NCBI GenBank assembly: GCA_025526995.1
Contig: JAHLKG010000002.1
Location: 1,674,001 to 1,738,000 of the forward strand
Direction: 5' to 3'
Length of the DNA stretch: 64,000 bases
DNA from: Powellomyces hirtus
Taxonomy: Eukaryota; Chytridiomycota; Chytridiomycetes; Spizellomycetales; Powellomycetaceae
In this document: one piece after another, positions 1 to 64,000 of the stretch
Layout: each line of letters starts with the position of its first letter
How positions within the stretch are numbered: the stretch's first letter is position 1
Translations under genes and position numbers: made by a program
The notes under the pieces: model-generated
The model's input: only the letters and a program-made list of their open reading frames with translations
Database searches by the model: none
Told to the model about the DNA's origin: nothing

Positions 1-1515
1 CCAAAGATGTTTTTGTTTTGCGGCGGATTGCCTGCATTGGTATACATGCTTTCCGGCGACTATTGGGAGAACAGAAAAGTTGTATGGGCAGCTAGCGAGG
101 CCCTCGCAAGCATCTTTGCTGTACAGGTATGTACCACGAACCGCCTGCCCCTGCCTTGACCTGCTCGCCAATGTTACTTGATACTAAAATGGGTTTCGTT
201 TCAGACAAGTGCATCAAGAACTGATTTATGTTTGCTGTTTGCGCATCATGGCCTTCTACCGCATCTCGCAAACATCTTCCGGTCCGCAAACAGTGACCGC
301 AACGAGCCAATCGCGTCTTCTACATGCGTTGCCAAAATACTCAACGTTTTCCTGGCAATCTCGTTGGCCGATTCTTCCGTGCGTGAGCTGTTGGCACAGG
401 GAAACTGCTTGCGAGGTGAGATGAGGGTTCATACGTTGAACCGATCAATCTCGAACTGGCATTATAATGTTTCCCCTTGACAGTGCTAGTGGCCGAGCTT
501 CGTAATGTAGACCCAGAGCGCCTGGTAGTGCTTCTCAAATGTTTAAAGAACGTTTCGATGTGTGGTGAAGCCCTATCGGCGCTCGACAAGGCAGGAGCAA
601 TTCCACTAGTGTGCAATCTGTTGGCCCGTCACGGCATGCCTCTATTCACCGTGAGTGTTTCCGGCCGCTCCCCATGTGTTACCTTCGCTCATCATATCAT
701 TTGAACCACCTAGGACGTCCAAAACCAGTCCCTCAACATTTTGTACAACCTCTGCCGTCTGAATCGGGCTCGCCAGCAATCGGCGGCCATCAATGGCTGC
801 ATTCCTCATTTGCAGTGCTTTGTGCAAAGCAATTCTCCATTACGCCAATTCGCGTTGCCCATCCTCTGCGATCTCGTCAACGGAATCGCGGCCACGAATG
901 TCACTGTGGATCCTGTTTGGACGCTGCTAAAGCGATGGCGGGTCATCGAGTCATACGTCGCATTGTTGAAGGATCCCGCATGGATCGTACTCGCTGTTGA
1001 GGCAATTGCCAGTTGGTGTGTATCTACCTGCCTTCGTGATCGACCGACGCTCATGCTTGTCAGCAGTCTAACACCGTTTCCGAAACATCAGGGTCTCGAC
1101 CTCCAGCGCATGTTCAGCATCTCCGCCGCTACCGCAACCCATCCATTCACAGTCACTTGCCACAGCCTTCAACTCCGCACCCATTAGCACGCTGGCGAAT
1201 CTGCTCCTGCCACTGCAGCGTATCCTTGTTTCGTCCCCTCTAACCCGGTTTGAATTTTCCAATTCTGCCCCCGTGCACGACAAGATCACGCGAGCACTGT
1301 TGTCTGCCTCGTCTGCTGGAGTGAGGCTTAACCTCCTGCTGATGCTGTTTGTAATAGGAGTTAATGGAGAAGCGGGTCATGCAGGGGATAAGAGACTGCG
1401 GGATGCTAGAAGAAGACTGCACGAGGTGGTTGGGAAGCTGTGTCAGGAGGATCCGGCGGTTCTGGTGCGAGAGCAAGCTAGGAAGTGCTTTGATGCGTTT
1501 GGTGCGCGCGGATAG
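1..1515 (+). CDS. C-terminal part of an ARM-repeat protein kinase, MAPKKK-epsilon/Cdc7-SepH type (5' end outside window)
   Basis: The frame is open from base 1, so the start lies outside the window. Exons I can join are 1-126, 205-415, 484-650, 714-1015 and about 1107-1515; the first three junctions keep frame exactly, while the last intron (about 1016-1106) is less certain. The product is helical armadillo-like sequence. Segments such as NQSLNILYNLCRLNRARQQS, INGCIPHLQCFVQS and LRQFALPILCDLVN match the C-terminal ARM region of plant MAPKKK-epsilon and fungal Cdc7/SepH kinases, which drive septation and cytokinesis signalling. The kinase domain would lie upstream and is not visible. A stand-alone ARM protein is the alternative. 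The protein ends FDAFGARG before TAG. Confidence 0.62.
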
Positions 1516-1808
1516 ATATTTCTGCTCCGTTATTCGATCTTGTATCTACTGCTGACTCATATGTACATATTTAACTCTCAATCAATATCCGCTTGCAACC
1601 CCCCTTCCCCGGGGGCCGGCTCCGCTTCTACTAATCTCCTGAAAGCAATCTGGCGACGCATTCCTCGAACTCGTTCGCACAGAATTTGACAAAACGTGTG
1701 CTTATGTAATTCAAACTCCGACTGACAGAATCTCCAACTGACAGTTTCTACCGCAAACCGTGAGAAAGAAAGAAAGGAGACGGTGCATCACAAAACAACA
1801 ACACCAGT

Positions 1809-4048
1809 ATGCTTTCCCGCACAGATCGGGACCGAGGCACCTCAACACCTCGCCAGAGTTCCACTTCACTCGCCGCACCCTTCCCATCTACTCCGCCGTT
1901 GCCAATGTCGGGTCCATCAGCAGCCGTCTCCATCGCCACCATTTCCGGATCCACCTCTTCCAATGCTTCCACGCCACCGACAACCACCACCGTCTCAACT
2001 AACACAACGATCCGATTTCGAACCGGAATACGAAATACAGTTTATGATGCCATGAGAGATCGCGGGTGGAAGGAAACGGACGGGTAAAGTATTGTCAATT
2101 CTTTTTCCTCAGTTCCGGTGAGCCCATTTCTATAGCGTAAATAGAAGCCGGCTTCTTTGGATAAGGGCAAGGGCTGATCCCAATTTGATAGAGATATGGA
2201 CTGGGACTTTTTCTGGGCTGATGTGCACTGGATTCACGAGACGTTCGACCATGTGTACTTGCAGGAGCATCAGCGGATCAACCACTTCAGAAACCACTAC
2301 GAGGTGAGGCGAGAATGCTCACAGTTCTGTTATCAGGTTTTAGAAAGGTGCTTCACACATCTGATCCCATTTGTCTAAAGCTCACGCGCAAAGACCTTCT
2401 CGTCAAGAACGTCAAACGCATGATCAAAACCATCGAGAAAGAATACGGCAAAACCGAATCCCAAAAATTCGATTTCCTCTCACCTTCCTACGTACTGCCC
2501 GGTGAGCACGCGCTCTTTACTGAAGAATTCAAACGAAACCCGGGCAGCGTGTGGATCATGAAACCGGTCGGAAAGGCGCAGGGCAAGGGTATCTTCCTCA
2601 TCAACAAGATTTCGCAGATCAATGGGTGGAGGAAGGATGTGAAGGGAAACGTTCGGGGAGACCGCGACGGGGAGGATGGACCGGAAGCTTATATCGTTCA
2701 GAGGTATATTGAAAACCCTTTGCTGATTGGAGGTGAGACCTTCACAAGGGAAACCCCGGAAACTGCGTGCCGCGATCCCCGAGCGCTTTACGGATAGACT
2801 GCTGCGTCCATGGGTATCTTTTTTCCTAATCTCTTGTTGCCTGCCGTTCTCCGCAGGAAAAAAATTTGATATCCGGATTTACGTTCTAGTCACCTCGTAC
2901 TATCCACTCACCGTGTATATTCATCGCAACGGGTTCTGCCGTTTCTCTAATACGCAGTTCTCCATGCAAGCCAAGGACATCAGCAACCTTTGTACGTCCC
3001 CATTCATCTTCCGGTCATCCCCAGCTACAGATGGAAATTGAAGTGACATCGTAACCCCCTGTTTATTTTTCTGCAGACATACACGCGACAAATGTTGCTA
3101 TACAAAAGCACTCACCCAATTACCTTTCCGGACGCGGATGTAAATGGCTGCTCCGGAATCTGAAGCTGTATCTAACGACCCGCCATGGCACCGATGCCGT
3201 CAACGAGTTGTTTACAGAAATGGAAGCCAGTGTGGTTCGGAGTTTGATGAGTGTGCAGAAAGTTATGATAAATGATAAGCATTGTTTCGAGCTGTAAGTT
3301 TACGGAATTACGCGGGGATGCCATGAATCTCGAAGAACTAGCATTTTATCGTCTGCTTACTACCATTGACTGACATTTGATTCTCCATTAGATATGGCTA
3401 CGACATCCTCATAGATCAAAATCTGAAGCCGTAAGTTTTGCGATAGTGAAGCTTCGGTTGAACGCTTCCCGTCCTCACGTCATTCTCGAACGTTTCAGAT
3501 GGCTTCTCGAAGTCAATGCTTCGCCGTCACTCACGGCAGAGACGCAATTTGACTATGATCTGAAACATTCAATGGTCCAAGATTGTTTCGATGTGGTGGA
3601 TCTAGAACGAAGGTAACGGAAATGGCACACCAAAATTTCACCAGGTACATAGTCGAGCATGCTGATGACAATGCGCATCTGATTTAGGCATACTGGGAAG
3701 CCAATCCGGGCTCGTGTCGGCGGCTTTGACCTCGTGTACAATGACGGACCCATTCGGCATGAGCGAACTAGCAATTACGCCTCATACCTCGGTAAGTGTG
3801 TAACATTTTTCAACGCCACTATCCCGCTCCTTTCTTGTGTATTCTTATCATTTCATTTCTCGGCACCAGGATGTTACCAACCAATCCCACGGGCTCCGCG
3901 ACAGAAGAAGCGGTTCGGACCAAATGGAAAGAGTACCGTGCCATCTACTCCCAACCGGAAATCGACATCATCCCCAGTGATTTCGATATCAGTACAAAAC
4001 GCAGCTGTAGGGGTGAGCCTGGTGCCCGATGCGGCGAGCCCGCGGTGA
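1809..4048 (+). CDS. TTLL9: tubulin polyglutamylase, TTLL9 type
   Basis: Nine exons (1809-2083, 2192-2303, 2381-2732, 2857-2991, 3077-3293, 3392-3430, 3499-3612, 3688-3791, 3870-4048) add up to 1,527 nt, giving 508 residues with all junctions in frame. The protein is a tubulin-tyrosine-ligase-like ATP-grasp enzyme that adds glutamates to axonemal tubulin. Diagnostic stretches are [30 protein letters not shown] sequence at exon 2, [16 protein letters not shown] (ATP-grasp lysines), [40 protein letters not shown] and [12 protein letters not shown]. The order and the ending [11 protein letters not shown] follow animal TTLL9 rather than TTLL1. A Ser/Thr/Pro-rich leader of about 60 residues precedes the conserved part, and the tail after LGCYQPIP is a low-complexity basic/Ser-rich segment. 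The gene implies a flagellated zoospore. Confidence 0.93.
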
Positions 4049-4504
4049 CGAGGGCTACTTGCAATGTTTATTTTCATTCCATTCGAAACCTGACACTATA
4101 TGTACCTTTCGCATCATATATCGTAGTGAAGTCATAAGAACCAGTCTAGGCTTGTCGCTTTGCATAGACTTAACCTGCACCTGCATCTGGAACCGGGAGG
4201 TTGAGAGCCTTGACGTTAGTACCTCAGAGCATTCGCCATCTCAGCCGCATTTCACGTTGCATCTGAGGTGATTGTGCAGCTCGAGGACTCAAACAATGGA
4301 CTTGAAGCCAGCCATTGGCTCGCAGGCTCGCCGTCAGATCCCGGTATATCGTACTCATCCCTCGTTCATTTGATTCCGAAACTTGAAGTTGTCATCACGT
4401 CCTGATATCCGCAGTCCGGCAGTCAGCCACTCGGTCCTTCTGCCAGTAGACTTTCAAAGCAATCAGGCATATGATTCTATGGAGAAGCGCGCGGTAGTGG
4501 TTGG
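4049..4504. other. convergent intergenic region
   Basis: Between the TTLL9 stop and the stop of the opposite-strand gene at 4505. Only short, non-conserved open frames are present; I see no RNA gene or repeat. It should hold two converging 3' UTRs. Confidence 0.5.
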
Positions 4505-5158
4505 TCAGGCTTTCTTTGGATTGTTCTGCTCGTCGCGTTTGTTTTTGCGTTCCAGCTCGTCGCGCTTCTTTTTGCGGTCCAACTCTTCCACCAGCACTGG
4601 GCCTCTGTTCAAGATGACCTTGATGCCATTGGTGTAAGATTTGTCGGCTGCTTGCGTTGTGTAGGTTTGTAAATCTAACAATTCATTATCTCATGAGTTA
4701 CGGCCACTCACAGCATTGAAATAAGATGATCTGCCTTACCCTTCTTGATTGCAATTCCCTTGTTTTCTAACGTGAGAACAAGTGACACACAGTCCGCCAT
4801 AGCTGGCGCTGAGATATTGGTATATTGCCACGAAAGCCGATAATCTCAGACTAAACGCGTACCTGGGTCAAGGCTTTGCGATAAGAAGTCTTCAGTCCCA
4901 TGAGATTGATCGGACAGAAGCATGCTCAGAAAACGCATACCCAATAAGTTCCACTTCGGGATGCCCTCGGAGAGAAGCATAGACTCGTTCCTCGATTCCC
5001 GGCTCAGACTTATCGACAACTACCCGTTGCGCGACTCCCGGCGTCGACAATATCTCTTTCGAACCCCTCCGATCTTTGCGCAGCTGGGACGTCAGTGCAG
5101 AGGCCGGCGCCGAGGCCTTTGAAGGAGATGCGCCATGTCCCCGCGATCGCTCCCCCAT
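4505..5158 (-). CDS. unrecognised small protein gene
   Basis: I do not recognise the family. The frame is open from 5254, but that position is TTG; the first in-frame ATG is at 5158 (MGERSRGHG). The first exon runs to about 4900 and contains the plausible globular stretch GIEERVYASLRGHPEVELIG. Further minus-strand segments read SLVLTLENKGIAIKKG near 4750-4800 and TNGIKVILNRGPVLVEELDR followed by a charged Lys/Arg/Glu tail ending NNPKKA before a stop at 4505. Suitable GT/AG sites lie near 4735, 4678 and 4860, but I could not fix every junction. Composition and splice sites favour a real gene of roughly 150-180 residues. Confidence 0.45.
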
Positions 5159-5773
5159 TATTGTTGGTACTTGTGGAAATTCCTCTGCGGAGTTTTTAAC
5201 AAGAGGAATTTGATGGATGACCGTGTGCCTACATCTAGGCACATTCCTTGCCAAGCCACAACGATCGAAGAAATCATGAACTACTCTTCAACCACCAACT
5301 ACTACATACATCCTCAACTACTAGTACATACATGCGTTCCGCCACTGGGTTGTCATCTGCTGCACGAGTCTCAATGGTGGAAGTCGTTTGATGATTCAAT
5401 TCAGTCGCATTGGTTTCGATTAGCCGATAATGGAAGACGCACCGCCGTTGGTCCACATTTGCCTGATACCATCAGTGACTGCCTCCCGTTGCGAGCAGCA
5501 GTCATCAGAGTCAGGACTGTCATTTTTTTGCTACAAATGTATCCAGCTTGGCAAAAGCGGGATGAAGTTGGAGATATTGCCATGCAGGAAGAGTCAGGAA
5601 GTACTGCTGTGTGGGATCCCTTGCAACGCGAAAGCCAGAAAGCCCGTTTTGCACGCGGCCGGGGGCTGTGCGTTCCCATTTTGGGGCATAAATAGCGCGC
5701 GACGTTTGCGCATCCCCGCCGCCCATTTTCTTACCGTCTCGCTACTTACTTCTAAACCCTGGTTAAGCACACA
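5159..5773. other. promoter-bearing intergenic region
   Basis: Divergent region between the unknown minus-strand gene and the DJ-1-like gene. A plus-strand open frame (5135-5695) crosses it, but it shows no family resemblance and I treat it as chance. A TATA-like element lies near its right end. Confidence 0.45.
5687..5695 (+). promoter_or_regulatory. TATA-like element upstream of the DJ-1-like gene
   Basis: The sequence CATAAATAG lies 79 bp upstream of the ATG at 5774, in a GC-rich setting that makes it stand out. It is followed by a pyrimidine-rich stretch just before the start codon. Position and sequence fit a fungal TATA box; this is inference from the sequence only. Confidence 0.45.
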
Positions 5774-6854
5774 ATGCGTCCCTCCTCTCTCCTTTCTGTG
5801 CCGTTCTTCGTTGGAGCAGCGCTTTTGCAAACGGCTTTAGCAGTTTCTTCGCTCGTTGTCAGAGCTGCTGAGGAATATCCATCGGCTCCTGCACGCTCTT
5901 TCGGGGTTTTGCTTTACCCTGGCTTTGCGCCGTTGGATGTCTTTGGTGAGTGTCATGAACCATGCCCTCATCTAGCTAGACCCTTCTGACTGGACTTTCT
6001 TTGCAGGTCCGTTGGAATATGTCAACGCTCTAAGCACTTTCCACAACATCACGTTGCACTTGATCTCTGAGACCGGCGGCCCCATCTCTTCCGTTGCTCA
6101 GGCTCCGCACACCATGGTGAGCAACAACGGCATGTCCCACACAATGACACCCAAGACCATCCCCGTCAGCGAAACTGTGCTGAGCACACAGACGTTCGCC
6201 ACCGCGCCCAAACTGGACATTCTCCTGATTCCTGGCGGCATGGGCGCCCGAATGGCAATCAACAATACCAACCTGACGTCCTTTATACGAGACCGATTCA
6301 ACAATGAGCTGGAGTATCTGATCACGGTTTGCACCGGAAGTGCGCTGGCGGCTCGAAGCGGAGTTTTGGACAACAAGAAAGCGACAGGAACAAAGTTCTC
6401 CTGGAAGTGGATCACGCAGCAAGGTCCGAACGTGAATTGGCTTCCACAGGCCCGATGGGTTGAAGATGGCAAGATTATCAGCAGCTCCGGTGTCACTTCT
6501 GGTAAGAGGCTGACGAGATAATGTTAATCTCTCATACACATTGATTACTGACCTGCCGTTTTGGTTCCCCTGCTAGCGCTCGACATGATGCATTACTTCA
6601 TCACCAAGCTGTATGGCGACAAGCTCGCGACCCGACTGTCCAACGTCTTCGAATTCACCCCGCAGACAGACCCATCTATTGACCCATTCGCAGCCGTGTG
6701 GAACGTCACGGCAGCCACCCCAGTATCGAACCAATCCTCCACAGATGTCACAGCCCAGAGCACATCACCTTCTGCTGCAAGCTCGCTGTTTTCGTCTTAT
6801 TCCATGTCAACGCTTATGGCGGCTGTTGTCGCGAGCTTCGTCTCTGCACTCTAG
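5774..6854 (+). CDS. secreted/surface DJ-1/PfpI family protein
   Basis: Three exons (5774-5945, 6007-6501, 6577-6854) total 945 nt, 314 residues, in frame. Residues 1-23 are a hydrophobic signal peptide (SSLLSVPFFVGAALLQTALA). The DJ-1/PfpI (class I glutamine amidotransferase-like) fold follows: FGVLLYPGFAPLDVFGPLEY at the start, LDILLIPGGMGAR in the middle, and the nucleophile elbow TVCTGSALAARSG with the conserved cysteine. The last 60 residues are Ser/Thr/Asn-rich and end in a hydrophobic stretch (LMAAVVASFVSAL) typical of a GPI-anchor signal. Several Asn-X-Thr/Ser sites are present. Relatives include secreted isonitrile-hydratase-like and AraC-ligand-domain proteins. The substrate cannot be told from sequence. 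Confidence 0.85.
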
Positions 6855-7119
6855 ATCGAGCATGTTTACCGCATCGATGTAACCCGTAGTTAGATATTCT
6901 GGGAACCCCGCAATATTGAGCTCCGCGCTCGAAGAACTCCCACTATTTGATTCATTAAGAAAATGTACAAAGAGAAAACCTTGACCAACTTTTGGCTTCC
7001 CAGATTGGGAGAGAAGAATGAAAGCGTAGAAAAAGGGTAAACAACTTTTGCCGGAACGGTTTTGAAACATCTACTGGCATGCCGGCAACAATGTCGCCTA
7101 AGCGCCCTGATAGTTGCGT

Positions 7120-8156
7120 TCAAATCGGGTATAGGATGTCGTAATGGCCTGGGCGATATAGCAGAACAACCTGTGGCTGATCCTCCGCTTTCGGCGCAGA
7201 GTCCGAGATAACTAGGGGCTCAAGAGGCTCGATCTCGTGCCAGTTCATGACGCCGTCGGTGTTAAGAGTGGTATCGAGGTTGCCAATCTTGATCGTTACG
7301 CCCAACGCATTTGCGATAGCGACAATGTGTGGCTGATCAGCTTCAATGTTCACTGCGTCAAAGGAAGACACTGTGTTAGATTAAAAGCCCCGGCGCAGGT
7401 GACAGCTATAAAGCATAGACCAGTCACGCACTTGGTTCGACTTGGGAGCCGATGAAGAGATCAAGAGTAGGGTAACTGTCTAAGATAAACGCCTCAAACA
7501 TGTCACGATTCTGGATGCATAGGTAGCAATGTTAGTAGTGGATGCAAGATAAGCGGTGCAGCCTACAGTAAAAGAGGGACGCACATTCTTCAGGATCGCA
7601 GCGGTAACGATCCTCAACCAACACACGACAGAGTCCGCGGCGGCTCCTTCTCGATCACCGTCCCTCACAGCGTCCTCCCAACACTCCGCAAAGTCCCCCA
7701 TCAGATCGAGATCATATCCCGCGCGTCCCACAGCTTCCCGCGAGTGCGGCCCGAGCCGCTGCGTGACAGCTTTTGCCCAAAGTGTGTCTTTACGCTCTGA
7801 AACGAGCTCGCAAAGCCGGTATGCCAGACCACGGTAGAAACAGTTTCCGTCGCGCCGGGTACAACGCAGACCGGAATACTCTTCGGCCAGGAGAGCAATC
7901 TTGGCCTGCGTTGTTGGGCTGCCATCGGCGTATTCCTGAGAACAACAATCTTGGAATCAGAGGGCGGAACAGGGAACACAACTGATGCAGGGAGGCTTAC
8001 GGCTTGTAGGGATTCAAATCCAGTCTTCTCGCCCACTAAAGGGGCGAGAGTGTGCGGTTCTTTAATTTTGCGTTCGTACTGAAGAATCTCGTCATCTGTT
8101 GGTCGAGCATATGTCTCGGCATCTTGTGCTGGTGGATTATGGGAATTGTCTGACAT
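7120..8156 (-). CDS. OTUB1: otubain, OTU-family deubiquitinase
   Basis: Four exons (8156-8001, 7935-7585, 7510-7432, 7352-7120) total 819 nt and encode 272 residues, nearly the length of human OTUB1 (271). Family sequence runs throughout: the N-terminal helix YARPTDDEILQYERKI, the catalytic motif RRDGNCFYRGLAYRL (Asp and Cys of the triad), the VEPMNIEADQPHIVAIANAL region, and the C-terminal GHYDILYP with the catalytic His. It should cleave Lys48-linked ubiquitin and bind E2 enzymes. Its ATG is only 18 bp from an in-frame ATG of the opposite-strand co-chaperone gene, so the two share a promoter. Confidence 0.95.
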
Positions 8157-8174
8157 CTTGAAGTTGCGAAAAGT

Positions 8175-9602
8175 ATGGTCAACGTGGCGGAGAGCTCAAA
8201 CGCGTGCTTTCGACGCGATTTCGAACGTACAGTAGGACGCAGCAGCCAACGGGACAAACTCACGCCGACATTAGACATGCGAGACTTTACAGGAATGGAT
8301 CCAATTACCCCTGATGGCGGGATCATGAAGATCACGCTGCGGGAGGCCAAATCATCAGATCCAACGCCAAAATGGATTCGAGGAGCGAATGCCCGTTTTC
8401 ACTACTCCGTATTCCTGTACAGCCCCAAGTCGTGCCCAAAAAAGAAGGAGACTGGTAAGCATGAACATGAAGAGCACATGGACTGCAAAGTGCACGCAGC
8501 GGACAGTTGTGGGGATAAGCACGACCATGAGCACGGGAATGACGCCAAGGGCGACGAACGTTCTGTTGTCAGGAAGAGCTCGAAAAAGCGAGAGCTCAAA
8601 CCCGTGCGGCGGAAAGTGGCGGACTCGCGAGAGGATAATCCCGATACACCCTTTGAACTTCGCATCGGATACAAATTCTCGGTCACGGGAATGGAGCTTG
8701 CGGTCAAGTCGATGAAAGTGGGCGAGACAGCGCGCTTTTTGTGTATGCCCCAGTACTGCGAGGTATGGTTGCGGCATCAAAAGTGATTGTATAAAGTCAT
8801 TCTTCAGGAATTGACGGTGCCATGTTTATCACAGGGCTATGTTCAGCTAGCCAAAGTGCTGAAACAAGAAAAAGAAAACAAAGCAAATGCACTGAAAGGC
8901 ATACCTGCGAAACGTATACAAGGCTGCTGTGCTCATTCGATGCGTGAGGAGATGGAGGCGCAAACCGACTTGGCGGAGCTGCATGGCGTTCCGCTGGAAT
9001 TTGAAATTGAGCTTCTTGAAGTACAAATGCCAGACGCATATGTCCGCGAACCGTGGGAGATGGAAGCCATTGACAAATACCGCGAAGCCCCAATCCGGAA
9101 AGAGGAAGGTGGTACGCTGTACAAGCAAGGCAAATACGAGGAAGCTTTGGCAAAGTACACGCGAGCCCTTACTCTGCTGGAGAGTCTGTCGATGAGTTCG
9201 ATCGTACAAGACATGGCCAGACCGGGCGGCGCCAAACATGAGGAGATTGACCTGGCTACTCTCAATCAGCTGACACTAACATGTCGACTAAACTATGCCG
9301 CATGTAAACTCAAACTTGAGGACTACGAGCCTGTGATTGCACAGTGCACGGAAGTGCTCAAAACGGACAGCGACAATGTGAAGGCCTTGTTCAGGCGAGG
9401 CCAAGCGTATACCCGCATAGGACGCGACCTTGATCTGGCCCAAGAGGATTTTGCAAACCTGGAGGGCGCTCTGGGAAAGGCGGATGTTGAGAAGCAACGA
9501 CTTGAATGGACCGAGCTGCGGAAGGAGCGGCAATTGCTTGAATCAAAGCTGAAAACATATCGGGAAAAGGAAAGGAAAATGTACGGTAGTATATTCGGAT
9601 GA
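8175..9602 (+). CDS. AIP: AIP/XAP2-like co-chaperone (FKBP-like domain plus TPR)
   Basis: Two exons (8175-8762, 8835-9602) give 1,356 nt and 451 residues. Similarity to AIP starts only near GGIMKITLREA, so the ATG at 8277 or 8295 may be the true start; 8175 is the longest option. An FKBP-like domain is followed by the AIP link CCAHSMREEMEAQTDL and by TPR repeats (GGTLYKQGKYEEALAKYTRA; LTCRLNYAACKLKLEDY; NVKALFRRGQAYTRIG). The protein ends KMYGSIFG, matching the AIP C-terminus that contacts clients. AIP proteins bind Hsp90 and client receptors. A His/Cys-rich insert near 8455-8545 lies inside the FKBP-like domain, and the active-site residues of true isomerases are not obvious. Confidence 0.85.
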
Positions 9603-9659
9603 ATGAAAATGCATCGAGATTTTTGGTACAAAAACTGGAGTGCAAAGCGTAAACCGGGC

Positions 9660-11001
9660 TTAAGCCACCGCTGTTCTCGCCAAGGGAACGTCGGACGTGA
9701 TATCTGACAGATCTATGATAAATTGTTGAATCTTGTCCAGTTGGACTACTGTGTCGCCGGTGCCGTTCAACCGATTGTTCAGATGTGATTTGACGAGGTT
9801 GAACAAGTTGTTGGTTGCCCTGTTGATGCGCGCAGATTGGTGATGAGAAGGATGAGAGATCATGAATGACTCGCTGCATCAGGATCACTGTCTGCCACGT
9901 ACATCTTGATCTGCCCCAGCAGAAGCGACTTTTGTGTGGCGTTGTTCATAGTGTGATCGCATTCGGATTGCCATTTGGCGCTTCGAAGCTGCATCTCTTC
10001 GAGTTTGGTTTGGAGTTTCGCAATATCGTTGTTGTAGTTGAGCATGATGTTGTTCTTTTCCTGCATTTGGTGGCGGAGCCAGAAACCCAAGGTAAGAATG
10101 CGTTGCCATGTCACTCAGCATGACGTTTCTTCATCTGCTGACCTCTGTGGAATGCAGAAACCCTGCTCGGTCCCTTTCTGTGCGCTCTTGCGCCTCCCGT
10201 GACCGTTCCAGAAGTTCTTTATTTGTGGCAGCCAATGTGTCGAATCGTCCAATGATATCCTTCACTTCGCCAAACTCCTCCACATTCTCCAGCACGGCCT
10301 CCAGATATCGTTGATACGCGAGATCTGAAAACCAACACCGGCAAGGTAATTGAGTTTGGGAACCCACGGAGAATACCAAATCAGTTCACTTTGATACCAA
10401 CTTGTTTCAACCGCCTTTGTTTGTCGATCCTTTTTTGTGTATAGACCCGTCATGTTCTCGCGCAACATTTGTATTTCCCCTTCTTTTTGCTCTCGTGTTT
10501 TGCGTTCGTCGAGGGACTTTTTCATGGCTCGTGACCGCTTCGCATCATTCTCCTGCAACGCTGAACCTTCAGCATGAAGCGATCAACAGTCCCATAATAT
10601 CCGCGATCCACTCCTGTTTGCACACACCTTGAGAAATTTGTCGAACTTCATCAAAGACTCCTTCAGCTGAGTCTCCTTCTTTGCCAATTCTTCTCTTCGC
10701 TGGGCCAGCGACTCAATCTTCAGCGCAAACTCCTCCTTCTGTTGATGCAGTCCGTTTTCGACCTCCTGCATCTCCCTTCGCTTCTCAAGAAGCTTGGTGG
10801 CGGGGGTCAAGTCATGGTCTTCCTGTTCGGGGGCTTTACTTGGGACAGGAGAAAACACAAAACATGAGTCTAGTGCTTTTGTGGCAAAGGAGCTTTTTTC
10901 TCTCTTTCGTTGGGTTGATGAGGAAACAAGACGCACATCAAGAGCTTCTTCTCCATATTCACGCGGAAGTACTCCTCCACGTTTGCAAGATTGCCAGCCA
11001 T
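9660..11001 (-). CDS. CCDC42: CCDC42/CFAP73-type axonemal coiled-coil protein (DUF4200)
   Basis: The start ATG at 11001 reads MAGNLANVEEYFRVNMEKKL. Exons: 11001-10937, 10838-10628, 10552 to about 10410, then about 10340-10140, about 10080-9890 and a last exon ending at 9660. The product is almost wholly coiled coil and follows CCDC42: FALKIESLAQRREELAKKET, QLKESLMKFDKFLKENDAKR, YQRYLEAVLENVEEFGEVKD, IIGRFDTLAATNKELLERSR, NATQKSLLLGQIKM, and the conserved ending LDKIQQFIIDLSDI. In algae and animals these proteins sit at the axonemal inner arm base (MIA complex) or sperm flagellum. Exons 3-6 junctions are approximate; one donor appears to be non-standard (GTTGGT). Confidence 0.88.
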
Positions 11002-11106
11002 GGTGTTGATGAATTGACAGTCAAGGTAACAACGAACAGTATGCACAATAGCTATCTCTGGTGTCCAGTCGATGTGGAAAGCACTAATCCCCCCAAAAGT
11101 AACCTG

Positions 11107-11265
11107 TCAATTCACTGTAAAAGCGGAGACGCGGTCCAGCCTTTCGGAGAGGCTTATCAGCGAGACTAGATCTAGGCGCGACTCATCGGCATCTCTTTCC
11201 ATCTGCGATTTGCTGAACATTCCGTCAAACGGCTTTTTCTCAAAGACAAGTCGTGCGTCCGGCAT
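11107..11265 (-). other. possible 52-codon ORF upstream of CCDC42
   Basis: An ATG at 11265 opens a 52-codon frame (MPDARLVFEKKPFDGMFSKS onward) ending 105 bp before the CCDC42 start. Composition looks protein-like, yet there is no recognisable family. It could be a 5' exon, an upstream ORF or chance. Confidence 0.2.
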
Positions 11266-11415
11266 CGGAACAGAAGTCAAATTTGAGGAAGAGACTTTTC
11301 GGACCGAAGACAGACAAAGGGCTAGATTTCATAGAAGTTGAGACTGAGCAACGTTCTTCTCAATTCGGATATAAAGTCGCGGCGGTCGCATTCACAGCTC
11401 CTTGTTCTCGCACAC

Positions 11416-14204
<2,789 letters not shown>

Positions 14205-14447
14205 TTCGGGAAACAACAAACAAGGGATCATCATATCAACACACATATCCGGAATGTGGCGCATCCTGGAACGTCCCACACACATCACAAGATAGCTTTG
14301 CACACCTCGAACCTTGGCTAATCGAGCCGGAGCATGTAGAATATACATTACAAAATTTCATATGTTCGAATCATATCGTCATTTGATGATCGAGAGCGAG
14401 TGCGACGCAAAAACGAAATTGTGCAGCAAAATTCGGGTATGGGTTTC

Positions 14448-15685
14448 TCATTGTACCATGGGATCATCGCCTTCTTCAATGTCGAAATTACAAAGACATC
14501 AGTTATGATCAATATAATGCAGTCCAGTATGTGTTTCTCACCTTCTTCATCATAATCATCATCGTTACCCGCAGATGGCTTGGCCGCCGTCATGGTCGGC
14601 ATCATGGGCGGTGGCGCAGAGTATATGCTCGGGGCCTGTGCAACAGTAGGTGTATTTGCACCCATTCGACCAGGAGCTTGTGGGGAGGCTCTGCTGTTTG
14701 TGCCTGGCGCTCCCATATGACGCCCGTTCGGCGAGGTGGGATGGGAGACGCCGGCCATGGAATTTGATGAGACGAAGGAAGGAGGATGCCTGGAGGATGA
14801 TGGCGGGTTGGCTCTCTGTGGCAAGAATGCTTTAGTGAAACGTTATGAAGAAAGTTTGGTGTCGAGAGTGAGGACCGTTACCTTGACAGAGATTTGAAAG
14901 TTGGTGGAAGTGAGAGTGTGGCGCTCCGGCGGCAATCGCACACCAAACTTCTCGGGTATCAAAGGCAATGGAACTGCATTCTTCTTTGTCGCAACAGCTT
15001 CGAGGAACTAAAGGAAGAAAGGACACAGACAAGTTTACGACAGTCTCTCGCGTTCCGTAAGTTTATGGTGGCCTGTACCTCTCTCCGTGGTGGACTCGTG
15101 AACGAATGCGCTGCCCGTCCCTCAATCGCTATCCGCACGTCATCAGCCGTAATGGTATTGTGGTTGGCGTGCTCGGCGTACGTTTGTGCGTCGCCCAGGA
15201 TGTCCAGTACATATCCTGGACAACAGGAAGCATATTGCAGAGGGATCAATAATCACAGCTTCAATGTCCAGCAGCCAGGAGAACGGCTTCTGGACACCCC
15301 AAAGTCACGCAGAATTGGGGTTGTCAGATCACGTACTGTGCATGAATTCCAACAATTGCGGTATGACCCTCGGCTCGTAATCCGCAATTCCCATTCCCTG
15401 GAGCATCAACGACACCAGCTTCGCATCCCTCGGCAGCTGCACAGCGTCCTGCCGTCCATGTGCCGCGGCAGCAGCTAGCAATGCCGCAGTCTCCGGGTTT
15501 ATCCCATCCTGGTGCCCGGAATGGGGCGTTGGGGTTGCGGTGAGAGTTGATGAAGATTGTAGCTGGGAAAGCTGCGGAGTTGAGGGGAGGGAGGCGGTAG
15601 GGACGGTGTTGTGTGTTTCGGGTGGGACGGGGAGAGTTCCGTCGCTTGTTTGGGTGGATGGGTCGTCCATTGAAGGTACTGTCAT
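14448..15685 (-). CDS. TAF9: transcription initiation factor TFIID/SAGA subunit TAF9
   Basis: The ATG at 15685 (MTVPSMDDP) is preferred; the frame is open a little further upstream. A Ser/Thr/Pro-rich leader precedes the histone fold: LVSLMLQGMGIADYEPRVIP, QLLEFMHSRYVLDILGDAQT, YAEHANHNTITADDVRIAIE, then RAAHSFTSPPRREFLEAVA and VPLPLIPEKFGVRLPPER, the conserved TAF9 extension. The tail is Pro/Ala/Met-rich and ends DDDYDEEEGDDPMVQ after a final small exon that closes at 14448. TAF9 pairs with TAF6 in TFIID and SAGA. The divergent neighbour starts 194 bp away, so the promoter is shared. Confidence 0.92.
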
Positions 15686-15879
15686 TGTCGTTGGAGGTTT
15701 GGAAAACGATGCTGTCAGTTTGTGGAAGCAAACGTTTGGGATGTGGCTTTGCTCAACACTGCGCGTTTCCACCTTCTTGCATTACTCTGCCATCTACCAT
15801 CTGCGGCATTGTTGAATGTACCACCATCCTTCGACCATAATCACAGCTCACTCTGTCCCCCTTTCGTCCGCACATCACA

Positions 15880-16182
15880 ATGTCGACACCGGAATCCTCT
15901 AACTTACCCTTACTCGCCCCGCACCTCCTCCCACTCCTGCACCATCTCGACATCCAGACGCTACAACTCCGGCACGCGCACCGGGACCTGTACGATCAGA
16001 TTGAGCACCTGACCGCCGAACTGCAGTTGCTGCTTTCAAATACACCGCCAGCAGACACACATACGCTGGCGGGCGCGGTGACGCGACTGACGCTGTTGAG
16101 GAAGCGGTTGACGAGAATGGATGGGATGATGAAGACTGTGAAGGAGAGGATTGGGAGGGTGGAGCATGTACTGGGTGGATAA
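15880..16182 (+). CDS. small coiled-coil protein, Snapin/BLOC-1-like
   Basis: Intronless, 100 residues. After a Pro/Leu-rich N-terminus, the chain is helical with heptads: RDLYDQIEHLTAELQLLLS, then LRKRLTRMDGMMKTVKERIG and VEHVLGG. This resembles the Snapin core, in which an RE-type helix (REQIDNLATEL) is followed by a short gap and a second helix ending in RRL/RL motifs. Snapin is a BLOC-1/BORC subunit acting in endosome-lysosome traffic. Length fits a small BLOC-1 subunit. Identity rests on pattern only; another small coiled-coil subunit is possible. Confidence 0.5.
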   Translation: MSTPESSNLPLLAPHLLPLLHHLDIQTLQLRHAHRDLYDQIEHLTAELQLLLSNTPPADTHTLAGAVTRLTLLRKRLTRMDGMMKTVKERIGRVEHVLGG

Positions 16183-16330
16183 TGGAAGAAGGAAACTTCT
16201 AGTAACCTACAATCATGCCGGCAAATAGTCTGATCGCGAGACGTTCGTCCATCCACAGGTGGCCATACGGCTTGCAACATGGAGCAGCTCCAAGTTTGCC
16301 GTAGCCGTCACCGAGCTCGTCGAAAAGTTC

Positions 16331-16666
16331 ATGACTGCCCGGGTGAAGACAGAACACAGTCAGCGGGCCGCCATGGGATTGAATGACAAGATCAATCGCG
16401 ATGCACTAGAACTCGAAGAACTCCCTCAAATCGCCTGGCAGCCCTCAAATGAGGAGCTGGAGGAGCACCGTCCGCTCTTGGCTCCGTTGGCTCACGATCC
16501 CGCTGTTAGGAACCTAGAGTATAAGGCCTTGAAGGGAAAGACATTAAGAGATATCATCCAGATTGGCGGGGACCTTCCTCGCAGCCACTTCAAGATGCTT
16601 GCTCGTAGTAGCCAGCGGTGCAAGTCTTACCGAAGGCGAGCAAGCGGACCGCCAAAAGGCCCATGA
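16331..16666 (+). other. orphan open frame, possibly gene remnant
   Basis: The frame is open from 16259, but begins at GTG; the first in-frame ATG is 16331. The translation is Glu/Leu-rich and protein-like (LNDKINRDALELEELPQIAW; NLEYKALKGKTLRDIIQIGG), yet matches nothing I know. An acceptor-like CACAG precedes 16259, so it could be the 3' exon of a gene or a fragment. Confidence 0.25.
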
Positions 16667-16842
16667 GATCCTTTGAAACAGGAAGATAAATTGGCCCCTC
16701 GGTCTCTCAATGCCCCCACAAAATAGCGCAAGCCCACAAGATTCATACGGGGGAAAAGTTAGTGATGGGAGGATAGACCTGACCACCAAGGCGATCATAG
16801 AGCTTGATCATAGTCAACAGGACATGGGGCAAGAACGTGGCT

Positions 16843-17587
16843 TCAAAATGGGTTTGATTCATGTTCCCCAAATCCCCATATGTAGCCAGGAGCTTCCTCC
16901 CCTACTTTTGAATGATCAATAGCTCGCGCCTGGCGGGCAGAAAAGTCCCCCACGTAGTGCTCAATCTCAGTAATCACATTGATAATGTCTTTGTATGCAC
17001 CCACTAAGACCTCTATGTCGTTCACCAGGTCCACAATTCTATCTCTCTGAACGGCGAGGGAAGGGAAGGAGACAAACGGCTGGTTGTCCATGAAGTCACG
17101 ATCCTCAATCATTGGTAGGGCGAGGACCTCGGATAATCTCGCCCAAAAATTGGGATTCAGATAATCGCGGTCATCGCCCGTAAGATCTATCACTGGCTGC
17201 AGTTTCTGCGCAATCTTCTGCTTGAGTGAAGCACTGGTGTCTCGTTCGCGCACGGGTAGCCCGATCCTTGCCGATAGCGCACTGAGAAAGGGGAAATCCC
17301 CCATTTGTTCAGAGCTCAATGACATTTTGCAAACCCTCTGTGAGTTCGGGGAGTTCCTCTCGAAGATTATGTTAGGTCATACTTCGGGACCAAGATTTAC
17401 GGGTCATCGTGGTAGCGCGGAACGCAAGTGCAGCATAGATGGCATGCCACATGATGGTCAGTGTCACCCCTTGAAGCGGGCCAAGAACCCGCTGAATGAG
17501 GAAGACTGTAGATGGACCCACGGATAGAAGAAGGAACATGTCCAGCAGCTGTCTGTGTATAGGGTTCATCTGAGAATACTCCTGCAC
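16843..17587 (-). CDS. unrecognised protein, at least two exons
   Basis: A 160-codon exon (17325-16843) reads MSLSSEQMGDFPFLSALSAR, then LQPVIDLTGDDRDYLNPNFW and ITEIEHYVGDFSARQARAID, and ends SNPF. A second open segment at 17587-17372 encodes two hydrophobic stretches (RQLLDMFLLLSVGPSTVFLI and GVTLTIMWHAIYAALAF), suggesting a membrane protein if joined. I could not find a junction that joins them cleanly. No family is recognised. The surrounding 2 kb has several such orphan pieces on both strands, so this may be a decayed or fast-evolving gene. Confidence 0.35.
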
Positions 17588-17849
17588 CAGACATGAGCTC
17601 TGTCCGGGAAATGGTGGCCAAATTCTCGCCCGACGATTCTTAAATGCCGGACAAGGTCGTCAGAGGAGGGAATGGGTGCCCGTGGGGATCATATTGATGG
17701 CCGAGAGGTTTCTGATGACAGGGAAGCCGCGCGTTCAAATCCCCTTTCATCATATGGGGCAACCCTTTGCTGTCTGTCAGCATCAAGGACATTCTCAAAC
17801 ATGAGTATCCTGCTCCGTTCTTTCCGAAGGCTCTCATTTGGGTATTGGA

Positions 17850-18060
17850 TGAAGATTGTATGAGAAAAGCGGCTCCTGAGGGCCACCACTGATGGCCCCA
17901 TGTTCGCAGCGGATTTTATCATTTGTCCACAGGCGGCCGAATGCCCCAGTAACCCGCCCATCGCGATCAAATGCATCGTTGATGACTCTAAATAACCGCC
18001 TTGGTGGTCGGCCAGCGTCACGAAGGAAGATCAGGACGCGCTCTTCGCGCCCAGAATCGG
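17850..18060 (-). other. open segment with protein-like composition
   Basis: On the minus strand one frame reads SGREERVLIFLRDAGRPPRR, then VINDAFDRDGRVTGAFGRLW and ends before a stop near 17850. The stop just upstream of this segment means it needs a splice acceptor or is a remnant. No family recognised. Confidence 0.22.
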
Positions 18061-18209
18061 AAGGTCATCGGGCTTCACCTCTCGTTTGTGAACATTGACG
18101 ATTTATGGATCTACTCGAGCAACTATACCGACGACACGGAGATTTGGTGTGCAGCAGAGAATTAACGTGTCTACAAATTTGGAGACAACGCCGCAAGTCT
18201 GCAGAACCT

Positions 18210-21200
18210 CTACCGCAGCCCCAATGCATTGAAATAGAAACTACACTCAACAGCTGCGTCTTCTATCCTACTCTCATTCCCACCAGCACTATGTGCCCTA
18301 TCAGTAAGCACTCGCAATAACAACCTAGCTCGCGCACCCTCCTTTCTCCCCGGACCATACGCCTCCGGATTCCTCGCTCTCATTCGCGCGACATACTTCA
18401 ACGCTTGCGAAAGCGAAACCCGTTGATCCGCCAACGATGCAGTGATCAAAATCGACGTGGCATTAGTGGGAGACAAGTCGTTGGGAATGTTATCGTAAGG
18501 CGCATAGGAAGCAATGTAGTCGTAGATGCTGGCGCTCGCGACTGGGTCGCCCCATTCCTGGCGTTCGACGATTGTGAGGGGTAGTGATGGATCCAGCATT
18601 GCGGACAGCGGGTCTACAAAGGGGACCCGGAGGACCATCGCGCGAAAGAGATCTGGACGTTGATTCAAGACCGTTGCTTCAAGGAGAGCGGGAATGAGAT
18701 CGCGATCTGAATATCCACGTCCGGCAAGGTGGTTACGCAGATCGTTTGCAAGCAACATACCCATCAGGAGTCCTCCCGCACTCACACCATGACCCGTCAT
18801 CAATGCGGGAGTAGTCCATCCTTCATCGATAAAGTATTCAGCCACACTCACGCAATCGGCGAAAGAGTTTGCCTTGTTCTCAAGGCGCCCGGCGTTGTAC
18901 CACTCGCTGCCGAGTTCTCCACCTCCTCTTTGTGACAATGCAACATGAGCGATTTGCGTTCCGCAACGGATCGAGTGACACGAAGCAAATCTGGTGCTCA
19001 CCGGACATGTGCCAGCGAGACGATGAAACCACGTCGGAGCAGAGGCAGAAGATCGATCCGAAAGTGGGGATCCATTGATACTCCTGTAGACACGATTTAG
19101 TTAGAGCGCTTCCCTGGGAAGTCAGATGTTTTGCAATTACCATATGCGCCATAGCCGCGGACATTTACCGGATTTCTATGCATCATTAATGTGCCCATCA
19201 GATCTTACTGCATCCGAAAGGGGACAGCTGCAACAGCAATGTCCGTCACACACTCACCGTCCGTTCTTTTGCAAACGTTTCGGCTTTATGACCGTAACCG
19301 GTATCCGCACACCCAAGTTCCCAGGCACGAGTATTCGACTGATGTCAAAATCATCAGGATTGATTCCTGCGATATTGGCACCAGCATATGAGTCACAGCG
19401 GATTCATCCTTGCAATATTCCTGCGAGGCATTTACCAACGGGTCGACGGGAAGACGTTTCCACAATCTTCTTTTCTTCCATGTTGTATGCATACATGGTT
19501 TGCATGGTCAGAGGGGAGGATGATTTGAACTTCACAACATTGGTGTCAAAGGTCTACAGTCGCACATTAGCGGCCGTATATTTGACGTCCCGGCTATGTA
19601 TGGGCCACTACGTACCATATTCGTATTGGGCACAACAACCGAGATAGGTTCTGGGACATTTACAACCTCACGCCGGCCAGTGCGGAGATCTGCAGAGATC
19701 AACGCCGGCAGACCCGCGTTTTTGACGTAAACGAATGCAAAATCTTTGAACAGATCAATTTCTTCTATTCGTTCGTCGTCCTCAGTGGTCAGGAATTCCT
19801 CGACATCGCGCCAAGCTGCCCCACGTTCGAAAGCGGTGGATGGTAGGCGCCCCAGAACGAATTTTGGGGAGGCGTAGTTATGCAGAAGGTAGAAGTCCGT
19901 CTGGGACATATGCAGCGATACCAATAAATCTTCCGCGTTTAAAGCATATGCGCCAGACGTATACAACGGTACCCTTGCTCGTCAGCACTCACCTACCATG
20001 TGATGATCAACATAGTACTCGATGTCCGCCGTCCGGCGGAGAACGATCTGAGCCCCCGTAGCATTCTGTAAGGGCGACTCGGGGTCTGCAGGGACTACCC
20101 AGACTTCTGAGGAGTTGGAGGCGTTGCAACTGATCGTGATATATTTCTACGGGACGATAGTGCAGAAGAATGTGAGACGTGATAAAGAAGCGTGCCTTGA
20201 TAAGCTACTAGCCCGGATCTGTCTGCGCGCAAGGGAGCTCAACACAACGCTCCCAAACCTTGTCTTTTGTGCTGGTGACGTCGACAAAATAGGATGCATG
20301 CTTTTCGTGATAAATGAGAGTGTCGGCGCTTTGAGGAGTGCCGATTACATGCCGATGGACCTTGGAAGCGCGCAACGTGTCGTCAAGGGTGGTGTAATAG
20401 ATTGAGCGGTGTCCCTCCGCCCACACAAAACCGAAAACGTTTCTTAGAGTTTCGCTCTATCATGACAACACCAAAGAGTTAGAATGATTCGCTGTGATTC
20501 TGCATTCTCTTCCTACCCGGCCGTTGTTCCTGACTGATGTTGAACCATCCTCAATTGCTCTGATGTGGAGCATCCCTTGCTCTTCGGTATCCCGACATGT
20601 CAGATATGCCAGCATTGTTTGGTCATCCGACATCATGCATTTGGTCACCGTTGCCGAGGGATCGCCAATGTATCGCGTATCAAGCAGCACTTCCTAGTTA
20701 TGGATGTCGACGCCTCAGCTCCAACATCCACTTGCAATCGCATAGTAAACCGAAGATAATACCTCCTTGCCGCCATCCGCAGGAGATCGGACATATACAA
20801 TTCTCCCATCCACCCAACGAGAAGTGTAGGCCCAACGCCCGACCACATCTGGCGGATTCATTGGAGCTGTCCGTGGAACATAATCTCGCAATTCCTGTCT
20901 ACACTTCAGATAACCTCCGTCTTTTTCCAATTGGCTGTTCGCGTATCTAAGCAATGTAGTGTCATGTTATTCACGCCCGAGTACTGGGGATCCCCCGAGC
21001 TTTGTAAACTCACTTGCTTTCGGTCTGCCAGTATCTACGTGTCGTCTGATCAGGTTGGATTTGTCACAACGCTGTTCGAAAATGACATTGGTATGGATAG
21101 AAGAGATACCTCGGCTTCGAGATCTTGTAGATGGCCAAACTCATCCACTCTTGTGCGTCCATGCCAGGTCTCGCTCCACGGTCGTTGTTCCGCCGCGGGC

Positions 21201-21426
21201 GGCGAGTCGTTTCCTCTGCCAGCACAAATTTATCAAAGGGGCTCTGTCAAAATGGCTCAACGGTCTCTCACACAATTCAGGAAATACCATTCCAGAATCT
21301 TTACCTGTTTCTTGACCATCGTGCTCGGGAGAAAAGAGAAACTGACCGTTTGAAGCACCCGTGAGAGTAGAGGTTGGAAACTCCACGCGCTGGCAGAAGG
21401 CTTTTATAGACGCGGCTTCCTGGCAT
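18210..21426 (-). CDS. oligopeptidase B-like serine peptidase (prolyl oligopeptidase family S9A)
   Basis: Many exons. The first (21426-21305) begins MPGSRVYKSLLPARGVSNLY, Arg/Ser-rich like a mitochondrial presequence. It joins to SPPAEQRPWSETWHGRTRVD, the OpB entry motif (HGDTRVD type). Propeller segments follow near 20954-20715, 20690-20460, 20426-20208 and 19966-19532 (for example DLFKDFAFVYVKNAGLPALI). The last large exon carries the catalytic domain: RGGGELGSEWYNAGRLENKA, the nucleophile GHGVSAGGLLMGMLL, and FVDPLSAMLDPSLPLTIVER. The acidic residue region (ILITASLADQRVSLSQALKY) and a late His (TDRAHSAGGNESR) are present. The family cleaves peptides after basic residues. Exon borders are mostly approximate. 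Confidence 0.85.
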
Positions 21427-21925
21427 CTTTGCACAGTCAGCGAATTGCAAAGTGGTGTTAAGAAAGATGACTTTCTGCCACGCCAGGCTGAAGTGAAGGC
21501 AATGAGGACGGCGGCGGGCCGGATAGAGAAGACTCACAACCCTCATCTTACCTCAAAATTCGCAAGCCTTCAAATTCCCAATGCGAACGCGTGCGCGTCG
21601 CCCATCCATTGTTGTAAAGCGTGAGAACTTGGGAACCAACTGAGGTGCGCTGGGATAACAAACTGAGAACCACATGGAAGGCATTAGGAATCGGTAGGCT
21701 TATTCGAAGCCGCCGATCCCAACCATCAGAGCCGCTCAGCCAAACTTTGCAGTTTCAGACAGACGATCTTGGTTCTGCTGAATGAAGTTCGTAAAATAAC
21801 CTGTTCGGTACATGAAGTATTGATTGTGGGCATGAAGAGAGCACATCCATAGTGTATAGTAATAATAAGCGCGATCCCAAAAAGTCACATGAGGTGCATT
21901 CCTTCTATATACATTCGAGAACTAA
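21427..21925. other. intergenic region
   Basis: About 500 bp between the oligopeptidase start and the stop of the ABHD gene, both on the minus strand. It must hold the promoter of one and the 3' UTR of the other. I see no gene or repeat. Confidence 0.5.
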
Positions 21926-23513
21926 TCAGCTCTCATATACGTACTCAACGCCATCGAGACGCTGTCCCTTGCGCTTTGATGTCATCTCAGCGATTAGCGC
22001 AGTGTTGAACGCGCCCGGGTTATCCAAATAAAGGTGATGTCCGCTTGCCTCGACCCGCCCGATGCGAACCGGGACAGTCATTTTCTTGGCTGCTGACATG
22101 GCTGAGCGGTAGTCCATCCAGTCATGATCTCCATCTGTTGTGGAATGTGAGTGTTAGAACCGGCGATTGATGTAGGAGATGGTGGGTGGCCAGGATGCAC
22201 GTACATAAGAAAGTTGTAGGCATCTTCAGGTCTGCAAGCCGGTCGTGTAGAGGGAGGCGGGCCCACGCCCCAGGCAACAGCAAGCGGGCCAGTGCAAACT
22301 CTCCGCTGCCTGGCTGGGCTGAAATGTGATAGATATAATCACGCAAGTCGTTGTTATCCGTCTCGTCCAGATATCCGAACCTGGGATGACACAGAAATTA
22401 TAGGCGTGAGTGCGTGGCCTTACAAACTCGTAAAGCATATCACAGGCGGTGTATACCTGCGACTAGTATATCTCTGCACGAGATTGGGTCCCCACGGTCC
22501 CATACCCCTGATGAGGGTCATGGGTGTGACGTTCCACGTCCACAACTTGGTAAACAGTTTTGGCAAGAAACCTGGTCGATTGCGTATATCTACTTCAGGG
22601 TTCTTCCCAATTCCGGCCGGTGACACCAGCACGAGTTTCTCTACGCGCTCAGGGTATTTGAGTGCATAGCACGTAGACAAGTAGCCACCTAGACTGTGAC
22701 CCATCAGCGTCATTGTGTCGATCGAATTCGCCTTCCGCCACTTTTCTAGCGAATCGACAAAGAATGCGGACGCGTCGGCTTCAATTTCTTCGTCCGTAGC
22801 TCCAGCCTTGAGCTTGGGGAAAGGCGGTCGACTGCTGTTTGCCATGCCAAGCCAGTCAATCGCGTATATTCGCCAGCCGGGAACCTCACTTAGACCCGCG
22901 TAGTTCTACAAATCGTTGAGAGCCCACTGTCAGGAAATGTTGTGCTAGGTGTGTGCAGATCTCGCAGGCTACGTACCCTGTAAAAGAAACCAAGCCCAGC
23001 TCCATATCCATGCGCCATCACAATCACTTTCTTTTTCGGTCCAGTCCGTCCCACCTCTTCCACCGGCGCCACATCCTGTTCTAGATGTATCATCTCCCCA
23101 CCCGATCCATGACTTAGCTCCCGTCTCAGCACGCCAGGACGAGTTTCTTCATGCAGCGGTGCCTCTGTGCGGTCAATCACAAGCGTATTGATCATCTGCC
23201 CTTCCTCCACTTCGACCAGCCCAACACGCGCAATCAGCCGCTGGTGATCCGAATCCGGCGGTTCAGCGCTCTCGACGTTTGGAAACGTGCCATGGGCGTC
23301 TTTGACGGGATGAGTCTCACTTTCGGCCGTCGCGGCTTCGGCGGCTGTCGCGGACCCCGCCATGGCTCGCGACGGTTTAAAGTATTGAAAGCGCGATAGC
23401 AGCCGATTTTCAGCCGCTTGCGCCATGGTGACGGACGTGGGTGTCCATGTAAACAATGACCAGCTTCGACCTTTGAGGTCTTGTTTCTCGTCCGAAAATT
23501 TCACGTCCGCCAT
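21926..23513 (-). CDS. alpha/beta hydrolase, ABHD4/ABHD5-CLD1 family phospholipase
   Basis: The frame is open back to 23777, but that position is TTG; 23513 (MADVKFSDEKQ) is the first in-frame ATG, and an upstream coding exon cannot be excluded. Family landmarks: VIVMAHGYGAGLGFFYR and NYAGLSEVPGWRIYAIDWLG (oxyanion and early strands), the nucleophile elbow TLMGHSLGGYLSTCYALKYP, VSPAGIGKNPEV, and the late motif HHLYLDNPGAF, an H-X4-D acyltransferase-like motif. The serine is kept, unlike human ABHD5, so it is probably an active lipase such as yeast cardiolipin deacylase Cld1 or ABHD4. The long Arg/Ala-rich N-terminus could target mitochondria. Several introns are present (for example near 22900-22990, 22380-22410, 22130-22210). 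Confidence 0.85.
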
Positions 23514-24097
23514 TTGTGCAATTCGTCGACCTAATACCGTTCTTCTTAGCGCAGGTAAACGATTCTTCAACGCCTGTCGTGCTGCTTCTGCGGCAGCGGA
23601 CGGAGCTTTTGCTAATCGTGGGTCGCAGCCTTTTGGAAGGGCGGGAGTAGGGCTAAGGACGGCTTCCGGTGGTGGGCTTCGTCTGCGGAGTAATGGGGAA
23701 CGCCGCCAAGCAGCAGGAATGCGGGGTGTAGGTCGAGAAGGCACGATTGCGAAGTCTTCCTCTTGCTTATATCGCAAGCGGGATAATTGGAAAATGAGGA
23801 GGGGAGTGTGTATGTATATTGTCTTTTAACGGCGGCAGGGGGCCGAATATCCTCGGCAAACCTATTCGATAATTCATCATTAGTGATGACAGAAGCGTGA
23901 TGACGATCGTCCATTCAAACGCGCACACGTGTCAACAACGCGGAACTTGGCACTCGTGGAAGATTCCATGCCCAAACACGTTACAACTTCAGTCCATGCA
24001 TAGGCACTGATCAAATGTTTAAATTACTAAATATTTACAGCAAGGTGGGCATAATTGTAACGCGCGGGTACAACGGAACGATGATGGGTATTTTTTT
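23514..24097. other. intergenic region
   Basis: Upstream of the ABHD start; 23514-23777 continues its open frame without an ATG and may be 5' leader or coding. Beyond that I see nothing except an A-rich stretch near 24088-24100 at the SWI3 3' end. Confidence 0.4.
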
Positions 24098-27020
24098 TTA
24101 CATGGCGCCTTTGAGTGCTCCCATCTTCAAAGCCAGCTTCTTGATCTGACTGTCCGCCAGGGCTCTAGCAAGGATTGCGAGCTCTCGGTCTTCTGCGACC
24201 GCAAGCTGGCGGGCAGCAGGCGCAGCCGTCTCCACAGAGATCTTCTTAACCAAGTCAATCTGCTGTTGCAAGTGTGCTTGCTGCTGGTCTGCTCCCGCAT
24301 CCAGGTTCAGGGCATTCAGGCTCTTCATCACCTGTTTGGCGGCGGCAGCCGCAATCCCCGGGTTGACCGCGGCGGAAACGGCAGCTATGAAGACCATGAG
24401 AGGGTTCTGCGCCGAGTAGATCCACGATGACGCGGCGGATAAAGGCGGAGAATGCGTGTCCAGCAGAGCGAGAAGGGATATGTCAGGCGTCTCGCGCAAG
24501 GTGATGAAGTGCGCCATGCATTCCGCGGGGGATCGGCGCGGGTTGGTGAACATGTTTGCGATGCGGGTCCAATCAACCGCATCCGCGTCGTCGTCCGGAT
24601 CAGACTTGTAGCTCTCCTTTTCATGCCCCACGCTTTCTGAAATCGCGTCCAGGAGCTTGAGGGTTTCCCGCGGGGACCACTTTTCGATATCCGTCGGCTC
24701 TGTCTCGCGGGAGGGGAATAGTGATGTTGTGAGGTATGGCGGATCTACCCGCGCGAAACTGTAGCTAGAGAGGTCGACAGGGAACCGCCCCGTGACGAAA
24801 CACGGGTGGCAGAGGACAATGTGGGGTGGTTGCGCGAGAACAAAGTGTGGTGAGGTTGGTGAGATTTTCAGGCGACACATTTCGCATTGATGTTGCAGGT
24901 GATGTGATGGTGGTGCGGCGGAATTTGGTGGTGATGATGATGATACGGATTCGGATTTGGTCGGCTGTGTGATGGCAGAACTGTATACATACGACTGCGG
25001 ATCCACTGGTGGCTCGGAGGCTTCTTTGTCCATGCTGAAAGCGTCGTACAGCCTGCTGGCCTCAAGCAATGTAACGCCCGTGGGTGCCGATTCTCTGACC
25101 TGTGAAGATGACTCACGCGTCAGTACAGCCCAAGATGCACCAGATGTGAGTAAGGTTTACCTGCAGATTGATAAGCCCCCAGTGGGTCAGGAACCGATGT
25201 ATCTTGCACACATCCTCCAGAAGGGCGGGTCGAAGGTAGCGCATTGCTTCGCTAATGGTGAGGTACCGCGTCATGTTCCTCCGGAACGCCATGACGAGCG
25301 CGTTGCGGATCCGCAAATAAGACGCTTCGTTGCGTGTGGATCTTGATGGGTATATGCTGCTCATAGCGGGAGGGAAGAACTCTGGGAATTGCGTCTTTTC
25401 AATGTCGTGGACTGCGTCAAACGAGAACCATGGTGCGTTGGAGAGATTGACAATTTGGTAGGTCGCGAGTTCGGCTGGTGTTTCTGTGTATGATGGTGGC
25501 TCCACTGGCGCGATGGGCGCTTCTGTTGGCGGGATAGCGGCTGAGTCCGTTAGTTCTGGTTTCGGTACGTCTTTGCTGTCAACATCTCTTAGCCCGCTTT
25601 CTGCGTTCACAGGTTCCGTTTTGGGTTCGTTTTTGACATCGACGTTCATTGGGTCATCTTCAGCTTTCGTAGCAGCTTCAGCAGGTGGATTGGGCAGTTG
25701 CGTCTTCACCGAATCCGGCTTACTCTCCACCGGCAAGAACGACCACGTTTGTTCCACAGAGGGCGTGCGATCGCCCGTATACGACGTTCCCTTTGGCATG
25801 CGCGAGAACCATGTGTGTGATATATTGTGTATGATAGAATCCTGGAACGGCTCGTACTCGTAGCGTTTGGCCCGGACGCCCTTTCTGTCGAGGTCGACGG
25901 GTTTGACGTGGGGTTTCGGCTGGGGCCTGCCATCGCGTCGGTGGCCTGTGGCAGATCCCGCGAACGACATCATATCATCGTCGTCGTCGATGTCGAGATT
26001 GATGGGTCGATCGGGACTGCCGATGTGGGAATGGGATTTCCGACTCTTCATGTCGTCTTCGTCGTCGTCCTCATCGTCCTCATCCTCGTCCTCATCCTCT
26101 TCCGCGTCTTCGTCACCTTCTTCGTCATCTTCGCCGTCGTCGTCGGCTTCTAATGAACCGTCAGAGTCCTCTTCTTCTCCCATTGCAGTTTCGCCGGCGT
26201 TGCCTCCAAGACCCGCCGCATCTGGATGTTCTGGGGTTTCCGCCTCGTAGTCTTCCTCGTTCATCCATTGATAGTTACTAATGCTGTCACGAAGCCACCT
26301 GATAGATAGATACCAAGGCCCCGTATGCAGCGGGGCCGGTTCTGGGTCCAAGTAGTCACCAGAGCTTTCAGCCACCCACACATCTTCAGAGTCCGGCTTG
26401 TACCAGTAATGCAGCAGGACATATCCGTCCCGCTTCTCCAGCGTTCGGTACCACTCCTGCTGGCCGTTGTCCTCCCCATCCTCGCCATGTTCCTCCGCAT
26501 GCTGTATCACATGCGTCACTTTGGCAGTCATATGCGGGACCACAGCGGCTCGCATCAACGTCGCCAACGGAGCCAACTCGGCTCTGACCTCCAAGGACAC
26601 GCTTGGAGCAAACGTGAGCACTGGCTCGATGATCAGGCCCTGCTCTTTCAAATCCTCCGCAATCGTCCTCAACATCTCGGTGTAGACATCCCGTTTAGCC
26701 GGGTTGTCGATGTCCCACTTGCGAATCCCTTTGCGGACGCGGAAAGAGTACGCTGAATGGATGATGCGCTGTAGCGGTCCATTCGGAGTGTAGTTTTTGA
26801 AAAGTTTTGTCGGTATCCGCGGAAACGGTTGCGTTGTATCTATCGGTCGGGCTTTGGGATCGAAGAGAGACTGTTGAAACCGTTGCAATTTCTCTGTCAG
26901 TTTTGCGAGATCTTTTGTTGTTGGCGGATGCGGCTGTGTTAGTGACGACGGGAGGGAGGCGAGGATGCGATCAAAGAGAGCATGTGTGGACGACCGTGAA
27001 TAATGCTTGTACTGCGACAT
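24098..27020 (-). CDS. SWI3: SWI/SNF-type chromatin remodelling subunit SWI3/SMARCC (RSC8)
   Basis: Two exons (27020-25161, 25099-24098) give 2,862 nt, 953 residues, joined in phase 0. The N-terminal module resembles SMARCC (PLQRIIHSAYSFRVRKGIRK; GYVLLHYWYKPDSEDVW; SNYQWMNEEDYEAETPE). A long Asp/Glu tract follows (about 26050-26190), then the SWIRM domain (ELATYQIVNLSNAPWFSFDA; VHDIEKTQFPEFFPPA). A zinc-finger-like segment (HQCEMCRLKISPTSP), a SANT domain (IEKWSPRETLKLLDAISESV) and a C-terminal helix (LVKKISVETAAPAARQLAVA) complete the SWI3 order. It is the scaffold dimer of SWI/SNF and RSC complexes in the nucleus. Confidence 0.93.
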
Positions 27021-28572
27021 GTTATCCTTTTCAAATGCCCTGTGGCTTCCTTCCTCTGCAACAGCGACCTCTTCCGGAAACTGTGAAAAACTGTCAATGC
27101 AAGGAGAGTTGCGCGAAACGTTCTAGTCGCGGGTCGCCGTGTGCGTGACATGGCGTGACATGTTCTTGCGCATTCGAAATCGTTCCTACGCACGTGGAAA
27201 TACCCATAAGTCCTGCATGTGCAGTGGATGGCACTGGTAAGCCTTTTCCTCTGTAAATTTGTATGGCAAGTTCCAACACGGCTTTCTCATCGTGCTTTTT
27301 GTCTTCACGGCCGAGGAAGAAGCGGCTGTCACGGTGGTCAGCGACACTTGTGGCAAAAGTTCGCATTGGCTGGAGAAACAGAACGCCCGTTTGAAAATAA
27401 CAATACCCTTGTTCATATGGGCTTTTCGCAACTTTTTCTCACGCGAGGCGAATCTAAAACGTAAATCCTGAATATTTCAAGTACGCGGTCGGGCATAGCA
27501 CGGTTGATACAATGTGCAATGTCTCTGAAATTTGACAATGTATCATATTTATTGAGTTCTCTCAGATTGTACTAGGGTCAGCATGTGCCAGGGAGAAGCT
27601 CGGGCTGCCAGTGAAACTCGGTTTATCATCTACGACTTCGAAAAGATTTGCCCCGAGGCGCACTTGGCGGATACTCTGTACCGTCCAGTAGTGTTCCACA
27701 TACTTGCACGAAAAGGACCCCTACGGTTTGACGGTTGACACATCGAGGGGGACGAGAATTGCAGTCCCATATCACTGCTAAGCGCTTCCCAACATGGAGA
27801 CAGAATGCCGTACAGTGCGAAAGAAGTATGCGATGTCAGGGTTCGACCTATATATTCCCAAAAAGGTCAGTATATCGTTTTTCATTGCAAGTCCGAGCGT
27901 ACCCCCGACTAGTGAGTATGGAATCACTGTGACCGCATAAATGCTCAGACACGAAGCGTTCTCAGGTGGCATTTCTAAGAAAGCTCCGGCACAAACCAAG
28001 ACTGACCAGGGAGGCACATGGTGGTAGGGGTAGGCCTGGAGGAATGTCCCCATTGGGAAGCCGACCCACGTATGCGGGTACGGCAACCGAATGTGTAACA
28101 CCCTTTTTCCAGTGGTGCTCCACGCCAGTGTACGAACGAAACCCCGGCAGGTAGATCGTTGGTACCTCAAAGGAGGGGAACGGGAACCACAGACCCATAC
28201 CACTTGCTACGGACTTGCCAAGAGTGAAAAGAAGAACAGGATGCCTTAGCTTGCGTGTGCGTTGCGACAAAACGCTGTTTGTGCTTCAGACGTCTCCGTC
28301 TCATGGTTCTTGGATGCAAGCGTTGTGACGGCTGGACGACGGCGGGCTACGTCTCCGCGGTGGGGTGAGCATCCGCCAATCTGCACGGCGACGATGAGAA
28401 AGGATGTTGGATGGGGAGGGAAACTGAACCGATTGGACGCGTGTCGCCCGCCCCGCCCGCCACAGGCCGCAGCAGCGTCGCAACACACATTCCCGCCATT
28501 CGTGAGAAATGATATACAATCCATGTGACAAACAAAAAAAAAAAAGTACACAATCATCAGTTGTTAAAGTAA
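27021..28572. other. gene-poor region with weak open frames
   Basis: No recognisable gene. Minus-strand frames at 27778-28203 and 27962-28270 overlap in different registers and include hydrophobic stretches (SLVGGTLGLAM), but lack family similarity and clear splice structure. A short minus-strand frame at 27094-27366 (MRTFATSVADHRDSRFFLGR) is equally unsupported. A run of 13 A lies near 28535-28548. Confidence 0.4.
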
Positions 28573-28990
28573 TTACAGAACATGGATAATTTCCTTAGGG
28601 ATTCCGAACGCATTTAATATCTCTATCGCCGCTTCGTTGAACGCAGGAGGCCCGCAGACAACAATACGCAATTCCTCCCACTGATACTGCACCTGCTGTG
28701 CTTCCGGGTCCCACTCTCCTCCGGTCTTCAGCGGCCCTGGTGTTGCCTCCGAAGGGATTGAGCTCAGCGAATCCGGCAACATTCGCTTGACGATTGCGGA
28801 ATTGATCCTTCACTTCTCACCTTCCCAATCTGGGGAAGGATTTGACAATAGATTGAGAATCCGGAGCGCGCCACCGCAGCGCTTCTGCATGGCCACAAGT
28901 TCCGAGGCTAAGAACATGTGGTCTTCGTTGCGGTTACCCCACAGAAGTGTCAGGTTTGACGAGAGGGATGCGCCGCTTTCGCTCGATCGT
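28573..28990 (-). pseudogene. C-terminal fragment of a flavin reductase (cytochrome-b5-reductase-like NAD-binding domain)
   Basis: Reading the minus strand gives SNLTLLWGNRNEDHMFLASE, then ALRILNLLSNPSPDWEGEK, and after a short gap ELRIVVCGPPAFNEAAIEIL with the ending IPKEIIHVL. This is the NAD-binding half of ferredoxin-reductase-type enzymes: a TLL(Y/W)G strand, then the CGPP motif and a C-terminal IHVL-like end. The preceding FAD-binding half is not visible; stops interrupt all frames just upstream (29000-29100). It is either the 3' end of an intron-rich gene whose upstream exons I cannot see or a truncated copy. Confidence 0.45.
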
Positions 28991-29721
28991 CGATACAGAC
29001 GTTATCATGCGGGGCATACCGCATCTGACACTGGATGACCCGCATCCAATACAGTCAGTGTTAATGGCCTATTGATGGTATCAGGTCCTGGGAGTCATCA
29101 GCTGTTTGAAACTTGGTCTCTCCCCTCGGCAGGAAGGGGAAAAGTCATCTTTGTCGCTCCGTAATATTCTTCTTGCGGATGTGTTTCCCCTACCACTTCA
29201 CCTTCATCTCACCAAGGCTGAACTGAATACCGCTCATCCCGATTGCTTCTCCTCGACCCGCGGACCTGAGAGGGTCCGGTTTTCCAAACATTTTCACGAC
29301 CACCCTTTCTGGGATCACCAAGAGTTCTGGATTGGAATTACCTTGATGTTCGTCCGGGAGGAACGAATCCATTTGAGAGGCGGCCGAGAATACTGCGATG
29401 AGCAACATTCCCGCAATCAGGACATCCATCGTCTTAAGCTGAAGAGCCGCTTTTTACTTGCATGATGCAGATCTTAATGGAGAAGGACCTAGCTGACAAA
29501 GTAGAGCGCGCTCTAGAACACCATGTACAACGCTTATTATGGTGATCGCCCTGAAGTGGTAGATCTACTGCGAACCCAACCGAAGGCAACGTGGGGTTGC
29601 AAGTCCGGAGCTCTCGCAGGCTTGCTGCTCGACAGTGATATTTCTCCTAGCGGAGAACGTTCCTTCGACGTTTTATGCTCGTTCTGCGCGTATGTCTCGA
29701 CTTGTGCATTTCTGGGCCAGT

Positions 29722-29909
29722 GAAAACTGGATTCGGGCGGCGGGTAGGCTACGATGGCCCAGACGGGCATGGTCATGCATCAACCTGTTTGGTAGATAGA
29801 TTCACGCTTGGACGTGGGGGGGGAGGGGTCTCGGAGAGGCCGAAAGTGGATTTTGACGGCGAGTACGGCTGCGATGCCCAAGACTGGCCAGTGCATGTCC
29901 AAGCTGTTT
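29722..29909. repeat. diverged tandem duplication, two copies about 120 bp apart
   Basis: Copy A (29722-29790) and copy B (29842-29909) align along their whole length with small gaps; shared blocks include TGGATT, GGCG and, at the end, CTGTTT. Identity by eye is roughly 70%. On the minus strand both copies encode a Met followed by a similar short hydrophobic stretch (MTMPVWAIVAYP and MHWPVLGIAAVLAV). Confidence 0.5.
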
Positions 29910-30165
29910 CTCATCGTACGTCAAAGGCACATCGGCCGCGTCCTCAGCTGGCAAAGGCGTATGTGATCGGATCAGCCAGATAGATATATAGATAATATCC
30001 GTCGAGTACATTAGCAACTTTAGTGAATGTTTCCGATCCCGTCGATAACTTTCCAACCCACATAGAGCGGATGACTCGAGACACTGATATGTATAGAACG
30101 ACAGTTCCCGGTGATAGATCATGCAAACCACGTCCCCATGCGCTTTCTATTCATATGGGTCAAAC

Positions 30166-30801
30166 CTATGTACATCTGTTATGTTCCCTCCCAAGACCTA
30201 TAGAACTTTCCCAGCCTTTTTCAGCAGCAAGCTCCATCATAATCACCTCCTCCAGAGTCTGTTCATGGAACTTGACCGCAAAGCCACCATCTTCCACGCC
30301 CCCATCTCTAAAATCTACTCTCAGGTCTCTATTTATGGTCTTCTTGATTCCTGACCAATTCCACTCCACACTGGAGTGCTTGGCCGCGAATTCCTCCAAG
30401 GTCATTTCACTTTTGGGCAACACAATCTCCACATGCTCGACGCCCGCCGGATACGCTCTCCCAACTTTCGGTGAGGGTAACTCAATCACATCAATCGTCC
30501 TCACAGTCTCCCCAGCACCATCCTTATTCACACTGATATTTTCAGTGCATGTCAGCGCATGTTCCGGGTACAGCTTATACACAGCAATGTTCCGTCCCCC
30601 TATCAGGTTCTCAACCAACAACGTGCCAGCTGCTGCCAGCTCGGTCTTGCGGAGGTCGTAGTCGGCGAGGGTCGAGGTGCGATAGCAAATGTGGTCGATG
30701 GCGTTGGAGGAGGAAACGGTGATCCCTTTGCTGGAGAGCGAGGTTAGGACTTTGTGAATGAAGCCTGGGTACTCTGACTTGAGGATTGAGAGGACGTTCA
30801 T
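30166..30801 (-). CDS. YecM-like protein (VOC superfamily)
   Basis: Single uninterrupted exon of 211 residues starting MNVLSILKSEYPGFIHKVLT. Landmarks match bacterial YecM: AIDHICYRTSTLADYDLRKT (the DH(I)xxR-type metal-site strand), LLVENLIGGRNIAVYKLYPE, TIDVIELPSPKVGRAYPAGV, EHVEIVLPKSEMTLEEFAAK, and FAVKFHEQTLEEVI near the end. The family has the vicinal-oxygen-chelate fold and is a presumed metal-dependent enzyme of unknown substrate. The lack of introns is unusual next to intron-rich neighbours. It diverges from DRC8 over 179 bp. Confidence 0.8.
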   Translation of the reverse strand: MNVLSILKSEYPGFIHKVLTSLSSKGITVSSSNAIDHICYRTSTLADYDLRKTELAAAGTLLVENLIGGRNIAVYKLYPEHALTCTENISVNKDGAGETVRTIDVIELPSPKVGRAYPAGVEHVEIVLPKSEMTLEEFAAKHSSVEWNWSGIKKTINRDLRVDFRDGGVEDGGFAVKFHEQTLEEVIMMELAAEKGWESSIGLGREHNRCT

Positions 30802-30980
30802 AATCCGATGTGATGACCGAAGGCTGAGAAAAAAATGGTTGAAGCTGGCGTGCTATTACAAATGACACGGAAAACTGTCAGAAACGCAGTTGATGTAAGC
30901 TGCTTACTCGCTAAATTGACAGTGTTTAAATTCATGCTGAACTGACCCCCTACGCCCACAGATAGAACAACGACTAAACT

Positions 30981-31934
30981 ATGCCCAAACGAGTCAAATC
31001 CGCACGCAAGTCCCAATCCGCCCCATCAGATCCCATCGAGGCCATTGTGCCTGAAGAGACTCGTATTGCACTTTGCAAAAAGATTAAAAAAGGTAGCACT
31101 ATACCACAACCGCGGCTCTATTCCATTCAGAAGATCAAACGATCTAATTAGAGCTTGCGTTTGGTGTGTGACTACGTGTTTGGGTGAAACGCAGCATTTG
31201 ACACATTTGATCAAGCCGAAAACCAGACCTGCGATGGTACAGAGCAGCAGATGAAAGCGATGACTCAATGGCTGGAAAACTAACGTTCGTCTATAGCGAG
31301 AGAAGTAGGCACGATCATACGGTCTCTGGGCATCTTTCCATCCGAGGAGCAACTGCGTACGTGGATTGCCGAGGTGTGTTGGAAAGCAGGATTGTAGGAA
31401 AGTGGCAGTGGGGCATACTTACGTTTGCGGGCGTAGATGGAAGGACCCGACAAAACCGGCTATATAGCGTTCGAGAAGTTGTCCAAAGTGGCGCTACGTT
31501 TGTTAACCAGCAATACATTGCGGGACGATGAGGAGGTGAGATCAGCCAGATGTAGAGCCAAAGAGTCACAATCAACATCTGATATTGACATCCGACTTGC
31601 CTTGGAGAAATTGTATCGGGCGTTCCTGGCGTTGGACGTGGACAGCAAAGGATACTTGACACCTGACGAACTGCGGCAGTTTATGACGTCGGAGGGCGAG
31701 CCGTTCTCAAATGATGAGATGGAAGAGATGTTGATGGTATGCGTATCGTGCATTTATGTGGCATTCCAATAGAATGGCAGCTGATGTCATTGCGGTGATC
31801 GTTCAGGCGTGCACGGACCCGACGGATGGCAAGATCTGGTTTGAAGGTAGGTACATTTTGACGGTTGAATGCATGTGGAAATTGATGGCTCATTTTGACA
31901 ATATGTAGACTATGTCACTATTCTTGCGCAATAG
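30981..31934 (+). CDS. DRC8: dynein regulatory complex subunit 8, EF-hand protein
   Basis: Six exons (30981-31092, 31195-31236, 31297-31373, 31437-31736, 31807-31846, 31909-31934) give 597 nt, 198 residues, all junctions in frame. It follows EFCAB2/DRC8: AFDTFDQAENQTCDAREVGT, IIRSLGIFPSEEQLRTWIAE, GPDKTGYIAFEKL, then FLALDVDSKGYLTPDELRQF and GEPFSNDEMEEMLMACTDP. The last EF-hand-like loop ends EDYVTILAQ. Most calcium ligands of the third EF-hand (DVDSKGYLTPDE) are kept, so calcium binding is possible. In cilia this calmodulin-like subunit sits in the nexin link that restrains microtubule sliding. It has a short basic N-terminal leader. Confidence 0.93.
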
Positions 31935-32078
31935 AATGTGCTATTGCAATTGCAAATGTGGTGAAATTACTAGAACGGGAAACGTGCAAATTTGTTATTT
32001 AGACTACAGACATAATGACTGGATTAATGGAAAAGGTACTTTATTTTATCTACAGCTCGGGCGAGGAACGCAGGAAAT

Positions 32079-32843
32079 CTACAGGAAAAGCGCAGATGCG
32101 AAAGTCAAGAGAAGGGCAGAGACTGTTGCAGAGACGCCAACAGCCTGAGATCCATTTGATCCGTCACCCAGGGCCAAAGTAGGCTTGGCAGGAGCACTAG
32201 CACCAGTAGGAGAAGCGCCGACTCCAGCGGTGGTGGTGGGCGCAGTAGCGGGAAGGAGAGCGCACTGTGGAGAACCGGGGATTACGTTCTGCGGGAACTT
32301 TGCGAGGACATCGGCCATGATCTGCTGGTTGGCCTTCGAGTTCTCCAGAGCGCCACCACAGGGGTTGAACACGGTGAAAGTGGGGATGGCGCCCTGTCCC
32401 ACGGTGTTGGCGATAGCGATGAAGTAGATGCTTTGAGTGCCCACGATAGCGTTGGCACCAAGACCGTTGGGGCAGCCTGCCTTCGGGTTTCCAAAGTTGA
32501 TGACCTTGACGGACTGGTTGATGAAGTTAGCGCCGGTACCCTTGTTGGTACCAAAGGAGGAGTACACGCAGTCGATTTGCATGGTGGCATTGTAGTTTGT
32601 TGCGCTGGCCCCGGGCTCGGAAGAGTTTGCATTGTTGGCCGTCACGGTGCCGAGAACAGTATACTGAGCTGTTGCAAAGAGAGAAGAGTTAGAATATCAA
32701 GATATTGAAGGTGGGCTCCTTCTCAGGATCAGCGTACCAGAGGTAATTATGCAGGCGACGTCGTTAGGGGTGCAGGTCGGGGCGACCTGGGCAGAGACCG
32801 AGGAGGCGAGGAAAGCCAGTGCGGCGGCAATTGTGAAGCGCAT
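32079..32843 (-). CDS. secreted, GPI-anchored-type surface protein
   Basis: Two exons (32843-32738, 32668-32079) give 696 nt, 231 residues. A signal peptide (MRFTIAAALAFLASSVSA) is followed by a Cys-containing domain (APTCTPNDVACIITSG; MQIDCVYSSFGTNKGTG; PKAGCPNGLGANAIVG; TFTVFNPCGGALENSKANQQ) and then a Thr/Ala/Pro/Ser linker. The C-terminus is hydrophobic after a small-residue site (SQAVGVSATVSALLLTFASA), typical of a GPI signal. Six or more cysteines suggest disulfides. No named family is recognised. A role at the zoospore or sporangium surface is a guess. Confidence 0.75.
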
Positions 32844-33285
32844 GTTGGGTTGGAGAATATGTGAGTGATGATTAGCCAGAAACTTCTGTTTGGTTTATGT
32901 ATGTCTGTATGTAATAATATATCGTAAGAGCAACCAAAGAAACGCAATGGTAAGGTAATGGGAGTGTGCTTTTTTGAAAGCCCTTTGCCTTGCCGTATCG
33001 TTACGGTTGTTCTTGGCTGTGACGGCGCGTGGCTGTGAGTGTGAGAATGCTTATGAAGTTACTGCGCAGAGGCTAAGCCATACTGAATGTAGTGTCAAAC
33101 GGTGATTGGCTGGATGCATCTCACGTGAGTCTAAGCCACGCAAACATTTTCTGTGCGCCAATCGAATGAATGGCTGGACGAATGGCTTGGCCTGCAGCCC
33201 CTGGCAACGGCACTTAGGGCGCGCCCCTCCACTGTCTTCTTTCTTTCTCTCTCTTTTTCGTTTTCCCACTCAAGCAGCAGGAACG
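32844..33285. other. divergent intergenic region
   Basis: About 440 bp between two divergent starts. It contains a pyrimidine-rich tract at its right end, listed separately. No gene seen. Confidence 0.5.
33229..33270 (+). promoter_or_regulatory. pyrimidine-rich tract before the RPS11 start
   Basis: An almost pure C/T stretch ends 16 bp before the ATG at 33286. Such tracts mark transcription starts of highly expressed fungal genes and resemble the pyrimidine starts of ribosomal protein mRNAs. Inference from sequence. Confidence 0.45.
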
Positions 33286-34282
33286 ATGGATATACAGGTT
33301 CGTATTCTCAAACCAACTCACTACATGCTGTAGAGGAAGCCCTGCTATGTCGCGGTCTCGAAACGGGCGGGAGCTATGCTGGTGGACATTTCGATCTCGT
33401 ACCCAGAACGGGCTCCATGGAGGAAACGGTCGAAAAGAATGGTGACTTGCGAGTGGAGGAAAAGCATCGAAACTGAACGAAAGGAGGGGCCGCGTGTTCT
33501 TTCTTACATGGCAAGCAGAGTGGGGCTCTTTTCAGTCGGGTTTTGGTCTGTTGGGACATGACTAGGACCCTGGCCCGTCCGAATGAGGGGTGGAAATGGG
33601 GTGGGGCCTTCGAAATTCTAGAAATGGGTGGACGCCAAGTGCGACTGAACGGCAGCCGATTGTTCGATTGACCACAATGTCGCTCCCTTGTAAAGCAAAT
33701 CGATGGACACTGAAAGCTTACCCTTTGATTCCTTTCTCTCGAACAGACCCACAAGGCTTTCCAGACACAGGTTGGAATCTTCCAGAACCCCAAGGTTCTC
33801 GGCAAGAAGAAGACCACCGTCAAGCGATGGTACAAGGACGTCGGTCTCGGCTTCAAGACTCCCCGTGAAGCCATCGAGGGCCACTACATTGACAAGAAGT
33901 GCCCCTTCACCTCTGACAAGGTGTCCATCCGTGGTCGTATCCTCTCGGGTGTTGTCGTTTCCGTCGGAAAGATGGAGCGCACCATTGTCATCCGTCGTGA
34001 ATACCTTCACTACATCTCCAAGTACAACCGTTACGAGAAGCGTCACAAGAACTTGTCCGCCCACATGTCTCCTTGCTTCGTCGGTGTCGAGATCGGTGAC
34101 GTTGTGACCGTTGGCCAGTGCAGGTGGGGTGGCAGAAGGAATTCTTCTCGTTGTTACTATTGTAATGCTGACACATGCTTTTCGCGCTTCTGTTTAGGCC
34201 CTTGTCCAAGACCGTTCGTTTCAACGTTCTCCGCGTCCAGAAGAAGATCATCAAGGGTGCCAAGTCCTTCGCCAAATTCTAG
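33286..34282 (+). CDS. RPS11: 40S ribosomal protein S11 (uS17)
   Basis: Three exons (33286-33297, 33747-34123, 34198-34282) give 474 nt, 157 residues. The first exon holds only four codons (MDIQ) and the first intron is 449 bp, a layout common in fungal ribosomal protein genes. The body reads [78 protein letters not shown] and ends [17 protein letters not shown], a full uS17 of normal length. It binds 18S rRNA in the small subunit body. Confidence 0.97.
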
Positions 34283-34646
34283 ATTGTCGCTCGTCTAGAT
34301 TACTTGGGGATTTGATGGTCTCTGTGTACAATAAAACCCATTGCTCCTGGACCTGACCTACTACAGACTTTCGAAATTCAATTGCTTGCGGTTTGCCATT
34401 ATAGCACTGCTGAAATGACTGTGGCGCAAGAGTGCGCGAATTGTGTGACAAATGCATGCACGGTGCGACATATCATCGAAAGGCTTGTGTCTGCTTGATC
34501 GAGAGCAACCATGTGTTGTGATTTCCTCTTGCAACCATGTTGGCAGATTTCGCTGAAAGCAGATGCGCGGTGCACCATGTAGGTTCACCTCCGTAATGCA
34601 AGGCAATAATTCAAAAGATATCAAACAGTATTATTATGCCCAGCGT
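34283..34646. other. convergent intergenic region
   Basis: Between the stops of RPS11 and RPT1. Contains AATAAA at about 34330, a likely polyadenylation signal for RPS11. Nothing else seen. Confidence 0.5.
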
Positions 34647-36650
<2,004 letters not shown>

Positions 36651-37119
36651 GTTGATAGGATCAAGTTTGTGTTAATGAGTTGGAAGATGCTTGTTAGCGT
36701 GGACAAGATGCGTTTGAAGGTCTTCAAATGCTCGCGTCCGTTTGCGTCGATTACACACGTATAGCCATTCCCCCATTTCCAGCCAGCACTCGCAATTCCA
36801 GCCAACCAGCCACACTTGCATCGCGTCGCGTTTCTGAATCGACGGGTTGTTCTCAACTGACAGCTTTTTTGGATGGTGTAAATGATATGATGTTTCTTGT
36901 CATTGCATACATTGTCTAGCTATGTATGTGGGAATGGGAACTGGCCGGGCTTGAAGTCGCTACATACAGAGGGGTACTCGTCTATGAAAGCTGCTTCAGC
37001 ATTTACCGTTGTCGAGACGATGTGGTCAACGCTTCTAGGGGCTTGTTCTTTTCTGGTTCAGCTTCCTTCTCCTTCTTCCGTCCTTTCCATTCCGTTTTTT
37101 TGTAAGCTTGGATTATTCC

Positions 37120-37472
37120 CTAATTCGCTGCGATTTTCGCCATGATTTCTCGGACGTGATCCCGGTTGTTGTAGGACTTGGCGATACCATTCAAATCTGT
37201 CATGATTTGTCCCGCGATGGGCTTTTTTGGTATCGTCTGATCCAGAGAACACCAGGTAACTTCCAAGAAACTTATTAAACGCCTGCTTGCCAAACGCCGT
37301 GACTACGCTGTCCAACGAAGATCTTACAAGGAGCATATTCGCCAACCGGAGACGTCAACGCCTCAGGGCACTTGGTCAGAATCTTCTGCGCGCAAGCATT
37401 CCACGCTATTTGGCAAAAACTCCTTTTCGCTTCGAGATATGAATGCTGTAATTGCTTGCGCGTGTGGAACAT
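37120..37472 (-). CDS. unrecognised protein fragment
   Basis: Two open pieces in different frames: 37472-37320 (MFHTRKQLQHSYLEAKRSFC, ILTKCPEALTSPVGEYAP, then a GTAAGA donor) and a last piece reading PKKPIAGQIMTDLNGIAKSY with the end HVREIMAKIAAN and a stop at 37120. A CAG acceptor near 37238 could feed the last piece, but I could not join all segments. The composition is protein-like; no family recognised. Start and exon structure are uncertain. Confidence 0.35.
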
Positions 37473-38181
37473 GGAACACTCATCTACCTATGCATTCATG
37501 ACCATCTTGCGCAGCGCTTGTTCGCAGATGGCCAGCGTGAAAAAGCCATCTGCAGATCTTCCCACGCTACATTGTAAACGCACCATCATAGATGATAGAC
37601 CACCGTGTTATTGGAGCTATTTCGGATCTACTCTCATGACGAAGATCGAAAAATCAGTCTGAGCTTGACATGCTAGTTTGGATTGCATGTAGCCAGAACC
37701 ACGCTGACTACCCTGAGCTTCTTATGAAATATCATGTCAACCCTGGAATGAGGTCACCATCCCAATACTCGAGAAAACCGCACCGGTCAACATTTCCGCC
37801 CAACATTTCGCTGAGGAAGAAGGGACAAGCCCCAAAATAAAAGGCTGCATCAAATTGCCCGCGCAATACGCCGCGACCACGATGAGCTACGGTGGCAAAG
37901 GATGGAACCGGTGGAAACTATGCCGCGAAGCCCAAGACGCTCAGTCTGCATCTATGGCATGCGACATGGGCGTGCGACAAGGACGCGCAGGCGAGCTTGT
38001 CGTCGAACAAGAGAAAACGGAGTGCTGAAGTAGTGTAGAATGCATGATGTTCTTATTAATATGCAACAAAGCTTCTTCCCGTCAAATGTCACTGCATTCG
38101 GATCATGCCTTGCTTTGATTCAACAGTAAAAGACATATACTAACCACAGCCATATAACGATACAAGAGCGCTCTCTACACT
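37473..38181. other. intergenic region
   Basis: About 700 bp between the unknown gene and the VPS2 stop. Only short frames; no RNA gene or repeat seen. Confidence 0.5.
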
Positions 38182-39044
38182 CTATTCTCTCCGTAGATTA
38201 TCCAATCGAGCTTGTAGTGCGGCATCGTCTGCCATCATCGCACTGTCAGCCGCAGATTCCTTGGACGCGGCTGGTCCCATTCTTCCTTTTTGCGCGTCCG
38301 GTAGCTGCAAAGGATGGGTTTTCAGCACACGTCTTCTAGTGGGATAAATACTGCGAGAGGGGACCGTACCTGTTGGTCTAAGCTTATACCAATCTCGTCA
38401 AGCACCTGGTTGACAATCTGATCACTCTCCTCCTCATCGTTCTCATCCTCCATCACATCATCGATTGCATCGTTCATCATCTCCTCCTTCATGTCCATCG
38501 TCTCGCTCTCGCGTTCAAAGTCCATCATAATCTTCTGTATCGCCGGCAGATTTATTTGGTTGTTCATTGACCTCATTGCTTTGGTGACCCCGCGGATGGC
38601 TTCACCCATTTGCTGATTTGATCGAAGCGTCTGCGGAAAAACAGTAATCCATCGGTAAATATGAAGCGGCCTGCCACTCGCGCCAGTACAAGACTTGTCG
38701 CACCTGTATTCTCAGACCAACTGCCTGCAGTTGTGTGCGCATTTGATAGAATTTCTGAATGTACCGACGTGTTCGTACAAGATCCTTTGCCATGATCTTA
38801 CAAGCGTTCTGGAAGTTGGCAACGCTTTAGCTGTCACGTCGAGCTCAAACCTCAAGAGTTCAGCGACGCGTACCATTTGGTTGGCTTTGGCCGCCTTCTT
38901 GATATCCACAATCAGCTTCTTTTCCTGCTGCTCGAGCTTTCCACGTTCCCTGTCAAGATCACGCTGTGCTCGAGTGAGTGCCCGCTGGTGCTGTCGTAAC
39001 AGCTCAGCGGGAGTTTTCCGCGCCCCAAAGATCATTTCCATCAT
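38182..39044 (-). CDS. VPS2: ESCRT-III subunit VPS2/CHMP2
   Basis: Four exons (39044-38874, 38808-38704, 38630-38370, 38304-38182) give 660 nt, 219 residues. Start MMEMIFGARKTPAELLRQHQ, then RALTRAQRDLDRERGKLEQQ, IMAKDLVRTRRYIQKFYQMR, AIRGVTKAMRSMNNQINLPA, MMDFERESETMDMKEEMMND and the C-terminal MIT-interacting helix ARLDNLRRE, which matches the MIM1 motif recognised by Vps4. The basic N-terminal helix and acidic C-terminal half are as in human CHMP2A. It works with Vps24 in membrane scission at endosomes. Confidence 0.96.
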
Positions 39045-39360
39045 CGTTGCAAAGTGTTCGACAGGGTAAGGAAGCGAGTGTATCGGTTGTTGACTCTGCG
39101 CAGGGAATAGTGTGATATTGTGTTCCGAGGAAAAGACAACGCTCTCCAGTTGCAATGGGTTTTTATATACTGAGGGTTGATATGGCAAAAGTCTTGGCAG
39201 AACCAGAGTGTTGATATCTTGAGAGGTCGAACTGGGCGTGTGCTGTCACTTCGCACGTGACCTGGCTAACGTAATCGAAGTGAGCATTCCTTCCCTTCCA
39301 TCTGTTTTTTCACACTTCCGTTCGGACAGCAGCGCACGCGTTGTTTTCGCTTTCATAATC

Positions 39361-42300
39361 ATGCTCCGATTCCTCCTCCTGCTGCTCTCGTTGCCTCTCC
39401 TGGCTTTCCACCTATACGCTGACCCACCAACCCAATTGTGTCGCTGGCTCACAACAACCGAACTCGACACTGTCTTTCTGCGAACACAGGATTGGGTTCT
39501 CTTTGATCGTTGCAACCGCAAACTCCGGTACATCGATAAGCAACGCCCGCCATCTGCCGCTTCACCCGACGCGGTTGCCCACTCAACAGCCACCGCACAT
39601 TCAGACACAACACAAAGTCAGACTACTTTTCCGCCACCAGAGAAATCAGTAGATTGCATTCCGTGTTTCACTCCGTCGGATTCATCATCCCCGCCCACTC
39701 AGGAAGAGCATCAATTCTCCGACAGCATGAGTGCCCACGCGCGCAAGATCGAGATTGTCGGCACTGCAGCCGTGTCCACCGACGAAGAATGGGAGGCACA
39801 GATTAGTAGACCATGCTTGACCGTCGTGGATGTGTATGCACGATGGGCCGGACCCTGCGAACCTATGCAGAACATCTTCAAACGACTGAAACTCGATTAC
39901 GGTGAAGCCGTCAACTTTGTGATGGCGCAAACTGATGGAATAGAAGCGTTGGCCACGCTACGCAACAAGTCTTGTCCGACGTTCCTCTTCTTCTTCAAAG
40001 GCACCCTAGTGAAAATGATCAAAGGAGCCAACGCTCCCCAGATCGAGAAAACTATCAAAGAACAGCTGGATCTGGAAAAGAAGGGATTGCCACATGTCGC
40101 TCTTCGTCTGGACAATCTCTCACTGGCAGTCTCTACGAGCGGAGACAGCGCTGCTGCATCGCAAGACGACTCATCATCGCCCATGACACCTTACACTCCC
40201 ATGTCGGCAACATCTGAACGTACGTTGGCTATCATCAAGCCCGACGCGATGGCGCCAGCGGTCCTCGCTCAGATCCTTGACATCATCCGCCGAAACCGCT
40301 TCGACATTGTGCAGAGGAAAAAAGTCTGGCTCACTCCCGCCCAGGTTGAGGAGCTGTACAAGGAGCATGAGAAGGCGGCGTACTTCCAAGGTGTTTTGAC
40401 CCACATGTCGACGGCGCCTGTTCTGGCGTTGATTTTGAATAAAGATAATGCGGTGCAAGATTGGAGGAAGGTTATGGGTCCAGCAAACTCTCGCGCTGCG
40501 CGTGACGCGGCACCCTCTAGGTATGTCACTGGGTGTCATTGTCCTCAGTGTTATCAAGGAACTGACAAAAGAACTTGACAATGTGTGAAGCATCCGGGCC
40601 CTAGTCGGCACTGACAACCGGTTGAACGCCGTATACGGATCCGAAACGCTCGAAGCAGCGGGCCACGAAATCGAACTTCTCTTCGGGGCCAACGCATCCG
40701 TTCTCGAACTTCCCCTTCCCGCCATCGTCGACCAACCATCGTCCGCCCTCATCCAGCCGCCGGAAAAGACACTGGCCATCATCAAACCCGACATGATCGA
40801 CCCCGAAAAAGTCGATGCGATCGTCGAGCGTATCGTGTGCCGTGGGTACCAGGTTCTCAAACGAGAGAGCGTGCATCTTTCGCAGGACGAGGCTGCGGAA
40901 CTGTATTCGCATCAGAAGGAGGCGCCGTACTTTGCGGATGCGGTCGCATTCATGTCCAGGTGGGGTGTCGGAAAACGAGTAATGGTTGCACGTATCCTGG
41001 TTTAACGCATTTTGAATTTAGTGGTCCTGTCGTTGCATTGGTCTTGAAGGGAAGTGATGTGGTGAATGGATGGAGAGAAATGATAGGCCCCACAGACCCT
41101 GAAACAGCCAAATCACAGTTCCCCATGAGGTACTGCATCACATTGCTCCAAATTATGCGACTTCTTTTTTCCAGGCCTGTCTCTAATCTCTTGGAAAACT
41201 GAAATAGTATCCGCGCCCGATTCGGCACCGACGCCGTGCGCAACGCCGTGCATGGTTCCGACGGCATCGCCAATGCGCACCGGGAAATTCGGCAGCTCTT
41301 CCCATCGCTCCTCATGCGTTCCGAGTCCGGCGTCTACGGGACCCGGCCCAGCACCGCCTCCATGCACGACACACCCACCACCCATCACACCGCTTCAGCC
41401 GACGACAACATCTTGACTGAACGCACCTGCGCGCTCATCAAACCGGACGCGTTTGCCAAAGGCCATAAAGATGAGATTGTGCAGAAGATTAAGGCTGCGG
41501 GCTTCAAGATCGTGGCTGAGAAGGAGGTGGAGCTGAAGAGGGAGCAAGCTCTGGAGTTTTATAAGGAACATAACGGACAAGGATTCTTTGAGGAACTGGT
41601 CAACTGGATGAGCACGTGAGTTTTGCGAGTGTGCGCAAGATTCGAGCCGAGACATGCTGATGTTGAACTTGGCCGCTGCATCAAAATCATCTAGACCCGA
41701 CCTTCCGATCTACGCGATGGTTCTCGAGCGAGACACGGCCATCACGGCGTGGCGAGAGCTAGCTGGGCCCACGAATTCAAACAAGGCTCGCGAAATCGCA
41801 CCCAACAGGTACTGTATAAACAAACGACAGACAACTTCTTAGACTCCCCTCTCCCCCGCATGTTACTCACAGACTATCTTAATGCCTTTTCAGCATCCGC
41901 GCTTTATTCGGCACCGACGGCTCCAAAAACGCTGTGCACGGGTCCGACTCTCCCCAATCGGCCGAACGCGAGATCAAAATCATCTTTGGCGACAGCGTCA
42001 GCCCATACCCATCCGCTGCTAAGCCCACGGCATCCACATCCACTCAACGCACCCTGGCGCTCATTAAACCCGACGCGTACGGTGCGGGCAAAAAAGACGA
42101 GATCGTGAAACGTATCAAAGACGATGGGTTCCGGATTGTCGAACAGGCCGAAACAATGTGGTCGAAGGAGAAAGCGGCAGAGTTCTATAGAGAACATGTT
42201 GGGAAAGGGTTTTATGATGAGTTGGTGCGGTGGATGAGCAGGTGGGTGGGGTGCAGCGATCTATATGCGCGTTTGAGTTCTTTGACGATAGGGGTTCTTG

Positions 42301-44640
42301 ACATGATTGGTTTGTCAGCGCACCGATTTATGCCATGGTTTTGGAGAAGGACGATGGTATTAAGGGATGGCGGGATCTGGCGGGGCCGACCAACTCGGAG
42401 AAAGCCCGCGAGTCCGCGCCAAACAGGTGAGATTTCGGTCACCTACCATTTTTCCTCGCGATCTACGTAGCAGGCCATTCATGCTCATTCTTTTTGCGTG
42501 ACATAGCATCCGCGCTTTGTTTGGCACCGACGGCAGCAGAAATGCCGTACATGGGTCCGACTCACCCGCATCCGCCTCACGGGAAATCAGCCTTGTCTTC
42601 CCCTCGACCGACTCCTCTGCCCGCATCCCGGCCCCGGCCGCCAAATCTCCCGAACGCACTCTCGCACTCATCAAACCGGACGCGACAGCGCAACGCGACG
42701 CCATTATTTCCCGGATCAAATCCGCCGGATTCACGATCGTCAAACAAGAAGAAATCACACTGACGCCTGAGAAAGCCGGTGAATTCTACCGTGAACATGC
42801 CAGCAGACCGTTCTACGAGACGCTGGTGACGTGGATGAGCAGTGAAAGTATTCTGGCATTGGTCTTGGAAAAAGTAGATGCAGTCGTCGAGTGGAGAGAG
42901 CTGGCAGGTCCCACTGATTCAAACAAGGCGCGAACCTCAGTTCCTAACAGCATTCGGGCACTGTACGGCACGGACGGGAGCAAGAACGCTGTACATGGTT
43001 CCGATTCCCTCCCATCCGCAGAGCGTGAAATCCGACTCATCTTCCCCGACCTCGCCGGCTCACATCACGCTGCTCAACACGCGTCAGCGACGTCTTCCGG
43101 CGTGCCCATCCAACGCACCCTGGCGCTCATCAAGCCCGACGTGTACCCAGCGAAAAAGCCCGACATTGTAAAACGCATCCAAGCGGACGGGTTCACGATT
43201 GTTACTGAGAAAGAAGTCAACTTTTCGAGCGAGGTCGCCAAAATGTTTTACAAAGAACATGAAGGGAAGGGCTTCTATGACGATCTGGTGGAATGGATGT
43301 CCAGCGCACCCATCTATGCGCTCGTGCTCGAGAAAGAAGGGGCAATCACCGGGTGGCGTGAACTGGCTGGTCCAACGAATTCGGAGAAAGCCAGAGAAAG
43401 CGCCCCGCAGAGCATTCGGGCCGTATACGGCACCGACGGGAGCAAGAATGCCGTGCACGGGTCCGACTCGGAACCTTCTGCTGAACGCGAAATTAGACTA
43501 GTGTTTGGCGACGCTGTATCTCCATTTGCCACCGCCCAGGGAACCCGCGCTGCTGCTCCCTCACACCAGTCCAAACCCACACCCGCCTCAACAACCGCCA
43601 CAACACCGGGCCCGGCAGCTGTCACAAACGACGACCCACGCCACCTGGAACGTACACTAGCGCTCATCAAACCCGACGCGTACGGCACGCACAAGGCGGA
43701 AATAATACGTCGCGTACAAGAAGCCGGTTTCGTGATCATCAAGGAATCCGAACTCCGCTTTACACCCGAAATGGCTGCGGCGTTCTATCAGGAACATAAC
43801 GGGAAGCCGTTTTATGATACCCTCGTCGAGTGGATGAGCAGTAAGCCGATTTATGCAATGGTGTTGGAGGCGGAAGACGCGGTGAAGAAATGGAGGGGAT
43901 TGGCGGGGCCGACAAATTCGGAGAAGGCGAGAGAAACGGATCCAAATAGGTAAATATCTCACATAAAAATGAAGCTGCTATCTTTGCTGAGGGTGCGTTA
44001 TAGCGACTAACTGAGTTGCTTCGCTCCTTGTAGTATCCGAGCATTGTTCGGAACAGATGGGTCTCAGAACGCAGTCCATGGGTCCGACTCGGTCTCATCC
44101 GCGACGCGCGAAATCGGAATCGTCTTTGGTGATTCCCTTCCCGCGCCACCACCCACCACCACCCAAGTAGCTCCCGCAACCACAACAACTACAACAAGCG
44201 CCACACCCAAACCGCCGACCACCGCCAAACCAGCCTCGTCCTCCCCGTCCCGCGCCGCATCCAGCTCAAACGTTGCAGCCGCCAGAAAGTCCACTTCCAA
44301 CCTGACGAGCTCCAGCCGGGCTACCTCTCAAAAATCCGTCGCGCCAACAGCCACCACAACGGGTAGCAAACCGGCTTCCCGCGTGTCAAGCTCAACGGCC
44401 TTGGCGTCTGCCAAATCGGCATCGTCGGTCAACAAACCAGGATCTCGTGTAGCGTCCAAAAATGATTTGAGCTCATCAAAAGTCCGCTCCCCAAGTACCG
44501 GAATGGGATTACGGGCGAGCACGAATAAATTGGCGGCCGATAAAAATGCCGGGGCGACCGGCGTAGGCACCGCGGAACCGGTGGGACCCACCGCGGCGAT
44601 CATGGACGACCCGACCAACATCGTGGCGAAGGAAGAGTAG
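39361..44640 (+). CDS. thioredoxin domain plus seven NDPK domains, NME8-like (axonemal dynein intermediate chain class)
   Basis: Nine exons. From the ATG at 39727 (MSAHARKIEIVG, the usual NME8/NME9 start) the coding length is 4,299 nt, 1,432 residues; the frame continues to an ATG at 39361, adding 122 residues with a hydrophobic start. Introns: 40521-40590, 40960-41021, 41130-41207, 41616-41694, 41809-41893, 42242-42318, 42427-42506, 43950-44033. The thioredoxin domain has WAGPC (39844-39858) where WCGPC is usual. Seven NDPK domains begin with TLAIIKPDA, TLAIIKPDM, TCALIKPDA, TLALIKPDA, TLALIKPDA, TLALIKPDV and TLALIKPDA. Each ends with SIRALFGTDGSKNAVHGSDS or a variant; domain 1 has Tyr for the catalytic His (NAVYGSE), the rest keep His. 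A Ser/Ala/Thr-rich tail of about 170 residues follows. Animal NME8 has three NDPK domains. Confidence 0.92.
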
Positions 44641-44860
44641 ATCACCAACCCGGCCGATGGGAGTATCTATGTATACCGGGCTAAACTTTGTACAGGACAT
44701 TTTGAATCCAAAAAAGAAAGATATATTCTATAATTACTTCACACGGTGATTGGATCGCTGATTCTAGATACGGAAATCATCATGCTGGGATGCTAAGAAC
44801 AACGATGTAGATGCGATGCGGGTTGGGGTATGTATATACGGCAAAATGACGTGAGAGAGG

Positions 44861-45467
44861 TCATGGCGCCCAATTCCGGCTGTTGTGCGCTACTGTGAAT
44901 AGATACGGTGAGCAGTCAAGAACATCAATCCGGAGTTCTTTGCTTTGGTACTCGCGGAGCAATGTCAATGCTGCTCGTAACGTTGGACCGGAGCTGCTCA
45001 CAAGATTGGAGATGTTAGTTTCCATAAACACAGCCAAAGATGCCATACTGTGTATCCTTCCTTACTCGTATGGCGTGCGTATCAGCCCTTCCTGTCCGCT
45101 CTGATCAAATTTCAACAAATCGACGTGGTGTCCCGCCCCCACGATCCCGAATGCTTCACGCAGCGCATGGTTGATAGCGTTCCGAAAATGGAGTTCGTCG
45201 AATGTATGGTCGTCGGCCGTAACTCTAAGGTACACACAAAAAACAACGGTCGGTCCGCGCACAAGAAACAGCAGATTTGCAGCTCTTTGTCTCTTACAGA
45301 CGCAGTCGGAGGTACTGAAAAGGGAACCCCGAGACGGTGAATTTTGTTCCTGATGGTGGTTTGCTGGCAGTTGGTGTGGCGTGTAGCGGTTTTTTAGACG
45401 GGTGGGTTGCGTCGAGAGAAGGCTGGGATGGTGAGCGATCTCGCTTGGCTGGTGAAGCAGCAGACAT
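44861..45467 (-). CDS. ribonuclease P/MRP subunit, RPP14-like
   Basis: Three exons (45467-45298, 45224-45066, 44993-44861) give 462 nt, 153 residues. After a basic, Ser/Pro-rich leader (MSAASPAKRDRSPSQPS), the core reads YLRLRLVTADDHTFDELHFR, NAINHALREAFGIVGAGHHV and DLLKFDQSGQEGLIRTPYDS, then LRAALTLLREYQSKELRIDV and LDCSPYLFTVAHNSRNW. The order of blocks and the final S-P-(F/Y)-L...NSR match human RPP14, of the Pop5/Rpp14 fold that binds precursor-tRNA processing RNA. POP5 is the alternative but has a different C-terminus. It converges on the NDPK gene. Confidence 0.7.
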
Positions 45468-45701
45468 TGTTGCCTAAAGTAGCGGCGGTGCAATCAATAC
45501 CTCGTCGTATGAGAATGCCGTCGGTGAAGTTGGAGGTGGAAAGGGCACTGTTACTAAGCCTATGCGAAATACCGTCAATGCGCAGCACCCGTCAGACGCG
45601 GATGTGATTTCTGACGCGTGGAAACTTCTTCCCTTTTCCATCGCGACAACTCGAACTTCACGATGGAACAAGAATAAGATCACCCACCCCCACCCGAACT
45701 G

Positions 45702-45908
45702 CTAACAAGACTTCCTCTTGAAGTGTGGTGTACCGTCTTGCTCTATCCTCATCCGGCGTACCTGCAGCTCGTCGTGCAAAGAGGCTCGCACCTCTGGAAC
45801 GAATTCGTCCAGACCACCCTTCCGACCAGCCTGTTGCGATATCTGAGATTGAAAGTCAATCTGATTCGAGATGATTCCACTAATTTGCTCTTGCGAGGAC
45901 ACCGGCAT
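45702..45908 (-). CDS. small hypothetical protein
   Basis: An ATG at 45908 opens 68 codons: MPVSSQEQISGIISNQIDFQ, then GLDEFVPEVRASLHDELQVR and the end HFKRKSC. Polar and helical, without signal peptide or membrane segment. The frame is open to 45977 without another ATG. Not recognised; it could be the C-terminal exon of a longer gene. Confidence 0.35.
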   Translation of the reverse strand: MPVSSQEQISGIISNQIDFQSQISQQAGRKGGLDEFVPEVRASLHDELQVRRMRIEQDGTPHFKRKSC

Positions 45909-46456
45909 GTTGAGGGAAACTTCGCTCTTTCTTCCCCCCGATACTAAGCGTCGACGAACAGCGCACGTCCCCACCAAGTACGTTCACGAATGGAACAAGG
46001 TTTATATTCGGCACAACCTGTGAGACGGGATCCTTAAAGGAAACTCAGTGCGGCAACCTCGATGGCAAAATGGGCTGAGTCAAAGCTTAACGTTGGAAAC
46101 GTGCTCAAAGTGAACATATGGGAAATCGAGTCCACGGTCGAAACTGCCAACGGCCAAGATCTGATTACGTGGACAGGAGGAAACCGGATGGTCGACACAC
46201 CACGCCTCGGAACTTGGGTCTGGAACAACTGGCCTGGCAATGTGTTTCATGCCAATCGGGACCAAGAGCTCGGGTCCTGTTGCCAGTCGCGGGACTGTGC
46301 TCGACACAAACGCAGACGAAGGTAACTCTACTATTGATCAAGACTGTATGCGTAGATATTATTTCCCCTCCCTCCCCAATATATTTTCGTTTTACAACTA
46401 CTCGTAGTTACAGAAGTGCCCCACCAGGGGGCTACTTTTGTTCGTTACAATTATTC
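45909..46456. other. intergenic region
   Basis: Between the small ORF and the ERG7 stop. Overlapping short frames on both strands (for example 46062-46325 plus) have no family support. Confidence 0.4.
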
Positions 46457-48792
46457 TCAAGCAATTACGCCGGGTCCTACTTCACTCTCCCAACGTCCCA
46501 GAGCCCATATCGGGAAGATGAATTTGTAGTTGGGGTAGGCGATCAGCGCATTTCGATTGAAAACGCCTTCGATGCCCTCCTGGTTCCATCGTCCATCGGG
46601 CTGTTGTCGGCTCATGATGAGCTTAATGCCACGCGCAATAAGGTTTTTGTCGGGGTACTGGGCCGCAAGAAGGGCGAGGATGGCCCAAGCGGTTTGAACG
46701 ACCTGGGACTGGGCGTGGTGATGAAAGACGCCTGTCTCGCATGACTAAAAGCAAAGCGGAGGATTAGCAATTCATGCGCAGCGAAAACGAGGCAAATTGA
46801 CTGGCAGGTACTACAGCTGGCGAAATAAAATGGAAAACTGTACCTTGTAATCTTCGCCCCAACCTCCGTCCGCTTGTTGCTTGCTGACCAAGAACTCGCA
46901 CGCCTTGCGGACGGTTCCGCTGTTCTCGTACGTCTCGCCGACGGCGCTCAAACCCTCGATGCCGAACCAAGTGGCATAGATAAAGCAGATTGCCCAGGAT
47001 CCGAACCAAGATCCGTCGGGCCGTTGTGCCTTCTTGATGTATCGCAAGCCATGCTTGAAAGCTGTGTCGATTTCATCCGATCGGTAGTTGGGCTGTCGCT
47101 TTCGGAATGCTTTGAGGGAGAGGAGGACAGCGGTGGTGCATTCCGGGTACGAGTATTCGAGCATAATGTCGCCGAAGACTTCGGCCGGGTTGATTTTTTC
47201 CAGGAGGGTGGGACCGCGGGTGAGTTCGTAAGTGGCAAAGCCACCGTCCTTGTTCTGCATGCGGAGCATCACGTCGACCGCATCGCGGAAGCGGTCCGGG
47301 GTGACATTTTTGTTTGTGTAAGGAAGATCCTGCATCGAGAGGACGGCTTTCATAGCTTCGGCGGTGCAGTCTGAGACCGTATAGCCCTGGGCGCGACGGG
47401 AGAAGGGCCAGGCGCCCTTGGTGAGGTCGCGGTAACAGCGGGTGTGGTTTTCGGGGTCGGTGCGGATCTGCTGTGTGTCGAGGAACTCGAGAGCGCGCTT
47501 GATTGTATCCTGGCATGAGGGTTCGTTGGCCAGACCTACTTCGCAGACGGCTTGGCAGAAGAAAGCCGTGTCCCAGACCTGACTGCCGTCGGTTCCGTTG
47601 AAGTGCATGCCGGACTCGGACATCCAGATGTAGTCGAGAGTATGCTCCCTGTGCTGCTTGAACTCTTCGCACTCATTTCCGAGCTTGAAGTAGGTGCAGA
47701 GCATGTTGAGAGGCTTGTTGACGGAGGCGAGGTTGCCATATGATGTGTTTTTGTCTTCCATTTGCAACTGGGTCCAGGCTTCATCCACAGCCCATTTGCG
47801 GAGTCGACGCGGCGAACATTTTTCGTACATCCAGCAGATGGTGTTCAACCCATCGAGCAGTTTGGTGTGGGGATAGAACACTTCTGCAGCGGCGACATTG
47901 TTGCACTGCTTTGGCCAGTCGATCGAGTCGTAGGGCTGGGTGTACAGCTCTTCTCGTAGTTGTTCCAGCAGGGGAGTGTCATCGGCTTTGAGGCGTTGTG
48001 CGTAGATGAAACTCATGGGCAGATAGACCATGCGAGTGTGGATCCACCAGCGACCAGGATGGAATGGGAGCGCGTATGGGAGCAGCCACAGTTCAGGAGG
48101 AACCGGGTTCATGCCTTCGTATTCATACACACCCAATGCCGACAGCCAGAACTTGCCCCAGGCAGGAACGGCTGTTGCCGAGCCCAGTTTATGCAGGGTG
48201 CCACGCGCAAGCACCATAGCCGGATGGTCTCTATTGACGCCCAGCAATCTACACGCGACGTAGTTCAACGTTGTTCCAAAAACAGTCGATTCTCCAGCCA
48301 CATGGATTCCCCATCCTCCGTCGTCCTTGTTGGCGGTAGTCAACAGGTATCGGATCATCTCGACGCGCATGGGTTCCGGGATCGTTTGTTTGGAAATGTA
48401 CATTGTAATGACGTATCCGGGGGTGAGGAAGTGCGGGCCTCCGTAGGCACCCGCAAAGTGACCGTCCTCGCATTGGAGTTGCTGATAAAATTTAAGTCCG
48501 TTGCGGGCTGCGTCGAGGGGGGTGCGCGGTTTAGGGAGAGTTGGGGAGTTCTGTAGGCAACATCGTGTGAGCTGTCAAAGCTGACGACTTCCGGGACAAC
48601 AGGGAGAGATCAGCCACGCCCATGACAACTTACAAGCTTGAGGTCCAGCCAGTACTTGTCCACAGCAGTTTGGGGCCACTTTTCTGCTTCCGCTTCGTTG
48701 AGATAGTGCCAGGTCTGCCGTCCGTCTTCGGCGCGGAGACGCCAGCGGGTCAGGTCGGTGTAGTTGAGTGTGAGGGGTGATGAGTGCGGCAT
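46457..48792 (-). CDS. ERG7: lanosterol synthase (oxidosqualene cyclase)
   Basis: Start at 48792 (MPHSSPLTLNYTDLTRWRLR). Exon 1 ends near 48637 (LDLKL), the main exon runs from about 48550 to 46844, and one or more final exons reach a stop at 46457 (ALGRWESEVGPGVIA). Typical cyclase blocks: GPHFLTPGYVITMYI, DDGGWGIHVAGESTVFGTTL, the QW repeats (GSQVWDTAF, DGSWFGSWAICFIY, ADGGWGEDYK), and the catalytic acid motif VSDCTAEAMKAVL. The active-site region FATYELTRGPTLLEKINPAE and the substrate-pocket WFGIEG are as in fungal ERG7. It cyclises 2,3-oxidosqualene to lanosterol on the ER or lipid droplets, the first sterol-specific step of ergosterol-type synthesis. Confidence 0.96.
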
Positions 48793-51258
48793 TGTTGATA
48801 CTTGCAGCGTGCGAGCGGATGGACTATGATATGTTATGGAAGTCGCTACGGAGCGACGACAGGGATGGCGGAATTGGGGAGAGATATATGTGAAGTGTGC
48901 AGGTTGGTTTAGCGGCCATGTCGCATGCGGGCATTGCGGACTGGCGGAGGTGGCGAGGTGAGGTGGGCCGACAAGGAATTGTGCGCGTTCTGTTCGATCT
49001 CGCGTTCGTTTTGTGTGTCGGGCGGGCGTTTGGTTAATGTTACCTTCAAGTTCACAACTTCTTTTTCGTTGTTGTTGTTGGCATTGTGCGGATTGCATTT
49101 ACATACAAGCAGGCTTGCCATTAGAACTCTACAAAAAAAGTAGGTAGTGACGGCTTCAGCTCGCATTATCTAGTCAATCAGCCGAGGACCATTTTGGACT
49201 TGATGAACTGTTAGATAAATTGATGTGTTTAGGTGGAATCATGTGTGCAATATAATCACCGCCTTGGCGGTTTGGATTTGCCTTTTTGTATTTGTCGCTG
49301 CTACCTGAACAGCCGGGTATCAAAAGTCCGCCTTCCCCCCCGGGCCTTGGTGTGACCATAGGTCGGAAGGGAAGTGGAATAAGACGTGCTCCTTGCTTCA
49401 AGTATTTCTTTCCAATCAAGTATGTATTGTAGTGGGATATCTCTTGTGATTCGGCAGACTGCTTATTGACTCTCGCCACTGACCCTACCTCCCTCCCACA
49501 CAATATATGATCTTGTGCCCAAAGCCATACCGTAACGAACCGGGCTACGCAAGTACGACAAATAAACGAGATATCGACGGGCACAACCAAGCAATACGAC
49601 GTGGAGCCGCGCGTTGGGCAATGACCGAGATGTTGAGGCGACCACCCGTTGGCTTTGAAGACGTTGTTCGTCAACATTTCCGGATTCGAGGTAGAAAATT
49701 CTGGCTAAATTGGAAGCATGGGCAGCAGCGGAGAGCAACAAACGATGAAGGCGGGACGATCTGAAGGGAGAAGATCCGCGCGTTGGACCCAACTTTCTGA
49801 CGGACCAGTACCTCCACGCGCTCTCACAAGAGTCTGGAAGTCAAATGCACCGGTGAGGGTGAAAGGTTGAGTTGGACAATTATTTCCCAGGCGGCGTTTT
49901 TTTCCGGTGCTTTATCTGTTGTGTTTGTAAATACAGTCACCGCCCAGACGGGGGTTTCCGATTTTTTTTCAATCCGAATTGAGTGGGGTTATAGACTTTG
50001 ACGACGACAAGCACTGGCGCAAGTACCAGCAGCAGGGCATAAAGTTGTAATGAAGTATGTAAGGTGTGGAAGTTGATCCAAAAATTGATACCTTGCGCAA
50101 CTACAAAAGGATGGGCGAAACGGCATTTTTCGCCACGATTTTTTTTTGAACCAACACGTTTGCCAAGAAAGTCGGGTATGATCTTGACGAGAATCTTCGT
50201 TACGATATTGGCTAGAGGAAGACTATTAGATCTTGTACAACTGAATGCCGAGAATTCTATTCATGAAGGTTCTGTATTTTCTATGCTTGCGCCAGTGTCA
50301 TCTGATTGTGCCTATTCCAGCATTTAGGATTTCTATTCTGAAGACTTGATTGTTAACAACAAAATGACTCCCTAACCGACTATAAACTGCAACAGTGATG
50401 TCTTCAACAGAACAATTGAGCTTTCAAGTTTTTGATAGAATCCATTGCAATCGCATTTGCCTCTTGTCAGTCTCGCTGTCTTGCTTTACCAACCCGCGCG
50501 ACATCCTAACATGTAAGAGAGAGCAAGCAACCGCATCATTGGGGAGCGTTCCATCAATTATTGCACTCTTCTTCTTTGCCGCTGGAGCTGAACACTTCTA
50601 CGTTCTCTCTCTCTTGAGAATCTTGTATCTTTTGCTGCAGGCATTGTTCACATCTTTTCGGCTTTCTGCAAATTTTGACAATATGTTATCTTTCCAGTGG
50701 AGACTGCGACACTTGGTTTTTGCAATTGTTGTTACTTTAAAAAGTTCTGCTTCTGCACATGGTCCTCTCCCACCTTCTTCAATTGTTATCTCAGACTCTC
50801 CACTTCAAGGAAGAGAGCAAAATGCTCATCTTGGGTTGTTCTGACAATTCAAATACGTGACCAAAATAGAGACAGTAAATCATAACATAGTTATGTGCAT
50901 GCAATGAAAGTGCAATGGACAAAGTACCCATGCTATACTAAACGGTTGAACAAACAGACGTTGAGGGATTGTCTGTAGTGGAGGCAAATAGGGGGAGGAT
51001 GTGGGTTGAGGGGAAGGTGAGGAGGGAGCGGGATTTCGATTGACTTGAGGATTTTCCTTTCTATTTATTATGAGCATATCTCGTATCCGTAATCTGTAAA
51101 CTATAGATAGACTCTTCGAGAAATAAGACTACCTTGGCACTAGTTTCCCCATTTTCCAACTGTCCAACCTAACGAATGTAACAAGATGGCTAGGGTTCGG
51201 GGGAAAGGACCATCACGTTGTTCCTATCTATCCTATTAAGGTCCGTTCATCACTTCAC
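48793..51258. other. gene-poor, AT-richer region
   Basis: Nearly 2.5 kb without a supported gene. Minus-strand frame 49677-49174 starts with ATG (MLTNNVFKANGWSPQHLGHC) and ends SSSSPKWSSAD, but lacks recognisable domains. Plus-strand frame 50395-50844 is Phe/Leu/Ser-rich, as expected of chance in AT-rich DNA. From about 49860 to 51200 the base composition is visibly richer in A/T than in neighbouring genes, with T runs at about 49960 and 50140. A palindrome ACCGCC-TT-GGCGGT lies at 49258-49271. Confidence 0.45.
49258..49271. repeat. perfect palindrome
   Basis: ACCGCC followed by TT and the exact inverse GGCGGT. It could be a binding site for a dimeric transcription factor, a small hairpin or chance. 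Confidence 0.35.
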
Positions 51259-54200
51259 TCACAGGGAAGCCTCCAACGCCTCACGTTCGCGTTTCTTCTC
51301 CCCTCTTTCCCTTCCATACGCAACAGCGACCAATCCCAGGGCCGCTACGAGGACCCACTGTGGGGTACTCAACATGCCAAAGATGCCACCGACGGTCCTA
51401 ACGATCGTTTTGACCATCCACCTGACAACCAGGCCCACAATGAGTACGACAATGGCTGCGACGGCAACCAGGCGTTTGGGGTCAGAATCCTTGACGACCG
51501 CGCGGAGGTCGAGCGGGTCGGCCGAGTCGGGCAGTGTGGCGGGCGCGTGGGGGGCGAGGAAGGGGCGGAGGAGGCGTAGGACGAGGGAGAGGAGGGCGAG
51601 GGTGTAACGCGTGGATGTAGATGATGATGATGACGACGACGACGACGCTGAGGAGATTGTGGTTGTGGGTGTGAGGACGGAGGCGGGCACGACGGCGGCA
51701 TGGGAGGATGCGGAGATGGACTGAGCGCGCCGTTTAACTGGATGCGAAGCCGATGCAGCGATCAGTGTGGTCGCTGCGGAAGCCGTTGCTGATTCCGGCA
51801 CAGCGCGGGACGCCGCAGGCTGGCTGGATCGGCTGTTGCCAGCAACAGCAGACGCAGCTACTGGTGCCGCAGCAGCAGCGCTCGGGGCCACAGGAACCGG
51901 AGCACCACTATTCGCATTCGTTGTCGCCGATTTCTTGACCGCGACCATAATTGCATTGCTCTCATCCGTCTCCACGCTTCCCTGCACGCCATTGACCGTG
52001 AACGCCAGCTGGTCTGCGCGGCCTTTGCGTTTCAGCATCCTGACATCAACAGCGACAATGCCCGCCCGTTTGACGGCTTCTCCATCAATGTAAATCCGCA
52101 CAAAGCGCTTGTCGGGTGTGACTCTGACACGAAGGTACTTGTCGGCGGTCGCGTGCGGGATTTCAAGGTCGATGCCGGCGGGGTACATGCGGGCGTCGAC
52201 GGCGAGTTCGACGAGACCGGCAGTCTTGGCCACCGGTGTTGTAGTGTCAGCTGCTGCCGAAGTGGCGTCCAGGAGGTACGACAATTCGTAGGTTCCCGAC
52301 TTGTGGTCAAACAAGTCCTTCTTAACAGTGGTTTTGACGCCCTCGGTGTTATTTCCCAGGACTTTGGCCGCGGGGGGCGCTCCATTCGCTTTCAAGTACT
52401 TCAACACCTCGGCCACGCACAGCGGGGTCTGGATGCTAACGGCCTTGACAATCGCACTCGGGATATTTCCCTTCACGTCGATCTTGACCACATACGTAAC
52501 TGCGACGCCGCCCTGTGGTGCCGGTTTCAGGACCCATCCGGCGACCGTGAGGTCAGCGCGGACGTATTTGGACGTCGGGGGCACGAGTTGGTTGTCGAGA
52601 ACAGAGGTGGCGACGACGTAGGTTGTTTGCGACCGGGCGTCGAAGATGGTCACTTGGAGACCGCAGATGTCACGACCAGAGACGGGGAACTGACCTTTTT
52701 GGCGCGAATGGAAGACGAATTCGTTGGGATTGAGGTATTCTACCATGGTGCCTTCTTCGAAGCGTGCGTCCCCTAAGCGCAATGAGACAAAGAAAATTAG
52801 CAATCATTCTCTAAAACTCGCAATCCTTTGCAAGTTCTTAACATACAAATCTTCCTCGCTCCATTACTCCTCAACACATTCACAACATCATCCACCGAAT
52901 ACTCGGGAGGGAAGACCGCATCGCCTCTAACGATCGGCATGGCGCCCGCCGTTTCTTCAATCGTGGAGATTTTGACACCGTGCTGATCGGAATGATATTT
53001 CCAGTTGCTGGTGGGGTTGTCGTCAGTAACGAGCTGTTTCAGGTACTTGAGGGCTTTGACGCCCGATTCTGTGTGCCGGTGCGGGATGTAGGTTGGCCGG
53101 GCAACGGCGACCTGGGCGGGTGCCGCTGGTTTGGGAACAGGCGAAGCTGGTTTTGGAGCAGTAACCGATTTGGCGCCCGGGACTTCAGAGGCCACGACAA
53201 GTGTGGCGACGGTGACTGGCTCTGCCGCGGGGGCCACCACAGGTTGCGCTGTAGGTGGGGTAGGCGGGATGACGGTGGGAGTCGAGGGAATCTCACGTTT
53301 GACGTTTTCCACCACTGGAGGTTGTCCCATCTCCTTTGGTGGCTCCGGCAGCAACGGGCCTCCATTCACAGTCCACTCTCTGCCGGGTTTGACCGTGATG
53401 ATCACGTCCACATCGCCAGCCGCATCTCCCGCCACGACCACTTTCAACAGCACAGCGTCAGTGCCCACACTCGCTTTCACGTCATCTTCCCACTCGTGGA
53501 CCTTGTACACCTCGACTTTATCTTTTGGCGACACGGCGAGCTGTGCTCCATTCTTGTAGGCTTTGTTTGCAGGGACCGCAATCAGCACGACTCGGCCTCT
53601 GTGAGTTGTTTTGCGGTATTCCAGGGTGCATGTGCTATCCTTCTGAGAGTAATCTTCGGTGCGGAGAGAGAGGTGTCGGCCCGGGTTCTGACTGCCGGCG
53701 CGGACGACAAAGGGGATGAAGGATTTATCGGCAATGTACTTGAAGATTTCGGCAATGCAGAGTGGAGTTTGGGTTTGGATGACTTTGATGATAGAGCTCG
53801 GGACGTTGCCCTTGATGTCCACCTGCACAATATACGTGACAGCGACGCCTCCCTGCGGCAACGGCTTAATGATCCAGCCCGCGACCGTCAGATGCGCTCT
53901 GACACGCTTCGAGTCGGTGGGGGAGGCCCGATCGACAACACTGGTGGCCGTGTAGTAGATGGTACCGTCAGGGTCGAAGTGGGTCAAGTTGGTAGTAACA
54001 AAATCGCGGCCAGAGACGGGGAAGGTTCCCTTTTGCTGGGAATACATGAGTGCTTCGTCGAGATTGTAGTTGACAAGTGCGCGGCCGTCTTCGAAGCGAC
54101 CGTCCCACAATTTCCTGGCAGAAGCGCTCTTGACCACACTCAGGACCTGCTGGGCGGTGTGAGGCGCCTTGAGGACGGCATCACCACGGACCATGGGCAT

Positions 54201-55868
54201 GGGAGCGCCCGCGATGGTTTTGAGGGAGATCTGCACGCCTTGGTTTTCCGAATGTGGGGTCCAACCGGCTTCCTTCGGCTCCAAACCTTGGAGGAGTCGG
54301 AGGGAAAGGTTTGCGGCTTCGTTGTGCGGGTTGGTCGAGACTGGTTCCGGTGCAGCAGGTTCTTCTGCCAGAAGTTTGGGGGCCGGCATGTCCAGGACCG
54401 AAGATGATGTCGTCTCGTGGATGGAAGATTGGTGGTGGATACCTTTGTCCCGGTCGTCGTCGTCCTCGCGTTCGTCTTCCGTCATTTCGTCGACGGCGAC
54501 CAAGTCCGACAGTGACTCTGAGTCTGTTGCCGAATGTTCGGCGGCGTGACGATCCTCAGCACCGCCGACAGAAGCGGGATGCTGCTGTTGCTGTTGGGTT
54601 TGAGGGTGCTGCTGTTGCTGTCGCTGCATTTCATGGCTATTGTTCGTTGTGGCCACCGGTCTCTGGTGTTGCTGTTGATACTGGTGCTGGTCGATCACGG
54701 GCAAGACGTTCCTGCGGAAGTTGGAAGAGTCCATGAACGGGTCGACAAACGCCGAAGGTACAACGGCAGCAACAGGTGCAGGGTTGCGTTGCGCCATGGA
54801 AGTGGAGCGCTCGGGTGCCACAACAAAAGGCGGGAATTGGGGGATCTGTTCTTGTTCCGAGTATACCGAGGATCGTGTGGTTGTGGGACTTGTCGTATGT
54901 ACGGTTGCGCGACGCAGCATCTGCGCATCGGCTTCCTGTTGAGGCGGGGGACCGTTTTTGCGCAGGTAATCTTCGACGCCGACGACGACCAGCGCGCGGC
55001 GGGCAAGATACCTCTTGACGACGGAACCGGGGAGCATGCCGCCGACGTCGGTCTGGATGTAGTAGGAGACTTTTGTGCCGAGGGTGCGTCCGTCAGTGGC
55101 AATCTGGGGCTCGAGGACCCAACCATTAAGCATGAGGAGTGCGCGGACGCGGCCCGGGTGTTTGGGGATTTTGGGCGTGTCGACCGAAGTACTGGCGTAG
55201 GCAATGGTTCCCGTCGCTGGATAGAACGCTTTGCGGTCGACGAGGGCCAGATCGCGGGTGGAGGCGATTGCTTGAGAGAGGGCCGTGCCGGGCTTCATGA
55301 CCATGTAGCTGAGAGAGGTCGTGTCGTTGATATGGTCGACAACATGGCCATCGAGATACCAGTTGTCCCATAATTGCCTGTTTTTGATGAGGGGAAAGAT
55401 GGCGTCGGGCGCAAAGCCGTGGACGATGTTAACGCCCTTGAAAACTGGGACAGAGTACTGTTTGGAGCTTTTTGCAGTGCGATAGACGACAGCACCGGTG
55501 CCGTGGGTGAGGACGGGTTTCCAAGAGTCGTGGTTAGACGCGGCGAGGTCAGACAAGTTCCGGAGAGCAGCCTCGGCTTGGTCGAGCAGGGCCTGGCTGT
55601 GCGGGGACAGGGCGGCGACGGGCGGTCCGTTGTCGTCAAATCCATGAGGAGTCAGCTGCAGCGGGCCGTGGGTGAGGGTTGCGTGGGACGAGGCAGCACT
55701 ATCGGGCCGGGGATGCTGTTGCTGCAGGTAAAAGTCAGAGGAAGCGGTGGTTGACGAGGAGAAGCGGTGGTTCTCGTAGTAGTTGTTTTCGTAGTGGCCG
55801 TTGTAGTTGCCGGGCGCACTATCGGGTGAGGTTGGCGACGACGGCCCATAGTTATGCTGCTGAGACAT
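51259..55868 (-). CDS. membrane-anchored protein with three START lipid-transfer domains
   Basis: Two exons (55868-52847, 52772-51259) give 4,536 nt, 1,511 residues; the single intron splits START domain 3 and splices to ARKIWDARFEEG, matching ARKLWDGRFEDG of domain 2. A low-complexity Asn/Tyr/Ser/Gln start is followed by START1 (VPVFKGVNIVHGFAPDAIFP; NRQLWDNWYLDGHVV), an unordered Gln/Asp-rich stretch, START2 (GAPMPMVRGDAVLKAPHTAQ; QKGTFPVSGRDFVTTNLTHF) and START3 (GAMPIVRGDAVFPPEYSVDD; QKGQFPVSGRDICGLQVTIF). An unnamed beta-rich module follows both START2 and START3, each ending in TVNG. Near the C-terminus are two or three hydrophobic segments (VAVAAIVVLIVGLVVRWMV; PQWVLVAALGLVAVAYG). START domains carry sterols or phospholipids; the tail suggests anchoring at the ER or a contact site. 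Confidence 0.88.
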
Positions 55869-55961
55869 GTCGGGAATTACTGAAGAGAGAGCTCTCTCGA
55901 CAAGAGATGTATGTGGCTATTGGGATATCAATATTATACTAGACTACAGAAGAACAAGTAG

Positions 55962-55984
55962 GCAAAAGCAAAAGCAAAAGCAAA
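55962..55984. repeat. short tandem repeat (GCAAAA)n
   Basis: Just under four copies of GCAAAA in the promoter of the START gene. Confidence 0.7.
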
Positions 55985-56485
55985 GTAAGAGGGAGGAGAA
56001 GGGGATAGGGTGCTTTCTTCTACCTAAGCAAGTCGTGAGAAGGATGGGCGGAAGGCGACAAAATGCACACCTTCTTCCACTTTTGTAAGCATAACTCTAT
56101 TTCATGAGGTGTGACAAAGCGGCATCTGCAGATGGACGGCGGACGCAAGCGGGCGGAAGCCTCACCAACTCTCCAACCTTTAGACTATTGCTACCGGTGT
56201 ATCGGCGTTACTTTCTGTCCGAGTTGCTGTAGTCGTTGTGAGATGCCGGAAGACTCGCAACGGAGGCCGAGGTAGTGTGACAAAAAGGTGTGACATTTCC
56301 CGCGTTGTCCGAGCCGCTGTCCTCAACTCAAGCAGTCACATGATGTATTATTGCGCACTGTATGACTTTGCACTACATTGTAAGACTTCGTACCACTTAC
56401 CCTGGATTCAGCACACGGATTGGGCGGCTGTCATTCTGTCAATTCGCTCAACGCGTCCCCGTTTTTCTCTCCAAAACAACACGAA

Positions 56486-56537
56486 TAGAGAACGAGAAAG
56501 AGGAGGAAAGAAAGGAAAAAAAGAGAGAGAGAGAGGA
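56486..56537. repeat. purine-rich (GA) tract
   Basis: About 50 nt of almost only A and G, including a (GA) run near 56523-56534, about 105 bp before the MFS start codon. GA tracts in fungal promoters keep DNA free of nucleosomes; that role is inferred. Confidence 0.6.
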
Positions 56538-56642
56538 CGACAGGGAAACACTTGTTTAGATGAGGAGATAGAAAGGACGTTTATCTATACACATAGAATA
56601 CCCTCACCACTCACTCTCACGTCTCCGGGCCCGTCCGCCACC

Positions 56643-58817
56643 ATGCCACACGCACTCCCGGCATCCCCAACGGGACCTGCCCCGACGGCTACCGCTAGGA
56701 ACATTTCCTTCTTGGCGGCTCTCTTGTCCATGGTATGTTGTGACTTTATTTGTCTTCTTTTATCGAACTGGCTTCTCAAGTTTCTGACCGTCGCCTTCTT
56801 TCAGGCGTGTGGAGGAACCTTGTATTTGTTTTCAGCCTATGCTACCACATGTATGTATAGTGGGAAGAGTACGCGCCAAAGCTGAGTTGGGAGGGGATAC
56901 GGAAAACAGAGATGTCGTGCTTGAACGTTAGGCAAAGTTGCGCTTGTTTAAAGCAAAGGAGGCACGCATCGCTTCCGAAGCAAAGAACCTCCTCGTGTTC
57001 CTTGCGCTGCGCTGCTTATCTGCTCCCGCGCGTTTCTCGCACATAGCTAGGCATTCACCTCTTCATCAATTAATGTCTCCGTACTATTTTGTAGTAGGAT
57101 ACACTCAGACGCAAACAAATGTCATCGCAAGCGCCGGCGGGTGAGTTCTCGTAAGCTCCCGAATCTCATCACGACCCTGCGCAGACAACTCAACCAGCAT
57201 TTGCAAAGCCTTGGAATGTACCTGTCCGGTCCAGTAATAGGCAAGCTAGTCGACACGTACGGCGGACGAAAGCTGGCTCTCGCGTCTGCGTTGTCGCTCG
57301 GAGCAGGATATGCCGGCCTTGGTAAAGAACGCGCGCCGAAATGCATGATATAATTCTTCTGCTTATTCTCCGTGTTGGTCTGATGTGCTTTCTTGTGTGT
57401 CGGCTCATTATATTGCAGCGTACACGTTCAACTCTGGCCTGTCGTTTATCTGGGCAGCGGCGGCTTATTCGCTGGTCGGTCTCGGAAGTGCTGGAAGCTA
57501 TGTATGTATATATCAAACAAACATACCGTAGCGCGGCGCAACAAAATTGCCAAATCAAATTTTCTGCAGTCGCAACGATGATATTAACCACATCGCCTAT
57601 CCGTGCGCTGTAAAATCTTGTTGCGTGTATGCAGAACTCAGCACTCACAACCAATGTGCGCACTTTCCCAGTCCACACCCACGGTCTTGTGGTCGGCATA
57701 TCCGTATCGCTCTTCGGCCTCTCGGGTTTCATCTTCTCGCAGCTCAGCAAGTTGTTCATGGACACCAAAGGCGGCGTTCTTGACACGTTCTCGTTCCTCC
57801 TTTTTGTCGCTGCAACTACCGGGGCCGCAAATCTTGTCGCGGCAACTTGTCTCTACGATTCTCGCGCGGCGCCAGCACGGCTGCCGGGAACACCACCGTC
57901 ATTGGAACGTCCTGCCAGCGGAAGTCGAAGACGGATCAGCGTCGAGCAGGAGGACATCCCAGCCGAAGCTGCGGGCATTTCGCCGATCCTGAGTCCTTCG
58001 CGGGACGACGAACCAGAAGACATTGACCATATTGGAGCAGCTGCGCGCGCATTTCACCAGCCGAGTCTGTTCCGCAACCCAGAAGCGTGGATCCTTCTGG
58101 CGGCGTTCACGATCTTGACTGGAACTGGCCTTATGTACATCAACAGTACGTACAACCTTCACGTTTTTGCAGATCATCTTGACACTTCCACGTCACACAG
58201 TAATCGACAATGGTTCATTGTTCCCTCTCGCCTTCACAGACATTGGCGCCATGCTTGCCACCGCCTCTTCGCTGCCTCTCGCACGCACCCACGTCTCCGT
58301 CCTCTCCATCTCCAACTCCCTCGGCCGCCTCATTGCCGGGTACCTCTCGGATCTCACCCGCATGCGAATCCCGCGCCTTTTCTACGTCCTCACCGCTTCC
58401 ATCTCGCTCGCCTCTGCTTACATCGCCGCCGCAACCACGGCCTCCGTCCCTGGCTACTCGGCCACCGCGGCGGTCGGACTCGGCTACGGGGTCGTCTTTG
58501 CCATCACTCCCGTCGTTGTTGGAGAATGGGGCGGCGTATCCAACTTTGGACTCAATTGGGGGTGGTTTCAGTGGGCACCGGCTATTGGCGGACAGTTGTT
58601 CAATACCCTGTTTGGCATGGTCATGGACAGAAACACGCCAGCAAAGGCATTGTCGATTGCGGCGACGACGCAAGTGCAGTGTCTCGGCCCAGCCTGCTAT
58701 CGCGCAACCTTTGTTGTCGCCGCCATGGCATCTACCCTGGCCGGCATCCTCATAGCGGTTCTGGTGGTCAGGTCTGTCAAGAGAAGACATGCTCGGGGAT
58801 ACGTGTCCATCCCGTAA
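56643..58817 (+). CDS. major facilitator transporter, MCH1/nodulin-like family
   Basis: The ATG at 56643 sits in a strong context (GCCACCATGCC). Exons: 56643-56732, 56805-56850, then about 57095-57140, about 57200-57320, about 57420-57500, about 57634-58145 and about 58240-58817. Segments in order: ACGGTLYLFSAYATT; YTQTQTNVIASAG; YLSGPVIGKLVDTYGGRKLA (the MFS loop 2-3 motif); NSGLSFIWAAAAYSLVGLGS; NSALTTNVRTFPVHTHGLVV; SLFGLSGFIFSQLSKLF; NPEAWILLAAFTILTGTGLM; ISNSLGRLIAGYLSDLTRMR; VVGEWGGVSNFGLNWGWFQW. The TNVRTFP and NPEAW motifs and the long central loop fit the MCH1/nodulin-like group. About 12 membrane helices are expected. The substrate is unknown; yeast Mch1 resembles monocarboxylate carriers without proven transport. 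Confidence 0.88.
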
Positions 58818-59286
58818 CGGACAGAAATATCTTGCTGCCTTTTTGCATTCACATACATATTTACTGCACATACCCCTTTATCGTTTGTGACGTCCCGGAC
58901 TGCACCTCGCCTCATGGAGATCTAGACATTTCTCAATCTCAGCGCATAGACAAAATTACAAACTATTTTTTTGACACTGATTTTCAATTTTTCTTTCGTA
59001 AATTTGGATCTCATTACTCATTGCAATAGTGAAAAATATTCATTCAATTGGTCTTTAACTTGTCTATTCGCATCAACGGACGATATCCAACATATAGTCC
59101 ATTTCATCAGAGAACCCAGCACAGCAAAGAAGGAGAAGCAAAGCACGCAAATATTTACGTTGCATTAAATACAAGAACATTCTCCTGTATCCAAATCCAG
59201 ATCTCCCCAGTCCTCTCATGAGCACGCGCGGGACTATTTTCTAGCACACACACACACACACACTCTCCTTCTCTCTTTGCTATATT
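58818..59286. other. convergent intergenic region
   Basis: Between the stops of the MFS gene and the MGA2-like gene. AT-rich, with a (CA)n microsatellite near its right end. No gene seen. Confidence 0.5.
59245..59263. repeat. (CA)n microsatellite
   Basis: Nine CA units in the 3' flank of the MGA2-like gene. Confidence 0.85.
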
Positions 59287-62200
59287 CTACACGACCAACC
59301 GGCCCACTTTCACAATCGCTCTTCCCTTTTGTTCAACCGTATTGAGCCACGCGCGGGCATCTTCGCTCTGTCCGACGCCCCACCGTTTGGCATGGTCGAA
59401 CCAGCCGCGGACGGGGCCGAGAATGTCGGCGTGCACGTTTTCAATCTTGGCCATGAGTTGCTCAACGTCCTGGTCCGATACAAGAATCTTGACGAGGATG
59501 AGGATGATGACGACTTTGTTTTCCACAAAAAAAAAAAAAAAACGAAAAAGAAATTAGCAAAAGACGGACAGAAGAAGGGGTAGTCCACGACACGAACACG
59601 TACACAATAGTAGAGGGACCCAAAAGGTCCACAAATTGCGATGCGTAGAGCCCGCCGACAGAGTAGCCGCCGCCTCCTTTCTGCGTTTCAGCATGGCCCT
59701 GTATCTTGCACAGCGCGTCTCATGAGTCCCAGAATATGACACACAGTCGCATTGAATGTGGGCCAGGTCCTGGTTGAGATAGACGAGGTCCGCGTCGTGG
59801 TCGGCGGCCGGATAGGTTGAGCAGTCGAGGACGTCATGGTAGTTGTGATGATGCGGATGGTGATGGGTAGGCGATGGCGGTTGTGGGTATACGCGGCGTT
59901 GTTGCGCTTGCTGTGTGGTGGTCGTTGGGATCGTTGTGGCTCGGTTGCTGCTGTTGTGTGCGGCAGGGGTGTAGGGCGGTGGGGGCAAGTCAGCTGGATC
60001 GGCAGCGGGCTGTTGTTCATCCTGCTGCTCCTTGGGATCAAATGAGGTTTCGGGTGCAAAACCTTGCTTGGCAGCAGCAGGCTCCTGCACTCCTCCGAAT
60101 CCAAATGTCGACGCCGACAAGGACGCCGGGAAGGCAAACAACGTCGGCAGCTGGGCAAGCGGGGCGAAATACCACATGCCGCCGCCGACGCTCTTTGCTT
60201 CCGCAGCCTTCTCCTCGCTGCCCGGAGCCAGATTGTAGAGGAGCTCCTCGGCGGTGATTGTGGGCCGCTCCTCCTCATTGTCCGCTTCTTTCTCTGACAA
60301 CGACAGAGTACCTGCCGTTGTGATAGCTGCTGAACCACGATGTTGCGTTCCCGCACCGCCACGGCCTCCACGGCCACGTTTACCTCTGCGCGGGCGATCG
60401 ACGAACCGTCGTGTGGTGCTGGAAGGTGCCTTGCCAAGCATCTCGCTGCTGTCGTCGCACAAACCACCGTCGCCCATCAAAGGCTTGGCCAGCTGGTCCA
60501 GTGAAGGTTTGTCCAGTGTGTCATTGTCCTCCGAGCACGCGTCGGAGGTGGATGCTGGCGACGCGGGGCGGGACAACGGGTGGCACTCTGGCACCTCATC
60601 TACAACATTGTCTTCGTCGTCCGTAACATCGACCAGCTGATTGTGAGCCACGATCGGGCTGGGGCGGAATGTGAACAGCAAGCGAGCAATCTGACAAAAC
60701 GCACGGAGGTAGAAAGATTAGATAACCCGGGGGCGGGAGCACGAACAAGAGTGGCGCAACGACGGAGGATACTTACGTCTCGATGTCCGGCAGCAAGTGC
60801 CAACTGCGCAGGTTGGAATCCATGCACTGTGCGCGCCATGTGATTTCCGCCGGCTAATCAAGATACGAAGGTGGAAAAGGGTTGAGCATCAAGGTCTTAT
60901 TCTCGAATCAAAGTCACGACGAAGAATCATACAGCTCCACGATTGCTCACCTTCCAATAGCGTCACCACAAGGCTCCACGACCCCGTCCAGGCGGCCAGA
61001 TGCAATGGAGTGAATCCACCAACATCCGGGCGGTCCAGAAGCCAACAACAGGTGCAGGCAGGCGGTGTGGCATGAACGATCCATTTGGCAAGGGTGGTCA
61101 TGCGGGCGAGAACAGCAAGATGCAGGATGGTATGCTTTCCAGAAATAGTCGCAACACCATGGTCATCATCGTGACCGTCGGGAAGGTCGCAGAGCATCTG
61201 GAGTACGAGTCGTTCGAGATCGCTTCTGCGAACCGAGGTGGGTAGGCCTAGGGACCGTCGTACAGCGTCCAGGGCGAGCTGCCTGTTGTCCATGGTGGTC
61301 GCACCACCTTGCACATCACCGGCGCCAGTGCTGGTCGGGTCGGCAACGATCCTCATGGCGATCTGTCGCGCATCTTCAAGTTTCCCCGTCATGCGGAGCC
61401 CAAGGACCTGCAGTGCGAGTTCCATGAGCGCACGGTCAGCGTCGTCCTTGTAGGTGAATGTCGCAGTGTCGGTTGTCGGGCCGACAGTGTCCTTGAAAGT
61501 CACAGGCACGGGCCCGGCCACTGGCGCAGGGGGTAGAACGCAGACCATGGTTGTTTCGCCCCAGAAATGCGTGCGGGTTGCAGGCATGCCGCCGAACATG
61601 ACCGTCAAGCCATCTGATTGAGAAGGAGGTAAACAAATGTCAAGCATTTTCTAAAAACATTGGTTCCCAACGCAGGCTCGAACTCTCACCATAGAATCCA
61701 CTGCCCAAAATCGTAATCTCCAGGCCTCCATGCAATGGTCCCTCGGCCGGAATAACACGATGAATCGTCGGCATAACCACCGGCATGAGTTGTTGATGGT
61801 GGTTGGTCTGATGCGGCCGGAACGCCAGAGTCGAGTCCTGCGGGTGCTGTACAAGGTAATCATTCAACATGCTGTTATAATCCGCTGAGTCGGCCGCAGG
61901 TGGGAGGATGGGCTCGAGGCCCATCATAAAGTCCGTGTCAACCACGGCTGGGTCGAGATTGAACCCGTGTGAGTCGTGGTGGTGGAGGAAACTGTGGTCG
62001 GGCATCATCATCGAGTCCGGACGCAGATCACCAGTAGCATTCGGGGACGCATCCGCATTGCCGTCCAGCATGGTTGGACTGGTCAATGACGCGAAAGCAG
62101 CCTTGTCGTTCGACATGGGTGACATGGGACTGGCTGGGATCATGGCCGTCGGTGATGTCGACGTTGCCGATGTATTGTCCGGGAACACGGACTGACGGCG

Positions 62201-63379
62201 GGGCATCAGGTCCATAGGCGGGGACATGGGCTCTTCCATGCGTTGGCGTTTGCGAGTGGTATTTGTGATGGTGTTAGGAATGGTAGTGGTATTGGTTGTG
62301 GGGTTGGGAACAGGTTTTGTCTTGGAAGATTTGTGGTCGTCTGTGATCATGATGGGTGGAGAAAGGCCGGTGGCAGCAATGCGACCAGTGTAGTCACGGA
62401 TGATGAAGTACACGCAGAAGCCAACCTTCTCGCCATGGTGGCGACAGTAGCATGTAATCCGGGTCGGCAGAATTGTGTCTCCCGAACTGAAATCCACCAT
62501 ATGAGCACAGTTCAATAGAATGACTTTCTTCTGCTCGAGAACCAAGCTCTCATCATCCAACACATCGTCGGATTTACCATTGGTTCCACCTACGCTGGCG
62601 TCTTCCCTTTTGATGGCAGCAGCAGTGTTCTTGGTGTTCGCCTCCTTCTTTCGCGCGCGCTTCCGTTCTCTCTGAATACATCCCAAACATGTCGTCACCG
62701 TCTTCGTGACATCGGAAGCGCACACCACCAGAGTTTCCAAGTTTAACACCGCATGGTCGGGTGGACTGCTTTCACCGACAATACAGTCCGCGGCCGCATC
62801 CTTCTTTCTCCTCAATCGTTCTTTCGGGATGAGGTGTTCAGGAAGACGCAGGTGTGACCACAGGGGTACTTTGTCGCCCTTATCCGTGACGAGCTGAAGA
62901 CAGAGTTTGATTTGGGTTTCCACGCGCGATTTGGCATTGTGTTGTGGTACGCCTAGAACACGGATTTGTAAGCCTTGCGAGTAGGTGAATCCATGCAAAG
63001 CGTCCAATTGGGCTTTGCTGCTGCTGCCAAGAAGGTCGGACGCTTGTGGTGCCGCCGGCACGAGGTTTGGTACCATTGCTGGCCAGGCAGTGGCCGGTGC
63101 AGCGAAATGCATCGAGTCCATAGCCGTGACACTAGGCATCAGCATCATGGAGGTAGTTGGTATGCCATTTCCCCGCGGCTGTTGACCCGCCTCGCTGTTG
63201 ACTGCTGATTGAGTGCTCTGGTATTGTTCTAACGGGACTCCCAGTGGAGTGACCCGGCCGGTATCATCTGGCGACCCATGTCGACTGGAGTAAGCAGAGT
63301 CGGCATCCGAAGGTGGATCGTCATTGACGACCCCGCCATTGCAGGGGTCGTCGGGTTTGGTGACCTTGCAGGGCGCCAC
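59287..63379 (-). CDS. MGA2: MGA2/SPT23-type membrane-tethered transcription factor (IPT/TIG, ankyrin, C-terminal TM)
   Basis: The frame opens at 63379 with GTG; the first in-frame ATG is at 63148 (MMLMPSVTAMD), and a 5' exon may be missing. The N-terminal half matches MGA2/SPT23: LQIRVLGVPQHNAKSRVETQ, IKLCLQLVTDKGDKVPLWSH, ILLNCAHMVDFSSGDTILPT, RITCYCRHHGEKVGFCVYFI. An IPT/TIG domain follows (IHRVIPAEGPLHGGLEITIL; GLTVMFGGMPATRTHFWGET), then ankyrin repeats (GKHTILHLAVLARMTTLAKW; GGFTPLHLAAWTGSWSLVVT; FQPAQLALAAGHRD) and a long disordered stretch rich in Gln/His/Pro. The membrane segment LWTFWVPLLLFVIILILVKI is formed by joining exons across the intron 59514-59603. A luminal tail of about 60 residues ends VGRLVV. 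Relatives sense ER lipid saturation and activate the desaturase gene OLE1 after processing. Confidence 0.9.
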
Positions 63380-64000
63380 TTTTACTGAATGTATACTGAT
63401 AATAGAGGGTTGACTGGTTCACCGAGATTCGTATAGGTGGTGGTGGCGTTTGTTTCGCCCGTACCGGCTGATTGCTGATGTATAGTGCTCGAGGATCTGC
63501 CGGTTTCTTCCGAGTCGAGTTTATAGTTGCTTGAATCCTAGTATATCTAAAGGCCGTCTAGTGCTCGTTCCCTATGCTCTTGAAGACTGCGTTCAATCGC
63601 AGCACTTTCTAACGTTATCAGCAATAAAATATGTGAACACTGATGAAAGCAACGCAGCGATTACGGATGTGCCATACGACGAGCAAGCGCTCCAGCGGTT
63701 GGTTTGGGTTCCGTAAAGTTGGCGTTGGTTTCGTGGGCGTCCAGTCCAGTCAATCGCGAGTTTGTCGCTTTTGTCACACTGCGCCACGTTCTCACACTTC
63801 AGCGTGCGACGCGCGTGCAGAAAAAACACGTATCTCCCAACCCCCAACTTTCGGACTTTCCATCTCAACTTCCAATCCGATGAGAGATTTGATGTGTCAT
63901 TCAGTTGGATGACGGCTATGTGACGGGAAATACAGTGACAGTCCGGTTTCCCAATTCTAATTGTAACCTCAATTCTAACTCATACAAGTAGTTACAGTGC
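63380..64000. other. upstream region to the window end
   Basis: No supported gene; the minus-strand frame 63868-63593 lacks family resemblance. No ATG occurs on the minus strand between 63379 and about 63670, which bears on the MGA2 start. Confidence 0.4.

What the first reader, a model, noticed from the sequence alone, without database searches (positions are those of the whole stretch)
39361..44640. A thioredoxin protein with seven NDPK domains
I count seven NDPK starts ([LC]A[IL]IKPD) and seven matching SIRA...NAV(H/Y)GS ends in one exon-joined frame whose length is a multiple of three. Known NME8/IC1-type dynein intermediate chains have one thioredoxin and three (animal) NDPK domains. A heptad is a large expansion, probably linked to the outer dynein arm or another axonemal site. 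Whether other chytrids share it is unknown to me.
Basis: partly seen in the sequence, partly recalled or inferred. Interest (0 to 1): 0.75.

Follow-up and report, generated by a model that had tools for sequence, protein, structure and literature searches.

The report
Chytrid flagellar protein with seven kinases
A chytrid fungus gene encodes one thioredoxin-like domain followed by seven nucleotide-kinase domains; it is the fungal version of an animal cilium-motor protein that usually has three, and related fungi carry anything from three to about nine, which suggests a tunable energy-supply or scaffold part of the swimming tail.

Summary
Window 39361-44640 (+) is one gene (nine coding exons, 1554 aa), identical to the public Powellomyces hirtus protein P0001, with one thioredoxin (TRX) and seven NDK domains. 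D3-D7 share 60-68% DNA identity and only 35-46% at third codon positions, so this is no assembly artefact. All eight introns sit at two homologous NDK sites in one phase.

It belongs with animal NME8/NME9 (sea urchin IC1). The heptad is not unique: named fungal relatives carry 3-8 NDKs, a metagenomic one 9. Mainly the third domain type multiplied. Its copies keep eight catalytic residues in 82 of 87 cases, against 7 of 28 second and 1 of 28 first domains. Powellomyces has six intact domains; D1 lost the catalytic histidine. The TRX redox pair is lost (AGPC). TRX occurs in 46 of 51 proteins of my flagellated-fungal set and 0 of 18 from non-flagellated fungi, with search bias stated.

Best reading: a TRX-anchored outer-dynein-arm subunit carrying an expanded, catalytically competent NDK array. 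Location and activity are inferred. New variant of a known kind.

The parts
39361..44640 (+). Whole coding region, 9 coding exons, 1554 aa, TRX + 7 NDK
   Evidence: Splice model identical to public protein P0001
39361..39726 (+). N-terminal extension: hydrophobic start (MLRFLLLLLSLPLLAF), linker with CIPC; an in-frame conserved Met (MSAHARK) follows at 39727
   Evidence: Ten fungal proteins picked by eye have such an extension, C.PC in 6 of 10; codon test inconclusive
39772..40059 (+). Thioredoxin domain; active-site motif WAGPC at 39844-39858 (first Cys of CxxC is Ala)
   Evidence: Pfam PF00085 residues 16-111 counted from Met 39727; motif across relatives
40219..40696 (+). NDK D1, catalytic His replaced by Tyr, T94 by Ala (pseudo-domain); contains intron 40521-40590
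40766..41313 (+). NDK D2, eight catalytic residues present; introns 40960-41021 and 41130-41207
41422..41999 (+). NDK D3, catalytic residues present; introns 41616-41694 and 41809-41893
42048..42612 (+). NDK D4 (third-domain type), catalytic residues present; introns 42242-42318 and 42427-42506
42655..43056 (+). NDK D5 (third-domain type), catalytic residues present; no intron
   Evidence: fold matches solved NDKs
43114..43518 (+). NDK D6 (third-domain type), catalytic residues present; no intron
43651..44139 (+). NDK D7 (third-domain type), catalytic residues present; intron 43950-44033
44140..44640 (+). C-terminal low-complexity basic tail (S, A, T, P, K, R make up 74% of the 165 residues after the last NDK match) and stop codon

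Best explanation
The gene encodes the fungal member of the NME8/NME9 (thioredoxin-NDK dynein subunit) family. Its thioredoxin domain works as a docking module and no longer as a redox enzyme; by kinship with human TXNDC6/NME9 it would sit on an outer-dynein-arm heavy-chain tail (inferred). D1 and D2 are a diverging pair, often non-catalytic in relatives (D2 is intact here). D3-D7 are tandem copies of an ancestral third NDK that kept its catalytic residues, so the protein would hold several working NDP-kinase sites beside the motors and exchange phosphate between NTPs and ADP locally, with array length setting capacity. Shown: architecture, family kinship, expansion of the third domain type, catalytic-residue conservation, thioredoxin present in the flagellated-fungal set and absent from the non-flagellated one. 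Inferred: axonemal location, enzyme activity, the capacity role.
For: One TRX and seven NDKs in one gene. The best PDB match by E-value is TXNDC6 from the human axoneme (8j07), E 6.2e-55, query 5-122 on chain 3-121 (query TRX to D3, 649 aa). Fungal d1, d2 and d3+ domains separate in the tree: 29 of 29 d1, 27 of 29 d2, 91 of 93 d3+ in their own groups. Catalytic residues intact in 82 of 87 d3+ copies, 7 of 28 d2, 1 of 28 d1; animals d1 3 of 7, d2 0 of 7, d3 0 of 7. TRX in 46 of 51 flagellated-fungal/metagenomic relatives, 0 of 18 non-flagellated fungal ones. Nme9 binds Dnai2 and is axonemal in Xenopus (PMC7785291, passages); human TXND6 on the outer-arm tail as LC3 homologue (PMC10886578, passages). 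Axonemal adenylate kinases with 1, 2 or 4 catalytic domains are a precedent for tethered nucleotide enzymes (PMC11779644 section 8).
Against: No expression, localisation or activity data were available. Human NME8 and NME9 are reported to lack detectable NDPK activity (PMC13256974, passages), although PMC8754002 and others place NME8 in the outer arm. NDPKs are classically active as oligomers (PMC13256974), and the models give no confident arrangement of the tandem domains (pTM 0.38 and 0.42). Orthologous NDK domains persist without TRX in non-flagellated fungi, so the array also has some role outside the flagellum. Ten fungal proteins have a hydrophobic N-terminal extension, odd for an axonemal protein. 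The Arg58 position, not required in my count, is Ala in D2 and Gln in D3.
Confidence: 0.5

Rival explanations
1. Structural array: the NDK domains serve as protein-binding or spacing modules on the dynein arm, as NME7 and NME5 may do elsewhere in the axoneme, and catalysis is incidental.
For: Animal NME8/9 domains have decayed catalytic sites and are reported inactive (PMC13256974); D1 is degenerate and D2 often so, yet both are retained; the linker between the first two domains is short and nearly constant (15-23 residues in 16 of the 22 proteins listed).
Against: 82 of 87 third-type copies keep all eight catalytic residues, which a pure scaffold would not need.
Confidence: 0.25
2. The array's main role is not axonemal: a cytoplasmic, microtubule- or membrane-linked NDK polyprotein for which TRX is one lineage's targeting tag.
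For: Coemansia, Basidiobolus, Mycoemilia and Tieghemiomyces keep d1-type domains, and Basidiobolus, Mucor, Rhizopus and Apophysomyces d3-type domains, with no TRX found and no flagellum; hydrophobic N-terminal extension.
Against: TRX-bearing forms were seen only in the flagellated-fungal set and in animals among the listed hits; the TRX domain is closest in the PDB to an axonemal protein.
Confidence: 0.12
3. Copy number is near-neutral: repeat expansion by unequal crossing-over, with no functional meaning for seven as against four or eight.
For: Copy number varies 3-8 between named genera, with recent local duplications (Zopfochytrium, Clydaea, Geranomyces, Chytriomyces).
Against: Powellomyces d3-d7 group with the same-numbered Thoreauomyces domains: direct sisters for d6 and d7 and for d3, d5, d6 and d7, d4 only loosely. 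So the block was kept over a genus split, and the catalytic residues are retained in nearly all third-type copies.
Confidence: 0.12
4. Assembly or gene-model artefact multiplied the domains.
For: Tandem repeats are a common source of such errors.
Against: D3-D7 copies differ at 32-40% of DNA positions; one intronless 1443-base exon (42507-43949) holds D5 and D6 whole plus parts of D4 and D7; Thoreauomyces has 7, and two Rhizophlyctis records both show 8, one with its first domain cut.
Confidence: 0.01

Closest known systems
NME8/TXNDC3 (DNAI8), sea urchin IC1, Ciona TNDK-IC
   Same: N-terminal thioredoxin followed by tandem NDK domains; linked to outer-arm dynein in animals (literature)
   Different: Three NDKs, not seven; catalytic residues mostly decayed in the seven animal proteins compared; TRX site WCGPC (162) or WSGPC (9) in the animal/other set, against no first Cys in 42 of 42 readable fungal sites, 39 of them [WF]AGxC
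NME9/TXNDC6 (8j07), LC3 homologue on the human outer arm
   Same: Best sequence match in the PDB by E-value, thioredoxin aligned end to end
   Different: One NDK; keeps both Cys of the TRX site (PMC10886578)
Chlamydomonas LC3/LC5 thioredoxin light chains
   Same: Thioredoxin-like outer-arm subunit (literature)
   Different: No NDK domain (PMC8754002)
NME7 (FAP67)
   Same: Tandem axonemal NDKs; among the best PDB matches to the NDKs
   Different: No TRX, two NDKs; the two-domain span superposes on the model only at about 20 A rmsd
Axonemal adenylate kinases AK7/AK8/AK9
   Same: Nucleotide-recycling domains in varying number tethered in the axoneme (PMC11779644)
   Different: Unrelated enzyme; on radial spokes, not the dynein arm

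Membership tests
NME8/NME9 (thioredoxin-NDK dynein subunit) | N-terminal thioredoxin domain | tested here: met
   Pfam PF00085, 39 bits; TXNDC6 best PDB hit
NME8/NME9 (thioredoxin-NDK dynein subunit) | TRX followed by NDK domain(s) in one chain | tested here: met
   Seven NDK stretches, one gene
NME8 in the narrow animal sense | Exactly three NDK domains | tested here: not met
   Seven here; 3-8 in fungal relatives and one in NME9, so the count is not a stable family trait
NME8/NME9 (thioredoxin-NDK dynein subunit) | Domain-by-domain orthology of NDK1-3 with animal NDK1-3 | tested here: inconclusive
   Animal domains form their own groups with weak deep support; animal d1 falls near fungal d2 (0.31) but not
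NME8/NME9 (thioredoxin-NDK dynein subunit) | Component of the outer dynein arm | not testable with these tools
   No proteomics or localisation available
Redox-active thioredoxin | CxxC active site | tested here: not met
   WAGPC
Nucleoside diphosphate kinase with intact active site | K12, Y52, T94, R105, N115, H118, S120, E129 (human NME1 numbering, recalled) | tested here: met
   All eight in D2-D7, not in D1
Nucleoside diphosphate kinase with intact active site | Measured enzyme activity | not testable with these tools
   none
NME7 | DM10 domain plus two NDKs | tested here: not met
   No DM10 listed in the Pfam scan; seven NDKs

The most novel reading that the evidence does not exclude
In flagellated fungi the thioredoxin-NDK dynein subunit became a motor-tethered enzyme battery of variable length: an anchor, a diverging first pair, and one to about seven working third-type NDK copies that recycle nucleotides at each outer dynein arm. 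In fungi that lost the flagellum the thioredoxin anchor was lost while NDK domains were kept for another use.
Probability: 0.15. Interest if true: 0.75.

Novelty: new variant of a known kind. Interest (0 to 1): 0.5.

Why it matters
Whether NDK domains on axonemal dynein are enzymes or inert scaffolds is open; in the animal proteins compared they look decayed. Chytrids give a natural series with one to six intact NDK domains on the same subunit, some in genera grown in the laboratory (recalled), so the question becomes testable by comparing or trimming copies. It also bears on two published statements: that NME8 is likely a choanoflagellate/metazoan innovation (PMC2978717) does not hold, because TRX-NDK genes are widespread in flagellated fungi; that the TRX-NDK chain is opisthokont-specific (PMC4415241) fits the TRX-bearing named hits I saw, though the lists were capped.

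Tried and rejected
Assembly duplication: rejected by DNA divergence of the repeats. Separate genes: no evidence for it; exon 8 (42507-43949) carries the end of D4, all of D5 and D6 and most of D7, and the public annotation is one protein. The Pfam Amidohydro_2 hit is below its cut-off (26.2 against 26.4 bits) and taken as no domain.

Intramolecular NDK dimer or hexamer: tried with two AlphaFold2 models. Single domains are confident, the arrangement is not (pTM 0.38 and 0.42). VIA-align listed almost only single-domain NDK chains, and Foldseek pairs with NME7-type chains superpose only at about 20 A. The hexamer idea is neither supported nor excluded by the models, and relatives with seven or more third-type or total copies weaken it.

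Domain-wise orthology with animal NDK1-3: not resolved. An IQ-TREE run timed out; FastTree replaced it. The codon-usage test of the N-terminal extension was inconclusive: its frame scores above shuffles and the other frames but below the rest of the gene, and the unannotated open stretch just upstream scores higher. A survey of TRX-NDK genes outside opisthokonts was not feasible, since each listing shows at most 120 hits.

Selections and rows dropped. The 51 are the fungal or fungus-like hits that I picked; they include five unnamed metagenomic proteins (P0026, P0030, P0031, P0043, P0224) and several records of one species; P0035 (unnamed, no TRX) was left out. Of these, 28 (mostly one per species) were used for catalytic counts, with domains under 115 model positions dropped; Chytridium P0121 (N-terminally truncated) was left out and Basidiobolus counted apart (d1 1 of 1, d2 0 of 1, d3+ 2 of 3 intact). 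The five of 51 without TRX are P0011, P0015, P0121 and P0125, which start in or close to the first detected NDK, and P0226, whose seven NDKs are all third-type. Bias: the queries contained TRX and so favour TRX-bearing hits; 17 of the 18 non-flagellated proteins come, whose query region held NDKs only; three of the 18 (P0024, P0239, P0272) are labelled partial.

Papers: PMC2978717, PMC2777172, PMC4415241, PMC13256974, PMC10886578, PMC8754002, PMC7785291, PMC13358043: passages found by term search only. PMC11779644: passages plus its section 8. I found no description of the chytrid arrays in the searches (open-licence PMC papers only; listings read). The 2026 fungal flagellum paper (PMC13358043) has no 'NME', 'thioredoxin', 'TXNDC' or 'nucleoside diphosphate' in its main text; its supplements were not read.
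Full report
What is there. The genome is that of the chytrid Powellomyces hirtus: the joined protein, read from Met 39727, matches the public P. hirtus protein P0001 at 100% over the 1432-aa query, and the eight-intron model from ATG 39361 gives exactly that 1554-aa protein. The window is contig C2:1674001-1738000 of a 29.3-Mb, 60-contig assembly. Pfam finds one thioredoxin and seven NDK domains. The unspliced genome scan puts seven NDK starts in this gene; the other NDK matches are at C21, C14, C4 and C5. In the same kind of scan the next best thioredoxin match has E 5.4e-6 against 2.9e-85, so no second close thioredoxin was found.

Repeats and introns. D3-D7 are 62-71% identical in protein, 60-68% in DNA and 35-46% at third codon positions; D1 and D2 are 38-46% identical in protein to the rest and to each other. 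All eight introns are phase 2 and sit at two homologous positions of the domain: five before SIRA (D1, D2, D3, D4, D7) and three after the WMS/FMS motif (D2, D3, D4); D5 and D6 have none. The introns were therefore most likely duplicated with the domains and later lost from D5 and D6 (inference).

Relatives. Searches (195 hits, 120 listed; 632 hits, 120 listed; 109 hits) show the gene across Chytridiomycota, in Gonapodya, in Sorochytrium and in animals. My domain HMM counts 3 NDKs in Globomyces, Boothiomyces, Cladochytrium, Gonapodya and Sorochytrium; 4 in Batrachochytrium, Entophlyctis and Rhizoclosmatium; 5 in Zopfochytrium and Nowakowskiella; 6 in Spizellomyces, Geranomyces, Polychytrium, Blyttiomyces, Phlyctochytrium planicorne, Chytriomyces and Clydaea; 7 in Powellomyces and Thoreauomyces; 8 in Borealophlyctis, Rhizophlyctis, Phlyctochytrium bullatum and Irineochytrium. 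Some records are truncated (Gaertneriomyces, Fimicolochytrium, Phlyctochytrium arcticum, Chytridium). Quaeritorhiza P0226 has 7 NDKs without detected TRX, a metagenomic protein has TRX plus 9 (P0224), and another has 17 NDKs without TRX (P0225). The seven animal proteins compared have 3 each; one partial snail record (Bulinus, P0051) shows six stretches. All rest on public gene models, and single counts may be off.

Which domain grew. In a tree of 172 domains (FastTree), 29 of 29 fungal d1, 27 of 29 d2 and 91 of 93 d3+ domains fall in their own groups (support 0.94, 0.94 and 0.72). The misfits are d2 of Basidiobolus and of metagenomic P0031, and d3 of Cladochytrium and Clydaea. Powellomyces d3-d7 group with the same-numbered Thoreauomyces domains: direct sisters for d6 and d7 here and for d3, d5, d6 and d7 in the second tree of 106 domains (support 1.00, 0.27, 0.91, 0.92); d4 only loosely. 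Zopfochytrium, Clydaea, Geranomyces and Chytriomyces show recent local duplications. Animal domains are not resolved against fungal ones.

Catalysis. Using eight recalled catalytic positions (human NME1 numbering), Powellomyces D2-D7 are intact; D1 lost His118 and Thr94. Over 28 flagellated-fungal proteins 82 of 87 d3+ domains are intact, 7 of 28 d2 and 1 of 28 d1; in seven animal proteins d1 3 of 7, d2 0 of 7, d3 0 of 7, although all 21 animal domains keep His118. The five d3+ exceptions are one each in Gaertneriomyces, Clydaea and Entophlyctis (an alignment gap) and two in Nowakowskiella. The Arg58 position is mostly Lys or Arg in third-type copies but Ala in Powellomyces D2 and Gln in D3; I did not require it.

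Thioredoxin. Of 46 fungal TRX domains, 42 have a readable site: 39 are [WF]AGxC, 2 WSGPC, 1 WVGPC, none with the first Cys; the animal/other set has WCGPC (162) or WSGPC (9). The redox pair is thus lost in the fungi. TRX is found in 46 of 51 proteins of the flagellated-fungal and metagenomic set and in 0 of 18 from non-flagellated fungi. In one search the d1 domains of two Coemansia, Basidiobolus, Mycoemilia and Tieghemiomyces group with chytrid d1 (support 0.93), and Basidiobolus d3-d5 and the single Mucor, Rhizopus and Apophysomyces domain lie in the fungal d3 group; their d2 domains are unresolved, and Coemansia d3 sits on a long branch beside chytrid d2. So TRX is the part most tied to the flagellum, but this is a correlation over few losses, with the search bias given under Tried and rejected.

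Mechanism. Published passages treat human TXND6/NME9 as the LC3 homologue on an outer-arm tail (PMC10886578), find Xenopus Nme9 in axonemes and with Dnai2 (PMC7785291), and list NME8 as the orthologue of sea urchin outer-arm IC1 (PMC8754002). The P. hirtus genome has several dynein heavy-chain tail loci (14 DHC_N1 pieces at about six places; cytoplasmic dyneins not separated). I therefore infer that TRX docks the protein on the outer arm and that the third-type copies, kept catalytically intact, exchange phosphate among nucleotides beside the motors, as adenylate kinases with one, two or four catalytic domains are thought to do at radial spokes (PMC11779644 section 8). Against this, human NME8 and NME9 are reported inactive (PMC13256974), and no activity or location was measured in fungi.

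N-terminus. The annotated start precedes a hydrophobic stretch and a C.PC motif. Ten fungal proteins, picked by eye, have an extension before the MSAHARK-like Met with a hydrophobic stretch (best 19-residue Kyte-Doolittle mean 1.47-2.77); C.PC is in 6 of 10 against at most 3 of 10 in 20,000 shuffles, a test made after the motif had been seen, and the extensions are otherwise barely alignable; 22 records start directly at such a Met. Of two Geranomyces variabilis records (P0005, P0009) only one annotates the extension. It may be a second, membrane-directed isoform or a non-coding open stretch; codon usage did not decide.

Verdict. A real, correctly counted seven-NDK gene: a new variant of the NME8/NME9 family, one point in a fungal series with changing copy number. 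Interest 0.5.

Noticed in passing
window 39361-39726; P0002, P0009, P0014, P0012, P0050 and others: Hydrophobic N-terminal extension, often with a C.PC motif, upstream of a conserved internal Met (MSAHARK-like) in ten fungal TRX-NDK proteins; possible second, membrane-directed isoform.
   Followed up: partly
P0225 (metagenomic, 3149 aa): Protein with 17 tandem NDK domains and no TRX found; source organism unknown.
   Followed up: no
many of P0227-P0312: Proteins of about 1300-1700 aa joining mostly two or three NDK domains with adenylate-kinase domains, in protists (Cafeteria, Aphanomyces, Symbiodinium) and metagenomes; looks like a nucleotide-recycling polyprotein.
   Followed up: no
P0239, P0247 (Coemansia), P0310 (Mycoemilia), P0273 (Tieghemiomyces), P0024 (Basidiobolus): Non-flagellated fungi keep d1-type NDK domains without TRX; low-complexity tails in the ones checked (P0239, P0310, P0024); function there unknown. 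Six further Coemansia records have NDKs and no TRX but were not put in the tree.
   Followed up: partly
   Followed up: no
P0051 (Bulinus truncatus, partial): One snail record shows six NDK stretches, possibly two fused or duplicated copies of the animal three-NDK array.
   Followed up: no
window 38322-39245, minus strand: Snf7-family (ESCRT-III) gene divergent from the TRX-NDK gene (Pfam Snf7: one exon above its cut-off, one just below).
   Followed up: no
window 45062-45493, minus strand: Pop8-like RNase P/MRP subunit fragment downstream (Pfam).
   Followed up: no
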